Both the position numbers and the translations under genes were made by a program. From an uncultured Bacteroidales bacterium (GTDB lineage Bacteria; Bacteroidota; Bacteroidia; Bacteroidales; UBA932), in NCBI GenBank assembly GCA_944326365.1, contig CALVDR010000004.1, forward strand, positions 62,001 to 126,000: a stretch of 64,000 bases of DNA. The letters run 5' to 3'. The notes under the pieces were generated by a model, which was not told the origin of the DNA, searched no databases, and saw only the letters and a list, made by a program, of their open reading frames with translations. Positions 1 to 64,000 of the stretch are shown piece after piece. Numbering within the stretch: the first letter of the stretch is position 1; each line of letters begins with the position of its first letter.

Positions 1-1784
1 AGGAGTTCTTCTGCCTGGCGTCCTATCTTGTCGGATTCTTCGAGTGAGATTCCAGGCAGGGAGCTGACGTTTATCGTGAATGATCCTTCGTTGAACGCCG
101 GGAGGAAGCTGTGCCCGAGGGTGAAGAACAGTCCGAGGGCTACGCAGAACAGTGCCAAGGTCGCTCCCACGACACTTTTCTTGTGTCTCATTACCCATTC
201 GAGGGCTTTCCTGTAGTATCTTTTCAGCCATACTGCGAGGAAGGCTTCCTTAGGTACGCCGTCTCCTTTCACTTTGTAGTCAAGCATGTAGCTGCAGAGT
301 ACCGGTGTCAGTGTCAGCGCCACGAGGGTCGAAGCGAAGAGTGCGGTGATGAATGCCACTCCGAGCGGAGCCAGCATGCGTCCCTCCATTCCTGACAGGA
401 AGAAAAGCGGCACGAAACTGACGATGATGATGAGGGTGGAGTTCAGGATAGGCATCCTGACTTCTTTCGAAGCTTCGAACACTACTTTCAGTATGGGCAG
501 CCTTTCAGCTGCAGGCAGTGCCTTGTTCGCCCTGATATGTTTCCAGACATTTTCCACATCCACTATGGCATCGTCCACGAGCGAGCCTATGGCTATGGCC
601 AGACCCCCGAGACTCATGGTGTTGATGGTCATTCCCATCCAGTTCAGAGTCAGTATGGAGATCAGTATCGATAGCGGGAGTGTGATCAGTGATATGATGG
701 TGGTCCTGACATTGGCCAGGAAGAGTATGAGCACTATCACCACGAATATCGCTCCTTCATACAGTGATGACTTGACATTGCTGATGGAACTTTCGATGAA
801 TCTGGCCTGGCGGAAGGTGTCCGTGGATATCTTCACGTCCGGAGGCAGGTTTTTCTGTACGTCTTTCAGGGCCTCTTCCAGTTTCGCGGTCAGTTCGAGT
901 GTCCCGGTATTAGGCTGTTTGGTGACGGTCACGAGTACTGCCGGCTTGCCTTTTTCCGAGGCCAGTCCGAGCTTGGGCTGCTGTGCCCCTATCTGCACGT
1001 CTGCCACGTCTTCCAGGGTCACGGGCGCCCCTCCGACTGTCTTGATGACGCTTCTGGCCATCTCCTTCACATCTTCCGTGGACACTATGCCGCGTACGAT
1101 ATATTCGTTCCCGTATTCGTAGATGACTCCTCCATTGGTATTCTGGTTCATGCCGCGTGTCACAGCCATCACTTCGCCGAGTGTCACTCCGTAGTATTTC
1201 ATTTTTTCAGGATGGATGAGCACCTGGTATTCCTTGATGTCACCGCCGAGAACCGCCACCTGCGCCACTCCTCCTGTCGAAAGCAGTCTCGGCCTTATCG
1301 TCCAGTCGGCTATCGTCCGGAGATCCAGCATCGAGGTCGAGTCTGCCGTCATACCCACTATCAGGAGTTCTCCCAGGATAGAGGATTGGGGCCCGAGAGT
1401 CGGATTCCCGACGTTCCCGGGCAATTCTTCCGCGGCCATCGCTATTTTTTCCGACACGATCTGGCGGGCCAGATAGATGTCCATGTCCCAGTCGAATTCC
1501 ACCCACACGACTGAAAAGCCTGTAGTGGAGGACGAGCGGACACGGCGCACGCCGGTGGCTCCGTTTACGGCGGTCTCGATAGGGAAGGTAACCAGCTGTT
1601 CGACTTCTTCGGCAGCCATGCCGCCGGCTTCCGTCATCACTACGACGGTTGGGGCGTTCAGGTCAGGGAAGACATCGACTTCGGTGCGGTTCATCACATA
1701 GACTCCCGCGACCATAAGCAGGGCTGCAGCTACCAGTATCAGCAGCCTGTTGTTCAGTGAAAACTGTATTATCTTGTTTAGCAT
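1..1784 (-). CDS. CusA/CzcA-family heavy-metal efflux RND pump, C-terminus cut by window edge
   Basis: This is the inner-membrane proton-driven pump of a tripartite metal efflux system, exporting cations such as Cu, Ag, Zn, Co or Cd. The frame begins at the ATG at 1784 with residues MLNKIIQFSLNNRLL and runs open to base 1, giving about 594 of the roughly 1040 residues usual for the family. Visible family features are the N-terminal transmembrane helix followed by VYVMNRTEVDVFPDLNAPTV, the porter-domain text EFDWDMDIYLARQIVSEK, and the helix-4 segment with LAIGSLVDDAIVDVENVW, whose acidic residues belong to the proton relay. The adaptor gene lies upstream in the same direction, 172 bases away, so the pair is probably co-transcribed. 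The metal cannot be told from this part, because the substrate-deciding residues of helix 4 overlap between subfamilies and the C-terminal half is missing. The family call is firm; substrate specificity is not assigned. Confidence 0.93.
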   Translation of the reverse strand, partial: MLNKIIQFSLNNRLLILVAAALLMVAGVYVMNRTEVDVFPDLNAPTVVVMTEAGGMAAEEVEQLVTFPIETAVNGATGVRRVRSSSTTGFSVVWVEFDWDMDIYLARQIVSEKIAMAAEELPGNVGNPTLGPQSSILGELLIVGMTADSTSMLDLRTIADWTIRPRLLSTGGVAQVAVLGGDIKEYQVLIHPEKMKYYGVTLGEVMAVTRGMNQNTNGGVIYEYGNEYIVRGIVSTEDVKEMARSVIKTVGGAPVTLEDVADVQIGAQQPKLGLASEKGKPAVLVTVTKQPNTGTLELTAKLEEALKDVQKNLPPDVKISTDTFRQARFIESSISNVKSSLYEGAIFVVIVLILFLANVRTTIISLITLPLSILISILTLNWMGMTINTMSLGGLAIAIGSLVDDAIVDVENVWKHIRANKALPAAERLPILKVVFEASKEVRMPILNSTLIIIVSFVPLFFLSGMEGRMLAPLGVAFITALFASTLVALTLTPVLCSYMLDYKVKGDGVPKEAFLAVWLKRYYRKALEWVMRHKKSVVGATLALFCVALGLFFTLGHSFLPAFNEGSFTINVSSLPGISLEESDKIGRQAEEL

Positions 1785-1825
1785 TGTTCGTATTTGTCAG
1801 CTAATCAGGTTTTGTCTCGGATTTG

Positions 1826-1841
1826 TTTTTTTGGGGGGGGG
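1826..1841. repeat. T7G9 homopolymer run between adaptor and pump genes
   Basis: Seven T (1826-1832) are followed directly by nine G (1833-1841). On the coding (minus) strand this reads C9A7 and ends 41 bases before the pump start codon. Long mononucleotide runs change length by strand slippage. Here a change would alter leader spacing rather than a reading frame. A sequencing length error is also possible. Confidence 0.8.
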
Positions 1842-1861
1842 ATTTCAGAAACAGGAAAGAT

Positions 1862-1950
1862 CAAGGCTTGCGAAATTCCGACATACCGGAGTTTACTTCC
1901 GTAAATGAGGATATGAGGAATGAGCGTAACGCAGAGATTTCCCGGAATCT
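1862..1950 (+). other. Putative structured intergenic element, copy 1
   Basis: This stretch aligns with 56161-56250. Shared blocks are CAAGGC near the start, GGAGTTTACT followed by GTAAATGA in the middle, and TAACGCAG towards the end. An inner hairpin GTTTAC/GTAAAT (1891-1896 with 1901-1906) is enclosed by ATTCC (1875-1879) pairing with GGAAT (1917-1921). In the other copy the enclosing stem is GGGC/GCCC, so the pairing is kept while the bases differ. It lies just 3' of the adaptor stop codon, written antisense to that gene. Its role is unknown; it could be a structured RNA, a DNA repeat or a processing site. Confidence 0.5.
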
Positions 1951-1956
1951 GGAATT

Positions 1957-3168
1957 TTAGTGGTTATGGGTGTGGGCAGGGATAATGTTCGATGCTGACG
2001 CGAGCTTTACATTATAGGCCCCTTTTGTCACTACATTGTCGCCAGGTTTCAGTCCGGAAACTATTTCCGTGCGGATGCCGTCGCTTTCACCCAGTTTCAC
2101 TTCCTGTTTCTTATAGCAGCTTCCGTCCAGTTTCAGATACACGAAATACAGACCCTGTTCTTCTGTTAGGGCGGAAACCGGGACGCTAAGTACGTTTTCT
2201 CTCGACCGGGTCAGCAGCCATACTTCGGCAAATGATCCTGGCACGATGCCGCCATTGTTTCTGAATTCGAAGGTGACGGGAATGTAATATGCTGATTCCT
2301 TGGAACTTTGTCCAGTGGCGATAAGCCTGCCGCCGAGCTCCTTTATATTGTATGCACGTTCATCGTACTGGGTGGAGAAATTTGCGGATGAAATGTCCTG
2401 AAGCTGGCTGAAATGTCTCTGTGATACATCTGCCCGCAGGATAAGATTCCTATCCTGTATGACACAGGCAAGCGGAGTCCCCATCGTGACGAAATCCCCT
2501 TCGCTGACGAAAATGTCGCGTATTCTTCCGTCAAACGGGGACTCGATCTGTACTCCTGTGCCGTCTGCGTTCGGTTTCAGTGCCTCATAGGCCATCCTTG
2601 CATTCTCGTAAGCCTCTTTGATGCGTATGAATTCCTTCTGCGAGACTATCTGGCTGTCCACAAGTCCGGCAGCCCTTTCATATTCAGCCTTGGCTGTCTC
2701 GTATGCTACTTTCGCTTTGCCGATTCTGTTTCCGTCCTGGATGTTTCCCGAAAGGATGGAAAACAATGCCTGACCGTTTGCGACATCAGAGCCTTCGAAC
2801 AGATTCCCGCTGAACGAGACTATCCCGTCGGTGGTGGCGACTACATTCTTTTCGTCGCCCAATGCAGGGAGTATCTGCCCTCCTGTCCGGATGACACCGG
2901 AAAAGGTTTCCGGTGCAATGGCTTCCGCCACTATGCCTGCGGCTTCCGCCTTTTCCGGGGCAATGACTATTTCATCCGAGTGTCCGGCTTCACCGGAATG
3001 CCCGTGGGCGGCCTCATGGTCATGAGGGTCTTCTCCGTCATGGTCTGACGCAGCTTCGGTGTGATGGATGTCGTGGTCGTGTCCGGTTTCGTGGTTGTGG
3101 CCTGCACCGCAGGACCATAGCAGGAGCAGTGCGCAGGCCGCCCCTGGAATCAGTGCTGACAGTTTCAT
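1957..3168 (-). CDS. RND efflux periplasmic adaptor (HlyD/CusB-type) lipoprotein
   Basis: This is the membrane-fusion protein that joins an RND metal pump to an outer-membrane channel. I start it at the ATG at 3168 (MKLSALIPGAACALLLLWSC). That choice gives a lipoprotein signal with a lipobox Cys at residue 20, an AGGAC ribosome-binding sequence just upstream, and a consensus -7 box at 3196-3203. The longer in-frame start at 3231 would add 21 residues ahead of the signal peptide and begin at the stop of the preceding gene. The mature N-terminus is very His-rich (HNHETGHDHDIHH and onward to about residue 65), as in metal-binding CusB/CzcB relatives. Next come a biotinyl/lipoyl-like half, a coiled-coil hairpin at about residues 140-195 (AKVAYETAKAEYERAAGLVD), and beta-barrel and membrane-proximal domains. 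The C-terminus (IIPAHTHNH) is again His-containing. The downstream partner is the pump at 1-1784. Confidence 0.9.
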   Translation of the reverse strand: MKLSALIPGAACALLLLWSCGAGHNHETGHDHDIHHTEAASDHDGEDPHDHEAAHGHSGEAGHSDEIVIAPEKAEAAGIVAEAIAPETFSGVIRTGGQILPALGDEKNVVATTDGIVSFSGNLFEGSDVANGQALFSILSGNIQDGNRIGKAKVAYETAKAEYERAAGLVDSQIVSQKEFIRIKEAYENARMAYEALKPNADGTGVQIESPFDGRIRDIFVSEGDFVTMGTPLACVIQDRNLILRADVSQRHFSQLQDISSANFSTQYDERAYNIKELGGRLIATGQSSKESAYYIPVTFEFRNNGGIVPGSFAEVWLLTRSRENVLSVPVSALTEEQGLYFVYLKLDGSCYKKQEVKLGESDGIRTEIVSGLKPGDNVVTKGAYNVKLASASNIIPAHTHNH

Positions 3169-3195
3169 ATTTGTCCTATGGTTTTCAAACGACTG

Positions 3196-3203
3196 CAAAG
3201 ATA
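3196..3203 (-). promoter_or_regulatory. Candidate -7 box for the adaptor-pump operon
   Basis: On the minus strand this reads TATCTTTG, a perfect match to the Bacteroides -7 consensus TAnnTTTG, 27 bases ahead of the adaptor ATG. I see no good -33 TTTG at the usual spacing. The box sits just before the end of the ATPase gene, which suggests the efflux genes have their own promoter. Confidence 0.55.
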
Positions 3204-3231
3204 CCCCACACTCCCCGCAACCCGGTTGCAA

Positions 3232-4683
3232 TCAGTCCAGTGCCCTGAAAAGATCGTTGAGGACTATTTCTTTCTGCACGATGCCGCTGTGGATATTATG
3301 CCTTATACCTTCAGTAGTGACCATCGTCAGGATGATTGATTTTCTGGTGCCTGTTTCGGATATGAAAGAATCTATTTTGTTTTGAAGATTGGCTTCATAT
3401 GCCTTGTCGATTACGAATTCCCTGCCGGAGTATTTCATCTCGCAGAGGTTCACTGTGTCGTCTTTCCGGTCTATCAGAAGGTCTATCTGAGCTCCGTTTT
3501 CCAGGTCTCTGCTTCTCCAACTGCATGCGGCAGTCTGCACTCCGGATATTCCCAGCGAGGCCTTGATCTGTTTCAGATGTATCAGGCACAGGATTTCGAA
3601 TGACAGGCCGCACCAGGCTCTGTGAAGCGGACTGTTGAATGATGCTGACCAGAAATGCTCGTCGTGATAGTGGTTCCCCAGAATGAATTTATAATAGAAC
3701 AGCGTGTAAAAATCTGTCAGTTGGAACAGTACGTATTTTCCGAGCCGTTTGCTGTCTGTACTTTTCATTCTGCCGAACGGTTCGTAGAGCCTGATGAATC
3801 CGCAGTTCTCCAATTCTTCGAGGGCCGTGCTCAGTGCTCCGTTGTCGCTGAGTCCGCTCGCTTTCACTATTTCATTCCGTGTCATACCCATCCCTTTTGA
3901 GGCCAGGCACCGGACGATTTCCATATGAGGTTCGGCGTTTTTGAAGAGAGCTTTGTACAGGTCGTTGAATTCGTCTTTCAACGGTGCGTTCCTGGAAAAG
4001 AAAAGTCTGTCAATATTCTGAGAGAGGCTTTCCGAGCGGTCCAGCATCGAAAGATAATACGGGATTCCGCCCATGATCATATAGCACTCGGCTATCTGCC
4101 GTCTGGAATACGAGAACCCGTTTTTTTTGAAGAATTCTTCACATTCGTTCAGCATAAACGGTTCGAGAACCATGTGATGTGTCAGCCTGTTATGCAGTCC
4201 GCCCTTGTTTCTTATCAGGTTGTTTATCATCCATGACGTAGCGGAGCCGCATACTATGAGTTTGATGTCGTCCCGCATGACAGCCCATGTGTTCCAGAAA
4301 TTCTCTAAAGCCGGTATGAATCCTGATTTTGCCGTGTCCATCCATGGGAGTTCGTCTATGAAAATGATTTTTCTGCCTTCCGGCAATGTTTCCATATACT
4401 TCGCCAGACCGTAAAATGCCAGAATCCAGTTTTTAGGTACCGACAATTGTCCGGAACCTGAATATTTCTGCAGGGCAATGGCAAAGTTCGTCAGCTGTTC
4501 TGGTTTGGATGCTCCGTAGATGCCTGTAACGAAGAAGGCAAAACTGTCTTGTGCCGCTGTCCGTATAAGACAGGTTTTCCCTACACGTCGTCTTCCGTAT
4601 ATTGCGATGAATTCCGAGTGTCCGGATTCCATATATCCGGACAGTTCCTTGAGCTCGGCCTTTCTTCCTATAAAGTCTTTCAT
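3232..4683 (-). CDS. AAA-family ATPase with DUF234-like C-terminus
   Basis: This is a stand-alone P-loop ATPase of the type common as scattered single genes in Bacteroidota. The N-terminus (MKDFIGRKAELKEL) leads into the Walker A region YGRRRVGKTCLI, and Walker B is IIFIDELPWMD at about residue 120. A winged-helix section (GMTRNEIVKASGLSDNGALSTALEELENCGFI) follows, and the C-terminal half has the DUF234/PD-(D/E)XK-like pattern GAQIDLLIDRKDDTVNLCEMKYS. I prefer the start at 4683 over 4713 because family members begin at this GRxxE segment; the result is 483 residues. The cellular role of the family is not established. A C-terminal nuclease-like fold has been suggested for relatives, and the D-E-K pattern here is compatible with one. 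It appears to be autonomous, with its own repeat-rich upstream region (4727-4843), and is not obviously tied to the metal efflux genes. Confidence 0.8.
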   Translation of the reverse strand: MKDFIGRKAELKELSGYMESGHSEFIAIYGRRRVGKTCLIRTAAQDSFAFFVTGIYGASKPEQLTNFAIALQKYSGSGQLSVPKNWILAFYGLAKYMETLPEGRKIIFIDELPWMDTAKSGFIPALENFWNTWAVMRDDIKLIVCGSATSWMINNLIRNKGGLHNRLTHHMVLEPFMLNECEEFFKKNGFSYSRRQIAECYMIMGGIPYYLSMLDRSESLSQNIDRLFFSRNAPLKDEFNDLYKALFKNAEPHMEIVRCLASKGMGMTRNEIVKASGLSDNGALSTALEELENCGFIRLYEPFGRMKSTDSKRLGKYVLFQLTDFYTLFYYKFILGNHYHDEHFWSASFNSPLHRAWCGLSFEILCLIHLKQIKASLGISGVQTAACSWRSRDLENGAQIDLLIDRKDDTVNLCEMKYSGREFVIDKAYEANLQNKIDSFISETGTRKSIILTMVTTEGIRHNIHSGIVQKEIVLNDLFRALD

Positions 4684-4726
4684 GACAGAGAGATTTTCTG
4701 CGTAAATATACAATTTTTTCGTGGAT

Positions 4727-4842
4727 TGCGCAGATTTTGTTGCGATAATCGGCGCTAATGTGTCTTTTTATGTGTGTTTGCGCAGATTATCCCTGAAATA
4801 TTCTGCGCAAACGTGGTATTTTTGACCAGTTAGCGCAGGTTA
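4727..4842. promoter_or_regulatory. Repeated GCGCAG motifs with an 11-bp inverted repeat upstream of the ATPase
   Basis: GTTTGCGCAGA (4776-4786) and TCTGCGCAAAC (4802-4812) are perfect inverted copies 15 bases apart. Further related half-sites are TTGCGCAGATT (about 4727-4736) and GCGCAGGTTATC (about 4833-4844). They fill the 130-base gap between the Fur gene end region and the ATPase start. The arrangement looks like an operator array for the ATPase gene. Whether the ATPase or another protein binds it is unknown. Confidence 0.6.
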
Positions 4843-4843
4843 T

Positions 4844-5257
4844 CTACAGACAATCGGGACAGATGCCTTTTATGATGTAGTTTACGGAATGTGCCTGAAA
4901 CCCTTCTGGGAGGTCTACCAGGGGAGCGCTGATTTCTTTCAGACAGAATGTCCTGTGGCACTTTTCACAATAGAAATGGGTGTGCATGTCCGCTATCGAA
5001 CAGTCATCTTCGCTTTCGCACACCTCGAATTTGATGGAACCGGTGCCGTCGTCAATCGAATGCACCAGATGATTCTTTTCGAACACTTCCAGAGTCCTGA
5101 ATATGCTGGACTTGTCCACAGTCTCCAGCTCGGCTTCCAGATCAGCCAAAGACATGGTCCCGGATGCATTCATCAATGCGTCCAGGACCAGTATCCTGAT
5201 GGAAGTCGCCCTGACTCCCTTCTTCTCCAGCCTTTCTATGCACTTCCTGTTATCCAT
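4844..5257 (-). CDS. Fur-family metal- or peroxide-responsive repressor
   Basis: This 137-residue DNA-binding regulator has the Fur/Zur/PerR layout. A winged-helix N-terminal half (KKGVRATSIRILVLDALMN ... DKSSIFRTLEVFEKNHLVHSI) is followed by a dimerisation half containing HTHFYCEKCHRTFC. The CEKC pair together with CPDC at residues 133-136 forms the structural zinc site. The histidines of HTH at about residues 93-95 belong to the regulatory metal region. The subtype (iron, zinc or peroxide) cannot be decided by eye. It is 18 bases downstream of the small gene at 5276-5554 and may be co-transcribed with it. The metal-efflux genes nearby are plausible but unproven targets. Confidence 0.88.
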   Translation of the reverse strand: MDNRKCIERLEKKGVRATSIRILVLDALMNASGTMSLADLEAELETVDKSSIFRTLEVFEKNHLVHSIDDGTGSIKFEVCESEDDCSIADMHTHFYCEKCHRTFCLKEISAPLVDLPEGFQAHSVNYIIKGICPDCL

Positions 5258-5275
5258 GCATGTACGGCGGCCGGA

Positions 5276-5554
5276 TTATTCTTCCTTGCTGATCACGCTG
5301 CTGAGTTTCTCGCTGAGTCCGTCGAGTTTCTCCAGCATTTCCTTGCGGATATTGTCATAATATGACCTTTTGGCTCCTTCGGCAGGGTGGTTTATCTTGT
5401 CTTTGAGGTCGTTGTATAACTCGACAGCCTCATCGATGATTTCTGAAACCTTGCCGTCCGCTTTTGCCGGGTTAAGCGCGATGAAAAGAGAGCAGTCATC
5501 GATGAATTCACCGATGAAGTATTCGATGTCTTTTTTGATGTCTCTGAGATTCAT
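5276..5554 (-). CDS. Conserved hypothetical small protein (Bacteroidales)
   Basis: This 92-residue protein begins MNLRDIKKDIEYFIGEFIDD and is predicted to be soluble and largely helical, with no signal peptide or membrane segment. The segment KVSEIIDEAVELYNDLKDKIN and the C-terminal EKLDGLSEKLSSV have the heptad-like spacing of helical bundles. Proteins of this length and N-terminal pattern recur in Bacteroidales genomes as conserved hypotheticals, which I know as a pattern and not as a characterised function. A clear -7 box lies at 5591-5598. The Fur-family gene follows 18 bases downstream, so the two probably share a transcript. Confidence 0.75.
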   Translation of the reverse strand: MNLRDIKKDIEYFIGEFIDDCSLFIALNPAKADGKVSEIIDEAVELYNDLKDKINHPAEGAKRSYYDNIRKEMLEKLDGLSEKLSSVISKEE

Positions 5555-5590
5555 GTCGAAAAGTTTTTAATATTATCCGTTTTCCGGCGG

Positions 5591-5598
5591 CAAAGATA
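5591..5598 (-). promoter_or_regulatory. Candidate -7 box for the 92-aa gene and Fur gene
   Basis: The minus strand reads TATCTTTG, matching TAnnTTTG, 36 bases ahead of the ATG at 5554. It falls in the 61-base gap after the acyl-CoA synthetase stop codon. No convincing -33 element was seen at standard spacing. Confidence 0.5.
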
Positions 5599-5615
5599 GC
5601 AAAAATTCCTGAAAC

Positions 5616-7274
5616 CTATCTTCCTCCGTCCTTTTTCCTGATTTCCACCCTGCGTATCTTTCCGCTGATGGTCTTCGGGAGTTCGTCCACGAATTCTATT
5701 ACGCGGGGATATTTGTACGGGGCGGTCACCCGTTTCACATGGTCCTGGAGTTCCTTCACCAGTTCAGGACCGGCCTTCGCCTTATAGTCCCTGGCCAGGA
5801 TGATGGTGGCCTTCACCACCTGCCCTCTGATCTCGTCAGGGACTCCGGTGATGGCGCATTCCACCACGGCAGGGTGTGTCATGAGTGCGCTTTCCACTTC
5901 GAAAGGCCCTATGCGGTAGCCGGAGCTTTTGATCACGTCATCGGCCCGGCCCACGAACCAGTAGTATCCGTCTTCGTCGCGCCAGGCAAGATCCCCTGTA
6001 TGGTAGTAACCGTCATACCAGGACTCTTCCGTTTTCTCGGCATCCCTGTAGTATTCCTTGAACAGGCCGACAGGCTTTCCGCCGTCGGTGCGTATCACGA
6101 TTTCACCCTGTTCTCCTTCTTCTGCATGCCTTCCGTCCGGTTTGAGCAGGTCTATCCTGTACTGCGGATTAGGAACCCCCATGCTTCCCGGCTTAGGTTC
6201 CATCCACGGGAATGTACCTAAGGTCAGTGTGGTTTCAGTCTGTCCGAAACCTTCCATCAGACGTATTCCTGTGATTTTCAGGAATGTCTCATATACTGAA
6301 TAATTCAGGGCTTCTCCTGCCGTGGTGCAGTATTCCAGAGACGAGAGGTCGTATTTGCTCAGGTCTTCCCTGATCAGGAACCTGTATATGGTAGGAGGTG
6401 CGCAGAGGGAGGTGATATGATAGTCGTGGATTTTCTGAAGTATGTCTGCAGGAGTGAATTTCTCATGGTCGTACACGAAGATATTGGCTCCTGCTATCAT
6501 CTGTCCGTAAATCTTGCCCCATGCCGCCTTTGCCCAGCCTGTGTCGGCTATGGTGAAATGAAGGCTTTCGCGGTGGAGATTGTGCCAGTACCGGGCAGTG
6601 ACTATGTGTCCGAGCGGGTAGGTGAAGTCATGGGCGACCATTTTCGGTTCGCCGGTGGTGCCGGACGTGAAATACATCAGCATGATGTCATCGTTCGTAT
6701 TGGCCTGCTCCGGACGTATGAACGGAGCAGCGCCATCCATACCTTTGTGGAAATCCAGGAATCCTTCAGGGCATTCCGGTCCGACGCTGACTACATGTTC
6801 GAGGCTCGGGCATTCCGGCATGGCATCGGAGATGTGTTTCAGTATCACTTCTTCTCCGGCAGCCACTATCATCTTGATGGTAGCGGCTTCGCAGCGGTAG
6901 ATGATGTCCTTTTTCGTGAGCAGGTGAGTGGCCGGGATGGCTACAGCCCCGATTTTGTGCAGGGCTATGATCGAGAACCAGAATTCGTAGCGGCGTTTCA
7001 GTATCAGCATGACCTTGTCTCCGCGGCCTATGCCCAGACTCCGGAACCATGACGCAGTCATGTCCGTGTATTTCTTCATGTCGGCGAAAGTGAACTGGAT
7101 GCACTGCCCGTGGTCATTGGTCCAGAGAAGGGCTTTCCTGTCAGGCTCTTCCGCAGCCCATCCGTCCACGATGTCATATCCGAAGTTGAAGTTCTCAGGG
7201 ACGTTTATCCTGAAGTTCTTTATGAAGTCTTCCTGGGAAGAGAATTCTGTCTGGGGTAAGTATTTCTCTATCAT
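5616..7274 (-). CDS. AMP-forming acyl-CoA synthetase (acetyl-/medium-chain type)
   Basis: This cytoplasmic enzyme activates a carboxylic acid with ATP and CoA through an acyl-adenylate. The 552 residues contain the phosphate-binding loop [11 protein letters not shown] at 201-211, the core motif EGFGQTET, the hinge region [39 protein letters not shown] (given here in parts: [14 protein letters not shown], then [16 protein letters not shown]), and the catalytic lysine at about K539 in [10 protein letters not shown]. The overall pattern is nearest to medium-chain/acetyl-CoA-synthetase-like members rather than long-chain FadD. The exact acid is not predictable. The XRE-cupin regulator immediately upstream (7336-7893, gap 61) is in the same direction. 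This gene pair is a recurring arrangement in Bacteroidales, so the regulator may sense a related small molecule. Length and motifs are complete. Confidence 0.9.
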
Positions 7275-7335
7275 TTTCCGTTGTCAGTTTTGTAAGTCCG
7301 TAAGTCGTTTTCAGAAGGGATAGTCTGTCTGCAGC

Positions 7336-7893
7336 CTACTGCATCACCATGGCGAGGAATTTCACGTGCTGTCCGTCCAGGGCTTTCAGGGCATGAGGAG
7401 TCCCCGAGTCGAAGAATATGCTGTCACCAGGGTCGAGCGAGAGTTCCTTTCCGTTTATGTTCACCAGCAGCCGTCCCTCCAGTACGAAATGGAATTCCTG
7501 GCCTTCGTGTTCATTGAAAAACAGGGGAGTGTCTTCAGGTTTCGGTTCGATGGTCACGATGAACGGATCCGCCATCCTGTGCTTGAATCCCGAGGCCAGC
7601 AGTTCGTATTTGTAAGCCTTGACTCTTTCCACAGAGATGCCCGTGCCTTTCCGGGTCAGGAAATACGAGTCCATCTTCGGCTCTTCTCCGAACATGAGTT
7701 CGTCCAGGGTGATTCCGTATTTGTGCGCTATCTTCTGCAGTATGCTGATGGACAGGTCGCATTCTCCTGATTCCAGGTCACGGTATTCGTCCACGGTCAG
7801 GCCGCAGTCGGCAGCCACTTCTTCTTCTGTCATGTCCAGCGCATCGCGCAGTCCTTTCAGCCGTTCGGCTATCTGTCTGATCTGTTCGTCCAT
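7336..7893 (-). CDS. XRE-family regulator with C-terminal cupin domain
   Basis: This is a 185-residue transcription factor. A helix-turn-helix at about residues 8-62 (RLKGLRDALDMTEEEVAADCGLTVDEYRDLE, in two parts) is followed by a small-barrel cupin at about residues 110-180 containing HEGQEFHFVLEGRLLVNING and the GDSIFFDSGTPHAL motif. The start at 7893 (MDEQIRQIAERLKGL) fits the usual roughly 180-residue length of this class. The frame continues upstream to 8082, but those bases belong to a palindromic repeat (7908-7990), so the longer version is rejected. Members of this class usually repress or activate the adjacent metabolic gene in response to a ligand bound in the cupin pocket. Here that would be the acyl-CoA synthetase at 5616-7274. 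The ligand is unknown. Confidence 0.87.
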   Translation of the reverse strand: MDEQIRQIAERLKGLRDALDMTEEEVAADCGLTVDEYRDLESGECDLSISILQKIAHKYGITLDELMFGEEPKMDSYFLTRKGTGISVERVKAYKYELLASGFKHRMADPFIVTIEPKPEDTPLFFNEHEGQEFHFVLEGRLLVNINGKELSLDPGDSIFFDSGTPHALKALDGQHVKFLAMVMQ

Positions 7894-7907
7894 ATGGTTC
7901 AAGTCAG

Positions 7908-7990
7908 CGTCAGTTCGACATCTTGTTCTATCCGGTACAAGGGATTTCGCCGAACTGACCTTACGATTTCTTCGGAATCCCTTTCCTGTG
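7908..7990 (-). repeat. Solo half-copy of the palindromic repeat family, in the XRE-cupin leader
   Basis: The segment has GTCAGTTCGAC (7909-7919) facing GCCGAACTGAC (7949-7959), followed by a second small palindrome GATTTCTTCGGAATC (7965-7979). This is the same two-hairpin order as the right-hand end of the elements at 35480-35772, 55441-55640 and 55873-56106, but in the opposite orientation and without the left end. It occupies the region 15-100 bases upstream of the XRE-cupin start codon, so it must lie in or near that gene's promoter or leader. Confidence 0.75.
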
Positions 7991-8047
7991 GTGCCGCAAT
8001 GCTTTTCAAGCGACGGATTCTCAAAAATACGAAAAACTGCCGTCAAT

Positions 8048-9256
8048 TCAAAATCGTGGAATATATCCTTTTGATTTGACACCTATACCCGGCATGTCGG
8101 ACAGCGTGATTTTGCCGTTCTCCAGCTTCATCCCGTCGAAACAGTCGTTTGCCAGCAGGATGTTTCCGTCCAGGTCCGCCCATTCCATTTCGGGTGACAG
8201 CTGGGCTGCCGCCGATATCGCGACCGAAGTTTCTGTCATGCATCCTATCATCAGCTTCATTCCCAGAGCTTCAGCCAGTGTGACCATTTCTCTAGCCTCC
8301 CTCATGCCGGTGCATTTCATCAGTTTTATGTTTATTCCGTGAAAAGCCCCGTGCAGTCTCCTGATGTCGTTGAGTCTCTGGCAGGATTCGTCAGCTATGA
8401 CAGGCAGAGGACTCCTTTCGGTGAGCCATGCATGACTGTCCAGGTCGTATGCCGGCATCGGCTGCTCTATCATCACCACACCCTGCTCTTCCAGCCATCC
8501 TATCATGTCCAGAGCCATGTATCTGTCCTTCCAGCCCTGATTCGCATCTATGCATATGGGAGTGGACGGATTCATGCTGCGTATGAGCCTTATCATCCTG
8601 CGGTCCTGCTCTTCACCCATTCCGAGTTTGACTTTCAGGATTTTGGCCCATGATGCTTCCTTCGTTTTCTCCCTGACGGTTCCGTCATCTGCATCAAAAC
8701 CTATCGTGAAGCTCGTGCATGGCGTATTTCCGGGAGTGAACCCCCAGATTTTCCACCAGGGCTGCCCCATTATTTTGCCGGTCAGGTCATGAAGTGCTAT
8801 GTCCACCGCTGCCTTGGCTGCAGTGTTGTTTGCCGCAAGTCTGTCTGTTTCGGCCATGATATCCCGGATTCTGAACGGATCATCGAACCGAGGCAGGACA
8901 TCCTCGCGTACTTTTTTCAGGAATTCATGTACGGATGCCTGTGTCTCACCGAGATACGGCGGCATGGACGCTTCTCCGTAGCCTGTCACCCCGTTCCATG
9001 TCAGTTTGGTGAGCACTATCGGAGTGCTGCTTCGCGAAGACCCTGAAATGGTGAAAGTGTGTTTCAGTTCACCCGTGAAGTCCCTCCACTCCAGTTCCGG
9101 TTTTTTCGAAATTCCTGTACCGTTCCCGCTTGCGTGACCGTAAATTCCCGCATGTCCGGGTGTCCTTCCGGACAATACCGCCTCCGGCGCAATGACGGCG
9201 GCAGCCGTCATCAGCCCTGCCTTACGTATGAATTCTCTTCTTGTAGTCTTTTCCAT
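8048..9256 (-). CDS. Dipeptide epimerase (enolase superfamily), Tat-exported
   Basis: This 402-residue protein has the muconate-cycloisomerase/dipeptide-epimerase layout. A capping domain is followed by a barrel with the KxK motif (KILKVKLG), the metal-binding residues of CIDANQGW, MIEQPMPAY and VIADESC, and the final lysine in NIKLMKCTG. The usual reaction is epimerisation of L-Ala-D-Glu to L-Ala-L-Glu in peptidoglycan peptide breakdown, though family members also act on other dipeptides. The N-terminus MEKTTRREFIRKAG has a twin-arginine motif followed by a hydrophobic stretch, implying export folded to the periplasm. The NlpC/P60 peptidase at 10550-11791, in the same direction, would supply such dipeptides; a Fic gene separates them. 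There are 58 bases between this start and the Fic stop. Confidence 0.85.
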   Translation of the reverse strand: MEKTTRREFIRKAGLMTAAAVIAPEAVLSGRTPGHAGIYGHASGNGTGISKKPELEWRDFTGELKHTFTISGSSRSSTPIVLTKLTWNGVTGYGEASMPPYLGETQASVHEFLKKVREDVLPRFDDPFRIRDIMAETDRLAANNTAAKAAVDIALHDLTGKIMGQPWWKIWGFTPGNTPCTSFTIGFDADDGTVREKTKEASWAKILKVKLGMGEEQDRRMIRLIRSMNPSTPICIDANQGWKDRYMALDMIGWLEEQGVVMIEQPMPAYDLDSHAWLTERSPLPVIADESCQRLNDIRRLHGAFHGINIKLMKCTGMREAREMVTLAEALGMKLMIGCMTETSVAISAAAQLSPEMEWADLDGNILLANDCFDGMKLENGKITLSDMPGIGVKSKGYIPRF

Positions 9257-9314
9257 ATCTGAATCCTGAAATCTGTTGCCGGCAAATTTTGTGATGATAA
9301 AAATCCTGGCAGCT

Positions 9315-10463
9315 TTACTTTCCCGGTCTTAATGTCCCCGATGCATCTTCAGGCATGGGAACGACAAGGACAGATTCACTGCACCGTATTCCGTAGAATA
9401 CGTCACGGACCCGTCCCTCCTGTGGTATCAGAATACCTTTTTCAACCAGATATTTTATATCGCGTGCTGCCGTGTCAGGTGATACCTTTACATGTTTTGC
9501 CCAGTTCTTGACCGTCAATTTGCCGGGATAACCGTCCAAATATAAATTCAAGACTTCGCGTTGTCGTTCGGACAAGACTGTTTCGGCATGTGTTTGCCAG
9601 AATATAGCCTTGTCAAGAACCTTCGACAATGTTTCGTCGGACTGCTCGATGGAACGGAGCAGACAGTCAAGATACCAGATGATCCATCCTGTAATCTCGC
9701 AATCTCCCTTTTGCGTCTTTTCCAATATGTCGTAATACTGTTTTTTATCTTTGTTTATCTGATGGGAGATACTGAAAAAACGCATCTTTGAGTTTTCAGC
9801 CTGTGAAAGTGCCATATCGGCAATGGCTCGTCCTATTCGTCCGTTTCCGTCATCGAAAGGATGGATGCAGACAAACCACAAATGTGCTATTGCCGATTTT
9901 ACATAGCCGTTATGTGCGTCTGAATTGAACCAGTCCAGAAACCGATTCATTTCTTCGTCTATTTTTTCAGGAGCAGGAGCTGCATAATGTACCTTTTCCC
10001 GGCCGAACATTCCGGAAATAACTTTCATATCTCCACTTCGGTATCGGGCTACATCTATTTTCGTCGGACCGCTCCATCCGGTAGGAAACAGGCAGTTGTG
10101 CCATCCGAAAAGTCTTTCATGGGTAAGCGGACTGTTGAAATTGACGGTTGCGTCAAGTGCCATTTCCACTACTCCGTCTATATATCGTGAGGATTCGGCC
10201 GGATTCTGCAGGTGCACTCCGAGTTTGCGGGCCACAGATGAGCGTACCTGGTCATTGTTCAACTCTACTCCTTCAATTTCCGATGATGCAATGATGTCAT
10301 GGGAGATGGATTCGACTATGGCAGACATCTTGTCGTTAAAACCGATTACACTAAGACGTCCCATCAGATAGCCGACAGCCTTGTTGACCTTGTTCAGTTT
10401 TTCACCGACAAGTTCCTTGTTCCACGAAAAGGTAGGCCATTCTTTATGTTCATGTATATACAT
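9315..10463 (-). CDS. Fic-family protein with winged-helix C-terminus (DUF4172/Fic type)
   Basis: This is a Fic-fold protein of about 382 residues. The N-terminal MYIHEHKEWPTFSWNKE matches the DUF4172-type lead of this subfamily. The catalytic loop reads HPFDDGNGRIGRAIADMAL, the canonical HxFx(D/E)GNGR site with all key residues present, so AMP-transfer chemistry is plausible. An internal inhibitory-type helix, SSEIEG, lies upstream (IIASSEIEGVELNND). The C-terminal part (WAKHVKVSPDTAARDIKYLVEKGIL) is a winged helix, suggesting DNA binding and self-regulation. I start at 10463 because the longer frame begins inside a palindrome that overlaps the promoter. It sits between two peptidoglycan-peptide genes but carries its own promoter, so it is probably an independent unit. 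Confidence 0.85.
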   Translation of the reverse strand: MYIHEHKEWPTFSWNKELVGEKLNKVNKAVGYLMGRLSVIGFNDKMSAIVESISHDIIASSEIEGVELNNDQVRSSVARKLGVHLQNPAESSRYIDGVVEMALDATVNFNSPLTHERLFGWHNCLFPTGWSGPTKIDVARYRSGDMKVISGMFGREKVHYAAPAPEKIDEEMNRFLDWFNSDAHNGYVKSAIAHLWFVCIHPFDDGNGRIGRAIADMALSQAENSKMRFFSISHQINKDKKQYYDILEKTQKGDCEITGWIIWYLDCLLRSIEQSDETLSKVLDKAIFWQTHAETVLSERQREVLNLYLDGYPGKLTVKNWAKHVKVSPDTAARDIKYLVEKGILIPQEGRVRDVFYGIRCSESVLVVPMPEDASGTLRPGK

Positions 10464-10481
10464 AGGCATCACTGTTCTCTG

Positions 10482-10535
10482 CAAATATATGGTTTTGCGG
10501 CCAATTATCCGCATAATTTGCGGCTGATTGGCCGC
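10482..10535 (-). promoter_or_regulatory. Fic promoter with nested palindromic operator
   Basis: On the minus strand TATATTTG (10489 to 10482) matches the -7 consensus and lies 18 bases before the Fic ATG. Directly upstream is a nested palindrome. The outer arms are GCGGCCAAT (10497-10505) and ATTGGCCGC (10527-10535); the inner arms are CCGCA (10509-10513) and TGCGG (10519-10523). The palindrome covers the -33 position, so a bound protein should block transcription. The winged-helix domain of Fic itself is an obvious candidate. Confidence 0.65.
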
Positions 10536-10549
10536 ATGGAACAGTAAAA

Positions 10550-11791
10550 TCAGTATTCCTGCGGGAAATAGGCCGGGCTGTCGGAAATGCTGACGGTTCC
10601 GTCGGAAGCATTGCAGCCGATGATGCGGCGGGCCTTGATCATCTTTCCGGAAAGTTCGTAGAAGTCAGGTTCTCCGGGGACGAGTGAATTGATCCTGACC
10701 AGTTTCGAGGCGTGTATGAACCGGCCGTCTCCGATATAGATTCCCACGTGGGTGATCTTTTCCTTTCCTGATATTTCTCCTGATCCGGTTTCGGAAGATC
10801 CGCAAGACACGGATGCAGAATGTGCTGGAGTCCCGAAGAAAATCAGGTCTCCTGGCCGCAGGTCTGAAATCCGCTTCAGCATTTCTTCCCTGAATGCCCC
10901 GGATGCCGTGAAATTTTCCGGAGAATCCGCCGGGAACCGGTCAGTGTCGGCATCCACACGGACAGGCAAGCCCACACGTGCCTGCTGTGAGGCGTTGCGC
11001 GGCAGCAGCACACCGTTCAGAAGCCAGACCATCTTCGTGAGTCCGCTGCAGTCCACTCCTTTGATGGAGGTGCCACCCCAGAGATACGGGACGCCGATGA
11101 ATCTCATGGCCGTGCCGATGATATTTTCTGCGGAAGGATCACATTTCCGGATCCATGTATCGAAAATCGAGGCATCCGGAACCGGCACATATCCTGTCTC
11201 GCCGGTTACCAGCCGGACTTCATAACACCCTTTCACTGTCTTGCCGGAATAAGGTATAAGGTCTCCCGCCACTATATCGCAGATTTTATGCAATCCTTTG
11301 TCAGATTCTCCCGTGTTTCCCGTCTTCCGGCATACTGTTTTTCTGACATCCGGCCGGCCGCGCACTGTCCTGACAGGTTTCGTCCATATCGTGCTGTAAT
11401 CCGCGGTGCAGATGATTTTTTCCGTCGCGATATAGTCCTCCATCTCTTCCAGGGACATTTCTTTCACCCCCGAATCCACGCACCATGCGGTGTACGGGTC
11501 GGGAGTCTTCACTTTCAGCCAGTAACTGTCTTCATCCAGAATTTCCACCACGGTCCCCATCAGAGCCTGGTTTCCGAGTTCTGCGGTGAAATCAGGTTCC
11601 TCCCTGAGATAATTGGCCGAGAGCGTCGTCACTCCGTATCTTTTTCCGGTTGCACTCCGTGCAATGCCGTCGTCTCCGGCGACAGCCATATTGGCAGGAA
11701 CTGCCAATACCATTGCCGCGGCAGCGGCAATTATTCCTTTTTTCCATTTGCCGGAATATCCGGCTGGAGTCGTATGGCTTGTGGAAATCAT
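10550..11791 (-). CDS. NlpC/P60 family cell-wall endopeptidase with SH3-like domains
   Basis: This exported 413-residue cysteine peptidase probably cleaves gamma-D-Glu to diamino-acid bonds in peptidoglycan peptides. A signal peptide occupies about residues 1-38 (KGIIAAAAAMVLAVPANMAVA). Two bacterial-SH3-like segments follow at about residues 50-110 and 125-205. The NlpC/P60 domain spans about 220-395, with catalytic Cys248 in GVDCSGL, His348 in ITHVGIYIGDG and His360 in FIHAS. The catalytic domain carries two insertions relative to compact members: about 30 residues around 265-300, and a Ser/Gly-rich stretch at about 322-345. The 5' neighbour is the esterase-like gene at 11828-13432, 36 bases away, so it could be the last gene of the HTCS-divergent run or a separate unit. 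The nearby dipeptide epimerase fits a shared murein-peptide pathway. Confidence 0.88.
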   Translation of the reverse strand: MISTSHTTPAGYSGKWKKGIIAAAAAMVLAVPANMAVAGDDGIARSATGKRYGVTTLSANYLREEPDFTAELGNQALMGTVVEILDEDSYWLKVKTPDPYTAWCVDSGVKEMSLEEMEDYIATEKIICTADYSTIWTKPVRTVRGRPDVRKTVCRKTGNTGESDKGLHKICDIVAGDLIPYSGKTVKGCYEVRLVTGETGYVPVPDASIFDTWIRKCDPSAENIIGTAMRFIGVPYLWGGTSIKGVDCSGLTKMVWLLNGVLLPRNASQQARVGLPVRVDADTDRFPADSPENFTASGAFREEMLKRISDLRPGDLIFFGTPAHSASVSCGSSETGSGEISGKEKITHVGIYIGDGRFIHASKLVRINSLVPGEPDFYELSGKMIKARRIIGCNASDGTVSISDSPAYFPQEY

Positions 11792-11827
11792 ATCTTCAGA
11801 ATTTCATACGAAGATATGAATTTTTCT

Positions 11828-13432
11828 TTATTTCCAGATTCGGAAAACGGACTTTACCGGTGAGGCTGACTGCCACTGTCCGGATATGCCGTATTGCCAT
11901 GCCACTACCGTGACTTCCACAGGGAATTTTGCACGGGGAGGTATCTCTGTAAGAACGAGTTTGTCACCCTTGACGACTGCAGGACCGCTTTCCACGTAGA
12001 AAGAGACCGGCAGTCCGCTGCTGCTTGTGGCCGCAAGTACGATTTCTTCGTCCGTGCCTGCATATACGTCATTCAGCCCTGGGAAGTTTATCGTCTGAGG
12101 CTGTCCGTCGGTGATCCGGCCAGGGATGCGGAGTTCCAGATTCAGGATGGCTCTTTTGTACAGACTGTCGGCATTGGCATAGCAGTCGAGCATCATCCAT
12201 CCGGTCTTTCTGCCGTCGAAGCCGGTGCGGTGGAATGTGATCCTGAAGGTGGTGTCATTGACTATTCTGACAGGCCCGTATTCCCTGCGGATCTGAATCG
12301 GGGACGAAGAATGGCCGTTCCCGTCGTATTTCACTTGAAAATGGAAGGTCAGCCCGTCTTCCTCAGGTATGAACCTGATTTTTTCCACAGGCTTCCCGTT
12401 CTGCCAAGCCACGAGTTTCTGAACCTGTTTCCCTCGTTCTCTCAGGTAATATTCTTCCGTGAGCGCGGCCATTTCTTCATCGAAATACCAGAAACAGCTG
12501 TCCCGGTCTCCGGCATATTCCGCGAAAGGTGCGGCATGGATGCTGTACGGCTGCTCCGGAGCACGGTTTTCCGGATACCATCTGTCGGCCAGCCACCCGT
12601 CGCGTTTGTCCAGTTTCCGGAGATGTCCCTCCTCATCCATCCTGTATTCCATGGCTTTCCTCAGGAAGGCCAGTATGTATTCCATTTCGAATTCGGAACA
12701 GTCGCTGTGGCTGTGCCCTGCATCGCACAGCAGGGAAAGCGTGGCGTCCGGATACCGCTTCATGAAAGGAAAGGCGCTTTCTATTCGGAATTCGCCCCAT
12801 TCGTATTCCCCGACGCACATCAGTGCCGGGATGCCGTCGATGTTCCGTGAGCCCCAGTACGGGTTTACGTGTCCGCAGCACAGGACCTCGCTCAGTGGAG
12901 AGTCCCCGTGCATGGATATGATGGCGAGAGCCCTGTCGGGATTCCATGCGGCGAAGTTGTACGGAGATGAGGCCTGTGCACTCTGGCTCATGTATGCCAC
13001 CGGGACTGTACGGAGTTCGTCATATCCTGATTTTCCAGCCAGTTCTTCCATGGCCTCCTCGAAACCGTCCTGAGCCCCGTTAGGTACATAGAACAGGTCG
13101 CTCGGTTCCCAGCCCGGCGATACCCAGACGAGGGCCATGTCCATGTCCGACAGTCCCCGGCGGAATTCGGAAGACTCTATCACGCCCTCTTCCATGGCAT
13201 TGTGCCCGCAGATGAGGACAGCTTTCACTTTTTCGCACTGAGGCGGAATCCAGAGGAAGGCGCGGGTCTGATATCCCGGTTCTGCAGGTACGCGCGGTGA
13301 ATTGATTTCGGTCTGCCACTGGTAGACATTGTCATAGTCATGTACTATGACCTCCTGACCTCCGGCAGGAATGCCGAAGCATGTCGTCCCCAGTACGGCC
13401 AGACATGAAAACCATTTCAGAATCCTGCTCAT
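11828..13432 (-). CDS. Secreted putative alpha/beta-hydrolase (esterase-like), unassigned
   Basis: The 534-residue protein has a signal peptide (MSRILKWFSCLAVLGTTCFG). An alpha/beta-hydrolase-like N-terminal half (FLWIPPQCEKVKAVLICGHNAMEEGV) is followed by EELAGKSGYDELRTVPVAYMSQSAQAS, where a classical GxSxG elbow would be expected. A Ser is present in the sequence MSQSAQA, but the flanking glycines are not, so the catalytic Ser is uncertain. A possible acid/His pair is in LLCDAGHSHSD. The C-terminal 200 residues look beta-rich and Ig-like (VVKGDKLVLTEIPPRAKFPV). Its start overlaps the GH88 stop by four bases (ATGA), so it is translationally coupled to the glycan-degrading operon. That makes a carbohydrate esterase the most likely role, which is inference. 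Confidence 0.6.
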   Translation of the reverse strand: MSRILKWFSCLAVLGTTCFGIPAGGQEVIVHDYDNVYQWQTEINSPRVPAEPGYQTRAFLWIPPQCEKVKAVLICGHNAMEEGVIESSEFRRGLSDMDMALVWVSPGWEPSDLFYVPNGAQDGFEEAMEELAGKSGYDELRTVPVAYMSQSAQASSPYNFAAWNPDRALAIISMHGDSPLSEVLCCGHVNPYWGSRNIDGIPALMCVGEYEWGEFRIESAFPFMKRYPDATLSLLCDAGHSHSDCSEFEMEYILAFLRKAMEYRMDEEGHLRKLDKRDGWLADRWYPENRAPEQPYSIHAAPFAEYAGDRDSCFWYFDEEMAALTEEYYLRERGKQVQKLVAWQNGKPVEKIRFIPEEDGLTFHFQVKYDGNGHSSSPIQIRREYGPVRIVNDTTFRITFHRTGFDGRKTGWMMLDCYANADSLYKRAILNLELRIPGRITDGQPQTINFPGLNDVYAGTDEEIVLAATSSSGLPVSFYVESGPAVVKGDKLVLTEIPPRAKFPVEVTVVAWQYGISGQWQSASPVKSVFRIWK

Positions 13433-14625
13433 TTCCCGAGATTTTTCAGTCTGAGCAAAGCCTCGATATAGTAGTAGTCCGCGTAAATGATGGAGTAGTC
13501 GATTTCCGTACCCGCCGGTCTGTGTCCGGTGGAGTGGAGCAGGAATGCAGGGCAGGAGTCCCCTCCGCGATAGCTTTCGTAAAGTGACGAAAGCATCTTT
13601 TCGGCAGCGTCCAGATATTCCTCTCCCTTTTTGCCGCCGACATAGCCGGAAAGCTCTATCAGGGCGGAAGCCACGACGGCAGCAGCCGACGCGTCTTTCG
13701 ATACATTCGGGATTTCAGGGTCGTTGAAGTCCCAGTAAGGTATCATGTCTTCCGGAAGCATGGACAGGTATACATCGGTGATTCCGGCGGCGAAGTCCAG
13801 ATATTTCCTGTCACGGGTGAATCTGTAGCACATGGTGTAGCCGTAGATGCCCCATGCCTGTCCGCGTGCCCACATAGAGTCATCCGAATATCCCTGATGA
13901 GTGCAGCTCTTCAGGTGTTTCCCGCTGACAGGGTCATAGACGGCCACATGGTAGGACGTTCCGTCCGGACGGAAATTGTATTTCATCGTCGTGTCCGCGT
14001 GTGTCCTGGCTATTTCCGCATATTCAGGGTCGCCGCCGTTTTCCGCAGCCCAGAAAAGCATTTCGAGATTGATCATGTTGTCCATGATCGTGTTGTGTCC
14101 TCCCAGGTTCTTCATTTCGCGGGGCCATGACAGGATGGTCCCCGCAGCAGGATTGTACAGCGAAGCCAGTTTCTCTGCCGTGGCGAGGATCACTTCCTTG
14201 TATTCCGGATTGCCGGTCAGGCGATAACCGTTGCCATAGCTGCAGAATATGATGAAGCCGAGGTCATGGTCGTAAGCCGGTATCTCGCTGATGAATTCCA
14301 GCGCCTCGGTGTATTTTTCAGCCGCGGCGAGGATTTTCCTGTCGGCTGTGTATTCGTAGTCATACCAGAGGACTCCCGGCCAGAAACCTTCTGTCCAGAG
14401 TTCCTTGCTGACAGGGCACAGATTCCATGTGCTGTCTCCCGGTGCGATATTCCTCGGTGATATGCCATACCCTGCGGACTCTATCTGGGCGAGAGTCCGC
14501 TCCGTCTGCCTGGCGCAGTAGTCCAGTCCGTTTTCTGCCTCCCGGACAGCATTTTCTTTTGAAACTGACGTGCATGCAAGTGCAGTCAGGCAAATAGCTG
14601 AAGCTACGAATACGTTTCTTATCAT
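13429..14625 (-). CDS. GH88-family unsaturated glucuronyl hydrolase
   Basis: This enzyme removes the unsaturated uronic acid that polysaccharide lyases leave at the non-reducing end of oligosaccharides. The 398 residues start with a lipoprotein signal (ICLTALACTS, lipobox Cys at residue 18). Two aspartates in the expected positions are visible: D121 in AYDHDLGF and D182 in NTIMDNMINLEMLFW. They are 61 residues apart, the spacing I recall for the catalytic pair of the characterised Bacillus enzyme. The signature DSMWARGQAWGIYGY follows. It therefore pairs logically with the heparinase-type lyase at 16420-19125. The stop overlaps the next gene by four bases. The substrate class is an unsaturated uronyl oligosaccharide; whether it is pectic, ulvan-like or a glycosaminoglycan cannot be told. 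Confidence 0.88.
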   Translation of the reverse strand: MIRNVFVASAICLTALACTSVSKENAVREAENGLDYCARQTERTLAQIESAGYGISPRNIAPGDSTWNLCPVSKELWTEGFWPGVLWYDYEYTADRKILAAAEKYTEALEFISEIPAYDHDLGFIIFCSYGNGYRLTGNPEYKEVILATAEKLASLYNPAAGTILSWPREMKNLGGHNTIMDNMINLEMLFWAAENGGDPEYAEIARTHADTTMKYNFRPDGTSYHVAVYDPVSGKHLKSCTHQGYSDDSMWARGQAWGIYGYTMCYRFTRDRKYLDFAAGITDVYLSMLPEDMIPYWDFNDPEIPNVSKDASAAAVVASALIELSGYVGGKKGEEYLDAAEKMLSSLYESYRGGDSCPAFLLHSTGHRPAGTEIDYSIIYADYYYIEALLRLKNLGK

Positions 14626-14713
14626 ATCTAAAATACCTTTTTATATCTCATTCATATCATGCCTTGCGGAAATATCCTGTCCTGACATCCTCGCGGCATG
14701 CGTATGTTCCCGG

Positions 14714-16357
14714 TCAGTCTATCCTGAACCAGTCCGCATCTATCCATCCGCGGTCTTTCCCGGTTCCGGCGCTTGAGCAGAACAGTCCGATCTTGGCCCC
14801 TATCCATCTGCCTTCGCGTGCCTGGAAGGCATCTCCGGCAGGCTTGAAAGACTTTCCGTCCAGACTGTACCGGAATCTGCACACTCCATTGCCGTCTGAC
14901 TCCACCCTGAACCATATGTCGGCCGTATATTTAGGTGTCGCACCGCTTTCCACCATGGTCAGGGCCGTCCTTGCTATGGTAGTGATTTCTTCTTTTGTCC
15001 CCTTGTCTGCGTCATGGCAGGTCCCGGTCTGGATTACGGCACTTTCTCCTTCACGCAGTATGGAGATGTATCCGTAGTCGAATCCCATCACCACCAGTCC
15101 TGCCCTGTCTCCGTCTCCTTTCGAATTGAATGTCAGTTTCGTGGTGGCGGTGAAAGCCTCTGCCGGCATTTTCTGCAGGAAGAGGTTCGGGACACCCCAC
15201 AGATTGGGAGCATCTTCCCGGTGTCCGTATATCCTGAAAAATCCGTAACCGCTGCCGAACCCGAACCAGTCCTGGCGGTTTGCGTGCCACTGCCACTGCA
15301 GTCCCGGCATGGCGGAATCGAACTCGTCGTCCAATGCCATTCCGGCATCATCGGCAGGCAGATCCGGTTTTTTCCATGTCCTGACAGGTTCTCCGCGTCC
15401 GTCTCCGTCCTCGTCATGGCCTATCACGCACCAGCCGTCATCGGTCCATGACATCGGGTTCAGGTGGATGATGCGTCCGAAAGGCTGCTTTTCCTGGAAG
15501 TGGATGAACCAGTTTTCTCCTGAAGGCGTGTCCACCCAGGCTCCCTGATGCGGGCCGTTTATGTCCGTGTCACCCTGCTCCATGACGTTGCGGGCCTCAT
15601 ACGGTCCGTAGACTGACCTTGATCTCATCACCAGCTGCCATCCTGTGGCTACTCCGCCGGCCGGGGCGAAAATATAGTACCAGCCGTCACGCTTGTATAT
15701 CTTGGCGCCTTCCACGGTGTGGTGTCCGTCCCTGTTCCCGTCGAAGACCATCACTTCGTCAGAAATGCATTCCGTGCCGTCGGCATTCATCTCGAATACG
15801 GTGATGATGCTGTTCAGTCCGCTGCGGCTGGCTGCCCATGCGTGCGCCAGATATACCTTTCCGTCATCATCCCACAGCGGAGAAGGGTCGATCAGTCCTT
15901 TCCCGGCCTTTACCAGCACAGGTTCGGACCATTCTCCTCTCGGATCCTGCGTCTTCACCATGAAGATTCCGAAATCGGGATCACCCCAGTAGATATAATA
16001 CCATCCGTCATGGAATTTTATGCAAGGCGCCCATACTCCTTTCCCATGCTGCACCATGCTGTAATGCTCTTCCGGCACCAGGCTGTCGAGGGCATAGTTC
16101 ACTATCTCCCAGTTCACCAGGTCGGTGGAATGCAGGATGGGCAGTCCCGGAATGCAGTTGAAGGAAGAAGCTGTCATCCAGTAGTCGTCGCCTGTCCTGA
16201 CTACATCCGGGTCCGAGTAGTCGAGGCAGATGACAGGATTCGTGTAGGTCTCCCTGTCCGTTCCGGCATCCATGCCTGTGCCCAAAACGAAAGTCAGAGC
16301 GAGCATAAGCGTTTTCTTCGCTGCTCCGCATGTGAATAAGTTTTCCATTTTCATCAT
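14714..16357 (-). CDS. GH43-family glycosidase with C-terminal beta-sandwich
   Basis: This exported 547-residue five-bladed propeller enzyme is of the beta-xylosidase/alpha-L-arabinofuranosidase type. The N-terminus is signal-like (KKTLMLALTFVLGTGMDAG). GH43 landmarks are the catalytic base D49 in DYSDPDVVR, the pKa-tuning Asp in LIDPSPLWDDDGKVYL, and the acid Glu in TVEGAKIYKRDGWYYIF. A second domain from about residue 330 (MALDDEFDSAMPGLQWQW) matches the beta-sandwich typical of XynB-like GH43 proteins. It lies between the lyase gene (gap 62) and the GH88 gene (gap 88), all in one direction. In that context it probably trims neutral side chains, arabinose or xylose, from an acidic glycan; this assignment rests on context. 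Confidence 0.87.
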   Translation of the reverse strand: MMKMENLFTCGAAKKTLMLALTFVLGTGMDAGTDRETYTNPVICLDYSDPDVVRTGDDYWMTASSFNCIPGLPILHSTDLVNWEIVNYALDSLVPEEHYSMVQHGKGVWAPCIKFHDGWYYIYWGDPDFGIFMVKTQDPRGEWSEPVLVKAGKGLIDPSPLWDDDGKVYLAHAWAASRSGLNSIITVFEMNADGTECISDEVMVFDGNRDGHHTVEGAKIYKRDGWYYIFAPAGGVATGWQLVMRSRSVYGPYEARNVMEQGDTDINGPHQGAWVDTPSGENWFIHFQEKQPFGRIIHLNPMSWTDDGWCVIGHDEDGDGRGEPVRTWKKPDLPADDAGMALDDEFDSAMPGLQWQWHANRQDWFGFGSGYGFFRIYGHREDAPNLWGVPNLFLQKMPAEAFTATTKLTFNSKGDGDRAGLVVMGFDYGYISILREGESAVIQTGTCHDADKGTKEEITTIARTALTMVESGATPKYTADIWFRVESDGNGVCRFRYSLDGKSFKPAGDAFQAREGRWIGAKIGLFCSSAGTGKDRGWIDADWFRID

Positions 16358-16419
16358 AATCCGGAAATTAATACGTTCGAATCCGTGAATTTACCTAATC
16401 GTCGCGTAAGATTGTCGGA

Positions 16420-19125
16420 TTATTTGTCGATTTTCGTGAAACCGGATGCCGGAAGGCGGTGTTTTTTCCCATTCACCCTGATCGTGCAGTCCCGGTCGGA
16501 AGTGTACCATATTTCCCCGTGTCTGACGACTGCGGCAGCCGTGGCAGGTTCTTTGGCCGAAATGCTGATTTCCCCGAAAGAGACGTGAGTCCCGTCATGC
16601 ATGAATATCTGGCACTCATCCCCTTTCCCTGAAGAACTGCCCATGGCGATGACGGCATCACATTCCAGACCGCCGCACGCGGATTCCTGCCGGATGTCGG
16701 AACTGATGACCACATCCTGTCTGCCGTCAGTTTTCGTTACGGCTACGCCTGCTGCATCGGATGCTTCTCCGCATGAAAGGTATTCCACACTTTCCACCGC
16801 ACCCGGCGCTGCTGTGGAGAACGGTTCGTAGACAGCCGCGAAAGGACGGGACCATGCTTCTCCGTACTGTCTGGCCACGAATGTCAGACACGGTGAGTTC
16901 TTCACATCGTACGGCATAGGCATCCTGCTCAGCCCGTCTATGTACGGTGAATATGCCTTGAAGACTTTTCTGTCCTTTTCGCCTTTCATCCACATCTTCA
17001 TTCCGGCAGAGGTCCCGTCGCTGCAGTCCATCGTGAAAGTCCCCTGCACGTCATCGGAGGTCATGGCGGCGGACTTGTTCCAGAGATACGAGTAGGCACT
17101 CAGATGCGCCCCGGCGAAAGCCAGTTCCTCGGTAGGCTCTACAGGTACGGACAGCTCGAACCTCTGTCCGATATTGTGATAGAAATAGTCGTGCATCTTG
17201 TCCTTGCCGTCCCTGCGCTTCGAACGGAACACATCTATATAGTATCCGTTGTCCGGGTCCGTGTTCACTATCAGCACCTGGCGTCTCTGGTCCGAATATG
17301 TTTCAGGCTCGATGAAACTGAAGTCACCGAACATCAGCCCCGGATAGAAGCCGTCCTTCCGCTCAGGTGCAGGGTAGCAGCCGTTCAGGGAGAAGGCGTG
17401 GCTGGACTGCATGGTAGGGTAGGATGATATGCCGTCCACGCAGACTGTGTTGTGTGCAGGGAACTGTGAGTAGAATTCCCTGTGATCCAGATTCGTATAT
17501 CCTGAGCCGCGTCCCAGGTCGGCTGCCTGGATGTAACCCTTGCCGTACAGTTCCATCGATATGCCGTTTGCGTGCATGTGGTTTCCCATGGAGCCGGCGA
17601 TGCTCATCATCAGGCTTTTCTGCGGATCCATGCCGGTGCGTGCCGCGAACCAACTTACTCCTTCTGACCAGAATACCGGGCTGACATAGTCTTCTATCCG
17701 TCCGGCCTCGACCGAAGGATCCGGTACGAGCGGTTTCATCGAAGTGAACGTGGACACCTTTGCCGGAAGTCTGCCGGCTTTCCCGTCAGTCCCGTCCGAT
17801 TCCGGAACGAAACATTTGTACATGGCGGTGAACAGTTTCTCCTGCTCAGCTTTTCCGTGTGTGCGCGCGTTCGTTATCATCCGCTGGAAATAGTCGGTTC
17901 TCAGCGGTCCGCAATGCGTGTCTCCCCATCCGCAAATGATTCCGTTAGGAAAGAGATATTCAGGGGTGGCCTCCACTGCGTCGGCCAATATCGGATACGC
18001 TTCCACCAGATCCACGCCGAGCACCGTGTCCAGGAGATTCACGAAGCTGCTCCATTCTGAAACCACCATGGTGGAATAGCCCGGCGATTCCTTCCACAGC
18101 CCGGTAGCGGCATCGAAACCGTAGCCGATGAGTTTTCCCGGAGACCACTGGCGGATACTGTCTTCGTTCAGGATTTCGTTCAGGAACCATTCCCGTCCGC
18201 GTCCATCGGCATAACAGCTGTCAGGACTCAGTACGAGGGCGATGCGGAGTACGAACTGTGCCTGGATGAGGTTCCAGTTGTTGTGGGGCACACCTCCTGC
18301 TATGATGTTGTCCGCCCATTTGCGGAAAGCCTCTTCATATACCGGCAGCTTTTCCGGCAGAGTCTTTTCCAGGTATCCGTGAAGGAAATCGTAACATTCG
18401 GCACAGGACACGGCTATGTCTTCATGGATCACTTCGAAAGAAGTCAGTCCGATGAGGGTCTGCTGGTGACCGTGATTGAGGTCCACTGGAACATTCCTGT
18501 AGTAAAGTCCTGTCATGTAGGTGTCGAAGATGTCCGCGGCGAATTCAGCGAACTTTTCATCACCGGACCACCAGTAAAGGAATGCGGCATCCCTGGCCAG
18601 GTTCAGGATTTCGTAGTTTATGGAAGTGATGTTTCCTCCGGTCTTGCCTGGTTCCGCCTTTTCCAGCGGTTCTCCAGGCAGGGTCTTGTTGTACATCCAC
18701 AGGCCGGCCGTATCCTGATACGGGAGGATGTCGGCCAATGCCGGACGCCTGTAGTTAGAGGATGCTTCCCTGGCTCCGGCAAAACGTACCGTAGGCACAG
18801 GCGCATGTCCTTCCGCGTGGGAATATACTTCACCTTTCACATACACATCGGTCGCGTGCGTATCCCAGTACATCTGCAGTCTGCTCACTATCCACTCCTG
18901 ATCTGTCACGTGTCTTTCGGCATATGGCCGGATTTTCGATTCCAGTTCTTTCATGGCCGAGGCTCCGGGCACGGTTTCCAGCAAGGACGTGATTTCCTGA
19001 CGGCACTCTTCCCCGTCTATCATCCGAGGGTATCCGGTGCCCAGTTCCGGAATTCCTATGACGTTCTGTGCGGATGATACGGCACAGAACGCAATGGCGG
19101 CGGCTGACAATAAGATTCTATTCAT
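16420..19125 (-). CDS. Heparinase II/III-type polysaccharide lyase, (alpha/alpha) toroid plus beta-sandwich
   Basis: This secreted 901-residue protein has a signal peptide (MNRILLSAAAIAFCAVSSA). A long helical toroid domain covers about residues 30-460, with lyase-type catalytic-region text VPHNNWNLIQAQF and KESPGYSTMVVSEWSSFVNLL. A heparinase II/III beta-sandwich follows (GNHMHANGISMELYGKGYIQ, then HREFYSQFPAHNTVCVDG). The Asn, His and Tyr residues in these segments are where related lyases place their neutraliser and base/acid. Such enzymes cleave uronic-acid polysaccharides by beta-elimination, giving the unsaturated products that the GH88 gene two places downstream would process. The CAZy family cannot be fixed by eye; relatives act on alginate, heparin, hyaluronan, glucuronan and others. 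Confidence 0.8.
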   Translation of the reverse strand: MNRILLSAAAIAFCAVSSAQNVIGIPELGTGYPRMIDGEECRQEITSLLETVPGASAMKELESKIRPYAERHVTDQEWIVSRLQMYWDTHATDVYVKGEVYSHAEGHAPVPTVRFAGAREASSNYRRPALADILPYQDTAGLWMYNKTLPGEPLEKAEPGKTGGNITSINYEILNLARDAAFLYWWSGDEKFAEFAADIFDTYMTGLYYRNVPVDLNHGHQQTLIGLTSFEVIHEDIAVSCAECYDFLHGYLEKTLPEKLPVYEEAFRKWADNIIAGGVPHNNWNLIQAQFVLRIALVLSPDSCYADGRGREWFLNEILNEDSIRQWSPGKLIGYGFDAATGLWKESPGYSTMVVSEWSSFVNLLDTVLGVDLVEAYPILADAVEATPEYLFPNGIICGWGDTHCGPLRTDYFQRMITNARTHGKAEQEKLFTAMYKCFVPESDGTDGKAGRLPAKVSTFTSMKPLVPDPSVEAGRIEDYVSPVFWSEGVSWFAARTGMDPQKSLMMSIAGSMGNHMHANGISMELYGKGYIQAADLGRGSGYTNLDHREFYSQFPAHNTVCVDGISSYPTMQSSHAFSLNGCYPAPERKDGFYPGLMFGDFSFIEPETYSDQRRQVLIVNTDPDNGYYIDVFRSKRRDGKDKMHDYFYHNIGQRFELSVPVEPTEELAFAGAHLSAYSYLWNKSAAMTSDDVQGTFTMDCSDGTSAGMKMWMKGEKDRKVFKAYSPYIDGLSRMPMPYDVKNSPCLTFVARQYGEAWSRPFAAVYEPFSTAAPGAVESVEYLSCGEASDAAGVAVTKTDGRQDVVISSDIRQESACGGLECDAVIAMGSSSGKGDECQIFMHDGTHVSFGEISISAKEPATAAAVVRHGEIWYTSDRDCTIRVNGKKHRLPASGFTKIDK

Positions 19126-19162
19126 CGGACTGAAGTTTTATCGGTACATTTATGACCGGAAG

Positions 19163-20665
19163 TCATTCAAAGGTAATGTCATGTATGAATTCATTGGTGT
19201 CGGTGCCGTCGAGGCTTTTCATCCTGCGGCCTCCGATACGGACATTGTCGAAGACGACATCATTGACCGTACGGTCGGCATCGTAGCCTTTCAGCGACGA
19301 CGGTTTCAGGTCCGGGATGTACGGGCAGGAGATGTTCCTGAAGATGACGCCTGAAACGGAATTTCCCGGAGCGGAGCAGTACTTGCTGTTGTAAACCACC
19401 TCGACATGGAAAAGCTGCCCTTCCTCTATCCGCTCCACACGTATGTCCTCGTACAGTATGTTCCTGATATGGTTCATGTCTCCGCAGCAGATGGCCATGC
19501 ATCCTCTGTATTCGGGGTCGTCCTCATCGTGTTCGAGTACATCTATGTTCCTGAATGTGATGTTCTCGATGACGCTGCCCTTGCCGTCCCCGGTGTAGCC
19601 GTGTATTCCCATGTTCATCGGATGTGCGATGTCTGCCCAGAGCACCGAGTTCTGCACCGTGATGTCCCTGGTGTCTCCTCTGTAGTCCCAGCGCGGGCCG
19701 TATACGGCGATACAGTCATCCGAGTTCCGCATGAAGACGTTGTCCACGAGTATGTCGCTGCTGCTCATGACGTCTATGCCGTCGCTCCATCCCTGATAGC
19801 TGAACGATCTCAGGTTCCGGATGCTGATACCGCGGCTCTGGCCTCCCAGGAAAGTGTAGTGGCGCGGATTCACCACGATGATGTCTTCTACAGCGATGTT
19901 TTCCGAATATGTGGCCTGGATGCCTCTCTGGGGGGTCACCAGCAGACCGCGTCCGCTGACGGTCACGTTCTTCACGGAGTCGCAGATGAGCGTGCCTTTC
20001 ACTACGGAGCCGGGGGCGAGATAGACATGTGTGTCCGACGGTATCCTGAACCCGTCTTCGCCTTCGGCCGGGGTGTGTACGCCGCCTCCGAAATACATCA
20101 CGCCGTCTTCGTCAGGGGAAGGTGCGGATTTCTCAGGCGGATTCGTGAAGATATGAAGGTTCCGGCGCCTGTCCCCGTCGAATTCCACGGAAATGTTCTG
20201 CGGCCTGTCGAGGGTGAACGTCAGGATGTTGTCTTTCAGCCGGCTTCTGATGCCCCGTGACAGAGGCCTGATTTCGGCGGAGCGGACGATTCCGTCGTTT
20301 TTCTTCACCATTATTTCCACCTTGCCTTCGAAGTCGAAGTATACCATCGAGGCTTCGGTCGGAGAATCCATGTTCACTTTCACCTTGTATTCGTACAGAT
20401 CCTGCCATTTCCCTCCTGGCAGCCGCACCTGTACGGTGAAGTCATCGTTGTGCATGGCATAGTAGATTCCCTGGGGTACAGGATGGGTGACCAGCACGGA
20501 CGAGCCGTCGCTCACATGAGTGCCGCCGTGCATGATTTCATTGCCTGCCAATGCGTATGCCGGGAAGAATGCGGCGGCCAGTATGGCGGTGTACGGAGGT
20601 ATTGTCCGGAAGGACACCTTTATGAAAAAAGACCTTATGGTTTTCAGAATGGAGTGTATCATCAC
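19163..20665 (-). CDS. GH28-like right-handed beta-helix protein
   Basis: This exported 500-residue parallel beta-helix protein resembles polygalacturonases and rhamnogalacturonan hydrolases. It has a hydrophobic signal segment (YTAILAAAFFPAYALA), a beta-sandwich-like N-terminal part, then helix coils with THVYLAPGSVVKGTLI, GWSDGIDVMSSSDILVDN and NSDDCIAVYG. The paired Asp of SDDC corresponds to the catalytic Asp pair of GH28. The following coil reads MNMGIHGYTGDG, so the usual GHG catalytic-His motif is not exact, and activity may differ from classical polygalacturonase. The start overlaps the GH97 stop by four bases, indicating translational coupling. Together with GH88 and a lyase it supports an acidic, possibly pectic, substrate. 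Another beta-helix family remains possible. Confidence 0.75.
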   Translation of the reverse strand: MMIHSILKTIRSFFIKVSFRTIPPYTAILAAAFFPAYALAGNEIMHGGTHVSDGSSVLVTHPVPQGIYYAMHNDDFTVQVRLPGGKWQDLYEYKVKVNMDSPTEASMVYFDFEGKVEIMVKKNDGIVRSAEIRPLSRGIRSRLKDNILTFTLDRPQNISVEFDGDRRRNLHIFTNPPEKSAPSPDEDGVMYFGGGVHTPAEGEDGFRIPSDTHVYLAPGSVVKGTLICDSVKNVTVSGRGLLVTPQRGIQATYSENIAVEDIIVVNPRHYTFLGGQSRGISIRNLRSFSYQGWSDGIDVMSSSDILVDNVFMRNSDDCIAVYGPRWDYRGDTRDITVQNSVLWADIAHPMNMGIHGYTGDGKGSVIENITFRNIDVLEHDEDDPEYRGCMAICCGDMNHIRNILYEDIRVERIEEGQLFHVEVVYNSKYCSAPGNSVSGVIFRNISCPYIPDLKPSSLKGYDADRTVNDVVFDNVRIGGRRMKSLDGTDTNEFIHDITFE

Positions 20666-22599
20666 AATATCGTTTTTCCTGAAAGTTTCCTGATGCCTTT
20701 CATGTTTTCTTTCGTCGCTGGGATGAACTGCATGGCTGCGCCTCCTCTGTCCATGAGGTCGAATCTGAGTACATCGCCGCCTTCGATGACGTAAGCCGCG
20801 GCCTTCACTTTGGTAGGAGAGGCGGAATCTTCATCGTCGGTATAGGTCTTCACGATGTATTTCACGCCGTCTTCGAGAAATTCGCCGGTAGGGATTTCTA
20901 TCCGGCAGGCATCGTCACCGCAAATGGCTCCGGCGAACCATCTGTCGCCCGCACGGCGGGCAATGGCGACGTGTTCTCCGATGCTGTCGTCGATGACTTT
21001 CGTGTCATCCCATACGACCGGGACTTCATCGAAAAATTCCAGCTCCGGCACATCCTTGATCCTGGCAGGTGTGTCGTACCAGTAAAGGGTCTGCAGCGGC
21101 GAGAAGTAAATGACAGGCAGGGCCAGCTGATGGGCGTGCGTGTTTTTCAGCCGCGGGTCGAAGTAGCATACGGTGTAGTCAGCCGCACCGCAGAGCATGC
21201 GGGTGAACGGCAGTATGGTGTTGTGCGTGGCTGACGGGAACTCCTCGTTGCCCCTGATTCCCTCCTGGGTCAGCAGGTTCGGATAGGTGCGCGAGTAGCC
21301 TGTAGGTCTGTATTCATCGTGTATGTTCACCATGAGATGATGCTTCGCGGCGAGCCTGACAAGCCTGTGGACATGGTCGGCCCAGTGCTGGTTGCAGAAC
21401 TGCACGAATCCGAACTTCACTCCGGCCACTCCCCATTCCTCGAAAAGCGGGAAGAGTTCTTCTGCCTGTCTGTCGAGTGCATGCTGGTTCACATAGAGCC
21501 AGACATCCACTCCCTTTTCCTTTCCGTATGCTATCACCTTCGGCATGTCCAGTTTGGAAATGACACGGGTGGCATCGCTTCTGTAGTCGAATTCAGGACC
21601 GTACCATTTGGCGTCGAAAAGCATGTAGCTGATGCCGTGCGCGGCGCAGAAGTCTATGACAGCCATGGCGTTTTCAGTGTTCAGCCTGGTTTCGCGCATG
21701 ATTTTTCCAGGCTGTATCCAGCTTTCGTCCGCGATCTCCGATGCATCGTTCAGATTCAGGAAAATGTCGTTGTTTTCCATAAGTCCGCCGAGGCTCTCCG
21801 CAGCCATCACCACTCTCCACGGCATATTGTACGGAGTGACGATATCCGTACCGTCGTCATTCAGCGAGGCTGTCACGGTGTTCTCCCTGGTTTCGCTCAG
21901 CTTCAGCTTGGTCCGCGGGAAATCTATCTGGCCGGCTTCTCCGACCGCAGCGTACAGGCTGTCGGTGATCTTCACTGTCATCGGACGCTCGCACTCGTCA
22001 TCCCATCCTCTGAGCGGACGCAGCGTATACGGCCCCTGCGCCCATGCGGTGTACCAGGCGAGAGTCCCTTCCGGGAAGGAAAATTCGGTGTTGTCTGCCT
22101 TTATCCTGTGATAGATGGCGTTGGGGTGCATCGGCAGCATGTACCTGAAAGCGATACCTTCATCATATGCTCTCAGTTCGATGTCCAGACGGTAGTCCGA
22201 TCCGTCATCTTTCGCGAAATGAAGTATGAGACCGTTATATGCATCCCTGACTGTCGAGCGCTCCCCGTATCTGTTGTGCCATACGGTATCGCGTGATGTC
22301 ATGGTGGTGTCTGCCAGAATAAGGCCATCGGTCCATCCGGACTTCTGACTGAAAAATTTCCCCATGGCGTGTTCCCAGACGTGGTTGTCGATGGTCAGGT
22401 CCATGGCCGATTCCAGAATTACGGGGCGGCCGTCATAGGCGGTGGAGTATGTGATACCGGCCGGCCCCGTACCGTCCGCTACGGGGCCGTGTACGTTTAC
22501 TGTGACGGACTGCTTTCCGTCCGGTGATGACAGGGCAAACTCCTGTGCTCCTGCTGCCGCGCCGATAAACAGGGCCGCAGCCAAAAATACAGTTTTCAT
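20662..22599 (-). CDS. GH97-family alpha-glycosidase, SusB-like (inverting type) by active-site pattern
   Basis: The start is at 22599 (MKTVFLAAALFIGAAAGAQEF), which gives a clean signal peptide and 645 residues, normal for GH97. The longer frame to 22773 would add 58 residues with no signal in front. The N-terminal beta-sandwich (LSSPDGKQSVTVNVHG) and the barrel (WLYVNQHALDRQAEELFPLF) are typical. Retaining GH97 alpha-galactosidases carry an Asp nucleophile in a VKxDF-like motif; here it reads GVKFGF, with Gly. A Glu nine residues earlier (in FEEWG) sits where inverting SusB keeps a base Glu. From what I know of the family this suggests an inverting alpha-glucoside hydrolase. It is the first gene of the minus-strand operon that diverges from the HTCS. 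Confidence 0.88.
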   Translation of the reverse strand: MKTVFLAAALFIGAAAGAQEFALSSPDGKQSVTVNVHGPVADGTGPAGITYSTAYDGRPVILESAMDLTIDNHVWEHAMGKFFSQKSGWTDGLILADTTMTSRDTVWHNRYGERSTVRDAYNGLILHFAKDDGSDYRLDIELRAYDEGIAFRYMLPMHPNAIYHRIKADNTEFSFPEGTLAWYTAWAQGPYTLRPLRGWDDECERPMTVKITDSLYAAVGEAGQIDFPRTKLKLSETRENTVTASLNDDGTDIVTPYNMPWRVVMAAESLGGLMENNDIFLNLNDASEIADESWIQPGKIMRETRLNTENAMAVIDFCAAHGISYMLFDAKWYGPEFDYRSDATRVISKLDMPKVIAYGKEKGVDVWLYVNQHALDRQAEELFPLFEEWGVAGVKFGFVQFCNQHWADHVHRLVRLAAKHHLMVNIHDEYRPTGYSRTYPNLLTQEGIRGNEEFPSATHNTILPFTRMLCGAADYTVCYFDPRLKNTHAHQLALPVIYFSPLQTLYWYDTPARIKDVPELEFFDEVPVVWDDTKVIDDSIGEHVAIARRAGDRWFAGAICGDDACRIEIPTGEFLEDGVKYIVKTYTDDEDSASPTKVKAAAYVIEGGDVLRFDLMDRGGAAMQFIPATKENMKGIRKLSGKTIL

Positions 22600-22740
22600 A
22601 TCCGAAGTGAAATTACCTTTTTCAGTAAAAAATACGAATACGGTTTCTGATTTACTCAGAGTCTGTCTGAAAATTTCCTGAAAACCTGAACGTATTCGGA
22701 GAATCCGATGAAAGTTACCCCATGGAATCCGGAAATTTTG

Positions 22741-22748
22741 TAAATTTG
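22741..22748 (+). promoter_or_regulatory. Candidate -7 box of the HTCS gene in the divergent intergenic region
   Basis: TAAATTTG matches TAnnTTTG and lies 32 bases before the HTCS ATG at 22781. No clear -33 TTTG is seen at 19-21 bases. The 181-base gap 22600-22780 must also hold the promoter of the GH97 operon on the other strand, where only a weak -7-like sequence (about 22626-22640 on the minus strand) is visible, as expected for an activator-dependent promoter. Confidence 0.5.
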
Positions 22749-22780
22749 GGACCGGAACCACAGAAAATAACACCCAGACG

Positions 22781-25700
22781 ATGAAAATACGATGTCACGC
22801 AATCATATTCCTGACCGTACTGGGGATTTTATGCCTTCCCGGCAGCGCGTCATCTTCTTCCGTACATACAGACGGGTATCTGTTCAGGATGCTGGACACT
22901 TCGAGCGGACTGCCGGACAACAATGTCAGGAACATGACCATGCTTCCGGACGGGCTTATGTGCATCCAGACCTCCACCATGCTGAACCTGTACAACGGAG
23001 CTTCCTGCAAGAGCTACAAGTACAACCCTATAAATATCCCATACACGGAGTACAGCGGTCTGAACAACTCCTATTTCGACCGTACGGAAAATCTTCTCTG
23101 GTGCACTTCGCGTGACCATATCTGGATATTCAATCTGAACACCCGCAGTTTCGAGTACGACATTACGGACAGGCTTTCGCGCTTCGGCCTTGATAGCGGC
23201 GGGATTTCGAACTTCTTCATAGATTCGGCGGACAATTACTGGGTCGTCACTTCCGACACACGGCTTTTCAGGTGCGACAGGTCGGCCGGAGTGGCGGAAG
23301 CGGTGGAATTGCCTGCGGAAATGCAGGGCCCCGTACTTATGGCCCAGTCCGGAAACCGCCTGTGGCTTCTGTCCATAAACGGAATCCTCGCCGAGTACGA
23401 CCTTTCCCTGAAAACTGTCAGGAATTCCATAAAAGTCCTGACAGACAATGCTGCCGGCCAGGAGGCCAGCAGGATGGATATGGTCATCACATCCGAGGGC
23501 AATGTCTGGGTCATGTACGACCATTGTCTGGCATATTACGACAGGGAAAGCGGCGCGGCTGACTATATGTCCGGCATTCTGGAAGGAGACAGCGATCTGT
23601 ACACGACCATTGCCATCGACAGGCAGGATGACCTGTGGGTGGGAACAGCCCGTTCCGGTGTCAGTCTGGTGGACGGGGACAGCATGGAAGTCTTCACTTT
23701 CCCGTATCTGATGCAGATGAACGGAAAGAAGATTTATCCTCATACGGACATATCGAAAATATATGCCGACGAGCGTGGCGGAATCTGGATAGCGACATTG
23801 GCCGAAGGCCTCCTGTTCTGGCACAAGGACATTTATCATCTGCATACGGTGAATTCGGCGGCCCTGACTTCCGGACGGATGCCGGACGAGGGTGTGAAAT
23901 GCATGGTGGAGGATGTCGACGGGACGGTGCTGGCAGGGACCATAAACGGCCTGCTCAGGTACGATCCGGAAACGGATTCGATGACCGTACCTTATCCTGA
24001 GCTGCGGAATGAACTGTGCATAAGCCTGTATCGGGACAGCAGGGACAGGATATGGCTCGGCACTTTCTATCACGGGGCCTTCTGTATAGACAATGGGAAA
24101 ATAAGGCATTATACCTTTCCGGAAACCGGCAGTGCGGAACTGTCTTACTATGTGGAGACTCCGAATCTGAATTGCGTGAGGGCGTTTTATGAGGATTATC
24201 TCGGGAATTTCTGGATTTCCGTCTATGGCGGAGTAGGACGTTTCGATACGGAGAAGGGGACGATAGACATGCTCAGGGATTCCCATCCGGAGGTGACCCG
24301 TTTCATGATAGTCAGGGACATATGCGACCATGGCGACGGGCTTCTGCTTTTTTCCGGTGACAACGGCAGATTCCTGTATTCACCTTCGGAGGACAGGGTG
24401 GAGACGGACATGCACTCCGTAAGATGCTATACGCAGAGCAATCAGGCTGTGCTTGATGACAGGGGGCTGCTGTGGATTGCCACTTCCGACGGTCTCTTCA
24501 TCAGCGACCGGACTTCCGGTTCGGTATATACCGTAGGTGTCTCATCCGGTCTTCCGAATGACAATGTCATAAGCCTGGCTGTGGACAATATGAACAATAT
24601 CTGGGCTGCCACTTTCAATTCCATATCGAGGATAAAGGCCATAAGGAATGACAGCGGCTATTCTTTTTTCGTTTCCAATTTCAGTGAGGATGACGGCGTG
24701 GCCGCAGGAGCGTTCTTCCAGAATTCCATACTGAAACATTCCGGCGGTGACATTTTTTTCGGAGGGGCTCACGGAATGACGATAGCGAGACCTGACAGGC
24801 TGTATCAGGAGACATTCGATATCTCACCGCAGATTTCGGACATAGTCGTGTCCGGGAAGAAACTGGATTTCAGCGATATCGGAGACAGCGGAATCCTTAT
24901 GGGGGGGGGTAGCCAAGAGTCTTCGGGCATGACCGGCCGGAGGGTGCATCTGGATCTGTCTCACGACGAGTCTTCGGTGTCATTCTATTTTTCCAACCTG
25001 AACTACATCAATCCGACACATACCTCTTACCGTTATATACTGGTGAATTTCGACAAGGCATGGACCGAGGTGCATTCGCAGGGACTCGGACGTGCCGTGT
25101 ACACTTATCTGCAGCCCGGCGATTATGTATTCAAGGTGTATGCCGCCGACAACGGTACGGACTGGAGCCGGATTCCTGCCGAGGTGAGCTTCACCATCCA
25201 TCCTCCTTTCCGGAAATCCACGGTAGCTTACATTCTTTATGTCATGCTGGTGGCGGGCGGAGTCATCGTGGGTACGCACCTGTATCTGCATCGCAAAAGA
25301 CAGCAGATCCTTTTCGAGAAAAAGGAAGAACTCCGGAAGCAGAAAGAGGAGCTGGACCAGATGAAATTCCGTTTCTTCACCAATATTTCGCATGAGCTCA
25401 GAACCCCTCTGACCCTGATACTGCTTCCGTTGGAGAGTATCATGAAAGACATGAAGGAGTCCGTGCTTTATCCGAAACTGGAAACCATGCATCACAACGC
25501 CCGTGAGCTTCTTTCCCTGGTGAATCATCTTCTGGATTTCAGGAAACTGGAGATGGGCGGTGAAAAGCTGAATCCGGTCATGGGGAACGTGGCCGAGTTT
25601 GCTGCAGACATAGTGTCTTCTTTCCAGGATGCCGCGCAGAAGAAAGGTGTGAACCTGACCTTTGAGTGCGGTATTCCGGGCCCCGTCATGGCTTTCGACA

Positions 25701-26884
25701 AGTCGCAGATGTCGAAGATCATGAACAACCTTCTGTCAAACGCGATGAAGTTCACTCCTGCAGGCGGATATGTCTCCATGGAGCTTTCTCAGGTGTCAGA
25801 GGACGGTCGTGACATGCTCAGAATAGATGTTTCCGATACCGGTACGGGTATTCCCCAGAGTGACCTGGCCCATATTTTCGACAGATTCTACCAGAGTGAC
25901 AATGCATCCATGTCCACAGGCTCGGGAATAGGCCTGAGTCTGGTGAAGCAGTATGCCGAAATGCATGGCGGACGTGTGGACGTGTCTTCCGAAGTGGGCA
26001 AGGGAACGGTATTCAGTGTCCGGATTCCTATGGACCTGAAGGTCTCTGACGGTCCGGAATCCTCATCGGCCCGCACGGACGTACCGTCCCGGGACAATGC
26101 TGCGGAATCCTCCGCTGCCGGAAGCGGAATGCCTGTCGTGATGATAGTGGATGACAACCGGGATTTCCTTTCATATATGGTATCAGAACTTTCCGGGCAT
26201 TTCAATGTAGTTCCGGCTTCCGGAGGGGAGTCATGCCTGGAAAAGCTGCACAAGGTACAGCCGGATGTCCTGGTCAGCGATGTGATGATGCCTGGAATGG
26301 ACGGTTTCGAACTGACCAGGCGCGTGAAGAACGATATCGAGACTTCACATATCCCGGTGATACTCCTGACAGCGCGGACTTCGGACGATATCCGGCTTGA
26401 AGGCTACGAGACAGGCGCTGACGCTTATCTTACGAAGCCGTTCAAAATGGATATTCTGGAAGCGCGGATACGGAATCTGATAGATGAAAGGCAGCGGAGG
26501 ATTTCATCTTTCTCCGCCAGCGCCGAAATCAGGCCGGCAAACGTGGCGGTGAATACTCTGGACGAGAAACTGATGGACGGAATCATGGAATCCATACAGA
26601 AGAATATGGACAATCCGGATTATTCCGTAGAGGAACTTTCTTCCGACGTGAACATGCACAGAATGAATCTGTACAGGAAGCTGCAGTCTCTGGTGGGCAT
26701 GACTCCGTCGGAATTCATCAGGACGATACGACTGAAAAAGGCCGCGCAGATACTTTCCGAACGGCCGGACATTTCCATCTCCGAACTGGCTGACATGGTC
26801 GGCTTCAATACTCCAAAATACCTTACACGCTATTTCAAGGAGATGTTCGGCTGCACGCCTTCACAATATGCCGGGAAATTATAG
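22781..26884 (+). CDS. Hybrid two-component system regulator (HTCS)
   Basis: This 1367-residue inner-membrane protein fuses sensor kinase and response regulator and controls glycan-use genes. A signal peptide (IIFLTVLGILCLPGSAS) leads to a periplasmic two-component propeller sensor of about residues 30-740 (repeats such as DDLWVGTARSGVSLVD and GGIWIATLAEGLLFW). A Y_Y_Y domain follows at about 750-805, a single transmembrane helix at about 815-837, a coiled coil, HisKA with phospho-accepting H871 (FFTNISHELRTPLT), and HATPase (SGIGLSLVKQYAEMHGG). A receiver with D1167 (LVSDVMMPG) and an AraC-type helix-turn-helix from about residue 1275 complete it. Its divergent position makes the GH97-GH28-lyase-GH43-GH88 operon the likely target. 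A run of nine G at 24901-24909 lies in frame at codons 707-710. Confidence 0.95.
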   Translation: MKIRCHAIIFLTVLGILCLPGSASSSSVHTDGYLFRMLDTSSGLPDNNVRNMTMLPDGLMCIQTSTMLNLYNGASCKSYKYNPINIPYTEYSGLNNSYFDRTENLLWCTSRDHIWIFNLNTRSFEYDITDRLSRFGLDSGGISNFFIDSADNYWVVTSDTRLFRCDRSAGVAEAVELPAEMQGPVLMAQSGNRLWLLSINGILAEYDLSLKTVRNSIKVLTDNAAGQEASRMDMVITSEGNVWVMYDHCLAYYDRESGAADYMSGILEGDSDLYTTIAIDRQDDLWVGTARSGVSLVDGDSMEVFTFPYLMQMNGKKIYPHTDISKIYADERGGIWIATLAEGLLFWHKDIYHLHTVNSAALTSGRMPDEGVKCMVEDVDGTVLAGTINGLLRYDPETDSMTVPYPELRNELCISLYRDSRDRIWLGTFYHGAFCIDNGKIRHYTFPETGSAELSYYVETPNLNCVRAFYEDYLGNFWISVYGGVGRFDTEKGTIDMLRDSHPEVTRFMIVRDICDHGDGLLLFSGDNGRFLYSPSEDRVETDMHSVRCYTQSNQAVLDDRGLLWIATSDGLFISDRTSGSVYTVGVSSGLPNDNVISLAVDNMNNIWAATFNSISRIKAIRNDSGYSFFVSNFSEDDGVAAGAFFQNSILKHSGGDIFFGGAHGMTIARPDRLYQETFDISPQISDIVVSGKKLDFSDIGDSGILMGGGSQESSGMTGRRVHLDLSHDESSVSFYFSNLNYINPTHTSYRYILVNFDKAWTEVHSQGLGRAVYTYLQPGDYVFKVYAADNGTDWSRIPAEVSFTIHPPFRKSTVAYILYVMLVAGGVIVGTHLYLHRKRQQILFEKKEELRKQKEELDQMKFRFFTNISHELRTPLTLILLPLESIMKDMKESVLYPKLETMHHNARELLSLVNHLLDFRKLEMGGEKLNPVMGNVAEFAADIVSSFQDAAQKKGVNLTFECGIPGPVMAFDKSQMSKIMNNLLSNAMKFTPAGGYVSMELSQVSEDGRDMLRIDVSDTGTGIPQSDLAHIFDRFYQSDNASMSTGSGIGLSLVKQYAEMHGGRVDVSSEVGKGTVFSVRIPMDLKVSDGPESSSARTDVPSRDNAAESSAAGSGMPVVMIVDDNRDFLSYMVSELSGHFNVVPASGGESCLEKLHKVQPDVLVSDVMMPGMDGFELTRRVKNDIETSHIPVILLTARTSDDIRLEGYETGADAYLTKPFKMDILEARIRNLIDERQRRISSFSASAEIRPANVAVNTLDEKLMDGIMESIQKNMDNPDYSVEELSSDVNMHRMNLYRKLQSLVGMTPSEFIRTIRLKKAAQILSERPDISISELADMVGFNTPKYLTRYFKEMFGCTPSQYAGKL
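24901..24909 (+). repeat. Nine-G homopolymer inside the HTCS reading frame
   Basis: Codons 707-710 read ATG GGG GGG GGT, giving nine consecutive G. The tract falls in the linker between the last propeller strands and the Y_Y_Y domain. Gain or loss of one G would frameshift the protein ahead of its transmembrane and kinase parts and so switch the regulator off. Poly-G tracts of this length are classic slippage sites, but they are also a common place for sequencing length errors. Confidence 0.9.
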
Positions 26885-26892
26885 TATCTTTG
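26885..26892 (+). promoter_or_regulatory. Candidate -7 box for the lolD-trmN6 operon
   Basis: TATCTTTG matches TAnnTTTG and begins at the base after the HTCS stop codon, 29 bases ahead of the lolD ATG. The preceding 25 bases lie inside the HTCS coding end and lack a good TTTG, so promoter strength is uncertain. Confidence 0.5.
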
Positions 26893-26921
26893 CCCCGTCA
26901 TAATATCAAACCGTTCGGAGC

Positions 26922-27590
26922 ATGCAGACGATAATAGAAGCCAGAGGCATAGAGAAATCTTTCGGGACGCTGAAAGTCCTGAAAGGCATTGACCTGACGG
27001 TCTCGAAATCGGAAGTCCTGTCCATCATGGGTGCTTCAGGTGCAGGAAAGTCCACTCTCCTTCAGATATTGGGCACGCTTTCCACGCCTGATGCAGGTTC
27101 CCTGAGCATAGGCGGGATAGATGTCCTGCGTCTGAACAGCCGTCTCCTGTCGGCTTTCCGGAATACGAAAGTGGGTTTCGTCTTCCAGTTCCATCATCTT
27201 CTGCCTGAATTCACTGCGCTGGAGAACATAATGATTCCGGCCCTTATCGCCGGGAAGTCCCGGACGGAAGCCCGGACGGAAGCAGAGGCCCTCCTTTCGG
27301 AGCTCGGACTTGCGGAACGTGCCGCGCACAAGCCTTCGGAGCTTTCTGGCGGCGAACAGCAGAGGGTCGCCATCGCCAGGGCATTGATAAACCATCCGGA
27401 CGTGATATTCGCCGATGAGCCTTCCGGGAATCTGGACAGCGTCACGAAACAGGAGCTTCACGGCCTTTTCTTCAAACTCCGTGAAACACATGGACAGACA
27501 TTCGTCATAGTCACTCACGATCCGGAACTTTCCGCCCTCTGTGACAGAAGCCTGTTCATGCGTGACGGGCAGTTCACGGATGCCGTATGA
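26922..27590 (+). CDS. lolD: Lipoprotein-releasing ABC transporter ATPase LolD
   Basis: This is the cytoplasmic ATPase of the LolCDE-type complex that extracts lipoproteins from the inner membrane for transport to the outer membrane. All ABC motifs are visible in 222 residues: Walker [10 protein letters not shown], the Q-loop in [14 protein letters not shown], signature [15 protein letters not shown], Walker [14 protein letters not shown], and H-loop VIVTHD. The [15 protein letters not shown] segment is characteristic of the LolD/MacB group, and the length fits a free-standing LolD. The permease is not adjacent. The gene overlaps trmN6 by four bases (ATGA), so the two are translationally coupled. 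Confidence 0.87.
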
Positions 27591-28369
27591 GTGTCTTCCG
27601 TTTCCGCCGCTTTTCCGTAGAGAATGTGGAATCCGCCATGAAGGTCAACACGGACGGAGTCCTTCTCGGTGCGCTGATGACCGTACGTTCTTCCGACAGG
27701 AAATGTCTTGACGTGGGGACGGGTACAGGCACGATAGCGCTTATGGCTGCGCAAAGGCTTTCTGATATCACCGTACGGGAATCCGCCGAAGGCATTGCAC
27801 CGTCAGGTGCCGGGGTACGGGATGTCTCTGCCGTAATTTTCGGAATAGACATCGACGGGGCGTCAGCCAGGGAGGCCGGGCGGAATTTTGCGGCATCGCC
27901 CTGGCCGGGAATGCTGGCGGCGGTGCATTCTTCTCTGGAAGATTTCGCGAAGACTCCGGAATGCGACGGCTTCGACCATGTTTTTTCCAATCCCCCGTAC
28001 TATGATCTTTCTCTGGCTGCGCCGGACTTCCGGCGCAATACGGCCAGACATACCGGTTCCCTGTCTTACCGTGAACTTCTCTCTTTTTCCGCCGATTTTC
28101 TGTCCGGAACCGGAATATTGTCGGTAATACTTCCTGCAGATACCGAACTGTGGCTATTCAGGCATGCCAGGATGTCAGGGCTGTATCCTTTCCGTATTGT
28201 CCGTATACGGACTACCGGAAAGAAAAAGCCTTCCCGTATGGTGGCCGAGTTTTCGCGTGTCCGTCCCGAGAGGGACAGCGTGGAGGAGGAACTGCTGACC
28301 ATTCACGACGGTCCGTCATATACTTCCGGATACGCCGAGGTCATGAAGGATTTTTATCTTGATATATGA
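27587..28369 (+). CDS. trmN6: tRNA1(Val) adenine-37 N6-methyltransferase (TrmN6/YfiC)
   Basis: This SAM-dependent enzyme methylates N6 of adenine 37 in tRNA-Val1. The 260-residue protein has the SAM-binding segment [19 protein letters not shown] and the amino-methyltransferase motif [11 protein letters not shown], with the preceding text [25 protein letters not shown] (split: FRFRRFSVE, then [12 protein letters not shown]) diagnostic for this family. A stretch of about 25 residues around 65-90 ([19 protein letters not shown]) looks like a small insertion relative to compact homologues. It overlaps lolD by four bases. There are 141 bases to lepA, which contain that gene's promoter. Confidence 0.87.
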
Positions 28370-28442
28370 ATTTCCTGCAGCGGTTTCCTGAAAAGTATTC
28401 CGTGTGGTCCGGCTCTTTGGACGCAAGTTCCGTAAATCTTGT

Positions 28443-28450
28443 TATCTTTG
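28443..28450 (+). promoter_or_regulatory. Candidate lepA promoter (-7 box)
   Basis: TATCTTTG matches the -7 consensus. A TTTG at 28416-28419 could serve as the -33 element, but the gap of 23 bases is slightly longer than usual. The lepA ATG is 60 bases downstream of the box. Confidence 0.5.
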
Positions 28451-28510
28451 CAGATTGCTATATGAAACGGCCCGTTTTAAGGCCACAGATGTCTGACATC
28501 AGGATTGTTT

Positions 28511-30298
28511 ATGAAGAATATCAGGAATTTCTGCATTATTGCGCATATCGACCATGGCAAAAGCACTCTTGCCGACCGCATGATAGAGATTACGAAGACT
28601 CTGGCAGCCCGTGACATGGAGTCCCAGGTGCTGGATTCCATGGATCTGGAGAAGGAAAAGGGTATCACGATAAAGAGCCATGCCATACAGATGGACTATG
28701 TCCATAAGGGGGAGAAGTACACCCTGAATCTTATAGATACCCCGGGGCATGTGGATTTTTCATATGAAGTGTCCCGCGCCATCGCTTCGTGTGAGGGTGC
28801 CCTTCTGGTGGTGGATGCTACGCAAGGTATCCAGGCCCAGACCATCTCGAACCTTTATCTCGCGATAGAGCATGATCTGGAGATTATCCCGGTCCTGAAC
28901 AAGATAGATGTGGATTCCGCCATGGTGGACGTGGTGACCGACCAGGTGGTGGACCTGCTGGGGTGCAGGCCGGAGGATGTGCTCTGTGCATCAGGGAAGA
29001 CCGGACAGGGCGTCCCTGAGATTCTGGATGCCATAGTCGAGCGCATTCCTGCCCCCAAAGGGGATCCTGACGCTCCGCTGCAGGCTCTCATCTTCGATTC
29101 AGTGTTCAATTCCTTCCGGGGAATCATCGCTTATTTCAAGGTAGTGAACGGTACTCTGAAGTCCGGTGACAAGGTGAAGTTCTTCAATACGGGGAAAATC
29201 TATGATGCAGATGAGGTCGGGGTCCTGAAGATGAAGCTTGATCCGCGTGCGGAGATTCCGTGCGGAAGCGTAGGCTATATCATTTCCGGTATCAAGACGG
29301 CTTCGGAAGTGAAAGTCGGTGACACCATCACCCATGTCGAAAACCCGTGCCGCGAGGCCATAGCAGGGTTCGAGGAAGTCAAGCCGATGCTGTTTGCGGG
29401 TGTGTATCCTGTGGAGACAGACCAGTATGAGGAACTGAGGTCTTCTCTGGAGAAGCTGCAGCTGAACGATGCGTCCCTGGTCTTCGAACCTGAATCGTCA
29501 CTGGCTCTGGGCTTCGGTTTCCGCTGCGGTTTCCTGGGCCTGCTTCATCTGGAGATAATACAGGAAAGACTCTACAGGGAGTTCAACATGGATGTGGTCA
29601 CTACCGTGCCGAACGTTTCTTACAAAGTATATACGACACAGGGTGAAGTCGTAGATGTCCACAATCCTTCAGGACTTCCGGCGCCTACGCTCATCGCCAG
29701 GATCGAGGAACCTTACATCAGGGCACAGGTCATATCGAAGTCCGAGTTTTACGGGCCTATAATGAAACTCTGTCTCGACAAGAGAGGGACGCTGATAAAC
29801 CAGCATTACATCACGTCGGACAGGCTTGAACTGACTTATGAGATGCCTCTTTCTGAAATAGTCTTCGACTTCTATGACAAACTGAAATCAATATCGAAAG
29901 GGTACGCCTCATTCGACTATCATCTTATCGGCTTCAAGGAAGCGAAGCTGGTCAAACTGGACATTCTGCTGAACGGAGACCCTGCGGATGCCTTGTCCAG
30001 CCTGATTCACGCCGACCATGCCTATGATTTCGGACGGAAAATATGCGAGAAATTGAAGGAGCTTATCCCGCGCCAGCAGTTCGATGTCGCCATCCAGGCG
30101 GCCATAGGGGCGAAAATCATTGCCAGGGAAACGGTCAAGGCCGTAAGGAAGGATGTGACTGCGAAATGTTATGGCGGCGATATTTCGAGAAAACGCAAAC
30201 TGCTCGAAAAACAGAAGCAGGGAAAGAAGCGCATGCGCCAGATAGGGACAGTGGAAGTGCCGCAGAGCGCCTTCATGGCTGTGCTGAAACTTGACTGA
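28511..30298 (+). CDS. lepA: Elongation factor 4 (LepA), ribosome back-translocase GTPase
   Basis: This translational GTPase binds stalled ribosomes and promotes back-translocation. The protein (595 residues from the ATG at 28511) has the P-loop [10 protein letters not shown], switch [17 protein letters not shown], the guanine-specificity motif NKID, and the LepA-specific C-terminal domain ending in [19 protein letters not shown]-like text (visible as [17 protein letters not shown]). I choose 28511 over the in-frame TTG at 28505 because AGGA at 28501-28504 sits six bases ahead of the ATG. A strong terminator hairpin follows at 30341-30371. Confidence 0.97.
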
Positions 30299-30340
30299 TC
30301 CGCGACGGTTACGCGTCTGGTCCCGGAGGCACTGGAAAAC

Positions 30341-30371
30341 AAAACGGGTTGTCCTCGCGACAACCCGTTTT
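30341..30371 (+). terminator. Rho-independent terminator after lepA
   Basis: AAAACGGGTTGTC (30341-30353) pairs perfectly with GACAACCCGTTTT (30359-30371) around a five-base loop. The 13-bp stem is followed by TAATTCT. Because the stem begins with A4 and ends with T4 it could act on both strands. Confidence 0.85.
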
Positions 30372-30374
30372 AAT

Positions 30375-30427
30375 TCTGTGGGAACGGGACATATTGCACA
30401 CTTTCCCGTTCAAGATATCTCCACAGA
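30375..30427. other. Nested hairpin between the lepA terminator and menA
   Basis: TCTGTGG (30375-30381) pairs with CCACAGA (30421-30427), enclosing GAACGGG (30382-30388) paired with CCCGTTC (30405-30411). The two stems stack with a one-sided nine-base bulge and a 16-base loop. The remaining gap 30428-30540 is GT-rich and featureless apart from this. A menA leader structure or a small RNA are both possible. No known riboswitch was recognised. Confidence 0.45.
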
Positions 30428-30540
30428 AAGAGACGAATAAGATTCTTAACCGGAAACAAAGATCGCCTCTTTCACTGTCATGCGGGTTGTTTGCGATGTT
30501 GTTTTATGTGTTGTTTTAGATGTTGTATGTTGTTGTAGTC

Positions 30541-31455
30541 ATGAAAAATTTAAAGCCATATGTTACTGCCATGCGGCTAAGGACCCTTCCCCAGTCTCTG
30601 GCCGGAGTTTCTCTCGGTCTGCTTCTCGCTGTCGCCGACTATGAAGTGGATTTGTGGACGGCGGTCTTCACTTTGCTGACCGCTGTATTCCTGCAGATAC
30701 TCTCGAATACTTCAAACGAACTCGGCGATTTCCTGAAAGGTACGGACAGATCGGCTGACCGGCAGGGACCGGCCTATACGCTTACCGAAGGTCTGATATC
30801 CGAGAAAGGCTACAGGACGATGGTCTGGTCGTATGCCGCCCTTTCCGCTGCCAGCGGCCTGGCCATGGTATGGTTTTCTTTCGGGACATTCTTCAGTTAT
30901 GGGGCGATTATCACGCTTTTCATGGGTGTAATGGCCATTTCCGCCGCGATGAGATATACTCTGGGAAAGAATCCGTACGGATACCGGGGCTACGGTGACC
31001 TGAACGTTTTCATCTATTTCGGTATCGTCTCTGTCCTCGGTTCGTATTTCGTGGCGGCCCATGTGATTCCGAACTGGTATCTCATCCTTCCGGCCGTGTC
31101 GGTCGGGTGTCTGAGCACTGCCGTGCTTAATGTGAACAATATACGCGATATCGAAAGCGACTCGCTGACCAGACGTACCATTCCTGTCAGGATAGGGGAG
31201 CGTAACGCGAAAATCTATCACATATTCCTGGTATGTGCCGGATGGGCTGCGATGACAGGCTATACCTGTGTCAGGATCTTTGACTGGTGGCATTATCTTT
31301 ACGTGCTTACCCTGCCCCTTTTCATCATTCATCTGGTGAAGGTCTGGCGTCTGTCAGGCAGGGCTCTGGATCCGCAGCTCCCGCTTCTGGTGACAAGCAC
31401 ATTCCTCTTTTCGGTTCTCGCCGGGTTCGGCTTTGCCGCGTTTCTGGTCATCTGA
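30541..31455 (+). CDS. menA: 1,4-dihydroxy-2-naphthoate polyprenyltransferase (MenA)
   Basis: This membrane enzyme prenylates and decarboxylates 1,4-dihydroxy-2-naphthoate to give demethylmenaquinone. The 304-residue version from 30541 (MKNLKPYVTAMRLRTLPQSL) is preferred over the frame start at 30520, which adds seven hydrophobic residues. Prenyltransferase features are the first aspartate-rich motif, here NTSNELGDFLKGTDRSADR, and the second, NNIRDIESDSLTRRTIPVR, plus about eight hydrophobic helices. The next step in the pathway is encoded by menG, which runs towards this gene and overlaps it tail to tail by eight bases. Confidence 0.93.
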   Translation: MKNLKPYVTAMRLRTLPQSLAGVSLGLLLAVADYEVDLWTAVFTLLTAVFLQILSNTSNELGDFLKGTDRSADRQGPAYTLTEGLISEKGYRTMVWSYAALSAASGLAMVWFSFGTFFSYGAIITLFMGVMAISAAMRYTLGKNPYGYRGYGDLNVFIYFGIVSVLGSYFVAAHVIPNWYLILPAVSVGCLSTAVLNVNNIRDIESDSLTRRTIPVRIGERNAKIYHIFLVCAGWAAMTGYTCVRIFDWWHYLYVLTLPLFIIHLVKVWRLSGRALDPQLPLLVTSTFLFSVLAGFGFAAFLVI

Positions 31456-32149
31456 TGCCTGTGAACATCCTGCAGATGCCGAAAGTCAGGGATCTGCATG
31501 CAACTTCCCTGAAACCGGCGGACTGCATCATGCTGCAGAATCGCTCCGGCCGGGGGAATCTGAGTACTGATGCGGGGAGATATCTGTAGGCGGCCTTGTC
31601 TCCGGAAACCATACCTCCTATGGCTGGCAGGATGTGGAGAAAATACAGTTTGTAGAGGAACCGGAGTATGGGGTTCCCGGGTACGGAAAGTTCAAGAATG
31701 ACCAGTTTCCCGTTCTGTTTCAGGACTCTGCGCATTTCACGGAGCCCTTTCTCCAGATGTTCGAAATTCCTCACTCCGAAAGCCACGGATACCCTGTCGA
31801 AGCTCTCATCAGGGTATTTCAGGTTTTCGCAGTCTCCGTATTCAAGATGTATTTTGTCGTCAAGCCCGGCTGCGACTGTCTTTTCGCGGCCGACGGCCAG
31901 CATTTTTTCCGAAATGTCGGCACCTGTGACCCTGCTGCCGGGAGCTGCCGCTCCGGCAATGCCGATGGCAAAGTCTCCTGTCCCGCAGGCCACGTCCAGT
32001 ATCTCCAGTGCAGTGCCGCCGCCGGTTATTTCCCTGACAGCCTTTTTCCTCCAGCTCTTGTCTATGTCCAGGGACAATATGTGGTTCAGTCTGTCGTAAT
32101 TTCCGGCGATGCTGTCAAACATCTTCTGTACATTCTCTTTCTTCGGCAT
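31448..32149 (-). CDS. menG: Demethylmenaquinone methyltransferase (MenG/UbiE)
   Basis: This SAM-dependent enzyme carries out the last step of menaquinone synthesis. The family lead is visible as MFDSIAGNYDRLNHILSLDIDKSWR, seen in two parts (MFDSIAGNYDRLNH, then LSLDIDKSWRKKA). The SAM site is LDVACGTGDFAIGIA, and the UbiE signature YRYLPASVLRFP lies near the C-terminus. I use the ATG at 32149 (MPKKENVQKMFDS), giving 233 residues; 32161 is a possible alternative adding four residues. The gene is convergent with menA, overlapping by eight bases, so transcription of one may interfere with the other. It is separated from yidD by the repeat block at 32167-32319. Confidence 0.93.
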   Translation of the reverse strand: MPKKENVQKMFDSIAGNYDRLNHILSLDIDKSWRKKAVREITGGGTALEILDVACGTGDFAIGIAGAAAPGSRVTGADISEKMLAVGREKTVAAGLDDKIHLEYGDCENLKYPDESFDRVSVAFGVRNFEHLEKGLREMRRVLKQNGKLVILELSVPGNPILRFLYKLYFLHILPAIGGMVSGDKAAYRYLPASVLRFPRPERFCSMMQSAGFREVACRSLTFGICRMFTGIR

Positions 32150-32166
32150 AATAAAAATCATTGATA

Positions 32167-32319
32167 ATGGGTCTCCTGACCCTGTGCCTTAGCCCTCAGT
32201 CATTAACAAGTCACGGCGTGACCGCGACTGGAAGGAGCGAAATCCCCCTAATAGGGGGCTGGGGGTTAGGATGGGTCTCCTGACCCTGTGCCTTAGCTGA
32301 AAGCTAAGGCACAGGGTCA
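32167..32319. repeat. Direct-repeat-flanked hairpin block between menG and yidD
   Basis: A 26-base direct repeat occurs at 32167-32192 and 32271-32296 (it contains GGGTCTCCTGACCCTGTG). Between the copies lies a 78-base insert carrying the module TCCCCCTAATAGGGGG (about 32242-32257), which also occurs in the repeat at 35480-35772. The second copy continues into an 18-bp perfect hairpin: TGACCCTGTGCCTTAGCT (32281-32298) pairs with AGCTAAGGCACAGGGTCA (32302-32319). The last codons and stop of yidD lie inside this hairpin. Confidence 0.75.
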
Positions 32320-32552
32320 TAGCCGCTCCCTCCCCACGGATGACACCGCAGAATCCTCCTCACCGTCAGGTACATCCCCTTGAACGGACCATACTTCCTG
32401 AAAGCCTCCAGCGCATATTCCGAACATGTAGGCGTGAACCTGCATGCCGGCGGCGTGAAAGGCGAGATGCATTTCCTGTAGAAAAGTATCAGGAATACAA
32501 AAGGGAAAACCGCGGCCCTTTTCAATATGTCCTTAACTTTTCCCCTGTCCAT
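32304..32552 (-). CDS. yidD: Membrane protein insertion efficiency factor YidD
   Basis: This 82-residue membrane-associated protein is thought to help YidC-dependent insertion. The family signature is clear: [23 protein letters not shown] and [18 protein letters not shown] (the first seen as [12 protein letters not shown] then [14 protein letters not shown]). The gene begins inside the end of rnpA (20-base overlap), the usual rnpA-yidD order. Its final codons, YDPVP and stop, lie in the 18-bp hairpin at 32281-32319, so a repeat sequence supplies or duplicates the gene end. Confidence 0.95.
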
Positions 32553-32913
32553 GCCCCACTTCCTTGATTATCTGTCCTACAGTGGAGAAAATCTCTTCAC
32601 TGCCACATATTTCCCTGCTGTTGTATATGAAAAGAATGTCGGCCCCCTTCTCACGTCTGCCGAGATGTTTCTGCAGCCTGTAGCTTTCCCTTATGCGACG
32701 TTTCAGAAGATTCCTTTTTACTGCCCTTTTGAACAGTTTTTTGGGAACCGAAATCATGATTCTGCTGTATGGAAGGCCGTTGTCCGGTATGAAGCAGTAC
32801 CTGAACCTTCGGCATGAACGGAACTTGCCCTTGGCCAGAAGCCTGGCAATGTCTTTCTTGCCATGCAGTCTTTCTTCCTTCCGGAAAGTGAACCGCTGGA
32901 TAGGCTCTTCCAT
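32533..32913 (-). CDS. rnpA: Ribonuclease P protein component
   Basis: This is the protein subunit of RNase P, which matures the 5' end of tRNAs. The 126 residues contain the RNR-type signature in [20 protein letters not shown], preceded by the usual [20 protein letters not shown]. The gene abuts hemD (hemD stop at 32914, rnpA start at 32913) and overlaps yidD downstream, so the chain DUF4271-hemD-rnpA-yidD looks like one transcript. The sequence is complete. Confidence 0.95.
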
Positions 32914-33654
32914 CTATTCACCCTTTTCCAGATAGAGCTCGATGGCCTTTGCCACAGACGGGGCGGTCGCTGTCGGTGCGGAGATTTCTATCTCAAGTCC
33001 TGCGTCCGACATCGCCTTGACCACGGATTTCCCGTATGATACGAATCTGATATTTTCCTGCTTGAAGTCCGGAAAATTCTCGAAAAGGGATTTTACGTCT
33101 GACGGATTGTAGAGCACTATCATGTCATAGTCTGACGGAGTGACGCTATTGAGGTCGCGCGAGACTGACTTCACGAACATTGCACTCTTGAAATCAAGTC
33201 CGTTCTGCTCGAACACCCTGGTGATGTCGTTGTTCGTGGAGTCGGAGGTGGCTATCAGGAATTTCTCGCCCTTATGTTTTGTCCCTATAAGGGAAATGAG
33301 CGATGACGGAGTGCCGTCGCCATAGAAAATCTTCCGCTTGCGGTATACGATATGTTTCTGAAGATACATCGCTACCGCTTCGGTAGTGCAGAAGTATTTC
33401 ATCGTTTCCGGAATCTTGACTCTCAGTTCGTTGCAGAGATGGAAAAACGCATCTATGGTCGATCTGGCCGAAAATACTATGGCGGTATGGTCGAGAATGT
33501 TCACTCTCTGGCCTCTGAATTCCCTGGAGGAGAGAGGCTCTATCGAAAAGAAAGGGACAAAATCGAAATTGACCCCGTATTTCGCAGTTATCTCCGAATA
33601 TGGGGAGTTCGCTTTCGGAGGCTGCTGTGAAATAAGAATGTTCCTTACAGTCAT
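32914..33654 (-). CDS. hemD: Uroporphyrinogen-III synthase (HemD)
   Basis: This cytoplasmic tetrapyrrole enzyme closes hydroxymethylbilane with ring-D inversion. Sequence conservation in the family is low, but the 246-residue two-lobe pattern is recognisable: FDFVPFFSIEPLSSREFR, IVFSARSTIDAFFHL, KYFCTTEAVAMYL, and YDMIVLYNPSDVKSLFENF. The neighbour DUF4271 gene upstream and rnpA downstream form the usual Bacteroidota arrangement, which raises confidence. A -7-like box lies inside the DUF4271 gene end (33711-33718), so hemD-rnpA-yidD may also be transcribed separately. Confidence 0.87.
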   Translation of the reverse strand: MTVRNILISQQPPKANSPYSEITAKYGVNFDFVPFFSIEPLSSREFRGQRVNILDHTAIVFSARSTIDAFFHLCNELRVKIPETMKYFCTTEAVAMYLQKHIVYRKRKIFYGDGTPSSLISLIGTKHKGEKFLIATSDSTNNDITRVFEQNGLDFKSAMFVKSVSRDLNSVTPSDYDMIVLYNPSDVKSLFENFPDFKQENIRFVSYGKSVVKAMSDAGLEIEISAPTATAPSVAKAIELYLEKGE

Positions 33655-33655
33655 A

Positions 33656-34279
33656 TCATAAAAATACTGCCGGAAGTACCAGAATTCCTGCCGGCAAAAT
33701 TTCCAGGGCGCAAAGATACAAAAATGACGTTAAAAACGAGCAGGAGTTGTTGAAAATTTGAAACTTTCTGAAAACGGAAAGCAGATACAGCGACAGAATC
33801 ACATAATAGAGCACGGTCCTGGAAGTTTCCATGGAAACTTTTGAAAAAGAGCATATTCCGGCTGTGGCCAAAACGGCTGCCGCCATGATGCAGAAATAGC
33901 TCCATGATACTCTTCGGGCAAATTTGAACGTCTTTTCGCCGCCTTTCGGCTTTCTGACCAGAATATAAGGTACGGTTCTGACCATGAGATATCCGGCGAA
34001 CACGCCGAAGATGCATCCTGTATATGCAAGGCCCTGTACATGGCTCAGGAACTCCGGATCATACAGCCGGTAGCAGGATATTGCCAGACAGAACGGAACA
34101 GTCATGTATATGGCGAAAATATTCCGGTCATGACTGAGTTTCATGCTGTTTTCCAGGTTGAGACATTCTTTCCATCTGAGCAGGCATCCGGCCAGGGAAG
34201 GCAATATCCCTGCAATGATTCCGATCAGAAGGATTCCGGTGATGACCCAGACTCCTGCAATGATTCCGATGATATCCAT
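33656..34279 (-). CDS. DUF4271 membrane protein
   Basis: This 207-residue integral membrane protein of unknown function is usually found next to hemD in Bacteroidota, as here (one base between the two genes). Six or so hydrophobic helices are visible, beginning with GIIAGVWVITGILLIGIIAG and ending ALEILPAGILVLPAVFL. The central text YLMVRTVPYILVRKPKGGEKTF has the basic loop found in relatives. No catalytic motif is recognisable. Conserved linkage with hemD suggests a tetrapyrrole- or envelope-related role, but that is inference. It abuts yciH upstream without a gap. Confidence 0.8.
   Translation of the reverse strand: MDIIGIIAGVWVITGILLIGIIAGILPSLAGCLLRWKECLNLENSMKLSHDRNIFAIYMTVPFCLAISCYRLYDPEFLSHVQGLAYTGCIFGVFAGYLMVRTVPYILVRKPKGGEKTFKFARRVSWSYFCIMAAAVLATAGICSFSKVSMETSRTVLYYVILSLYLLSVFRKFQIFNNSCSFLTSFLYLCALEILPAGILVLPAVFL
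33711..33718 (-). promoter_or_regulatory. Candidate internal -7 box ahead of hemD
   Basis: The minus strand reads TATCTTTG, a consensus match, 56 bases upstream of the hemD start and inside the 3' end of the DUF4271 coding region. T-rich sequence lies in the -33 area without an exact TTTG at the right distance. Confidence 0.4.
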
Positions 34280-34624
34280 TTAATTGCCTCTCTTTGCTTT
34301 ATACCCCATTTCCTGCAGGAGAGCGGTCACCTTGTCCCTGAAGTCCCCTTGAATGGTGATTTCCCCGTCTTTGGCGCTTCCTCCTACTCCGCATTTCACT
34401 TTCAGGGTCCTCCCAAGTTCGGCCAGGTCTTCGGCCTTTCCTACAAAGCCTGTCACCAATGTGACCTGTTTGCCTCCCCGATTCCGCCTGTCAATGGTCA
34501 CTGTGAGTTTCTGGGCCGACGGCTCCGGCGTTTCGGTTTCGGTGTCAATTTCCTTTTCGTATTTGAAATCAGGATTGGTCGAATAGACCACCCCGAGTCT
34601 TTTTTTCCAGTCGTTGTCTGCCAT
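34280..34624 (-). CDS. yciH: SUI1/eIF1-like translation factor (YciH)
   Basis: This 114-residue cytoplasmic protein has the SUI1 fold, implicated in start-codon fidelity in E. coli. The conserved core is LTVTIDRRNRGGKQVTLVTG, followed by LKVKCGVGGSAKDGEITIQG and the C-terminal DKVTALLQEMGYKAKRGN. The N-terminal 35 residues are charged and probably flexible. It is the first gene of the run leading to DUF4271, hemD, rnpA and yidD. A -7-like box TATTTTTG is present on the minus strand at 34652-34659, 28 bases ahead of the ATG. Confidence 0.88.
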   Translation of the reverse strand: MADNDWKKRLGVVYSTNPDFKYEKEIDTETETPEPSAQKLTVTIDRRNRGGKQVTLVTGFVGKAEDLAELGRTLKVKCGVGGSAKDGEITIQGDFRDKVTALLQEMGYKAKRGN

Positions 34625-34668
34625 TTGTTAAATCTTTACGGTAAATTCATGCAAAAATACTGGTATCG

Positions 34669-35340
34669 TTATTTTAGGATGGAGAGCAGGAGAGGTTCCA
34701 TGATCTTGTAGCCGGCCAGGCCGGGATGTACACCGTCGTATGAGTATTTCCTGGGGAAGGAGCCGTCTTCGGCAGCGAGTGCAGAGTGATAGTCGACATA
34801 TGGAATCCTGTTCTTCTGTGCATAGGCCTTGATCATCCCGTTGAGTTCCGCGATTTTTTCCGCTACTCCGGTGACGGATTTTCTCCAGTGGAACTGCACC
34901 GACGGCGTGACGGAACAGAGAACAGGTCTGATTTTGTGAGCTTTTGCCAGTTCGCACATGGATTTTATGTTCCCGAGAATGTTTTCCGGTGAAATGCAGC
35001 CTGTGTTGCAAGCGAGATCGTTCGTTCCGGCGAGGATGACCACGTATTTCGGATGCAGCTCGATGACATCCTGACGGAAGCGTATCAGCATCTGCGATGA
35101 TGTCTGGCCCGAGATGCCGCGGCATACGATGTTGTTTTCAGGGAAAAAGTCAGGGTCTTCGCGATCCCAGTTGTCGGTGATGGAGTCTCCCATCAGTACG
35201 GCCAGCGGCTTTTCCGTGACTTTTTCATTGTCGGCGGCATACCTGCCGAACTGTGCCCAGTCCGTGTCCGGTGCTATCTGGGCTGATGCGCATATTGCCG
35301 TAAGCGCGAGCAATGCTGTTAGGGTCAGTTTCCTGTTCAT
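34669..35340 (-). CDS. Secreted SGNH/GDSL-type esterase
   Basis: This 223-residue exported hydrolase has a signal peptide MNRKLTLTALLALTAICASA. The SGNH blocks are present: nucleophile Ser in LMGDSITDNW, Gly block at CRGISGQTS, Asn in LAGTNDLACN, and Asp/His in YDGVHPGLAGY. The compact size and GTNDL block resemble carbohydrate acetylesterases and platelet-activating-factor acetylhydrolase-like proteins in Bacteroidales. It stands alone between yciH and the palindromic repeat at 35480, with a near-consensus -7 box (TATCTTTA) at about 35378-35385 on the minus strand. Removal of acetyl groups from sugars is the likeliest role. Confidence 0.85.
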   Translation of the reverse strand: MNRKLTLTALLALTAICASAQIAPDTDWAQFGRYAADNEKVTEKPLAVLMGDSITDNWDREDPDFFPENNIVCRGISGQTSSQMLIRFRQDVIELHPKYVVILAGTNDLACNTGCISPENILGNIKSMCELAKAHKIRPVLCSVTPSVQFHWRKSVTGVAEKIAELNGMIKAYAQKNRIPYVDYHSALAAEDGSFPRKYSYDGVHPGLAGYKIMEPLLLSILK

Positions 35341-35479
35341 AATGTGATGTTTTTCTGTTTTGTCGGGTATGATTTGTAAAGATACTACATTTTGAGCAGA
35401 TTATCTGTCCAAATTGTAACTGAATTTCTACATCCCGATAGTCATAATAAACGGAAAACTGAACTTTTTTCTTAATTTT

Positions 35480-35772
35480 ACGTGAGTTCGATGAAAAGAA
35501 CGTAGTGAATTTCAGAGAACTACCTCTTTTAGAGGATTCGTAAAACGAATCCGTGGGTAAGTCCTCCCCTCGATAGGCCTAAGAAAATCCCCCTAATAGG
35601 GGGCAGGGGGTTAAGACAGGGCCAGTCTTTCGAAGAAAGACGTAATTGGGTGACCGAGTCACCCAATTTAGGTGGGGTGACACGTAAAATGAAGGGAGAT
35701 TTCGAAGAAATCGTAACGTCAGTTCGATGAAGTCTCTGGTACTGAGTAGAATAATTCGTCGAACTGACGTTA
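35480..35772 (+). repeat. Modular palindromic repeat element, copy E1
   Basis: The element is bounded by inverted ends: ACGTGAGTTCGATGAA at 35480-35495 and TTCGTCGAACTGACGT at 35755-35770. A third copy of the end motif, pointing inwards, begins at about 35715. Inside are short hairpins placed end to end: GGATTCGTAAAACGAATCC, TCCCCCTAATAGGGGG, GTCTTTCGAAGAAAGAC, ATTGGGTGACCGAGTCACCC and GATTTCGAAGAAATC. The same ends and some of the same modules recur at 55441-55640 and 55873-56106. No open frame or transposase is inside. The rest of the 35341-35853 gap is AT-rich, with the tandem repeat at 35805-35842. Confidence 0.85.
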
Positions 35773-35804
35773 ATTTTGTTAATTGAAACAGTCTGGAAAC
35801 ATTG

Positions 35805-35842
35805 TTTTATACCTTGATGAAGGTTTTATACTTTAATAAAGG
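35805..35842 (+). repeat. Two tandem 19-base repeats upstream of the relic ORF
   Basis: TTTTATACCTTGATGAAGG (35805-35823) is followed at once by TTTTATACTTTAATAAAGG (35824-35842), 15 of 19 bases identical. The first contains the imperfect palindrome ACCTT/AAGGT. They end 11 bases before the relic ORF at 35854 and look like operator sites kept from the original gene. Confidence 0.7.
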
Positions 35843-35853
35843 CAGTAGATTGT

Positions 35854-36069
35854 ATGGCTTCATTGCATATTAAGAATTTCGGTCCTATTTCGGACTCGAC
35901 GAAAATAGACATGACACTCGTCTGCGATTTTATCGAGGCCGTATCTTCACAGGATGAATCAAAGCTTACAAGCAGCATAGACGCCTCAATAGAAAGCCAT
36001 GTAATGGGATTCCGTGCGGAAAAGAGCCGCCTGTCCAATAAAAAATCCAAGATGCCCGTTTCAAAGTAA
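35854..36069 (+). pseudogene. Chimeric relic: AAA-ATPase N-terminus joined to oxidoreductase C-terminus
   Basis: This 71-codon open frame appears to be made of two unrelated pieces. Residues 1-23 (MASLHIKNFGPISDSTKIDM) resemble the first beta-strands of an AAA/SMC-like ATPase, but the Walker A that should follow is missing. From about residue 24 the text CDFIEAVSSQDESKLTSSID continuing to IESHVMGFRAEKSRL resembles the extreme C-terminus of Gfo/Idh/MocA oxidoreductases. The most economical explanation is a deletion joining two genes. The upstream tandem repeats would be the ATPase gene's old control region. It overlaps the GH3 stop by nine bases tail to tail. Both family resemblances are from memory and need a search. 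Function is not expected. Confidence 0.55.
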
Positions 36070-38412
36070 CGGAATTTGCACGGTCAGCCTGGCGCATTGC
36101 ACATCACGGCTGTCAGGCCCTATCATAATGTCAAAGTCCCCGTTTTCAACGACGAATCTGGCAGACAATGGTTCAGATGAGCCTGACATGTTGTACTGGT
36201 CAACTGAATACCAGCCCAGCATGTCAGGACTGATGTCAAATTCCACTTCAGCACTTTCGCCGGCTTTAAGGAAAATCCTCTTGAAGCCTTTTAGTTCCTT
36301 GACAGGACGGCTTTCAGATGAGACCACATCACGAATATATAATTGCACTACTTCATAACCATCATATTTGCCAGTGTTGCTGACTGTCACCTTTGCCTTG
36401 ACAGAACCATCTCCTGAAATAATGGAATCTGAAAGCGTAATTGGTGAATAAGCGAAGGTGGTATAGCTCAAACCATAACCAAAAGGATAGAGAGGCTCGT
36501 TCGGACAATCTATCCAGTTGCTTGAATATCTGCAATAATCCTTGGCGTAGGGATCCCTTCCGGTATTCTTCATATTATAGTAGACCGGAATCTGACCGAC
36601 GCTGCAGGGGAAACTCATTGTAAGCTTTCCAGAAGGGTTCACATCTCCGAAAAGAACAGATGTAATGGCAGCCGCGGCTTCAGAACCGCCGAACCATGTC
36701 TCAAGAATGGAGGTCATAGCCTTATTTTCCCAGGCAAGCGTCATCGGACGGCCAGAGAAAAGCACCATAACAATCGGCTTTCCTGTAGCATACAGGGCTT
36801 CAAGCAACTTTTTCTGACATCCTGGAAGGCCAATATCCGTACGGGAACCGGACTCTCCACTCATAAAGGCGGTCTCTCCCACCGCAGCTACCACAACATC
36901 TGAACTCCTGGCGATGGACACGGCCTCACCTATCATATCTTCCAAAGGTCGCTTGTCCCACCGCACGGCATTCCTCGGGGATGTCTGCTTTTCCAACTTC
37001 TCATTTTCGAGGACATTACATCCCTTTGCATAGCTGAGGTTTATCCCCTCCTGCTTTCTCATTTCATCAAGCAAAGAAGCATAATCATCTCTGGCGGCAA
37101 CGGCCCAGCATCCCTGATATTGTACCCCGGCATCTGCAAGAGGGCCCACAAGAGCAAGTTTCAGATTTTTGCTCAGAGGAAGCAGCTGCTTGCCATCAAC
37201 TTGTCCGTTCTTCAGAAGCACAAAGGTGGAAGCGGCTATCCTTCGTGCCTCAGCACGATTCTCATCCGTATAGATCCTCTGTTTTCTGGATGGTTCGAGG
37301 TATTTGTACGGATCATTGAACAGGCCGAGTTTCCATTTTGCTTCAAGAACCCGGCGGCAGGCAGCATCTATTTGTTTCTGGCTCACCTTTCCACCTTCAA
37401 GGGCCTTGTCAAGTGTCATGCAACCAGCAGTCACCATATCCATGTCCAGACCGGCATTCAGAGACATCACAGCCGCATCCTCCTTTGACGCAGCAACCCT
37501 GTGGTTGACAAGTTCTCCGACTGCGTTGTAGTCAGAAACGACAAAGCCATTAAAACTCCACTGATTTCTAAGCACTTCGGTAAGAAGCCACCTGTTTGCA
37601 GTCGAAGGGCAGCCGTTCAGGTCATTGAACGAAGTCATCACTGAAGCGACGCCCTCTTCAATGGCAGCCTTGTAAGGAGGAAAATATTCGTTGTACATAC
37701 GCGCCGGGCTCATGTCAACCTCGCGGTAATCCCGGCCTGACTCTGTCGCACCATAAAGGGCAAAATGCTTCAGGCAAGCCAGCATGTTGCTGTCTTCCGA
37801 ATAGTCCCCGTCACCCTGATAACCCCTGACCATGGCTCGGGCATAAAGACTGACCAGATAAGGATCTTCCCCAAAGCCTTCAGCACAGCGACCCCACCGC
37901 GGGTCACGGGCAATATCAACCATCGGATTGAATGTCCAGTTGACTCCGTCAGCCGTTGCCTCAATTGCAGAAATTCTTGCTCCTGTCTGCACATCCTCCG
38001 GATTCCATGAGCAGGAAAGTCCCAGAGGAATCGGGAAGACGGTCTCATGTCCGTGTATCACATCCAGACCGACAAGAAGTGGAATCCCTAAACGGGATTC
38101 CTCAACTGCGGCTTTCTGATATAAAAGGACATTCTCATAGCCATAAGTATTCAGGATGGCACCAACTCTCCCGGCCCTGATGTCTTCCAGGACGTTTTCA
38201 CATTTCTGATTGCCTGTTACCACCGAAGTGTTCGGAACAGAAGGAAGATTCATCTGCCCCAATTTCTCCTCAAGAGTCATACGGGACATCAGATCATCAA
38301 TGAAGGAATCCATTTCCCTCTCAGATGTTCCCTTATTGGAGCATGAACAAATAAGCAATGCAGCAACAGAGAGTAATGCCGTCAGTATATGAGAATGTCT
38401 CTTTTTCATCAT
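36061..38412 (-). CDS. GH3-family beta-glycosidase (BglX-like) lipoprotein
   Basis: This exported enzyme of 783 residues hydrolyses beta-linked glucose or xylose from oligosaccharides. The start at 38412 gives a lipoprotein signal (HILTALLSVAALLICSCSNK). The longer frame to 38496 runs into the preceding gene and is rejected. GH3 features are visible: the barrel lead MTLEEKLGQMNLPS, the substrate-binding KHFALYGATESGRDY, the nucleophile Asp in NGFVVSDYNAVGEL, the second domain with AVGETAFMSGESGSRTDIGL, and a C-terminal fibronectin-III-like domain. It is the last intact gene of the sigma/FecR-controlled PUL. Its start overlaps the stop of the three-module enzyme gene, so translation is coupled. 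Confidence 0.92.
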   Translation of the reverse strand: MMKKRHSHILTALLSVAALLICSCSNKGTSEREMDSFIDDLMSRMTLEEKLGQMNLPSVPNTSVVTGNQKCENVLEDIRAGRVGAILNTYGYENVLLYQKAAVEESRLGIPLLVGLDVIHGHETVFPIPLGLSCSWNPEDVQTGARISAIEATADGVNWTFNPMVDIARDPRWGRCAEGFGEDPYLVSLYARAMVRGYQGDGDYSEDSNMLACLKHFALYGATESGRDYREVDMSPARMYNEYFPPYKAAIEEGVASVMTSFNDLNGCPSTANRWLLTEVLRNQWSFNGFVVSDYNAVGELVNHRVAASKEDAAVMSLNAGLDMDMVTAGCMTLDKALEGGKVSQKQIDAACRRVLEAKWKLGLFNDPYKYLEPSRKQRIYTDENRAEARRIAASTFVLLKNGQVDGKQLLPLSKNLKLALVGPLADAGVQYQGCWAVAARDDYASLLDEMRKQEGINLSYAKGCNVLENEKLEKQTSPRNAVRWDKRPLEDMIGEAVSIARSSDVVVAAVGETAFMSGESGSRTDIGLPGCQKKLLEALYATGKPIVMVLFSGRPMTLAWENKAMTSILETWFGGSEAAAAITSVLFGDVNPSGKLTMSFPCSVGQIPVYYNMKNTGRDPYAKDYCRYSSNWIDCPNEPLYPFGYGLSYTTFAYSPITLSDSIISGDGSVKAKVTVSNTGKYDGYEVVQLYIRDVVSSESRPVKELKGFKRIFLKAGESAEVEFDISPDMLGWYSVDQYNMSGSSEPLSARFVVENGDFDIMIGPDSRDVQCARLTVQIPLL

Positions 38413-41400
38413 TTTCTTGTATTCAGTTGTTTTATTATTTCTATCTCGTCTGCTTTGTAAGGAGTCCCGTCTTTGTGAAGAATGTCGTGGAACCACAGTT
38501 CCGGCTCGCTTCCGTCCGTGAGAACTTCCTCCCAGGAATATTTGGTGTTCGTTTTGCCGTCCACCAGGCCCCAGTTGATTGCCCCGACATTGTTTTTCTT
38601 CAGAAGAGGCATAATCGCCTGGAATGTACTACCTTTGGTGCGGGCCATATATTCAGTACAGAACATAGGACGGTTGAATACCTGCAGGTGCTTGATTTCA
38701 GCGGCATGCACAGGCTCGGGAGCATAGTTATGGTAACTGATGACATCCGAATTCTGAAGTTGGAAGGCATTGAGCGGAGAATAAGCCTGATTTAGCATCC
38801 ATATACCGCAGGTCAGCGGCTGACTTGGAATACATTTGCGTGCAATTTCAAACACCTTTTTAACCAATGGAAGACTCTGGATTCCGAGCTGATTGCCTCC
38901 CGGCTCATTGAACAGGTCCCACATCAGAATACGGTCATCCCTGCCGAATGTTGTCAGGATATCTGTCAAGTACGACTCAACCATCTTGAACAGGCTCTCC
39001 TTGTCTTTTCGCAAAGACATTGACGGGTCTCTCACCCATCCGGAATTGTGTACTCCTGTCTTAGGTTCAGGCTGCTGCCCATAAGAGGATTCCGCCTCCC
39101 AGCAGTCGTCGAAGAAGACAAAGAACGGACGTATGCCGTGTTTCTTGCAAACATCCAGAAATACCGACATACGGTCTTTCAGTCCGCAAGGATCTCTCTG
39201 CCATACCACACTGCTGAGAAATACCCTCAAAGTATTGAAACCCAGGTCTTCAGCCCATCCAAGTTCCTCGTCAATGCGATTGATGTCAAAGGTCTCTGCA
39301 CTCCACATTTCAATCTGGTTGATGGCATTGGCTGGGATGTAATTGACTCCAGAGAACCAGGGCTGTGCCGCACTCCAGGCATTTGCCTGTTCCTCGGTCC
39401 AACGCTCGGCTGCATCATATATGCGGATAACTGTGCCGGGTGAGGAAATGTCTCCCGGAGTTGCAGCCATCGTGCCTATGCGGTTCAACACCTCTGCGGG
39501 GATGACAAGTCCCTCGTCAGTCATTTTCACAGTCTTTGAGATATCGACTGATCTATCCCCTGCAAGATCCTGAGCAAGAATCCTGAAGGTTTTCCCTTTG
39601 AGTCCATCTGCCTTGAGAGTCAATGTGCCGAATACTCCAAACACTCCGACAGGCTTGTAAATGTCCTCTATCTCGATGCTCACATCCACGCCCTTGGCTA
39701 TTCTCTCGCGGCCTATCCGTCTCGGAAGAGCCGACACAGCCGTTGCCCCGTCCGGATACCTGCTGCACAGAAGGTAAGGGCAATCCTCCGATTGGTCATC
39801 CGTTTGGGCCAGAGGCATATTGCGGCTCACTCTGGCAGGTGCGCTAGCCTTGACGGTGTCACCGACCTCGTGCTTTACCCAGGATTCGCCCTTTCCATAA
39901 ATCCATTTATCTGTAAGACGCTGATTATCAACCACGACATCAGACTTAACTCCGAACGGCTCCGCAATTCTGCTCCATCTCACAGCCCTCACAATCTCAT
40001 CAAGTCTGAGGTAAACATCCTTGTACTTTATCTGTGAGATTGTGTTCAAATCATTGCCGCTGACATTCAGCAATGGATGACGCATGACGCCTATCGAACA
40101 ACCCAGACCAGCGGCTATGTATGCCTCATCCTCACAATTCACAAGTCCTTTCACCCCGTCCTCTGCCTTGAGGGCAAGCATTCTGGAAACGCGGTCAATT
40201 GTCAACGGTACAGAAATAACGTCATCCACATCGTAGGTGCGGTACACATCGCTGAATGTGACGTAAGGGCGAAGATTTTCCGTTGGTGTAGGACCAATGC
40301 AAGGAGCGTGTTCAATCCAAAGTTCAGGAGCATGCTTCTTTCCGAGTGCAGTCATATTCCTTCGATAGGCTGCATCATGCTCATATCTTCCCCAATCCAC
40401 CTTCAGGTAGCCGACCCCGGCATTCGCGAAGGTAGTTAGCCTGTCAGTCCAGAATTCATCTGCGGACATTCCGCCCTGCTGGTCCTCATGTGCCGCAACC
40501 CAAAGGCCCAGACCCTTCCATCCTTTTGCCTTGACTTTGTCTGAGAGTTTCTGCATCCTTTCTGCAGGAGAACCGTTTATGGAAGGAAATCTTGTCGTGT
40601 CCACTTCGTCGCGGCCATAGCCCTTGTTGGTATTGACCGGAATATCCCATGAGTCGTCGAGGAGGAAATAAAGGTCCTTGCGGACTTTAGGGAAGAAATT
40701 TATCCATCCTTGTCCGGGGCCGCTGCCGAAAATATTCTCTTCGGTCATCTCGGAGCGGATATCGTCAGTGCCGCAATATGCATACTGGGTGTTCCAAGTG
40801 CAATAATAATTGGGAGCCTTCGAAGCCTCTGTAGGGACGAGGTTGAAATATGTGACCTTCAAAGGAGCGAAAACAGGTTCTCCCAGGACATCTTTCAAAG
40901 CCTCATTCCAGCATCCGGCAATCCACTCGCGGCCTTCAGCATTGGGATGAACCTTGTCAGCGACATTCAGCCTCTCCCAGCTGTAATTATCGGCTATATC
41001 CACCAGTCTTATACCCTCATCGCCATATCCCTTGACCAATTTGACTATTTCCCGGTTCAGTTCAGGGATATAGGAATATTTGGGCAGTTTCCCGGACGGA
41101 ATCACCTCAGCAACAAGGATGATGGCATCCGGATTAATCTTGCGGATTTTCCGTATGACTGATTTATAGGCTTTTATGATACCTTTCACCGGCTTGGTTG
41201 CAGCATCGTGGTTGTGACCGGAATGAAAGAGGACTATGTCTGCAGGGTACTCCCTATACACATCCTCAACCGTGCTTTCTATGAATTCCACATCCTTGCC
41301 GCACCAGCCATAACAAGGTATGGACTCCTCACCGCTGCGGCTCATCCTCGGACCGATGAACTCCACATCATAGCCTTCCTCGAAGAGCATCCTCTTCAAT

Positions 41401-41534
41401 GGAGACAGATATGAACCCTGTCCGTCAATACCCTCCGTTATTGAGTCACCTAAGCCCAGAATCGTGTAATTCCGGGCTTGGCAACCAATAGATAGAATAC
41501 AGAGGAATAATATTATCTGTATTGTTTTCTTCAT
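38409..41534 (-). CDS. Three-module enzyme: SGNH esterase, alpha-galactosidase-like barrel, GH5-like barrel
   Basis: This exported 1041-residue protein appears to carry three catalytic modules. Residues about 22-220 are an SGNH esterase with Ser31 in GLGDSITEG, HSGHN at about 104-108, and Asp193/His196 in ADKVHPNAEG. Residues about 226-700 form a GH27/GH36-like barrel plus beta-domain, with FLLDDSWDIP and the likely nucleophile D380 in YLKVDWGRYEHD. Residues about 725-1041 are a GH5-like barrel with acid/base E877 in MWDLFNEPGG and nucleophile-position E961 in MFCTEYMAR. Family names are by pattern; the middle module is the least certain. The three activities in one chain imply a substrate that is acetylated and carries alpha-linked side sugars on a beta-linked backbone. 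Confidence 0.78.
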   Translation of the reverse strand: MKKTIQIILFLCILSIGCQARNYTILGLGDSITEGIDGQGSYLSPLKRMLFEEGYDVEFIGPRMSRSGEESIPCYGWCGKDVEFIESTVEDVYREYPADIVLFHSGHNHDAATKPVKGIIKAYKSVIRKIRKINPDAIILVAEVIPSGKLPKYSYIPELNREIVKLVKGYGDEGIRLVDIADNYSWERLNVADKVHPNAEGREWIAGCWNEALKDVLGEPVFAPLKVTYFNLVPTEASKAPNYYCTWNTQYAYCGTDDIRSEMTEENIFGSGPGQGWINFFPKVRKDLYFLLDDSWDIPVNTNKGYGRDEVDTTRFPSINGSPAERMQKLSDKVKAKGWKGLGLWVAAHEDQQGGMSADEFWTDRLTTFANAGVGYLKVDWGRYEHDAAYRRNMTALGKKHAPELWIEHAPCIGPTPTENLRPYVTFSDVYRTYDVDDVISVPLTIDRVSRMLALKAEDGVKGLVNCEDEAYIAAGLGCSIGVMRHPLLNVSGNDLNTISQIKYKDVYLRLDEIVRAVRWSRIAEPFGVKSDVVVDNQRLTDKWIYGKGESWVKHEVGDTVKASAPARVSRNMPLAQTDDQSEDCPYLLCSRYPDGATAVSALPRRIGRERIAKGVDVSIEIEDIYKPVGVFGVFGTLTLKADGLKGKTFRILAQDLAGDRSVDISKTVKMTDEGLVIPAEVLNRIGTMAATPGDISSPGTVIRIYDAAERWTEEQANAWSAAQPWFSGVNYIPANAINQIEMWSAETFDINRIDEELGWAEDLGFNTLRVFLSSVVWQRDPCGLKDRMSVFLDVCKKHGIRPFFVFFDDCWEAESSYGQQPEPKTGVHNSGWVRDPSMSLRKDKESLFKMVESYLTDILTTFGRDDRILMWDLFNEPGGNQLGIQSLPLVKKVFEIARKCIPSQPLTCGIWMLNQAYSPLNAFQLQNSDVISYHNYAPEPVHAAEIKHLQVFNRPMFCTEYMARTKGSTFQAIMPLLKKNNVGAINWGLVDGKTNTKYSWEEVLTDGSEPELWFHDILHKDGTPYKADEIEIIKQLNTRK

Positions 41535-41543
41535 CTGAAATTA

Positions 41544-43181
41544 TCAGTCAAGATTAGTAGCTTTCTTTACATAAAGTTCCCTTGCGCTGTATCCGGTTGC
41601 TCCGTCCAAGGCGGTATTTGTAAGGAACCTTATCTTGAGTAAATGTCCCTTGGCTTTCCCGCTGACAAGAACAGAGTACGGCACATCCACCCATTCAGTA
41701 TCATCCGGACCGGTAGAAACAGGCAGATTATCCTCCTTGGCTATGAGAGTCCAGCTGTTCTCAGACGGATTGGCATAATTCTCATAATCATAATCTTTCC
41801 TGTAGGCTCCATAGGCCGGGGTGAATTTGAACTCGGCATCATCCGAAACATAGAACTCCACGCCTTTGAGATGGCCCTTAGGGCTTCCGCCATCATTGCG
41901 GGTCCAGTTTACAAGCCCGATGGAAGCGACATTGCAGGACTCTCCCAGATCCACAACCAGTGCAGCCTGGCGGCGACGGCCTCCAAAGGAATGATAATCA
42001 GGATATGTATAGTCGTAATCGTCAAATCCGCTTTCCTTACAGTCCGCGTTAGGTTGAACAAGCGTTCCGCCAATTCCGTGAAGAGATGTCCAGCCTGAGC
42101 TTGTGCCTCTGAGAAGGAGTTTAGGGCTATATTGGCCCATTTGACTTGAGAAATTTTCAGCAGAATGATCATATTCTCTAGTTGAGCCATACAACGAGTA
42201 TTTTGTTGAGTATTCGTTCTCTTCACCTTTTTTTCTCTCCACACCACTGTTATTGCCATTGGCAACATTGATTTTGTTGTATGCATAGCAAGAGTTGCAG
42301 AATTTGATAGTGAAGCCGGACTCAGTCATCTGCTCGGTCTCTATTCCCACCAACTTGCAAGCAGCCATAGGGCAGATAGCGGATCTTCCAACCGTAAGGC
42401 TTGCACCGGTAGATATTGCAGGAATTTCCGGCCCATCGGCCATAGTCACATTGATTGTGATACCCTTGGTATAGTCCCTTGCAGGCAGGAAAATATAGAA
42501 CGGAGTCGGCTCCCCACTCAATGCCACACCCTCACCGCAATCTAAAGTAACTGTGGTGGTGGAAGGAGTCGTAAAAGTAAAGGTAGGTTCACCATCAGCC
42601 GCCATGCTCACTGAAACAGTGCCGGCAAGAGCTTCACCATTGTTACCCGTGACAGCGATGCTCTTGACTGAGCCAGAACCTGTGAATTGAAGTTTGAGAC
42701 ATCCAAAGACATTCCTGAAACCAAAATTCCCGGTTGAGGAAACAGCCATCATAGGAGCACCAGGACCGAAACTGCCTGGCTTATATGTCTGAATCTCAGG
42801 CACAGTTGTGACGACGGTGAATGTTCCCTCGTTTTCGATGCACAGCGCTGAAGCGGAATAAGGGTAGAATGCAACATTCGCACTGAGAGCTGTTCCACTT
42901 TCCCCCTGCGCCCCGGCAGCTTCAAGAACTGTCTCTGCGCCAGCAGATTGAGCTCTATACTTTAACAATTGAGTATTCTTATTGAATACAGCAACTTCGT
43001 CACCTGCATTCCATACAACGGTATTACTCTCACCAAGCTCAGTCTTGGTACTGAGAACTTCCATTCCGGCAGAAAATACAGGATAATTATCTGAATTGAA
43101 ATGAGTTGATGCTTCCTTATTGCATCCAAAAAACGCAACGACTGAGGAAAGCAAAAAGATTGTGGTATTTTTTTTCATCAT
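41544..43181 (-). CDS. Fimbrillin-like lipoprotein with C-terminal F5/8-type glycan-binding domain
   Basis: This 545-residue probable surface lipoprotein (signal FLLSSVVAFFGCNKE, lipobox Cys at about residue 20) has a fimbrillin-like N-terminal half with the usual TKTELGESNTVVWNAGDEVAVF pattern (seen as TKTELG, then VVWNAGDEVAVF) and NVAFYPYSA. The C-terminal part from about residue 285 (FCNSCYAYNKIN ... VASIGLVNWTR ... VEFYVSDDAEFKF ... LLKIRFLTN) is a discoidin/F5-8-type C domain. It is clearly related to the C-terminus of the next gene upstream (43379-45514). It is probably a surface glycan-binding protein of the PUL. A 44-codon gene lies 37 bases upstream. It is nine bases from the three-module enzyme gene downstream. 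Confidence 0.75.
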   Translation of the reverse strand: MMKKNTTIFLLSSVVAFFGCNKEASTHFNSDNYPVFSAGMEVLSTKTELGESNTVVWNAGDEVAVFNKNTQLLKYRAQSAGAETVLEAAGAQGESGTALSANVAFYPYSASALCIENEGTFTVVTTVPEIQTYKPGSFGPGAPMMAVSSTGNFGFRNVFGCLKLQFTGSGSVKSIAVTGNNGEALAGTVSVSMAADGEPTFTFTTPSTTTVTLDCGEGVALSGEPTPFYIFLPARDYTKGITINVTMADGPEIPAISTGASLTVGRSAICPMAACKLVGIETEQMTESGFTIKFCNSCYAYNKINVANGNNSGVERKKGEENEYSTKYSLYGSTREYDHSAENFSSQMGQYSPKLLLRGTSSGWTSLHGIGGTLVQPNADCKESGFDDYDYTYPDYHSFGGRRRQAALVVDLGESCNVASIGLVNWTRNDGGSPKGHLKGVEFYVSDDAEFKFTPAYGAYRKDYDYENYANPSENSWTLIAKEDNLPVSTGPDDTEWVDVPYSVLVSGKAKGHLLKIRFLTNTALDGATGYSARELYVKKATNLD

Positions 43182-43218
43182 AAAGACCTTTTAAAACTGT
43201 TTTTCAATAATCCCGAAT

Positions 43219-43353
43219 TTAGAGAATCCAATCGTTTTCAGCATCCTCTTGGTATGGATCAATAAAGTTCGAAGTGGAACTCTGGAGAAACGATGAGCTG
43301 ACTGTAAACTCAATCAAACTAAATTCTGGAGTCATGTAATGGTTTGTTTCCAT
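43219..43353 (-). CDS. Very small protein (44 aa) with Y-x-x-P-E motif
   Basis: An ATG at 43353 opens a 44-codon frame ending in TAA at 43219. It starts METNHYMTPEFSLIEFTVSS and ends in an acidic, Trp-containing tail (DAENDWIL). It fills most of the 197-base gap between the GH43 gene and the fimbrillin-like lipoprotein gene. It lacks a signal peptide and charged clusters other than the tail. It resembles the 52-codon frame at 57786-57944: both have Y-x-x-P-E, then a hydrophobic alternating stretch, a Ser-rich middle, and an acidic end with W. Both lie just upstream of a fimbrillin-like lipoprotein gene. Function is unknown; I recognise it only as a type of tiny ORF seen in Bacteroidales. Confidence 0.6.
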   Translation of the reverse strand: METNHYMTPEFSLIEFTVSSSFLQSSTSNFIDPYQEDAENDWIL

Positions 43354-43378
43354 AATAAATAGTATTAGTGTTTGTAAT

Positions 43379-45514
43379 TTATCTTATGCTTGTACATTCT
43401 TTTACATAAATTTCGCTCAGAGAGAAGAGCGTAATTGCGCCAGCATCGAAGGTACCGAGCAGCCTTATCTTCAAGTATCTTCCCCTGGAAGCATGAGTCA
43501 GTAACTGCTCCTGAGACATGTTCAACCACTGAATTGACTGACTTTGAGCAAGATTATCGTTTGCTGCAATCCTTGTCCAGCTGTTCTGCGAAGGATTGCC
43601 ATATTCGGAATAATCATATCCGGATACACCATTTGCTGGCGTAAATATGAATTCAGGGTCATCAGAAACATAGAATTCAACACTCTTGGTATCTGTCACC
43701 GCTGCGTTGTTCGGACGTCTGTTCAGCAAACCAACCGCAGCTACATCTACAGATTTCTGCATATCAATCACTATGGAAACTGCACAACGGCGGCCCTTGA
43801 AAGCATGGAATTCCGTAAAACTATAATCATAGTCATCCGTACCGTTTTCAACTCCTGACCTGTCTTGAACAAACGGCTCCCACCATTGGAAGTTGGAGTA
43901 CCATCCCTTGTCCTCTAATCCGTCTACAAGGAACTGTGCCTTGTAGGTTTCAGCCAGTTTCAATTCACCAGTTGCACTGCCATCGTGCTCATAAGCCCTT
44001 GAGCTGTTGCAGAATAGAATCTTGAACTGAGTCTGATCCATATAGGCAAAATCAAATTTGCCAGGCTTGCTGACCACCAGATAAATAGGATTATCAATCA
44101 ACTCCAGTTTCGAATCGGATGAAACCTCAACCTTGACAGGAAGCAGATATTGTACATCCTCTTCTATTACGGTTCTGTCAATGGTAATGACAATATTTCC
44201 AGACAATGTTCCGGAACCCAGCTGTGCAGGTGCAACAGAGTAAGCATCAGAAGGGAGCAACGGATATGATGTCCTTCTTTCAATGTTATACTCATCACAA
44301 AGATCCTGAAGACCGGTCTGAATCATATCAACACTTACGCTGGCAGAATAGCTGTCACAGAAGACAATGTTGACAGGGATATTGTAAGCAGTCTTATCTG
44401 CTTTGAGTGTCAATTTATCTTCTTTACCCTCAACCAATACGGCTGGCTGCTGGACCACCTTATCAAGTTTACCGGCACTTACAGATATGTCCTTGATTAC
44501 AAGGTGAGGCTTGCCGTTCCTGGAAAGTGAAGGATTCAGGTGATAAGCCAGCTTCAAATTGCCATCCAGATCCTCGAATATGCATCCGTGACCTCCGTCG
44601 TAGTTGTTGACTATGCCGGCATGCTCCCAAGGTCCCTCGATTTTGCCTGAAGTCGAAACAGCCTGTCCGATTGAATACCATTTCTGGTCATCGTTACCCG
44701 GCTGTTTTGCATAATGGGACCAGATGCAGATAAGCTTGCCGGAAGATGGGTCGCGCCAAAGCATAGGGGCATCTGCAATGTAAACCGCCTTGCCATCACG
44801 CACATCCACCGCACAGGCATATTTGGAGTCCGAACCATTGAACAGACGAACAGGTTCTCCTACAGTAGATGTAAGGTCATCATTCATTTTATAGGCATAT
44901 ACACCTGCATCATAGCCTTTTTCGGTTATTTCTGTTGCAGCTTCCCTACAATAGACAATCCAAGGAGTCCCGCTTTCATCGACATACAACGACCCGTCAA
45001 TGTTCTGAGTATCAGTCTCGGGAATGAGATTCACGTGATCTCGGTTCAAAGGCCATATAGCCCCTTCAGGACCATAGTCACCTTTGAAAACAGTGTTGGA
45101 TTTTGCGCTGGTGAAGTCATCTGCACTGCCATTTGCAGAAACTGCGGTCGCTATGCAATAGACATTATCCTTCCACCTGTACATATCGGCAGCCCAATAT
45201 GTATAGTTTGAATAAAGTCCACTGGTATTATATACATTCCCAAGATTCCTCCACATATTCAAGTCACGGCTCTTGTACATCTCGATACCTCCAGCAACGA
45301 CTACAGGACAATAATACGCCTGTTTCTCTTTGTCCACATAAATGAACGGATCCCTATATTCCATTTCCTCAGTACGGATATTATACAGAGACTCGGAATC
45401 ATTGACTTCCGTAGGTATGACCGTATAGTTCTCCGAATAGCATCCGCAGAGCAATGCCATATATGATACGGTCAACAGACCTTTTTGTATTTTGTTGTAA
45501 AAATTTGATTTCAT
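43379..45514 (-). CDS. GH43-like glycosidase lipoprotein with DUF1735-like and F5/8-type domains
   Basis: This 711-residue lipoprotein (signal VSYMALLCGCYSE, lipobox Cys at about residue 25) has an N-terminal five-bladed propeller with the GH43 base in EYRDPFIYVDKEKQAYYC, the second Asp in NIDGSLYVDESGTPWIVYC, and an APMLWRDPSSGKLICIWSHY segment in the catalytic-acid position. Here the preceding residue is Asp (IADAP) rather than the commoner Glu. Residues about 370-490 look like a DUF1735-type beta-domain (VFCDSYSASVSVD). The C-terminus from about residue 495 is an F5/8-type domain closely related to that of the neighbouring lipoprotein (VEFYVSDDPEFIFTP). Surface-anchored side-chain removal is the probable role. 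The gap to the FAD oxidoreductase gene is eight bases. Confidence 0.78.
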   Translation of the reverse strand: MKSNFYNKIQKGLLTVSYMALLCGCYSENYTVIPTEVNDSESLYNIRTEEMEYRDPFIYVDKEKQAYYCPVVVAGGIEMYKSRDLNMWRNLGNVYNTSGLYSNYTYWAADMYRWKDNVYCIATAVSANGSADDFTSAKSNTVFKGDYGPEGAIWPLNRDHVNLIPETDTQNIDGSLYVDESGTPWIVYCREAATEITEKGYDAGVYAYKMNDDLTSTVGEPVRLFNGSDSKYACAVDVRDGKAVYIADAPMLWRDPSSGKLICIWSHYAKQPGNDDQKWYSIGQAVSTSGKIEGPWEHAGIVNNYDGGHGCIFEDLDGNLKLAYHLNPSLSRNGKPHLVIKDISVSAGKLDKVVQQPAVLVEGKEDKLTLKADKTAYNIPVNIVFCDSYSASVSVDMIQTGLQDLCDEYNIERRTSYPLLPSDAYSVAPAQLGSGTLSGNIVITIDRTVIEEDVQYLLPVKVEVSSDSKLELIDNPIYLVVSKPGKFDFAYMDQTQFKILFCNSSRAYEHDGSATGELKLAETYKAQFLVDGLEDKGWYSNFQWWEPFVQDRSGVENGTDDYDYSFTEFHAFKGRRCAVSIVIDMQKSVDVAAVGLLNRRPNNAAVTDTKSVEFYVSDDPEFIFTPANGVSGYDYSEYGNPSQNSWTRIAANDNLAQSQSIQWLNMSQEQLLTHASRGRYLKIRLLGTFDAGAITLFSLSEIYVKECTSIR

Positions 45515-45522
45515 GATAGCAT

Positions 45523-47388
45523 TTATTCTTTTTCAAGAGTAAAACCCCAGTTATATTTCTGATTGTCAGGAGCCGCAGGATCTCCGGCACCGGCTTTCAT
45601 AAGTTCCTGCAACTCAGAAAAATGAGTCGTATAGACATCCCTTGGAAGGCAATTGTTCCTGTGGCAGACAGAAGCCGCCATCCCGACAACCTCACCCATC
45701 ATTCCGGTAGTCCTCATCACGCGGACTGTACCCAAGGCTATATGTGTCACGCTGACATCCCTTCCAGCCATGAACAAGTTGTTAACGTTGCGGGAGTAAA
45801 AACACCTGTACGGCACAGCATAATGATAGATTCTGTCGCCTAGGCTTATCGCCTTGAATTCCTTTCCAGGGAACCATTTTCCATTTTCCGGATCCGGATA
45901 ATGAAGGTCTATATCCCAGGTCGTGGTAACGGTAGCGTCCTCATAAGGAATCCTTTCCTTTACATCCTGCTCGGTAAGGACATGGTCTCCGACCAGTCGT
46001 CTGGACTCACGCTTTCCATAAATATAAGCTACCCAGCCAAGGCTGCGGTTCTGCCATTTCTGATTGTTCTTCAGATGGTTTTTAAGATAGCTCCAGTTGG
46101 AATAGATCACAAGGGTAGCATAGTCCCTGATTTGCTCGGCATCCTTGATTGGGTCGCGACCTATTCCGGTCTCCCATTCCCAGTCGCCCTTGAACACTTT
46201 TTCGCAACTTTCCTCATTGAATTGTATCCCATAGCTGAACTCCGGGAATGATGACGGTTTCTTGTCATCAACCGAATACCACTGTACAGAACTTCCCATA
46301 GTCAGCATATCCGGTTTCTCAGGAGCGCTCTTCTCGTTGAACTGGTCCTTGCTTTCCCTGCCGATAAGATACTCAGCTCCAGCAAGATAACCGATTGTCC
46401 CATCACCTGTACAATCTGCGAACAGAGGTGCTGTAAAGATGTGCTTTACTCCAGTCATTATATTCTGGGTAACAACGCTCTTTATCTTGTTGCCAGACAT
46501 AATGACAGAATTGGCATGCTCACATATATGCAGGTCGATATTCTCGTTCGACATAATCCAGTCCATCTTCTTCTGATCCTCATACACATAAGCAGGACGG
46601 GAATTTCCACCTTCCTTAGGTCCGAATTCCTTGATCATATTGCCAAGGTTGGTGTATGGGGCTTTGTTAATGCGACCTCCAAGATGAACACGACACTCGG
46701 AACTGTTGTTTCCTCCAAGAACAGGGCGGTCCTGAATCAAAGCGACCTTAAGCCCAAGTCTGGCTGCTGACATTGCTGCACACATTCCGGCAACTCCACC
46801 GCCCACCACAACAAAATCATAGTTGAGCGTCTGAGGCTTTCCAAGTTTCAAGGCTTTGGCCCTGAATTTTTCCAGCTGCTTGCCATCTGCCGGAGGTACA
46901 TCATTCTTCTTAGTAGTGAACCAGATGGCGTCGCACCTTCCTTCAAATCCCGTAAGATCCTGAAGAGTAAGCATTTGCTTTCTGTCATCTATCTTGACCT
47001 TACCGGCATACTGCCACATCCATTTGTCACCGGTTTCTCCAAGCACTGCCTCAAGAGTGGTTTCCCCTACCTTAAGTTGAAATTTTCCGGGACCCTTCCC
47101 ATCATACCAGGGACCAGTCCAGTTATAAGTCCTGACATACACATCATAATCTCCTGCAGCAGGAAATTCAACTTCTGTGGTAGCATCCTCAACTTTGACA
47201 CCCATACCATGGGCAAGCAGATATGGAGAACCCATCAAGTCCATGAACTGCTGGTCTATACACCAGCCACCACGGTTACTAAAGCTCTCTGCCTCAACAA
47301 GAAGCCCAGCTGCATAAGACTGGAATGAAGCAAGGAACAACAAAGTCAGAAAAAGACCAGATTTCTTTATAATGCTTTTCATCATCAA
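45523..47388 (-). CDS. Secreted FAD-dependent oxidoreductase with N-terminal beta-domain
   Basis: The 621-residue protein carries a Sec signal peptide (SGLFLTLLFLASFQSYA). A beta-rich, carbohydrate-binding-like domain spans about residues 27-160 (VEAESFSNRGGWCIDQQFMD). The FAD_oxidored-type flavoprotein has the dinucleotide-binding fingerprint VVVGGGVAGMCAAMSAARLG at 193-212, the family motif GGNNSSECRV at 225-234, and the C-terminal FAD contact VNNLFMAGRDVSVTHIALG. A flavoenzyme outside the cytoplasm in a glycan locus suggests oxidation of a sugar hydroxyl or a similar group; the substrate is unknown. Its start overlaps the susD stop by four bases, so its expression is tied to the SusCD pair. 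The flavin-binding residues appear intact. Confidence 0.8.
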   Translation of the reverse strand: MMMKSIIKKSGLFLTLLFLASFQSYAAGLLVEAESFSNRGGWCIDQQFMDLMGSPYLLAHGMGVKVEDATTEVEFPAAGDYDVYVRTYNWTGPWYDGKGPGKFQLKVGETTLEAVLGETGDKWMWQYAGKVKIDDRKQMLTLQDLTGFEGRCDAIWFTTKKNDVPPADGKQLEKFRAKALKLGKPQTLNYDFVVVGGGVAGMCAAMSAARLGLKVALIQDRPVLGGNNSSECRVHLGGRINKAPYTNLGNMIKEFGPKEGGNSRPAYVYEDQKKMDWIMSNENIDLHICEHANSVIMSGNKIKSVVTQNIMTGVKHIFTAPLFADCTGDGTIGYLAGAEYLIGRESKDQFNEKSAPEKPDMLTMGSSVQWYSVDDKKPSSFPEFSYGIQFNEESCEKVFKGDWEWETGIGRDPIKDAEQIRDYATLVIYSNWSYLKNHLKNNQKWQNRSLGWVAYIYGKRESRRLVGDHVLTEQDVKERIPYEDATVTTTWDIDLHYPDPENGKWFPGKEFKAISLGDRIYHYAVPYRCFYSRNVNNLFMAGRDVSVTHIALGTVRVMRTTGMMGEVVGMAASVCHRNNCLPRDVYTTHFSELQELMKAGAGDPAAPDNQKYNWGFTLEKE

Positions 47389-49085
47389 TATCCTGTATTT
47401 TGTGTCAGTTTATTATTTATCACGATCTCTTTAGAAGGGATTGGCCAGAGATATTGCCTGTCATGCCATTTCTTGGCAGAAAGAGCCTGAATATAACCCT
47501 TCTTCTCCATAGCGGTGAAATCCGGGATACCCTCTTCATCAATTTCAGGAGTCATCGGCCAGAACCATGGGAGCCCATTGTCAATGAGTTTCTCCACAAT
47601 AGACTGGGCCGGATAAAGCATACCATAGTTCTTTTTGGACATAACCTTGGAAGCTATCTTCCAACGGATGATATCGCTGTATCTGAGACCTTCATTTGCA
47701 AATTCCATCCTTCTTTCCGTTCTGAGAATCTTCCTCAATTCAAGTCTATCAGTTGCTGTGACAGCAGGATAAGCAGTTGTGTTGTCAAAGGTTGTTGAAT
47801 ATGCACGGGAACGGACGCGGTTGATTGCCTCGAGGACACTGTCATCAATATCGTCCATTTCAATCTTGGCTTCAGCATACATAAGAAGCACATCGGCATA
47901 TCTTATGATAATCTGTGTCGGCTCCGCTTTTCCTCCATTCTCAACCCAACTTTCATCAACACCCTTCTTCCAGAGCAGGCCGTTGAACGAAGCATATTGA
48001 AAGACTCCCCTGGAATCCTTATTGCTGACTTGCTTTCCATTCTTATCCTTTACCACTGTGGCAGTAGGATGAGGGTTATACTCATAGCCGCAATGCATTG
48101 ATCCGAAAGGAACGATGGTCATCGAACAGCGCGGGTCCCTGTTCTTGAACGGGTCATTCTTGTCATAAAGCGGAGACTCGTCAATAGGCTTTCCGTCTGT
48201 ACAGGTATATGTTGCCAGCAAATCCCAGCTTGGACACCACCAGGCATTTCCGGAGCCAAGTCTTGACAGAATCTCCCATGCAGGATAATAATAGCCCAGT
48301 TCCACCGAACGTGGAATTGCAAGAATATATTCCTTTGATACCTTTGTAGTCTGCAAGAAGAGTTTCTCAAAAGAAGGTTCGAGATCATAGACATTCAGGT
48401 CCATACAAGCCTTGGCAGCTTCTGCTGCCGTTTTCCAGTCACCCATGCGCAGAGCAAAACGGGCCTTCATAGCCATGGCGGCTCCTTTGGTTGCTCTTGA
48501 TGCCTGATAATCAGTCTTTTCAGGCAGTCCTTCTATAGCCTTGTCATAATCCGCATAGACCAAAGGAATGAGTTCGCTCTTAGGAGTACGTTCCATAGTA
48601 AAAGCATCCTCGATGCTGACCATCGAGTCTACATAGACTACATCCCCGAACTTTTCAATCAACATGCTATAGAAAGCCGCCCTGAGGAAATATGCCTCTG
48701 CGCCGAATCTGTCAACGTTTCTCTGAGGGATACCTGACTCAAGTCCTCTTTGAAGGTTCATAAGCACGACATTCGCCCTGCCTATTCCCTTATACTTATT
48801 TTCCCAATAATCGACGACTTCTTGTGTCTGACCATTTACAGTTGCATTGGCAAAGCTGCTCAGAATCTGCCTTTGAACAAAATCATCTGTCCAGCTCTCA
48901 TTATCAGCAGTCCACATTCCGGACTGATACAAATTTTTCAAAGATGCCTCGAACTCATCTTCTGTGGTGAACCAGTTTTCAGAAGAACCTTCTGACAAAG
49001 GATTCCTGTCCAAATCATAGCACGATGTCGCAGCAAGGCCACATAGAGCGGTAAAAACTGGTAACAATATTTTATTTAATCTCAT
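47385..49085 (-). CDS. SusD/RagB-family outer-membrane glycan-binding lipoprotein (PUL 1)
   Basis: This 566-residue SusD homologue forms the extracellular lid on the SusC transporter. It has a lipoprotein signal (VFTALCGLAATSCYDLD, Cys at about residue 22), the typical N-terminal WFTTEDEFEASLKNLYQSG, TPR-like helices, and the C-terminal SusD signature (LRKILRTERRMEFANEGLRYSDIIRW). It directly follows susC (13-base gap) and overlaps the FAD oxidoreductase gene by four bases. The bound glycan cannot be inferred from the sequence. Length and motifs are complete. Confidence 0.94.
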   Translation of the reverse strand: MRLNKILLPVFTALCGLAATSCYDLDRNPLSEGSSENWFTTEDEFEASLKNLYQSGMWTADNESWTDDFVQRQILSSFANATVNGQTQEVVDYWENKYKGIGRANVVLMNLQRGLESGIPQRNVDRFGAEAYFLRAAFYSMLIEKFGDVVYVDSMVSIEDAFTMERTPKSELIPLVYADYDKAIEGLPEKTDYQASRATKGAAMAMKARFALRMGDWKTAAEAAKACMDLNVYDLEPSFEKLFLQTTKVSKEYILAIPRSVELGYYYPAWEILSRLGSGNAWWCPSWDLLATYTCTDGKPIDESPLYDKNDPFKNRDPRCSMTIVPFGSMHCGYEYNPHPTATVVKDKNGKQVSNKDSRGVFQYASFNGLLWKKGVDESWVENGGKAEPTQIIIRYADVLLMYAEAKIEMDDIDDSVLEAINRVRSRAYSTTFDNTTAYPAVTATDRLELRKILRTERRMEFANEGLRYSDIIRWKIASKVMSKKNYGMLYPAQSIVEKLIDNGLPWFWPMTPEIDEEGIPDFTAMEKKGYIQALSAKKWHDRQYLWPIPSKEIVINNKLTQNTGY

Positions 49086-49098
49086 AATTAACTGATTA

Positions 49099-52000
49099 TT
49101 AGAATGTTATTTCAGCGCCTAAAAGTACAGTGGTTGTAATAGGATAAGAAGTTGGCCCGACTTCCGGATCCCATCCCTTCGGATATTTGCTTATCGAGAA
49201 CAGGTCGGTAGCAGTTGCATAGAATCTAAGCTTCTTGATGAATGCCTTTTTGGTAATGTGTTCTGGCAAGGTATAGCCGAGCATCACGTTCTTCAACCTG
49301 AAATAAGCACCGTTGAACAACCAGTAATCGGACAAGCAATACACCCCGCTTTCATTTGCATAGGTAAGGCGAGGATATTGTGCCTGAGCATTCTCCTCAG
49401 CTGTCTTGAAACTGCTCCAGTATTTGCCATCAATCACGGCAGGGATGTTACCATAATTGGCAATCAATGGCTTGACCATCATATTGGTCATCCTTGATTT
49501 CTGAAGGCCCACTCCCTGGAACGACAACGACAAGTCAATACCCTTGTATCCGAAATTCAAGTTACCTCCATAAGTGAACCTTGGCAGAGAACCGCCAAGA
49601 AGCACACGGTCATACTCAGGTGTGATCTTTCCATCCGGAACACCATTCGGACCGGAGATATCCTTGTACTTTATATCACCAAGACTGGTCTGGTTGTTAA
49701 GCTTCGGCGAATAATCCAAGTCTTCCTGAGTCAGGAACAATCCTTCTGAAACATAACCATACCACTCATTGAACTCACTTCCTTCGAGTTTCACCTGATC
49801 TCCAAGGAACTGTGTACCTCCAAGATTTCCCATCTCAGACTTGAAATCCGAAAGGTTGAAATTGACGCCATAGAAGAAATCTCCCACATTGTCCTTCCAT
49901 CCAAGGCTCAACTCAAAACCATTTGTCTTCATATCTCCCGTATTCTTTTCCGGATTGCCGTAGCCGACATAGTCCGGAATCTCCAGAGCCAGAAGCATAT
50001 CCTTGGTCTTCTTGTTGTAATAATCAGCTGTGAGGGACAGACGGTTATTGAGGAAATACATATCCAAACCGACATCTATCGACTGGGTTGTCTCCCAGGT
50101 AATGTTCTCGATGACATAATTTCGCTGGGCTGCCGTCATCTCTTCGACAACTTCTCCGCTGCTGTTGACAAACAGGCCACGACCTGTATTGATCAAAGAC
50201 TGGTATGGATAATTACCTATACGCTCATTTCCCAAAGTACCGTATGAAAGTCTCACTTTCAAATACGAAATCGAATTTTTCCCAAGTTTGAAGAACGGTT
50301 CCTCGCTCACTACCCATGCACCTGATACAGAAGGAAACATTCCCCATCTGTATTTCTTTGCAAATCTGGAAGAACCATCCCACCTGCAGTTCGCCTGAAG
50401 CAGGTATCTGTTCTTGTAATTATATGACACACGTCCAAAGAAAGACCTCAGTGCTGTCTCATAAGCATTTCCAGAGTTGAAAACCAGATTGTTCGGAGCT
50501 ATGTCCATATATGGGAAATCGCTCAATTCAAATTTATCCTTTGTGGCAGTAAGGCCCTCATAGAAATAATAGTTCGACTCGTAACCTGCCATCACTCCGA
50601 TGGTATGACCGCCGAACGTCTCGTTATAATTCGCAAGGAACTGCACATTGGCACTCTTGCTGTCATTCCTGTATTCAGACAGCTTGGTTGATGAAATCAG
50701 ATAGCCTCCTACAATGTCAGGGTCCTCAGCCGTGGTCCAAGGGAGTTCTTTCTGGAAACTCTTCTGCTTGGTTATTACAAAGTTAGGGGCAAATACCGCC
50801 GAGAAGCGAAGTGAAGGTATAGGTGTGATGTCAACCTGCGCCTTACCAGCAATCTGAAAGACGTCCTTTTTATTGAAACCGCCGTAGTTGACCAGGGCAT
50901 AGATATTTGCGCCCTTGCCATCTGCAATGCGCCCGTCATCCCAGGTAGCGGCATAAATTGGAGGAAGGTATCTTACCAAGGTATATGGATCCGTCACAGG
51001 ACTGTTAGCCTCTTTCTTGTTGAAAGAGAAGTCTATGCTGGCATGCAGCCACTTGGTAATGTTGATATCATTATTGACTTTAGTCATGAAACGGCTGAAA
51101 TCCAAGCCGTTATACAAACCATCTGTCTTGTTGTATGTGAAAGATGCATAGGTTTGAATAACATTTGAACCTCCCGAAATATTTACCCTGTGCATACACC
51201 TCAAAGCTGCATTGGACAAGACGAGATTATGCCAGTCAGTATTAGGATAGTTATTCGGATCGGTCTTATTGTATTCCAACCAATTTTCAACCTGGTCCTG
51301 TGAATAAGTCTGATACAGTCCACCTGAAGGGTTGTCATTGTAACGCAATTCATTTGTCATCTCAAGATACCTTGTCAGATCGACAAATTCAACGTTTGAT
51401 GTAGGGATTTCATAGCCATATTCAACATTATATGATATGTTGATACGCTCCTTGGAACCCCTCTTGGTTGTTATCAGGATGACACCCGCAGCAGCCCTTG
51501 AACCATATATGGAAGCCGAAGCTGCATCCTTCAGTACAGAAATGTTCTCAATGTCCTCCGGGCTGACAGATGACATGTCGCCGGGAACACCGTCAATAAT
51601 CACAAGAGGAGTAGAGTCTCCGATTGTGGTGATTCCCCTGACCTTGATGTCACCTCCTTCATTACTGGGCTCATTGCTGCTCCTTGTAACAGTGACTCCG
51701 GCCATGGCTCCCTGAAGGGATGCAGCCACAGAATTGGATTTTCTGTCGGCAATTGTCTTTCCATCAACTGCACCGACAGATCCTGTAAGGTCAACTTTTC
51801 TCGCGGTACCATATCCGATAACTACAAGTTCATCCAGCAAATTGGTGTCCTCCTGGAGTACGATCTCTACATACTGTTTCCCTGAAGTTTCAACTTCCTT
51901 GTCCAAGAAACCAAGATAGGAGGCCACTATCACGGCTCCTTTAGACGGAATTTCAATGCTGAAAGATCCGTCCACACCGGTAATGACTCCATTGGTTGTC

Positions 52001-52455
52001 CCTTTGATAATGACGCTGGCACCTATCAGTGGTTCCCCATCAACTCCTGTTACCTTTCCTTTGACAAGAATCGACCCTACAGCTGTACTGCCCTCACCAG
52101 CGGCTTTTGGAGCCTCTGAACTATGTTTCATTATCTTGATATATCTTCCTTCAATATGCCATTTGACATCCTGATTGGCAAGGATTTTCTCAAGAACCTC
52201 AGATACAGCGACATCCTTAAGATTCAAAGAAACATTCTCGGACACATCTATATCAGATGTGTTGTAGACAAACAGGTAACCCGTCTGAGACTCAATGTCT
52301 TTCAAGGCCTGACCTACTGTAGCTGAAGAAGATACTATGGTCACCTTCTTCGTCTGAGCTCCCAAATCTGTAGAGCACAGCATCAATGCGACAACAATTC
52401 CTATTACGGAAACATTACGCATAACCGACAAAAAACGGTTGATACAAAAACTCAT
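49099..52455 (-). CDS. SusC/RagA-family TonB-dependent transporter with STN signalling domain (PUL 1)
   Basis: This 1118-residue outer-membrane transporter takes up oligosaccharides using TonB energy. After the signal peptide there is an STN domain at about residues 35-110 (QALKDIESQTGYLFVYNTSD ... ILANQDVKWHIEGRYIKIMK). This is the part that contacts an anti-sigma factor. A carboxypeptidase-like beta-domain follows (VKGKVTGVDGEPLIGASVII), then the plug with LDELVVIGYGTARKVDLTG and VRGITTIGDSTPLVIIDGVP, and the 22-strand barrel ending in an aromatic residue (LLGAEITF). The STN domain matches the FecR gene 168 bases upstream, giving a trans-envelope signalling set. A candidate ECF promoter lies in that gap. 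Confidence 0.95.
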   Translation of the reverse strand: MSFCINRFLSVMRNVSVIGIVVALMLCSTDLGAQTKKVTIVSSSATVGQALKDIESQTGYLFVYNTSDIDVSENVSLNLKDVAVSEVLEKILANQDVKWHIEGRYIKIMKHSSEAPKAAGEGSTAVGSILVKGKVTGVDGEPLIGASVIIKGTTNGVITGVDGSFSIEIPSKGAVIVASYLGFLDKEVETSGKQYVEIVLQEDTNLLDELVVIGYGTARKVDLTGSVGAVDGKTIADRKSNSVAASLQGAMAGVTVTRSSNEPSNEGGDIKVRGITTIGDSTPLVIIDGVPGDMSSVSPEDIENISVLKDAASASIYGSRAAAGVILITTKRGSKERINISYNVEYGYEIPTSNVEFVDLTRYLEMTNELRYNDNPSGGLYQTYSQDQVENWLEYNKTDPNNYPNTDWHNLVLSNAALRCMHRVNISGGSNVIQTYASFTYNKTDGLYNGLDFSRFMTKVNNDINITKWLHASIDFSFNKKEANSPVTDPYTLVRYLPPIYAATWDDGRIADGKGANIYALVNYGGFNKKDVFQIAGKAQVDITPIPSLRFSAVFAPNFVITKQKSFQKELPWTTAEDPDIVGGYLISSTKLSEYRNDSKSANVQFLANYNETFGGHTIGVMAGYESNYYFYEGLTATKDKFELSDFPYMDIAPNNLVFNSGNAYETALRSFFGRVSYNYKNRYLLQANCRWDGSSRFAKKYRWGMFPSVSGAWVVSEEPFFKLGKNSISYLKVRLSYGTLGNERIGNYPYQSLINTGRGLFVNSSGEVVEEMTAAQRNYVIENITWETTQSIDVGLDMYFLNNRLSLTADYYNKKTKDMLLALEIPDYVGYGNPEKNTGDMKTNGFELSLGWKDNVGDFFYGVNFNLSDFKSEMGNLGGTQFLGDQVKLEGSEFNEWYGYVSEGLFLTQEDLDYSPKLNNQTSLGDIKYKDISGPNGVPDGKITPEYDRVLLGGSLPRFTYGGNLNFGYKGIDLSLSFQGVGLQKSRMTNMMVKPLIANYGNIPAVIDGKYWSSFKTAEENAQAQYPRLTYANESGVYCLSDYWLFNGAYFRLKNVMLGYTLPEHITKKAFIKKLRFYATATDLFSISKYPKGWDPEVGPTSYPITTTVLLGAEITF

Positions 52456-52509
52456 AGAATAATTTTTAGTTACTAGTTTCAGTTCATTACAATTTAAAAC
52501 GATTTATAA

Positions 52510-52552
52510 GGCAAAACCCCTAAATATAAATTAAAAAAAAACAAACTTTTTC
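52510..52552 (-). promoter_or_regulatory. Candidate sigma-dependent promoter region of susC (PUL 1)
   Basis: On the minus strand the region reads GAAAAAGTTTG, a T-rich run (nine T, plus-strand A9 at 52533-52541), then ATTTATATTTAGGGGTTTTG. The block begins about 97 bases before the susC ATG. It lacks a TAnnTTTG box at the right place and has the A/T tract and TAGGGG shape I associate with promoters in front of FecI-controlled susC genes. The assignment is tentative. Confidence 0.4.
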
Positions 52553-52599
52553 AAGCTTGGCTTTTCATACGCATATAAAAGTCTTGTCATCTTCCTTTC

Positions 52600-52618
52600 G
52601 TTTCGCAACTTGCGAAAC
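52600..52618. promoter_or_regulatory. Palindrome GTTTCGCA/TGCGAAAC between fecR and susC
   Basis: GTTTCGCA (52600-52607) faces TGCGAAAC (52611-52618) across a three-base gap, five bases beyond the fecR stop. The same arms occur upstream of the sigma gene at 55326-55343 with a two-base gap. A matching pair flanking the sigma-esterase-FecR block suggests a shared operator, although a transcript hairpin after fecR is also possible. Confidence 0.55.
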
Positions 52619-52623
52619 TGAAG

Positions 52624-53568
52624 TTATCTTCTAATCATGATAACCCTTTCATCGATATCGAACTCATAACTGAGGTTCTCTCCCATCAACAGAATCCCCA
52701 TAATGCAATCTATCCCATCTGATATCATGAATTTACATGTTGAACGCCTGTCAAGTATCTCACTGTCTTCAACTTGGAAATCAACCTGAAAATATGCCTC
52801 CAACTTCGCAAATATCTCATGGAAAGAAGCATCTTCAAATGACATTATCCCTCTTCTCCACAACAAAGCATCATGATCAGAAAATTCTGAGGTAACAAGT
52901 TTATCACCAACCAATTCTGCCTTCGTATTCGGAGTCAGGACGAGATTGACATCATTGTCGTCACAGACCTCAACCTGCCCATTTACAAGGACAACAGACC
53001 ATTCAGGTGCATTTGTGTAGGAGCAAACATTGAATTCTGTTCCCATGACCTTCACATTATAACTCTTCGTGTGAACGACAAAAGGCTTCTCAGTACTTTT
53101 TGTGACAGAGAAATAGGCTTCTCCATCAAGCTTCACCTCACGTGTGCGGCTGTTGAAGCCTTCATAAACATCCAAACGGCTTCCGGAATTAAGCCATACG
53201 TGAGTACCGTCACCCAATGCAAGTTCCGTCCTCTGCCCCATGGGAACAAAGACAGACATTGACGGAGCCTTATGGCCAAACAACAAAAATGAAACAGAAA
53301 AACCAACAAGGAGGAGAATAGATGCAGCCACGGACCAGGAGGCAATCCTTCTAACAATGGTTTTCCTATTCTGCGACCTGCTCTCCTGAGCATCTATACC
53401 GGCGTTCCATATCACCTCATCATTGAGACGACGTAAAACCTCAAGTTCTTTCATGTTGGCAGGATCTTCATGAGCCCACCGCATAACCTCCTCTATCTGA
53501 GAATCAGTTGCGTTGCCACTGATATATTTGTTCAACAATTCATCATTTATTCTATTATCCGCATTCAT
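52624..53568 (-). CDS. FecR-family anti-sigma factor
   Basis: This 314-residue single-pass inner-membrane regulator holds the ECF sigma factor inactive until the SusC STN domain signals. The cytoplasmic N-terminal helical part (LLNKYISGNATDSQIEEVMRW) binds sigma. The transmembrane helix is VAASILLLVGFSVSFLLFG at about residues 76-94. The periplasmic FecR domain shows VPMGQRTELALGDGTHVWLN and VMGTEFNVCSY, and the C-terminal DUF4974-type part contains FHEIFAKLEAYFQVDFQV. An esterase gene lies between this gene and its sigma factor, which is not the usual adjacent order. Confidence 0.92.
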   Translation of the reverse strand: MNADNRINDELLNKYISGNATDSQIEEVMRWAHEDPANMKELEVLRRLNDEVIWNAGIDAQESRSQNRKTIVRRIASWSVAASILLLVGFSVSFLLFGHKAPSMSVFVPMGQRTELALGDGTHVWLNSGSRLDVYEGFNSRTREVKLDGEAYFSVTKSTEKPFVVHTKSYNVKVMGTEFNVCSYTNAPEWSVVLVNGQVEVCDDNDVNLVLTPNTKAELVGDKLVTSEFSDHDALLWRRGIMSFEDASFHEIFAKLEAYFQVDFQVEDSEILDRRSTCKFMISDGIDCIMGILLMGENLSYEFDIDERVIMIRR

Positions 53569-53599
53569 AGATCTGGAAGTTGATAACAGTTTGTATTAA

Positions 53600-54691
53600 C
53601 TATTTTATGTCCTTATAATATTTCCTGAGTATCTTGAGCAGGGGCTTTTCGATGGATTTCTCCCAAATAGAATAGCCGTTATCATTCGGATGCACTCCAT
53701 CGGCAGTCGAAGATTCACCATTGTGCAGGGCCGCATCGGGTTTGATATAATAAATATCCTTATACTCCTTGCATATTGCAGACATAAGGCTGTCAGCAAG
53801 GTCACGGCGCCCTCCGAACTCCTTCTGCGCCGATGTATCGAAATTTTCCATCTCCCAGTAAATAGTGCGCTGCACTATTATTGGCTTGCCCGGATGTGCC
53901 TTCACCATCCTTTCCAGGAAGGGACGAAGCCGTTCCCTTATCATTGGGATATTAGGATTGGAAAAAGGATCGAAAACATAAGCATCCGCCTCGATTTCCT
54001 CAAGGACATCTGCGAAATAAGGCTGCATCTTGCAGTTGCCGTTGAAACCCAGGGTAATGGGTTGCAGACCTGTCCTTCGCATGAACTGTACCGGATATGC
54101 CATGCCTGCACGGGTCGTGCTTATCCCATGAGTAAAACTGCTTCCGTGGAAGAGAATCTTATGCTTGAAAGGAGATTCCATCGGCTCGATATGAGAGGCT
54201 CCCGCCACGCAGACCTTGCAGGATTTGATATCCGTGTATAGCGGAAGATACAGAAGGCACTCCTTTTCGCCTGGAGCCATACTCTTGACGATAGTATGGA
54301 TTGCATCTTTGTTATTATGATTGACTGAAAAATCCGTCATACCAGCCCATAGCCATTTCCCGTCCTTCATGATATAGAGGTCAAAACCCCTGTATGAACG
54401 ATATGAATCACCGTTTGCCTGCTCGAAGTCCATTTTTACACCTATGGCTTCTGCATCAGTCGTAAAAAGCACTGCCAGGCCTGCGGCACAACGGCACTGC
54501 ATGTTTTCCTCCCTGGTGAAACCTTTGAACCTACAGGTATCAATTCTGTGGTATGGGTTCGGAGTGTCATAGAAGGCCTTGCCTACCAGATTCAGGTCTG
54601 AGGCCTCAACTTCAAGTTTCCATTCCAACTTCTGTGCGTGAAGGGGAAGATACATCAGCACAACGCATACTATGAACAAGACTTTTTTCAT
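53600..54691 (-). CDS. Secreted SGNH-type hydrolase with N-terminal beta-domain, lodged between sigma and fecR
   Basis: The 363-residue protein has a signal peptide (KKVLFIVCVVLMYLPLHA), an N-terminal jelly-roll-like SGNH_N domain (about residues 20-165), and an SGNH hydrolase domain with nucleophile Ser in LFHGSSFTHG, Gly-Asn in GFNGNCKMQPYF, and Asp/His in TADGVHPNDNGY. The pattern is close to the GxSL-type SGNH proteins of Bacteroidota, which are usually annotated as esterases. It is co-directional with the sigma gene (13-base gap) and fecR (31-base gap), so it is probably made together with the regulators and not only on induction. Deacetylation of the incoming glycan is the likeliest role. 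Confidence 0.8.
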   Translation of the reverse strand: MKKVLFIVCVVLMYLPLHAQKLEWKLEVEASDLNLVGKAFYDTPNPYHRIDTCRFKGFTREENMQCRCAAGLAVLFTTDAEAIGVKMDFEQANGDSYRSYRGFDLYIMKDGKWLWAGMTDFSVNHNNKDAIHTIVKSMAPGEKECLLYLPLYTDIKSCKVCVAGASHIEPMESPFKHKILFHGSSFTHGISTTRAGMAYPVQFMRRTGLQPITLGFNGNCKMQPYFADVLEEIEADAYVFDPFSNPNIPMIRERLRPFLERMVKAHPGKPIIVQRTIYWEMENFDTSAQKEFGGRRDLADSLMSAICKEYKDIYYIKPDAALHNGESSTADGVHPNDNGYSIWEKSIEKPLLKILRKYYKDIK

Positions 54692-54704
54692 TTCAATACC
54701 GCTT

Positions 54705-55253
54705 TTATAGAAATATATTTAACACCAATAATAACAATATAATAAGGTAATCTTTCAATGCAATCTTCAATGCTTTCAGAACTTTTGATATATGGTATTC
54801 GATGTTCTTTTCCGAGAGTCCCATCGATTCCGCAATTTCGCGATTCTTCTTCCCATAAACCCTGCTTTTAATAAAAATGCTCCTGGTTCTTGAAGGTTGT
54901 TTGTCAAGAACAGTGTTGACAATTCCCTGTATTTCTCTGGAAACTATGGAATCATGTTCATATCTGTCCAGGGATGATATCTTGAAATCGAGATCCTGAA
55001 TTTTCAACAAAGACACCTCTTCAAGAGACTTCTGCTTGATTCTCTGATGTTTCAGATAGTCCAGACATAGATTTCTCACAATGACATATAGCCAACTATG
55101 AACATCTGCATCAGGATTTTCTTTCAGAAATTTCCATAGTTTAATCATGGAATCCGCCGTAATATCCTGAGCAACCATATCATCATTGACATACGATCTT
55201 GCAAAAGCAATGATTCTTCCATAATACTTTCTGTAGTACTCGTCAAATTTCAT
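54705..55253 (-). CDS. ECF RNA polymerase sigma factor (FecI-like, Bacteroides type)
   Basis: This 182-residue sigma-70-family factor should direct transcription of the adjacent susC operon. Region 2 is visible as MVAQDITADSMIKLWKFL with WLYVIVRNLCLDYLKHQ. Region 4 is the C-terminal helix-turn-helix GKKNREIAESMGLSEKNIEYHISKVLKALK. The last 14 residues (YLIILLLLVLNIFL) are strongly hydrophobic, a tail also found in other Bacteroidota ECF factors, possibly for membrane or FecR contact. A consensus -7 box lies at 55368-55375, with a palindrome between it and the start codon. Confidence 0.93.
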   Translation of the reverse strand: MKFDEYYRKYYGRIIAFARSYVNDDMVAQDITADSMIKLWKFLKENPDADVHSWLYVIVRNLCLDYLKHQRIKQKSLEEVSLLKIQDLDFKISSLDRYEHDSIVSREIQGIVNTVLDKQPSRTRSIFIKSRVYGKKNREIAESMGLSEKNIEYHISKVLKALKIALKDYLIILLLLVLNIFL

Positions 55254-55323
55254 GATGGAAATTTAAACTCAAATCAAATCGTCTGACGTAAGTGAGACTC
55301 CTGCATACAGGATGCCTTAACTC

Positions 55324-55375
55324 AAGTTTCGCAAATGCGAAACTTAAATGCCTTAAGAAATTTCCGGCAAATATA
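55324..55375 (-). promoter_or_regulatory. Sigma gene promoter with palindrome just downstream
   Basis: TATATTTG on the minus strand (55375 to 55368) matches TAnnTTTG, with TTTC 21 bases upstream as a near-consensus -33. Transcription should start near 55361. The palindrome AAGTTTCGCA (55324-55333) and TGCGAAACTT (55336-55345) therefore lies within the first 40 transcribed bases, a position where a bound repressor or an RNA hairpin could act. Confidence 0.6.
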
Positions 55376-55440
55376 TAAAATTTTAACTATTCGTGAGAAA
55401 CTCTGATGCTTATCCTAAATGCAAGGATGGTGACTAAAAA

Positions 55441-55640
55441 ACGTGAATTCGATGAAATGAATGAAATGAATTTCAGAGAATTACCTCTATAGAGGACGAA
55501 GTCCGGTGTAAGTTCTCCCCTACGCAGGGGAGAATTTAAGAGGGGTGACACGAAAAAGGAAAGGGATTTCGAAGAAATCGTAACGTCAGTTCGACGGCAT
55601 CTCTGATATTGAACAGAATAATTCGTCGAACTGACGTTAA
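55441..55640 (+). repeat. Modular palindromic repeat element, copy E2
   Basis: The left end ACGTGAATTCGATGAA (55441-55456) and right end TTCGTCGAACTGACGT (55622-55637) are inverted copies of one motif. The interior shares with E1 the text TTTCAGAGAA/TTACCTCT near the left end and GATTTCGAAGAAATCGTAAC near the right. A hairpin TCTCCCCTACGCAGGGGAGA and the string GGGGTGACACG lie between them. It is shorter than E1 because fewer interior hairpin modules are present. Confidence 0.85.
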
Positions 55641-55730
55641 AAAGATCACCAGTCGCGAAGCGACCGAGCCGGGTAGGCTCGAGATACCCCTAATAGTGGT
55701 CGAAGAACCATTAATGAAGGCCGCTGTGTA

Positions 55731-55849
55731 GTTGTCGGAAGGCTCCGCCAGAGTTCCGCTTCGCTTCATCCACCCTTTGGAACTTCGTTCCTTCGGGAGC
55801 CGCTCACGAGGCCGCGGCCGGCCACGCTCTGTCAGAGCCTTCCGACAAC
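55731..55849. repeat. Second inverted-end element of 119 bases
   Basis: GTTGTCGGAAGGCTC (55731-55745) is a perfect inverted copy of GAGCCTTCCGACAAC (55835-55849). The match extends inwards to about 24 bases with two differences. The 89 bases inside are GC-rich hairpins (for example GCCGCGGCCGGC near 55812) with no reading frame. Sequence between it and E2 (55641-55730) holds small hairpins GTCGCGAAGCGAC and GAGCCGGGTAGGCTC. It looks like a small non-coding transposable or REP-type element unrelated to the E family. Confidence 0.7.
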
Positions 55850-55872
55850 TCATCATCACACTATATAATGTA

Positions 55873-56106
55873 ACGTGAGTTCGATGAATTTTAATTATTG
55901 AAAATCTTCGAACTACCGCTGAGGAGCAGGACGCAAGTCCTGCGACGGGCCCCCGGCGAGGGGGCGGTAGGGGGTGGCGCCCCTTGGAAAGGGGCTGTCG
56001 CCACAGCGACTGGGGTTTAAGAAAATTGGATTTCGCAGAAATCCTTAACGACTGTTCGACGAATTCCTTGGTCCTGAGCAACCTAAATTCGTCGAACTGA
56101 CGTTAA
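55873..56106 (+). repeat. Modular palindromic repeat element, copy E3
   Basis: The left end ACGTGAGTTCGATGAA begins at 55873 and the right end TTCGTCGAACTGACGT finishes at about 56104. The interior differs from E1 and E2: hairpins GCAGGACGCAAGTCCTGC, GCCCCTTGGAAAGGGGC and GTCGCCACAGCGAC, then GGATTTCGCAGAAATCC at the place where E1 and E2 have GATTTCGAAGAAATC. So ends and the right-hand hairpin are conserved while the cargo modules vary. Confidence 0.8.
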
Positions 56107-56115
56107 TGTAAGAAA

Positions 56116-56133
56116 CCGACCCTTTTGGGTCGG
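56116..56133 (-). terminator. Terminator-like hairpin after the second PUL
   Basis: CCGACCC and GGGTCGG form a seven-bp stem with a four-base loop. On the minus strand it is followed by TTTCTTAC, so it could end the transcript of the lipoprotein gene at 56302-57759. Confidence 0.65.
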
Positions 56134-56160
56134 CCTCTTTAAGGTGTGTAAGAATTAGCA

Positions 56161-56250
56161 AAATGCAAGGCATTGAGGATGAGGGCGACAGGAGTTTACT
56201 GGAGTAAATGACTTAGCCCGAATTCCGAAAATAACGCAGCAGTTTGCAAT
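56161..56250 (+). other. Putative structured intergenic element, copy 2
   Basis: The sequence matches the element at 1862-1950 in order and orientation. An outer stem TGCAA (56164-56168) pairs with TTGCA (56244-56248). A middle stem GGGC (56182-56185) pairs with GCCC (56216-56219), and the inner hairpin TTTACT/AGTAAA (56194-56199 with 56202-56207) is conserved. TAACGCAG follows at about 56232. It lies 52 bases 3' of the lipoprotein gene stop, again antisense to the preceding gene. Confidence 0.5.
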
Positions 56251-56301
56251 TATGACACAACGTCCTGATGTTTACGGAAATATATTAAAGGCAGAATTGT
56301 C

Positions 56302-57759
56302 TTATTCTGCAACGGCAGCTTCTGTCTGGTCTATCATTCCCTGGATTTCAGTCACATTGTTGAAGAAACCGATCCAGTAGACCTTGTACTGAGGCGCGGC
56401 AACAGTTTCTTCTTCTGGAACATTTGAAACTTTCAGATCCGCTATTTTGAACTGGAATTTGACACCTGCGTCAAATATATGATAGTCAAGAGTATTTACC
56501 CATCCGCTGTTGGTAAAGTCTCCGAGCATATCCCAGTACCACACACGGACATTCTTGATGTCTGTTTCTAATTCTGCAGTCCTTTGGTTGTTGCTTTTGT
56601 TATGCCATTGTCCGAGGCTGCCGACATCGAATTTTATGTTACCCTTTGATATGGATGCCTCCTCAGGAACAGTAATATTGCCTTCCTGAACTACATACTT
56701 GTAGTCTGTCATCATGGCTACATAACGATAGGTGCCGAAATTCTGGGTGAAACCTTTGTCGTAGATAAGGTCCGCCCTGAAATTGTAATTTGTCTCGTCT
56801 CCGTTGTTGCCCATAGTCACAACGGCATATTCAGCATTTGTTGTTCCGTCAATGCTTCCTCCCTTTTCTATAGTATTGAGAGTCCATCCGCAGTCACCGC
56901 CATGTGCGGAACCGAACTCCCATATATTGTTTCCTCCAAGCAGTTCTTCTGTATTAAGATTGATTGCAGGAAGATCAATGAATGCCCCGGATGTGAGGTC
57001 TACCGGAGTAATTTTACGCTTGTAATAGCTGTAAGACGTATTTCCGAGTGCACCTTCCGGCATTGCTGTCTTGGCTTCGAGAGTAAGAGATTTTGCTCCC
57101 TCAGCTGTAACAACGAAATATACGTCAAACGGCTCGTCTGACAGCTGGACAGGAGATGACCCGTACTGTGAAGAATATGTTATCGTGTACTGAGGGTTGT
57201 TGTTTATAAGAGATGCATTGTTAGTGACATGAAGCCTGACTTCGGTAAGCAGGATATCACCTGTCAATGAGTAATGTACTACGGCAGATCCGGCCTCGGC
57301 TGCAGAGAATGTGATATAATCACCTTCAATGCTTGTGCTCTGGAGGAGTACCGGGATTCTGTCTGCATACTGTCTTCCAGGTACAGTGAATTCATATCTG
57401 CTTTCTTCTTCATTGTATGTGTACGCATCATACGGATAATATGCAGCAGACAGGGTGAATGTTTCCGGTACGTCAGTCTTGATGATGGTATTGCCGCCGT
57501 TCTCAGGGACGGAAACTGTTCCCTTGTAAACGTCAGTGCCGTCAGTGAGGGCTATTTCGTCACCGTCCTGGAAATATGCAGGGATGGTGTTTTCTCCAGG
57601 AGTGCCGAAAGCGACCTTGGTCGAAGCACCGTCCTCGATGGTGGCGGTATATTCACGGTATACGAGATTCTGTCCCTCTTCCGGAGCTGCGATCTCTTCC
57701 TTGTTGCAAGCCGTCATGGCTATTGCCGCCATGGCTGCGAATATGAATGTCTTTTTCAT
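56302..57759 (-). CDS. Fimbrillin-like surface lipoprotein (PUL 2)
   Basis: The start at 57759 (MKKTFIFAAMAAIAMTACNKEE) gives a lipoprotein with its lipobox Cys at residue 18 and 485 residues; the frame start at 57786 lacks a leading signal. The N-terminal half has the fimbrillin-like pattern ASTKVAFG, then YFQDGDEIALTDG and LSAAYYPYDAYTYN. The C-terminal part from about residue 285 (NNIWEFGSAHGGDCGWTLNT ... VRVWYWDMLGDF ... KVYWIGFFNNVTEIQGMID) ends in a segment similar to the C-terminus of the Ig-like lipoprotein at 59627-61204, with a W/FF-x-N/KTF ending. A surface glycan-binding role is likely by position. It is the last gene of PUL 2 and follows the 52-codon small gene by 26 bases. Confidence 0.7.
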   Translation of the reverse strand: MKKTFIFAAMAAIAMTACNKEEIAAPEEGQNLVYREYTATIEDGASTKVAFGTPGENTIPAYFQDGDEIALTDGTDVYKGTVSVPENGGNTIIKTDVPETFTLSAAYYPYDAYTYNEEESRYEFTVPGRQYADRIPVLLQSTSIEGDYITFSAAEAGSAVVHYSLTGDILLTEVRLHVTNNASLINNNPQYTITYSSQYGSSPVQLSDEPFDVYFVVTAEGAKSLTLEAKTAMPEGALGNTSYSYYKRKITPVDLTSGAFIDLPAINLNTEELLGGNNIWEFGSAHGGDCGWTLNTIEKGGSIDGTTNAEYAVVTMGNNGDETNYNFRADLIYDKGFTQNFGTYRYVAMMTDYKYVVQEGNITVPEEASISKGNIKFDVGSLGQWHNKSNNQRTAELETDIKNVRVWYWDMLGDFTNSGWVNTLDYHIFDAGVKFQFKIADLKVSNVPEEETVAAPQYKVYWIGFFNNVTEIQGMIDQTEAAVAE

Positions 57760-57785
57760 TTTCCTGCAAGTTTTAAAGTCAAACA

Positions 57786-57944
57786 TCAGTCCCAGTTGTC
57801 GTAAAGCTGATAGCTGAGATCGTTGATACTGGCCGCATCTTCTGCACCGGATGTGGCGAAGCCTTTCTCTGTCTGCACTGTGGCGACAGTCATTTCAGGA
57901 GCGGCATACACTCTCTGAAACGTTGATTCTGTGGTTGTTTTCAT
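57786..57944 (-). CDS. Very small protein (52 aa) with Y-x-x-P-E motif
   Basis: An ATG at 57944 opens a 52-codon frame ending in TGA at 57786. It begins MKTTTESTFQRVYAAPEMTV and ends SYQLYDNWD. It is directly upstream of the fimbrillin-like lipoprotein gene. Like the 44-residue frame at 43219-43353 it has Y-x-x-P-E near the N-terminus, then alternating hydrophobic residues, a Gly/Ser stretch (EKGFATSG) and an acidic tail with W. No signal peptide is present. An 18-base perfect palindrome lies 9 bases ahead of its ATG. Its function is unknown; possibilities include a leader peptide, a peptide precursor or a chaperone for the lipoprotein. Confidence 0.6.
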   Translation of the reverse strand: MKTTTESTFQRVYAAPEMTVATVQTEKGFATSGAEDAASINDLSYQLYDNWD

Positions 57945-57953
57945 AAAATTTTG

Positions 57954-57971
57954 TTTTATAACGTTATAAAA
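57954..57971. promoter_or_regulatory. 18-base perfect palindrome upstream of the 52-aa gene
   Basis: TTTTATAACGTTATAAAA is self-complementary over all 18 bases and lies 9 bases before the small gene's ATG. The remaining gap to the lyase gene stop (57972-58092) is featureless except for the string GCGAGCACCATTTTTCT (58034-58050), which also occurs at 61278-61294. Confidence 0.5.
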
Positions 57972-58092
57972 GTGTTTTTTGCTGAAGCGCGTGTTATATC
58001 ACGACTGTAGTTTTTTTGTCGTGCTGACTGATTGCGAGCACCATTTTTCTGCGTGCGAGCAACAGTCAGCCGACAAATAAATACTAGCCACG

Positions 58093-59466
58093 CTACTCCT
58101 GATAAAACAGAAGCGTCCCCCATCCGATCTGGTCGAAATTTGAAGTCGTCTCCGCTCCGTCCTTATTGTTATATCTGCTGTCTCCTGCCCCGCAGTCTCC
58201 CGTCAGCTCCCCGTCTGTGTATCGAAGCTGTTCGGCGAATTGCTTTGTATAATGCAATTGCTTGTCACTCAGTCCTTCAGACTTGTAGTGGCTGTAGATC
58301 AGGTCCCAGCACGGACGGATGGTTCCACGTCCGTCAGAAGACACAGCCGTATGTATGGCGCCGTGTGTCTGGTTCCGGCATTCGCAACCAGTGCAATAGC
58401 TGTATTCGGTGAACGGCATTTCTACAGTCGGATAAGGATTGCTGTTGTACATCGCAGTGTATTCGAACATCGAAAGCACTAAATTGTCCTCCATGCCCCA
58501 GAAATCGATGCCGATATTCCATGCCATCTGGCACAATTCGGCGCAAACGGCAGAAACGAGAGTCGCATGTCCCTGGTCTCGCCCGGACTCCATGCATTGT
58601 GCTATAGGGGTGGCAGTCAGGCCCGCAGGATCTGCCACTGGAGCATACGGAATCATATTGTGCAGTGCACCGCTGCCTTCACCCTCACGGAAATTCTGAT
58701 ATACGAAGTTTATCATTTCCACATTTTCAGTGTAAATGCCGATAGCGAGGATGGATGCCAGATTGGCCAGTTCCCAGTTCGACCAATAGTGAAGGTTGCA
58801 GACATTTTCTCCTCCATGCGTGGTGATGAATTCGTGGTTTATCGGATACCAGAGAGTCGTCATCCAGGTCTTGAATGCGTTCTGGTCAGCCTCTTCCCAG
58901 CCGTCAAAATCACGGAGAAGTTCTGCCGCATTGGCGAACTGGTAACCCTGGAATCCGGCTGCAAGATTGAAGTCCGCATCGTTGGATGTGATCTTAGTAC
59001 ATGTGGCTGCCCAGTCGTTGAGAATCTTCACGGCTGTGGTCGCATAATCCCTGTTCCCGGAAATGTGATAGCGGAGAGCCAGTTCGAAAGCCGCTGCGGC
59101 ATCCCGGCCGGCATTGAGTACATTCTGGCTGCTTACTCCGGTTCCGGCAGGATCACCACGGACAAGTATTTCCACTGGATTTGCCGTATATCCTTTTACA
59201 GCATATTTGCTGTCGCAAAGCTCCAGCCAGCATTTGTATGCGGGGTCGGTCTCATCAGCAGCTGCAACTGCCGCTTTTGCCCTGTTGATGTCATCCATTG
59301 TCACATAAGCGCACGGGTGGTTGAATTCGTAAGTCGTCGGATAGACGAATTCTTCTTCCTCCTTTGGAGTAAGGTCCACCTCGCCTTCATAGAGGAAGTC
59401 GGTGCAGGCTCCGGCACAGAGAAGTGCCGGAACTGCAGCCAATATCGTTATCAAAGTCTTTTTCAT
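58093..59466 (-). CDS. Alginate-lyase-family (alpha/alpha toroid) lipoprotein, PUL 2
   Basis: The start at 59466 (MKKTLITILAAVPALLCAGAC) gives a lipoprotein signal and 457 residues; the frame upstream to 59571 runs through non-coding palindromes. The mature protein is an alpha-helical toroid like the alginate lyase superfamily (HPCAYVTMDDINRAKAAVAA at the start, NLAAGFQGYQFANAAELLRD, then NLHYWSNWELANLASILAIG and MESGRDQGHATLVSAVCAEL). The N-W-x-N and the GRDQGHA segments hold the residues placed at the active site in relatives. The polymer cut is probably uronic-acid rich, but related toroid enzymes include hydrolases. It is placed between the Ig-like and fimbrillin-like lipoproteins of the second PUL. 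Confidence 0.78.
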   Translation of the reverse strand: MKKTLITILAAVPALLCAGACTDFLYEGEVDLTPKEEEEFVYPTTYEFNHPCAYVTMDDINRAKAAVAAADETDPAYKCWLELCDSKYAVKGYTANPVEILVRGDPAGTGVSSQNVLNAGRDAAAAFELALRYHISGNRDYATTAVKILNDWAATCTKITSNDADFNLAAGFQGYQFANAAELLRDFDGWEEADQNAFKTWMTTLWYPINHEFITTHGGENVCNLHYWSNWELANLASILAIGIYTENVEMINFVYQNFREGEGSGALHNMIPYAPVADPAGLTATPIAQCMESGRDQGHATLVSAVCAELCQMAWNIGIDFWGMEDNLVLSMFEYTAMYNSNPYPTVEMPFTEYSYCTGCECRNQTHGAIHTAVSSDGRGTIRPCWDLIYSHYKSEGLSDKQLHYTKQFAEQLRYTDGELTGDCGAGDSRYNNKDGAETTSNFDQIGWGTLLFYQE

Positions 59467-59516
59467 GTTTTCTATATCTTTATGATATTCCTTTTTTCGC
59501 TCTGGGAGATTTCTAA

Positions 59517-59536
59517 TTTCCAGGAATTCCTGGAAA
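59517..59536. promoter_or_regulatory. 20-base perfect palindrome upstream of the lyase gene
   Basis: TTTCCAGGAATTCCTGGAAA is perfectly self-complementary and lies 50 bases before the lyase ATG. Neighbouring bases 59560-59620 contain further short GC-rich hairpins (for example CCCATTTTATGGG on the minus strand). It could be an operator or an RNA processing hairpin within the operon. Confidence 0.5.
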
Positions 59537-59626
59537 AGGACGGCAGAAAGCGAACACCATTGCGCCCGCATAGGGAGGGCCCATAAAATGGGAGGGGTGT
59601 GAGCGGTGCCGCCCCTTTCCAGAATT

Positions 59627-61204
59627 TTATTCGTATGTGATTCCCGTTTCGGCAGACCATTCCGTCAGGAAGGCATTCAGATCGGCCTCGCTTGCGAAAG
59701 TCTTGAACCAGAAGAACCTGTACATGAGAGAACTTGCGTCAGGAGCAGTCTCGATATCTGCATATTTTATCTGGAATGTCGAGAATGTGCCGACAGTCCC
59801 GTCAGGGAACGCTCCGCCGGTAGCGAAGTTCTGGGTATCCAGGTCATAAACGAAGATGGCAGAACCGTCGCTGCAGAGATATTTCTTCTTCCACTTGTTG
59901 TTGCTGCCGCCGAAGTTGCCGGAGAACTTGGTCCCGTCTTCGGTATTTCCGCTGGTGTCCAGATTAATGTTTCTCTTGGAAATGCCTTCGATACCCATGT
60001 CCACGAAGTCATCGAACCTGAAACAGATTATAGGGAAGTCCTTGGAAATGTATGTAGTCTGCGTTCTCTTGAAGTCGCCTCTGGCCTTTGTGGCATTCTG
60101 CTGGTAAGGGATGATTTCCACATAGTTTTCTTTCCCGCCTTCTTTCCAAGTGACGGTCTGTCCGTTGTTGGCTCTGTCCCACAGCAGATTGTTCTCATCT
60201 GCAAATACATCGTTGTAGTATCCAGCAGGGATATTCAGAGTGAACTCGGCTGATTTGGCGAAGCCGTCCCCTGCCTCTCCGTCCTCAGGACAGATGGCGG
60301 AAATACGCACGCTTCCGTACTTCTTGAACGTCACGACACCGTTTTCCACAGTGGCTACTGTCTCGTCGCTCGAAGTCCAAGTGATCTGTGACAGGGTGCA
60401 TTCGGAAGGATTTGTCTCGAAATCTACCGTATAGTTCAAATCACTCATGGAGAAGATGTCATCGGCTTCGGGAGCATCGGTAAACCTGATGCCCAGAGGC
60501 ATGATGATCTGGTCCACATAGATGTCAAAAGTCTTGGTTGCCGGATTCTCGGCATCGAGTGCGGTAGCCGTGATGGTCACTTTCCCGACAGATACGCCTG
60601 TCACTACTCCGGATATCGGGTCTACGGTGGCGACAGCTTCATCTCCTGAACTCCAGAGCACGCTCCTGTAGGTGGCTTCGGCAGGGGTAATGGCAGCAGT
60701 CAGTGTCATCGTTTCCCCTATGTAGCATGCAGGAAGCCCGTCCTTGGTCATGGTGGCATCGCTGGTGATTTCAATGCCTGTAGCCGGGACGGCGGTTTCC
60801 ACCACCTTTATATGAAGGGTGGCTGACGCCAATGTATTCACCGTGACCGGTGAAATGGTTATGTTGGCCTCACCTGCTTTTACTGCTGTGACAAGCCCCG
60901 ATTCATCGACCGTGATCACGCTTTCGTCCGAAGGCTCCCATTTCATTTCAGGGAAAGTGATCTCTGAAAGGTCTTCCGGCACAGTGGTGAATTCAAGCTG
61001 GATGGACTCGCCCTTTATCATCGGCAGGGTCCGGGAGCCTGTTTGCGAGTCAATATAGATCTTGGCTTCGTTTTCCGTATCCATCACGATGCTGACAGAT
61101 TCCGTCAGCGTAGCCGGGTCCATGATCTCCAGCTTTTCCTCCGTGCAGGAAACGACCGGGACCATGATAGCCGCTATGGATAAGTATTTCAATATCTTGT
61201 TCAT
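59627..61204 (-). CDS. Surface lipoprotein with bacterial Ig-like (BIG2) domains, PUL 2
   Basis: The start at 61204 (MNKILKYLSIAAIMVPVVSC) gives a lipoprotein signal and 525 residues. Three Ig-like BIG2 repeats follow, recognisable by the phrases EPSDESVITVDESGLVTAVK, WSSGDEAVATVDPISGVVTG and WTSSDETVATVENGVVTFKK, each an alternation typical of the fold. The C-terminal 200 residues (DVFADENNLLWDRANNGQTV ... PIICFRFDDFV ... RFFWFKTFASEADLNAFL) form a separate domain with a W/F-rich end like that of the 56302-57759 protein. The position after SusC and SusD is where surface glycan-binding proteins are found. The Ig repeats would act as a spacer holding the C-terminal binding domain away from the membrane. 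Confidence 0.8.
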   Translation of the reverse strand: MNKILKYLSIAAIMVPVVSCTEEKLEIMDPATLTESVSIVMDTENEAKIYIDSQTGSRTLPMIKGESIQLEFTTVPEDLSEITFPEMKWEPSDESVITVDESGLVTAVKAGEANITISPVTVNTLASATLHIKVVETAVPATGIEITSDATMTKDGLPACYIGETMTLTAAITPAEATYRSVLWSSGDEAVATVDPISGVVTGVSVGKVTITATALDAENPATKTFDIYVDQIIMPLGIRFTDAPEADDIFSMSDLNYTVDFETNPSECTLSQITWTSSDETVATVENGVVTFKKYGSVRISAICPEDGEAGDGFAKSAEFTLNIPAGYYNDVFADENNLLWDRANNGQTVTWKEGGKENYVEIIPYQQNATKARGDFKRTQTTYISKDFPIICFRFDDFVDMGIEGISKRNINLDTSGNTEDGTKFSGNFGGSNNKWKKKYLCSDGSAIFVYDLDTQNFATGGAFPDGTVGTFSTFQIKYADIETAPDASSLMYRFFWFKTFASEADLNAFLTEWSAETGITYE

Positions 61205-61288
61205 ATTCATTCTTTTGTTTATTGTCATTTCTTTTTTTCCGTGGATGCAGAGAGTCCGGGATTGCAGGATAGTGCTGGCGAGCACCAT

Positions 61289-61425
61289 TTTTCTTTTGCT
61301 CCCTGTCAGGAGGGCACGTAGCGGATGCCGCTATTCTTTTGCTGCCGGTCAGAATGACGCGTAGCAGGCACCATTGCCTCTGTCAAGAGGCACCTTTGTA
61401 TCAGGTGCCTGCGGCGTCATTCCGA
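61289..61425. other. Hairpin-rich gap between susD and the Ig-like lipoprotein gene
   Basis: On the minus strand GGCACCT and AGGTGCC form a hairpin near 61388-61408. GTCATTC-type sequences near 61355 and 61425 face each other, and a roughly 13-base string around GAGCAAAAGAA is repeated. GCGAGCACCATTTTTCT (61278-61294) duplicates 58034-58050. No reading frame is visible. Such hairpins can protect or trim segments of a PUL transcript, which would let SusC/D be made in larger amounts. Confidence 0.4.
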
Positions 61426-63153
61426 CTACTCCCATCCCGGATTCGGCTTCAGTTCCGGATTCAGCTGCAGCTCATCGCTCGGGATAGGCAGGAGATAGTT
61501 CCTTTCATTCCATTCCCTTCCGTTATAGAGGATGATGTAGCCTTCGCTGTTCGTACTGTATGGCATGTTGTTCCAGTTCTGCCCGAACCATGTGTCGTCA
61601 GTGTACTTGATACCGAGCAGATCCTTAGGCATTTCGGTTTCCGCAGTCTTCCAGCGTTTGAGGTCATCTATCCTGAAACCTTCGAAAGCCAGTTCCACGG
61701 TACGTTCGGCCCTGATTTCCTTACGCATGTCGAGATGATGGTCAGTCACGAGGGCATTCGACAGCTTGGTCATCGTCGGATTCGAACGGCGGCGCACCAG
61801 ATTCAGTGATTCGTCCAGCTGTGCGTCAGTGATGCTTCCGTTCAGTTCATAGACGGCTTCGGCATAGTTCAGGAGCACTTCCGCATAGCGGATGATAGGA
61901 TAGTCGTAGCCTTCGGATTCGTCCTGAACCGCACGCTCGGTAGCCCATTTGTAGACCTGATAGCCGGAATTGGTTCGGCGGTCTGCCGTCTGGCCGGCCT
62001 CGTCCTCTTCCCATGTGGTCCTGGATTCCGTGTCGTTGGTCCAGTATGTCTGCCCGTTCATGAGCAGAGTTCCGTTCATACGCAGGTCTCTGTTCTCGAA
62101 CTCGGTGTTCGCACCTGACTCTCCCATCCATTGCGTATTGCCGTCGGCATCTATAGGGAGACCGTTCTGGCATCTGTAGATGCGTGCGAGGTTGTTTGTT
62201 CCGCGTATGGCACCCTGGGTGAAGGCGTGGGTGATGTTGTAGCCTATCGGTTTGAGAGTCTCGTCGTGCCTGCGGTAGAAGATATATTCACGGTTGTCAG
62301 CCTTGGTGAGTCCTGCAGGGTTGCACTGCACGTTTTCGAGGATGAACATGTAGCGGTAGCTGTCCCGTCCGCCGAGAACATCGCTGTAAAAAAGTTCATA
62401 CGGTCCTGCCATGACTTTCTGTGCCGCATTCACTGCTTCCGTAAGGAATTCCGATGATGCTGCAGCGTCTCCGCCATGGAATTTCTGCCATGTGCCCTCA
62501 TACAGGCCGATACGTGAAAGATATGCCCACGCTGCGTAGCTGCACACACGTCCGTCGGCGGAAGGAGTCTCCGGAAGGAGTTCCGCAGCCGCCTTCAGGT
62601 CTGCGATACAGTTTCTGATGACAGAGATCCTGTTTGTCCTCGGTCCGTAGAGGATTTCATTGTCCACGTCTACAGGTACGTCCGTATAGATGCAGTCGCC
62701 GAACATCTGCACGAGCTCGAAATAAAGGTAAGCCCTGAAGAAATAGGCTTCGCCCATCGGCTCTTCTATGTCGGTCTGAGGCTCGAAACCAGCCGCTTTC
62801 TGCAGAAGCAGGTTCACGTAGTAGATTCTCTTGTAAATCTGCTTGTAGTTCTCGTCGGTGGACGGAATGGAGTTGTTTCCTGCGCTGAAGTTGTTTATGC
62901 TGGCTTCGCACATGAGGTCCGAACGCGTGTCCGCATGAGGACCGTCCGCAACCCTGTTCATGTAGGTCAGACTTGTGGATGCCCTGAAATCGGAGGTCCA
63001 CTCGTAGAATTCGTCTGCAAAGAGGGTGAAATTGTCGGCCTTGTCCCATACCTGAGTGTCGGAAAGCTGTTTTTCAGGGCTGAAATCCAAACACGACACA
63101 GCCGTCAGGGCGGCACCGGCAATACTTGCTAATTTCAATATAATGTGTTTCAT
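61426..63153 (-). CDS. SusD/RagB-family outer-membrane glycan-binding lipoprotein (PUL 2)
   Basis: I start at 63153 because AAGGA lies nine bases ahead; the ATG at 63159 is only three bases from that site. The protein has 575 residues with a lipoprotein signal (LKLASIAGAALTAVSCLDFS) and the SusD lead SPEKQLSDTQVWDKADNFTL. It ends with the family signature (LDMRKEIRAERTVELAFEGFRIDDLKRW, seen in two parts) and INPELKPNPGW-like text. It is 13 bases after the SusC gene and should work with it. The difference in sequence from the SusD at 47385 suggests a different glycan. Confidence 0.94.
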   Translation of the reverse strand: MKHIILKLASIAGAALTAVSCLDFSPEKQLSDTQVWDKADNFTLFADEFYEWTSDFRASTSLTYMNRVADGPHADTRSDLMCEASINNFSAGNNSIPSTDENYKQIYKRIYYVNLLLQKAAGFEPQTDIEEPMGEAYFFRAYLYFELVQMFGDCIYTDVPVDVDNEILYGPRTNRISVIRNCIADLKAAAELLPETPSADGRVCSYAAWAYLSRIGLYEGTWQKFHGGDAAASSEFLTEAVNAAQKVMAGPYELFYSDVLGGRDSYRYMFILENVQCNPAGLTKADNREYIFYRRHDETLKPIGYNITHAFTQGAIRGTNNLARIYRCQNGLPIDADGNTQWMGESGANTEFENRDLRMNGTLLMNGQTYWTNDTESRTTWEEDEAGQTADRRTNSGYQVYKWATERAVQDESEGYDYPIIRYAEVLLNYAEAVYELNGSITDAQLDESLNLVRRRSNPTMTKLSNALVTDHHLDMRKEIRAERTVELAFEGFRIDDLKRWKTAETEMPKDLLGIKYTDDTWFGQNWNNMPYSTNSEGYIILYNGREWNERNYLLPIPSDELQLNPELKPNPGWE

Positions 63154-63166
63154 ATCCATGATTCCT

Positions 63167-64000
63167 TTAGAATGTTAAGTTCACGCCGAATGAGAAGCCT
63201 CTCATGAACGGATATCTGTAGGTGGCTGAAGCGCCGCTTCCGAGATTGTCACCGCTTCGTGCTTCAGGATCCCATCCGTCGAGAATCTTCGAATATTCCC
63301 AGAGGTCCGTGCCGGTGAAGTAGATACGGCAGCCGGAAACCACATTCTGCTTTTCGAACAGTTTTGAAGGGAATGTATATCCGAGTGTGAGGTTCTTCAG
63401 CCTGATGTATGCACCGTCGGATGCGGACCATGAGGAAGCCTGGTAGTTGTAGCTGTTGATGGCTCCGTCATCCGTGTACGGGCAGTAGTGGCCGTCAGGA
63501 TTTTCCGTACTCCAGATATTTCCTATGGACTGGTTGGTGGTGTTCGTGTAGAACGCACGCATAGGCACAGTCCAGTTGTTGATGCCGTTCCACATGGTCC
63601 TGTTGGCGGCTCCCTGGAATACTATGGAGAAGTCTATGCCTTTCCACTGGATTCCGGCATTGATGGAATACTGGATTTCAGGATCGTCAGGTCCGAGATA
63701 TACGTAGTCATTGTAGTCGAGTCTGCCGTCATTGTTCACGTCAGCGAACATATTGTCTCCGACACGGAGATTGTTCGGCATGCCGATGCCGTTGTTCTCG
63801 TAATATTTGTCGATGTATGCCTGGCGCATTTCCTCGTTTTCGATCTTTCCGGCATAGCGGAGTCCGAAGAGAGCGTTGATAGGGTAGCCCTCACGGTTGT
63901 CCACATATCCGTTTTCGATGGTAGCCGCGCCTCCGAAGTCCACCAGCTCGTTGCGCGCGAAGGTGAATGTCCCTCCGATGGAGTAGGAGAAGTCCTTGCC
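63167..64000 (-). CDS. SusC/RagA-family TonB-dependent transporter, N-terminal part beyond window (PUL 2)
   Basis: The frame is open to the right edge: the text GKDFSYSIGGTFTFARNELVD continues straight into DFGGAATIENGYVDNREGYP. The 277 residues visible are the C-terminal barrel strands, with typical SusC phrases DVNNDGRLDYNDYVYLGPDDP, FSIVFQGAANRTMWNGINNW, LKNLTLGYTFPSKLFEKQNV (each shown in short pieces), and the terminal strand FMRGFSFGVNLTF ending in Phe. The internal ATG at 63943 is not the real start, because the protein normally has about 1000 residues. It is followed by susD after 13 bases. Confidence 0.93.
   Translation of the reverse strand, partial: GKDFSYSIGGTFTFARNELVDFGGAATIENGYVDNREGYPINALFGLRYAGKIENEEMRQAYIDKYYENNGIGMPNNLRVGDNMFADVNNDGRLDYNDYVYLGPDDPEIQYSINAGIQWKGIDFSIVFQGAANRTMWNGINNWTVPMRAFYTNTTNQSIGNIWSTENPDGHYCPYTDDGAINSYNYQASSWSASDGAYIRLKNLTLGYTFPSKLFEKQNVVSGCRIYFTGTDLWEYSKILDGWDPEARSGDNLGSGASATYRYPFMRGFSFGVNLTF

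Follow-up and report, generated by a model that had tools for sequence, protein, structure and literature searches.

Small YxxP proteins upstream of fimbrillin-like lipoproteins in Bacteroidales, probable precursors of a system related to linear polyphosphorylated peptides

Linear polyphosphorylated peptides (LPP) were described for lppA-K-B-S-D-N of Paenibacillus alginolyticus; the authors call them restricted to Bacillota, and their biological role is unknown (PMC13381572, Nat Commun, May 2026). In this system, an RRE binds a YxxP motif, a kinase polyphosphorylates core Ser3 and does not accept Thr, and leader cleavage by a signal-peptidase-like enzyme requires the RRE; an exporter and an NTP transferase are also conserved (PMC13381572). 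The paeninodin-like or Bsf-type clusters of phosphorylated lasso peptides likewise include an HprK-like kinase, a B1 RRE, and an NTP transferase (PMC10368454). Our literature search returned no description of such a system in Bacteroidota: the string “Bacteroid” is absent from the main text of PMC13381572, and the system is not described in the passages retrieved from a Bacteroidales RiPP mining paper. A search for literature on small proteins upstream of fimbrillins also returned nothing.

Here, we report on two small frames in a 64,000-nucleotide window (the whole stretch of DNA that was analyzed) from an uncultured Bacteroidales bacterium. The original prediction placed a 44-aa frame at 43219-43353 and a 52-aa frame at 57786-57944, and both exist there exactly, on the minus strand. 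We conclude that they are very probably RiPP-type precursors, part of a Bacteroidales system related to LPP in which precursors scattered over the genome are processed in trans and are partnered by surface lipoproteins within polysaccharide-utilization loci (PULs). The relevant features of the window are as follows.

43219..43353, minus strand: 44-aa predicted precursor, METNHYMTPEFSLIEFTVSSSFLQSSTSNFIDPYQEDAENDWIL (held-out profile E 7e-7; 37 nt upstream of the lipoprotein gene)
43279..43338, minus strand: conserved 20-residue block Y6..S25 of the 44-aa precursor (family-wide fixed spacing)
43222..43278, minus strand: variable acidic tail of the 44-aa precursor, ending in NDWIL, the predicted exported core (by the tail composition of the family)
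41544..43181, minus strand: 545-aa cognate fimbrillin-like lipoprotein (lipobox FFGC near the start; gap of 37 nt; aligns with the 14 other partners)
43379..45514, minus strand: PUL gene preceding the 43219 frame, GH43 plus BT_3987-like_N (Pfam PF04616, E 4e-19)
57786..57944, minus strand: 52-aa predicted precursor, MKTTTESTFQRVYAAPEMTVATVQTEKGFATSGAEDAASINDLSYQLYDNWD (held-out profile E 1.4e-8)
57849..57908, minus strand: conserved block Y13..S32 of the 52-aa precursor, YAAPEMTVATVQTEKGFATS (spacing as in 119/125 members)
57789..57848, minus strand: variable acidic tail of the 52-aa precursor, ending in DNWD, the predicted exported core (by tail composition)
56302..57759, minus strand: cognate fimbrillin-like lipoprotein with a C-terminal DUF4979 (Pfam PF16351, E 8e-11; N terminus aligns with those of the partners), counted from its MKK start, its ORF being open from 57786
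58093..59571, minus strand: alginate lyase family PUL gene preceding the 57786 frame, 148 nt away (Pfam PF05426, E 2e-12)

The small frames had been said to end 26 to 37 bases before a lipoprotein gene, and we measured 37 nt for the 43219 frame and 26 nt to the MKK start for the 57786 frame. The proposed PUL context also holds. The same-strand run around the 43219 frame comprises SusC/SusD-like and GH43 genes (SusC/SusD recognized by eye from translations), and the frame lies inside this run, with the GH43 gene ending 25 nt before it. The run around the 57786 frame comprises SusD-like (by eye from the translation) and alginate lyase genes. A second DUF4979 lipoprotein gene with three Big_2 domains (59627-61288, minus strand) shares a PUL with the 57786 pair and has no small gene of the family upstream. 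Elsewhere in the window, genes resembling a FecR-like anti-sigma factor and an ECF sigma factor (by eye; 52624-53568 and 54705-55253, minus strand) adjoin the SusC-like gene at 49099-52455, which suggests that the PUL containing that gene is under sigma/anti-sigma control.

Searches of the small proteins against Pfam, NCBIfam, PHROG, and the PDB returned nothing significant. They belong to a family with 15 copies in the 2.78-Mb source genome, both window frames included. Starting from five members, a model detected ten more in this genome with genomic context unused, and a purified model scored all 15 at E 4e-13 or better, with the next match above 0.5. As these earlier models had contained sequences from the source genome, a held-out profile was based exclusively on 71 sequences of other genomes. 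It recovered 15/15 members (E 2e-11 to 1.3e-6) among 6417 stop-to-stop frames, with the first non-member at E 0.85 and the best reversed-sequence control at E 0.93, indicating that the reading frames are real. The original prediction had argued for real genes and had proposed a family search and a test of selection. The family comprises 125 distinct members across genomes, and the case for genes now stands on held-out recovery, on a lipoprotein context in 15/15 source-genome copies, and on codon evidence at the protein level. In the family, the conserved Ser is encoded by AGY in 69 members and by TCN in 50, and the Pro is encoded by all four codons; this synonymous variety shows that selection acts on the protein.

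The family block, Y-x-x-P...E-x-G-F-[AC]-x-S, is ungapped from Tyr to Ser over the 125 distinct members. The Y-x-x-P-E motif that had drawn attention to the two frames survives in part: Y-x-x-P occurs in 125/125, Tyr (position 0) and Pro (+3) being fixed through the selection of sequences, but the Glu is found in only 40/125 and is not invariant. Position +5 is hydrophobic (I/V/M/L in most members) and is followed by an alternation of E and V up to +12, E at +13 (107/125), G/V/I at +15, F/I/L at +16, A/C at +17 (114/125), and S at +19 (119/125), where Thr was never seen. By analogy with LPP, such a nearly absolute Ser without Thr is what would be expected of a phospho-acceptor. The 43219 member is divergent, with S-S-F-L-Q-S where the family has x-G-F-[AC]-x-S, and so departs from the core motif at G and [AC]. 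After the Ser come tails of 9 to 37 residues (average, 17 aa) that contain no Cys, are negatively charged in 99% of cases (mean net charge, -4.4), and, in 114/125 members, have an aromatic residue within the final six positions. Based on this anatomy, the Y6..S25 block is predicted to combine an RRE-binding leader, a processing region, and the phospho-acceptor Ser. Near position 40880 of contig C2 of another genome (G032; locus L067), two tandem small genes precede one fimbrillin-like lipoprotein gene; their tails start nearly alike (SGYGNDTE...), and in the second gene YIKSKS replaces YxxP. The family's size, its invariant Y...P...[AC]xS block, and the processing machine described below go beyond the original prediction.

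Pairing with a lipoprotein is nearly universal. In the source genome, 15/15 members are immediately followed by a fimbrillin-like lipoprotein gene, which starts -14 to +37 nt from the stop of the small gene. Over all genomes, including this one, a lipoprotein gene starts within 200 nt after 114/123 distinct members (median, 15.5 nt), with no recognized lipoprotein behind the other 9/123; at least 92 of the 123 precede a lipoprotein with the fimbrillin pattern. As a baseline, 110/373 ORFs of at least 200 aa at the same loci carry a lipoprotein signal. The N termini of the 15 source-genome partners all align with one another, in keeping with the fimbrillin-like N terminus originally proposed, and 4/15 match PF13149 (Mfa_like_1) at E<=0.01 (best, 1.6e-6), the partner of the 57786 frame not being among them. 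We recognized no fimbrial assembly genes beside the partners. Searching the PDB with a profile of the lipoprotein N termini yielded no useful match, and an AF2 model of a window lipoprotein made with no alignment reached a pLDDT of only 34. Within genomes, similarity between tails tracks similarity between lipoproteins (p about 0.001-0.004), a small effect, whereas leader similarity shows no correlation (p about 0.4-0.6) and full-length similarity is also not significant. Such a pattern would be expected if one machine reads all leaders while each tail is matched to its own lipoprotein. Gene order and the weak tail correlation suggest that the lipoprotein may cooperate with the peptide. Other partners occur in G173: at L218:304-5198, a YxxPE small gene overlaps the end of the gene for a 1576-aa C10 peptidase with a Spi inhibitor domain and a T9SS sorting tail, so that the partner is a secreted protease and not a lipoprotein. 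At L219:7993-12116, a YxxPE small gene lies ~18 nt downstream of the gene for a 1310-aa secreted protein that is metalloprotease-like by eye.

The route to the processing machine ran through family members with no lipoprotein behind them. In G173, one such member opens the gene run HPrK - S26 - PqqD - NTP_transf_5 - ABC, and homologues of this set (31-39% identity) occur together in the source genome as PqqD - ABC - HPrK - S26 on contig C5. We found no precursor near the C5 machine, and a looser regular expression applied to orphan machine loci gave no convincing local precursor. The PqqD-like protein matches PF05402 (E 4e-13), and its top profile match by sequence is TfuB1 (E 3.5e-7). Its AF2 model (pLDDT 88) shows an RRE fold, with TbiB1-leader complexes as the best PDB match (TM 0.75) and the lasso B1 protein 6jx3 next. 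Kinase residues H140, G155, G158, G160, K161, S162, D180, and D181 are invariant in 37 loci and match the catalytic residues of BsfK (PMC10368454). The S26 peptidase has invariant Ser45, His84, and Asp104 in 39, with a Ser-to-His spacing of 39, as in LppS; it matches TIGR02228 at E 1e-8, which is under the curated cut-off of that model. The ABC exporter matches ABC_tran (E 6e-32), with an MsbA model among the best NCBIfam matches. A PF14907-type NTP transferase is present in G173 (E 4e-33) and in many other machine loci; none was found within the 16 kb read around the source-genome machine. Among the named genomes in the scan for the machine, the nearest is “Candidatus Cryptobacteroides merdigallinarum”; cultured species that carry the machine include Bacteroides oleiciplenus, Phocaeicola sartorii, and P. 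faecalis. Many Alistipes loci with kinase, peptidase, and exporter (L340-L412, most of the Alistipes machine loci) have no nearby PqqD match with the profile used; their RRE may be diverged or encoded elsewhere.

Precursors and machine are linked both locally and across genomes. A YxxPE gene lies within about 17 kb at 14/42 machine loci (P about 1e-10), and a family member is present at 19/80 named machine loci. All ten of the linked loci that were read have the precursor-lipoprotein pair among or adjacent to the machine genes, as in the order PqqD-NTF-ABC-precursor-lipoprotein-HPrK-S26 at L298, which suggests that the lipoprotein was probably part of the ancestral set. Among 120 genomes of the taxonomic family, the kinase occurs in 49/51 with precursors and 11/69 without (p 2e-20); in the order outside that family, it occurs in 16/20 with precursors and 2 of about 270 without (p 9e-21). 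These samples cover 25 genera and the co-occurrence is phylogenetically clustered, so the p-values overstate independence, but both states are found within genera. The exceptions in one direction are G072 and G087, which have precursors and no detected kinase, and in the other, 11 genomes with a kinase and no detected precursor.

Several other explanations were weighed against this evidence. It is extremely improbable that the frames arose by chance in intergenic sequence. Their shortness and lack of database matches would agree with such an origin, but 15 paralogs and about 110 more members with protein-level conservation and a fixed context argue otherwise, and the held-out profile test contradicts the idea directly. 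The original prediction allowed for peptide precursors, leader peptides, or partners of the lipoprotein. RRE-guided precursors with a genetic lipoprotein partnership are the reading that fits, and a regulatory role is disfavored. Regulatory leaders (uORFs) would control the lipoprotein by translational coupling or stalling, the peptide itself being functionless. Coupling would be possible across the small distance to the lipoprotein gene (median, 15.5 nt), and strong Shine-Dalgarno sites are little used in Bacteroidota, which also counts in favor. Even so, a 20-residue motif of fixed spacing is kept at the protein level despite changed codons, it lies N-terminal of another 9-37 codons, and its presence follows the peptide-processing machine across genomes. 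Moreover, at L218, L219, and L220 the small gene lies downstream of a secreted-protein gene, where it could not act as a uORF on that gene. We therefore regard the uORF explanation as quite unlikely.

An unlikely but somewhat better alternative is that the small proteins stay unprocessed in the cytosol and act as binding partners or chaperones of the cognate lipoprotein until it is exported, the machine having other substrates. The near-universal pairing and the correlation of tail with lipoprotein would fit, but four observations point to processing: the YxxP motif is of lasso type, the RRE is structurally closest to a leader-peptide complex, co-occurrence across genomes is strong, and operons are shared with the machine. 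The YxxP leader, lasso-type RRE, kinase, nucleotidyltransferase, and ABC exporter are also those of paeninodin-like clusters (PMC10368454, PMC13381572), and so lasso peptide precursors were considered. This identity is very improbable, since peptidase B2 (PF13471) is absent from the 98.5%-complete source genome and from 40/41 genomes of the genus, homologues of the B2 and the asparagine-synthetase-like macrolactam cyclase of G013 are absent from the 80 named machine loci, and the family lacks the Thr(-2) pattern. With no PF13471 in the source genome and no B2 or cyclase at machine loci, the lasso assignment was dropped: the absence of B2 indicates that this is not a lasso system. A locus that does look like a true lasso-type cluster exists in the same genus (L231; G013:C1:487000-503000), with B2 (PF13471), a nucleotidyltransferase, an ABC exporter, and, by eye, an asparagine-synthetase-like cyclase and a YcaO-like protein; no small frame there matches YxxPE.

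We thus return to RiPP-type precursors as the preferred reading, the more so because the enzyme set matches the one that defines LPP in Bacillota. Each small gene would be cotranscribed with its PUL and its cognate fimbrillin-like lipoprotein gene. The Y-x-x-P leader would be bound by the lasso-type RRE protein (PqqD fold) encoded on contig C5, whose putative substrates the small proteins are, and the conserved Ser of [AC]-x-S would be phosphorylated by the HprK-like kinase. The Ser-His-Asp archaeal-type signal peptidase would then cleave at F-[AC]-x-S or directly beside it and so release the leader. A cut after [AC] (-3 G/V, -1 A/C) is favored as the best fit to signal-peptidase rules, with cuts after Ser or before [AC] as alternatives. 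A short acidic peptide of about 20 aa would be exported by the MsbA-like ABC exporter and may work outside the cytoplasm with the coencoded surface lipoprotein, one machine serving the 15 dispersed precursors in trans. More tentatively, with somewhat less than even confidence, we propose that every fimbrillin-like lipoprotein of a PUL has a small, phosphorylated, exported acidic peptide of its own, as a dedicated ligand, cargo, or signal; that a single machine makes up to 15 of these in trans; and that this constitutes a previously undescribed Bacteroidales surface system.

The LPP enzyme set is now seen across Bacteroidales, cultured gut species included, together with dispersed precursors and a constant surface partner. 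This combination makes function testable, as surface glycan handling or signaling in PULs, and the cultured carriers make experiments feasible. If each lipoprotein does have a dedicated peptide, this would be the first biological role for the LPP class. A large class of unannotated small genes is also exposed, most of which would be missed by RiPP searches that demand a precursor beside the enzymes.

Compared with the systems outlined at the start, the Bacteroidales genes are closest to LPP, and the sequence comparison suggests a variant of an LPP-type system, as distinct from proven LPP. Shared with LPP are a discrete lasso-type RRE, an HprK-like kinase with peptide-kinase catalytic residues, an archaeal-type (SipW-like) signal peptidase I with Ser-His-Asp, an MsbA-like exporter, the lack of B2, and, in many Bacteroidales loci, the NTP transferase. 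The precursors are likewise short, with a conserved N-terminal YxxP...S and a highly variable C terminus. YxxP, the hydrophobic residue at Y+5, and the conserved Ser are common to both leaders, but the block here reads YxxPxVEVIEVxVExGF[AC]xS (Ser at Y+19) against YxxPxVLxHQxIxFETxxS (Ser at Y+18) in LPP, whose HQ and FET are missing. With the paeninodin-like and Bsf-type lasso peptides (PMC10368454), the family has in common a YxxPxL leader, a B1-type RRE of TbiB1/TfuB1 fold, and a peptide kinase, but no B2 was found, a signal-peptidase-type protease takes its place, and a linear product is expected. The partner lipoproteins resemble Mfa_like_1 (PF13149) in the lipobox followed by a T[KR]T...W..GD.I pattern, whereas they are often longer, carry additional domains at the C terminus (DUF4979, Fib_succ_major), and, in the window, are located in PULs. 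LPP is a Bacillota system with one to three precursors inside the cluster, located in capsule loci. The family described here belongs to Bacteroidales, with up to 15 dispersed precursors per genome, an orphan machine, PUL locations in the window, and, unlike LPP, a fimbrillin-like lipoprotein paired with each precursor.
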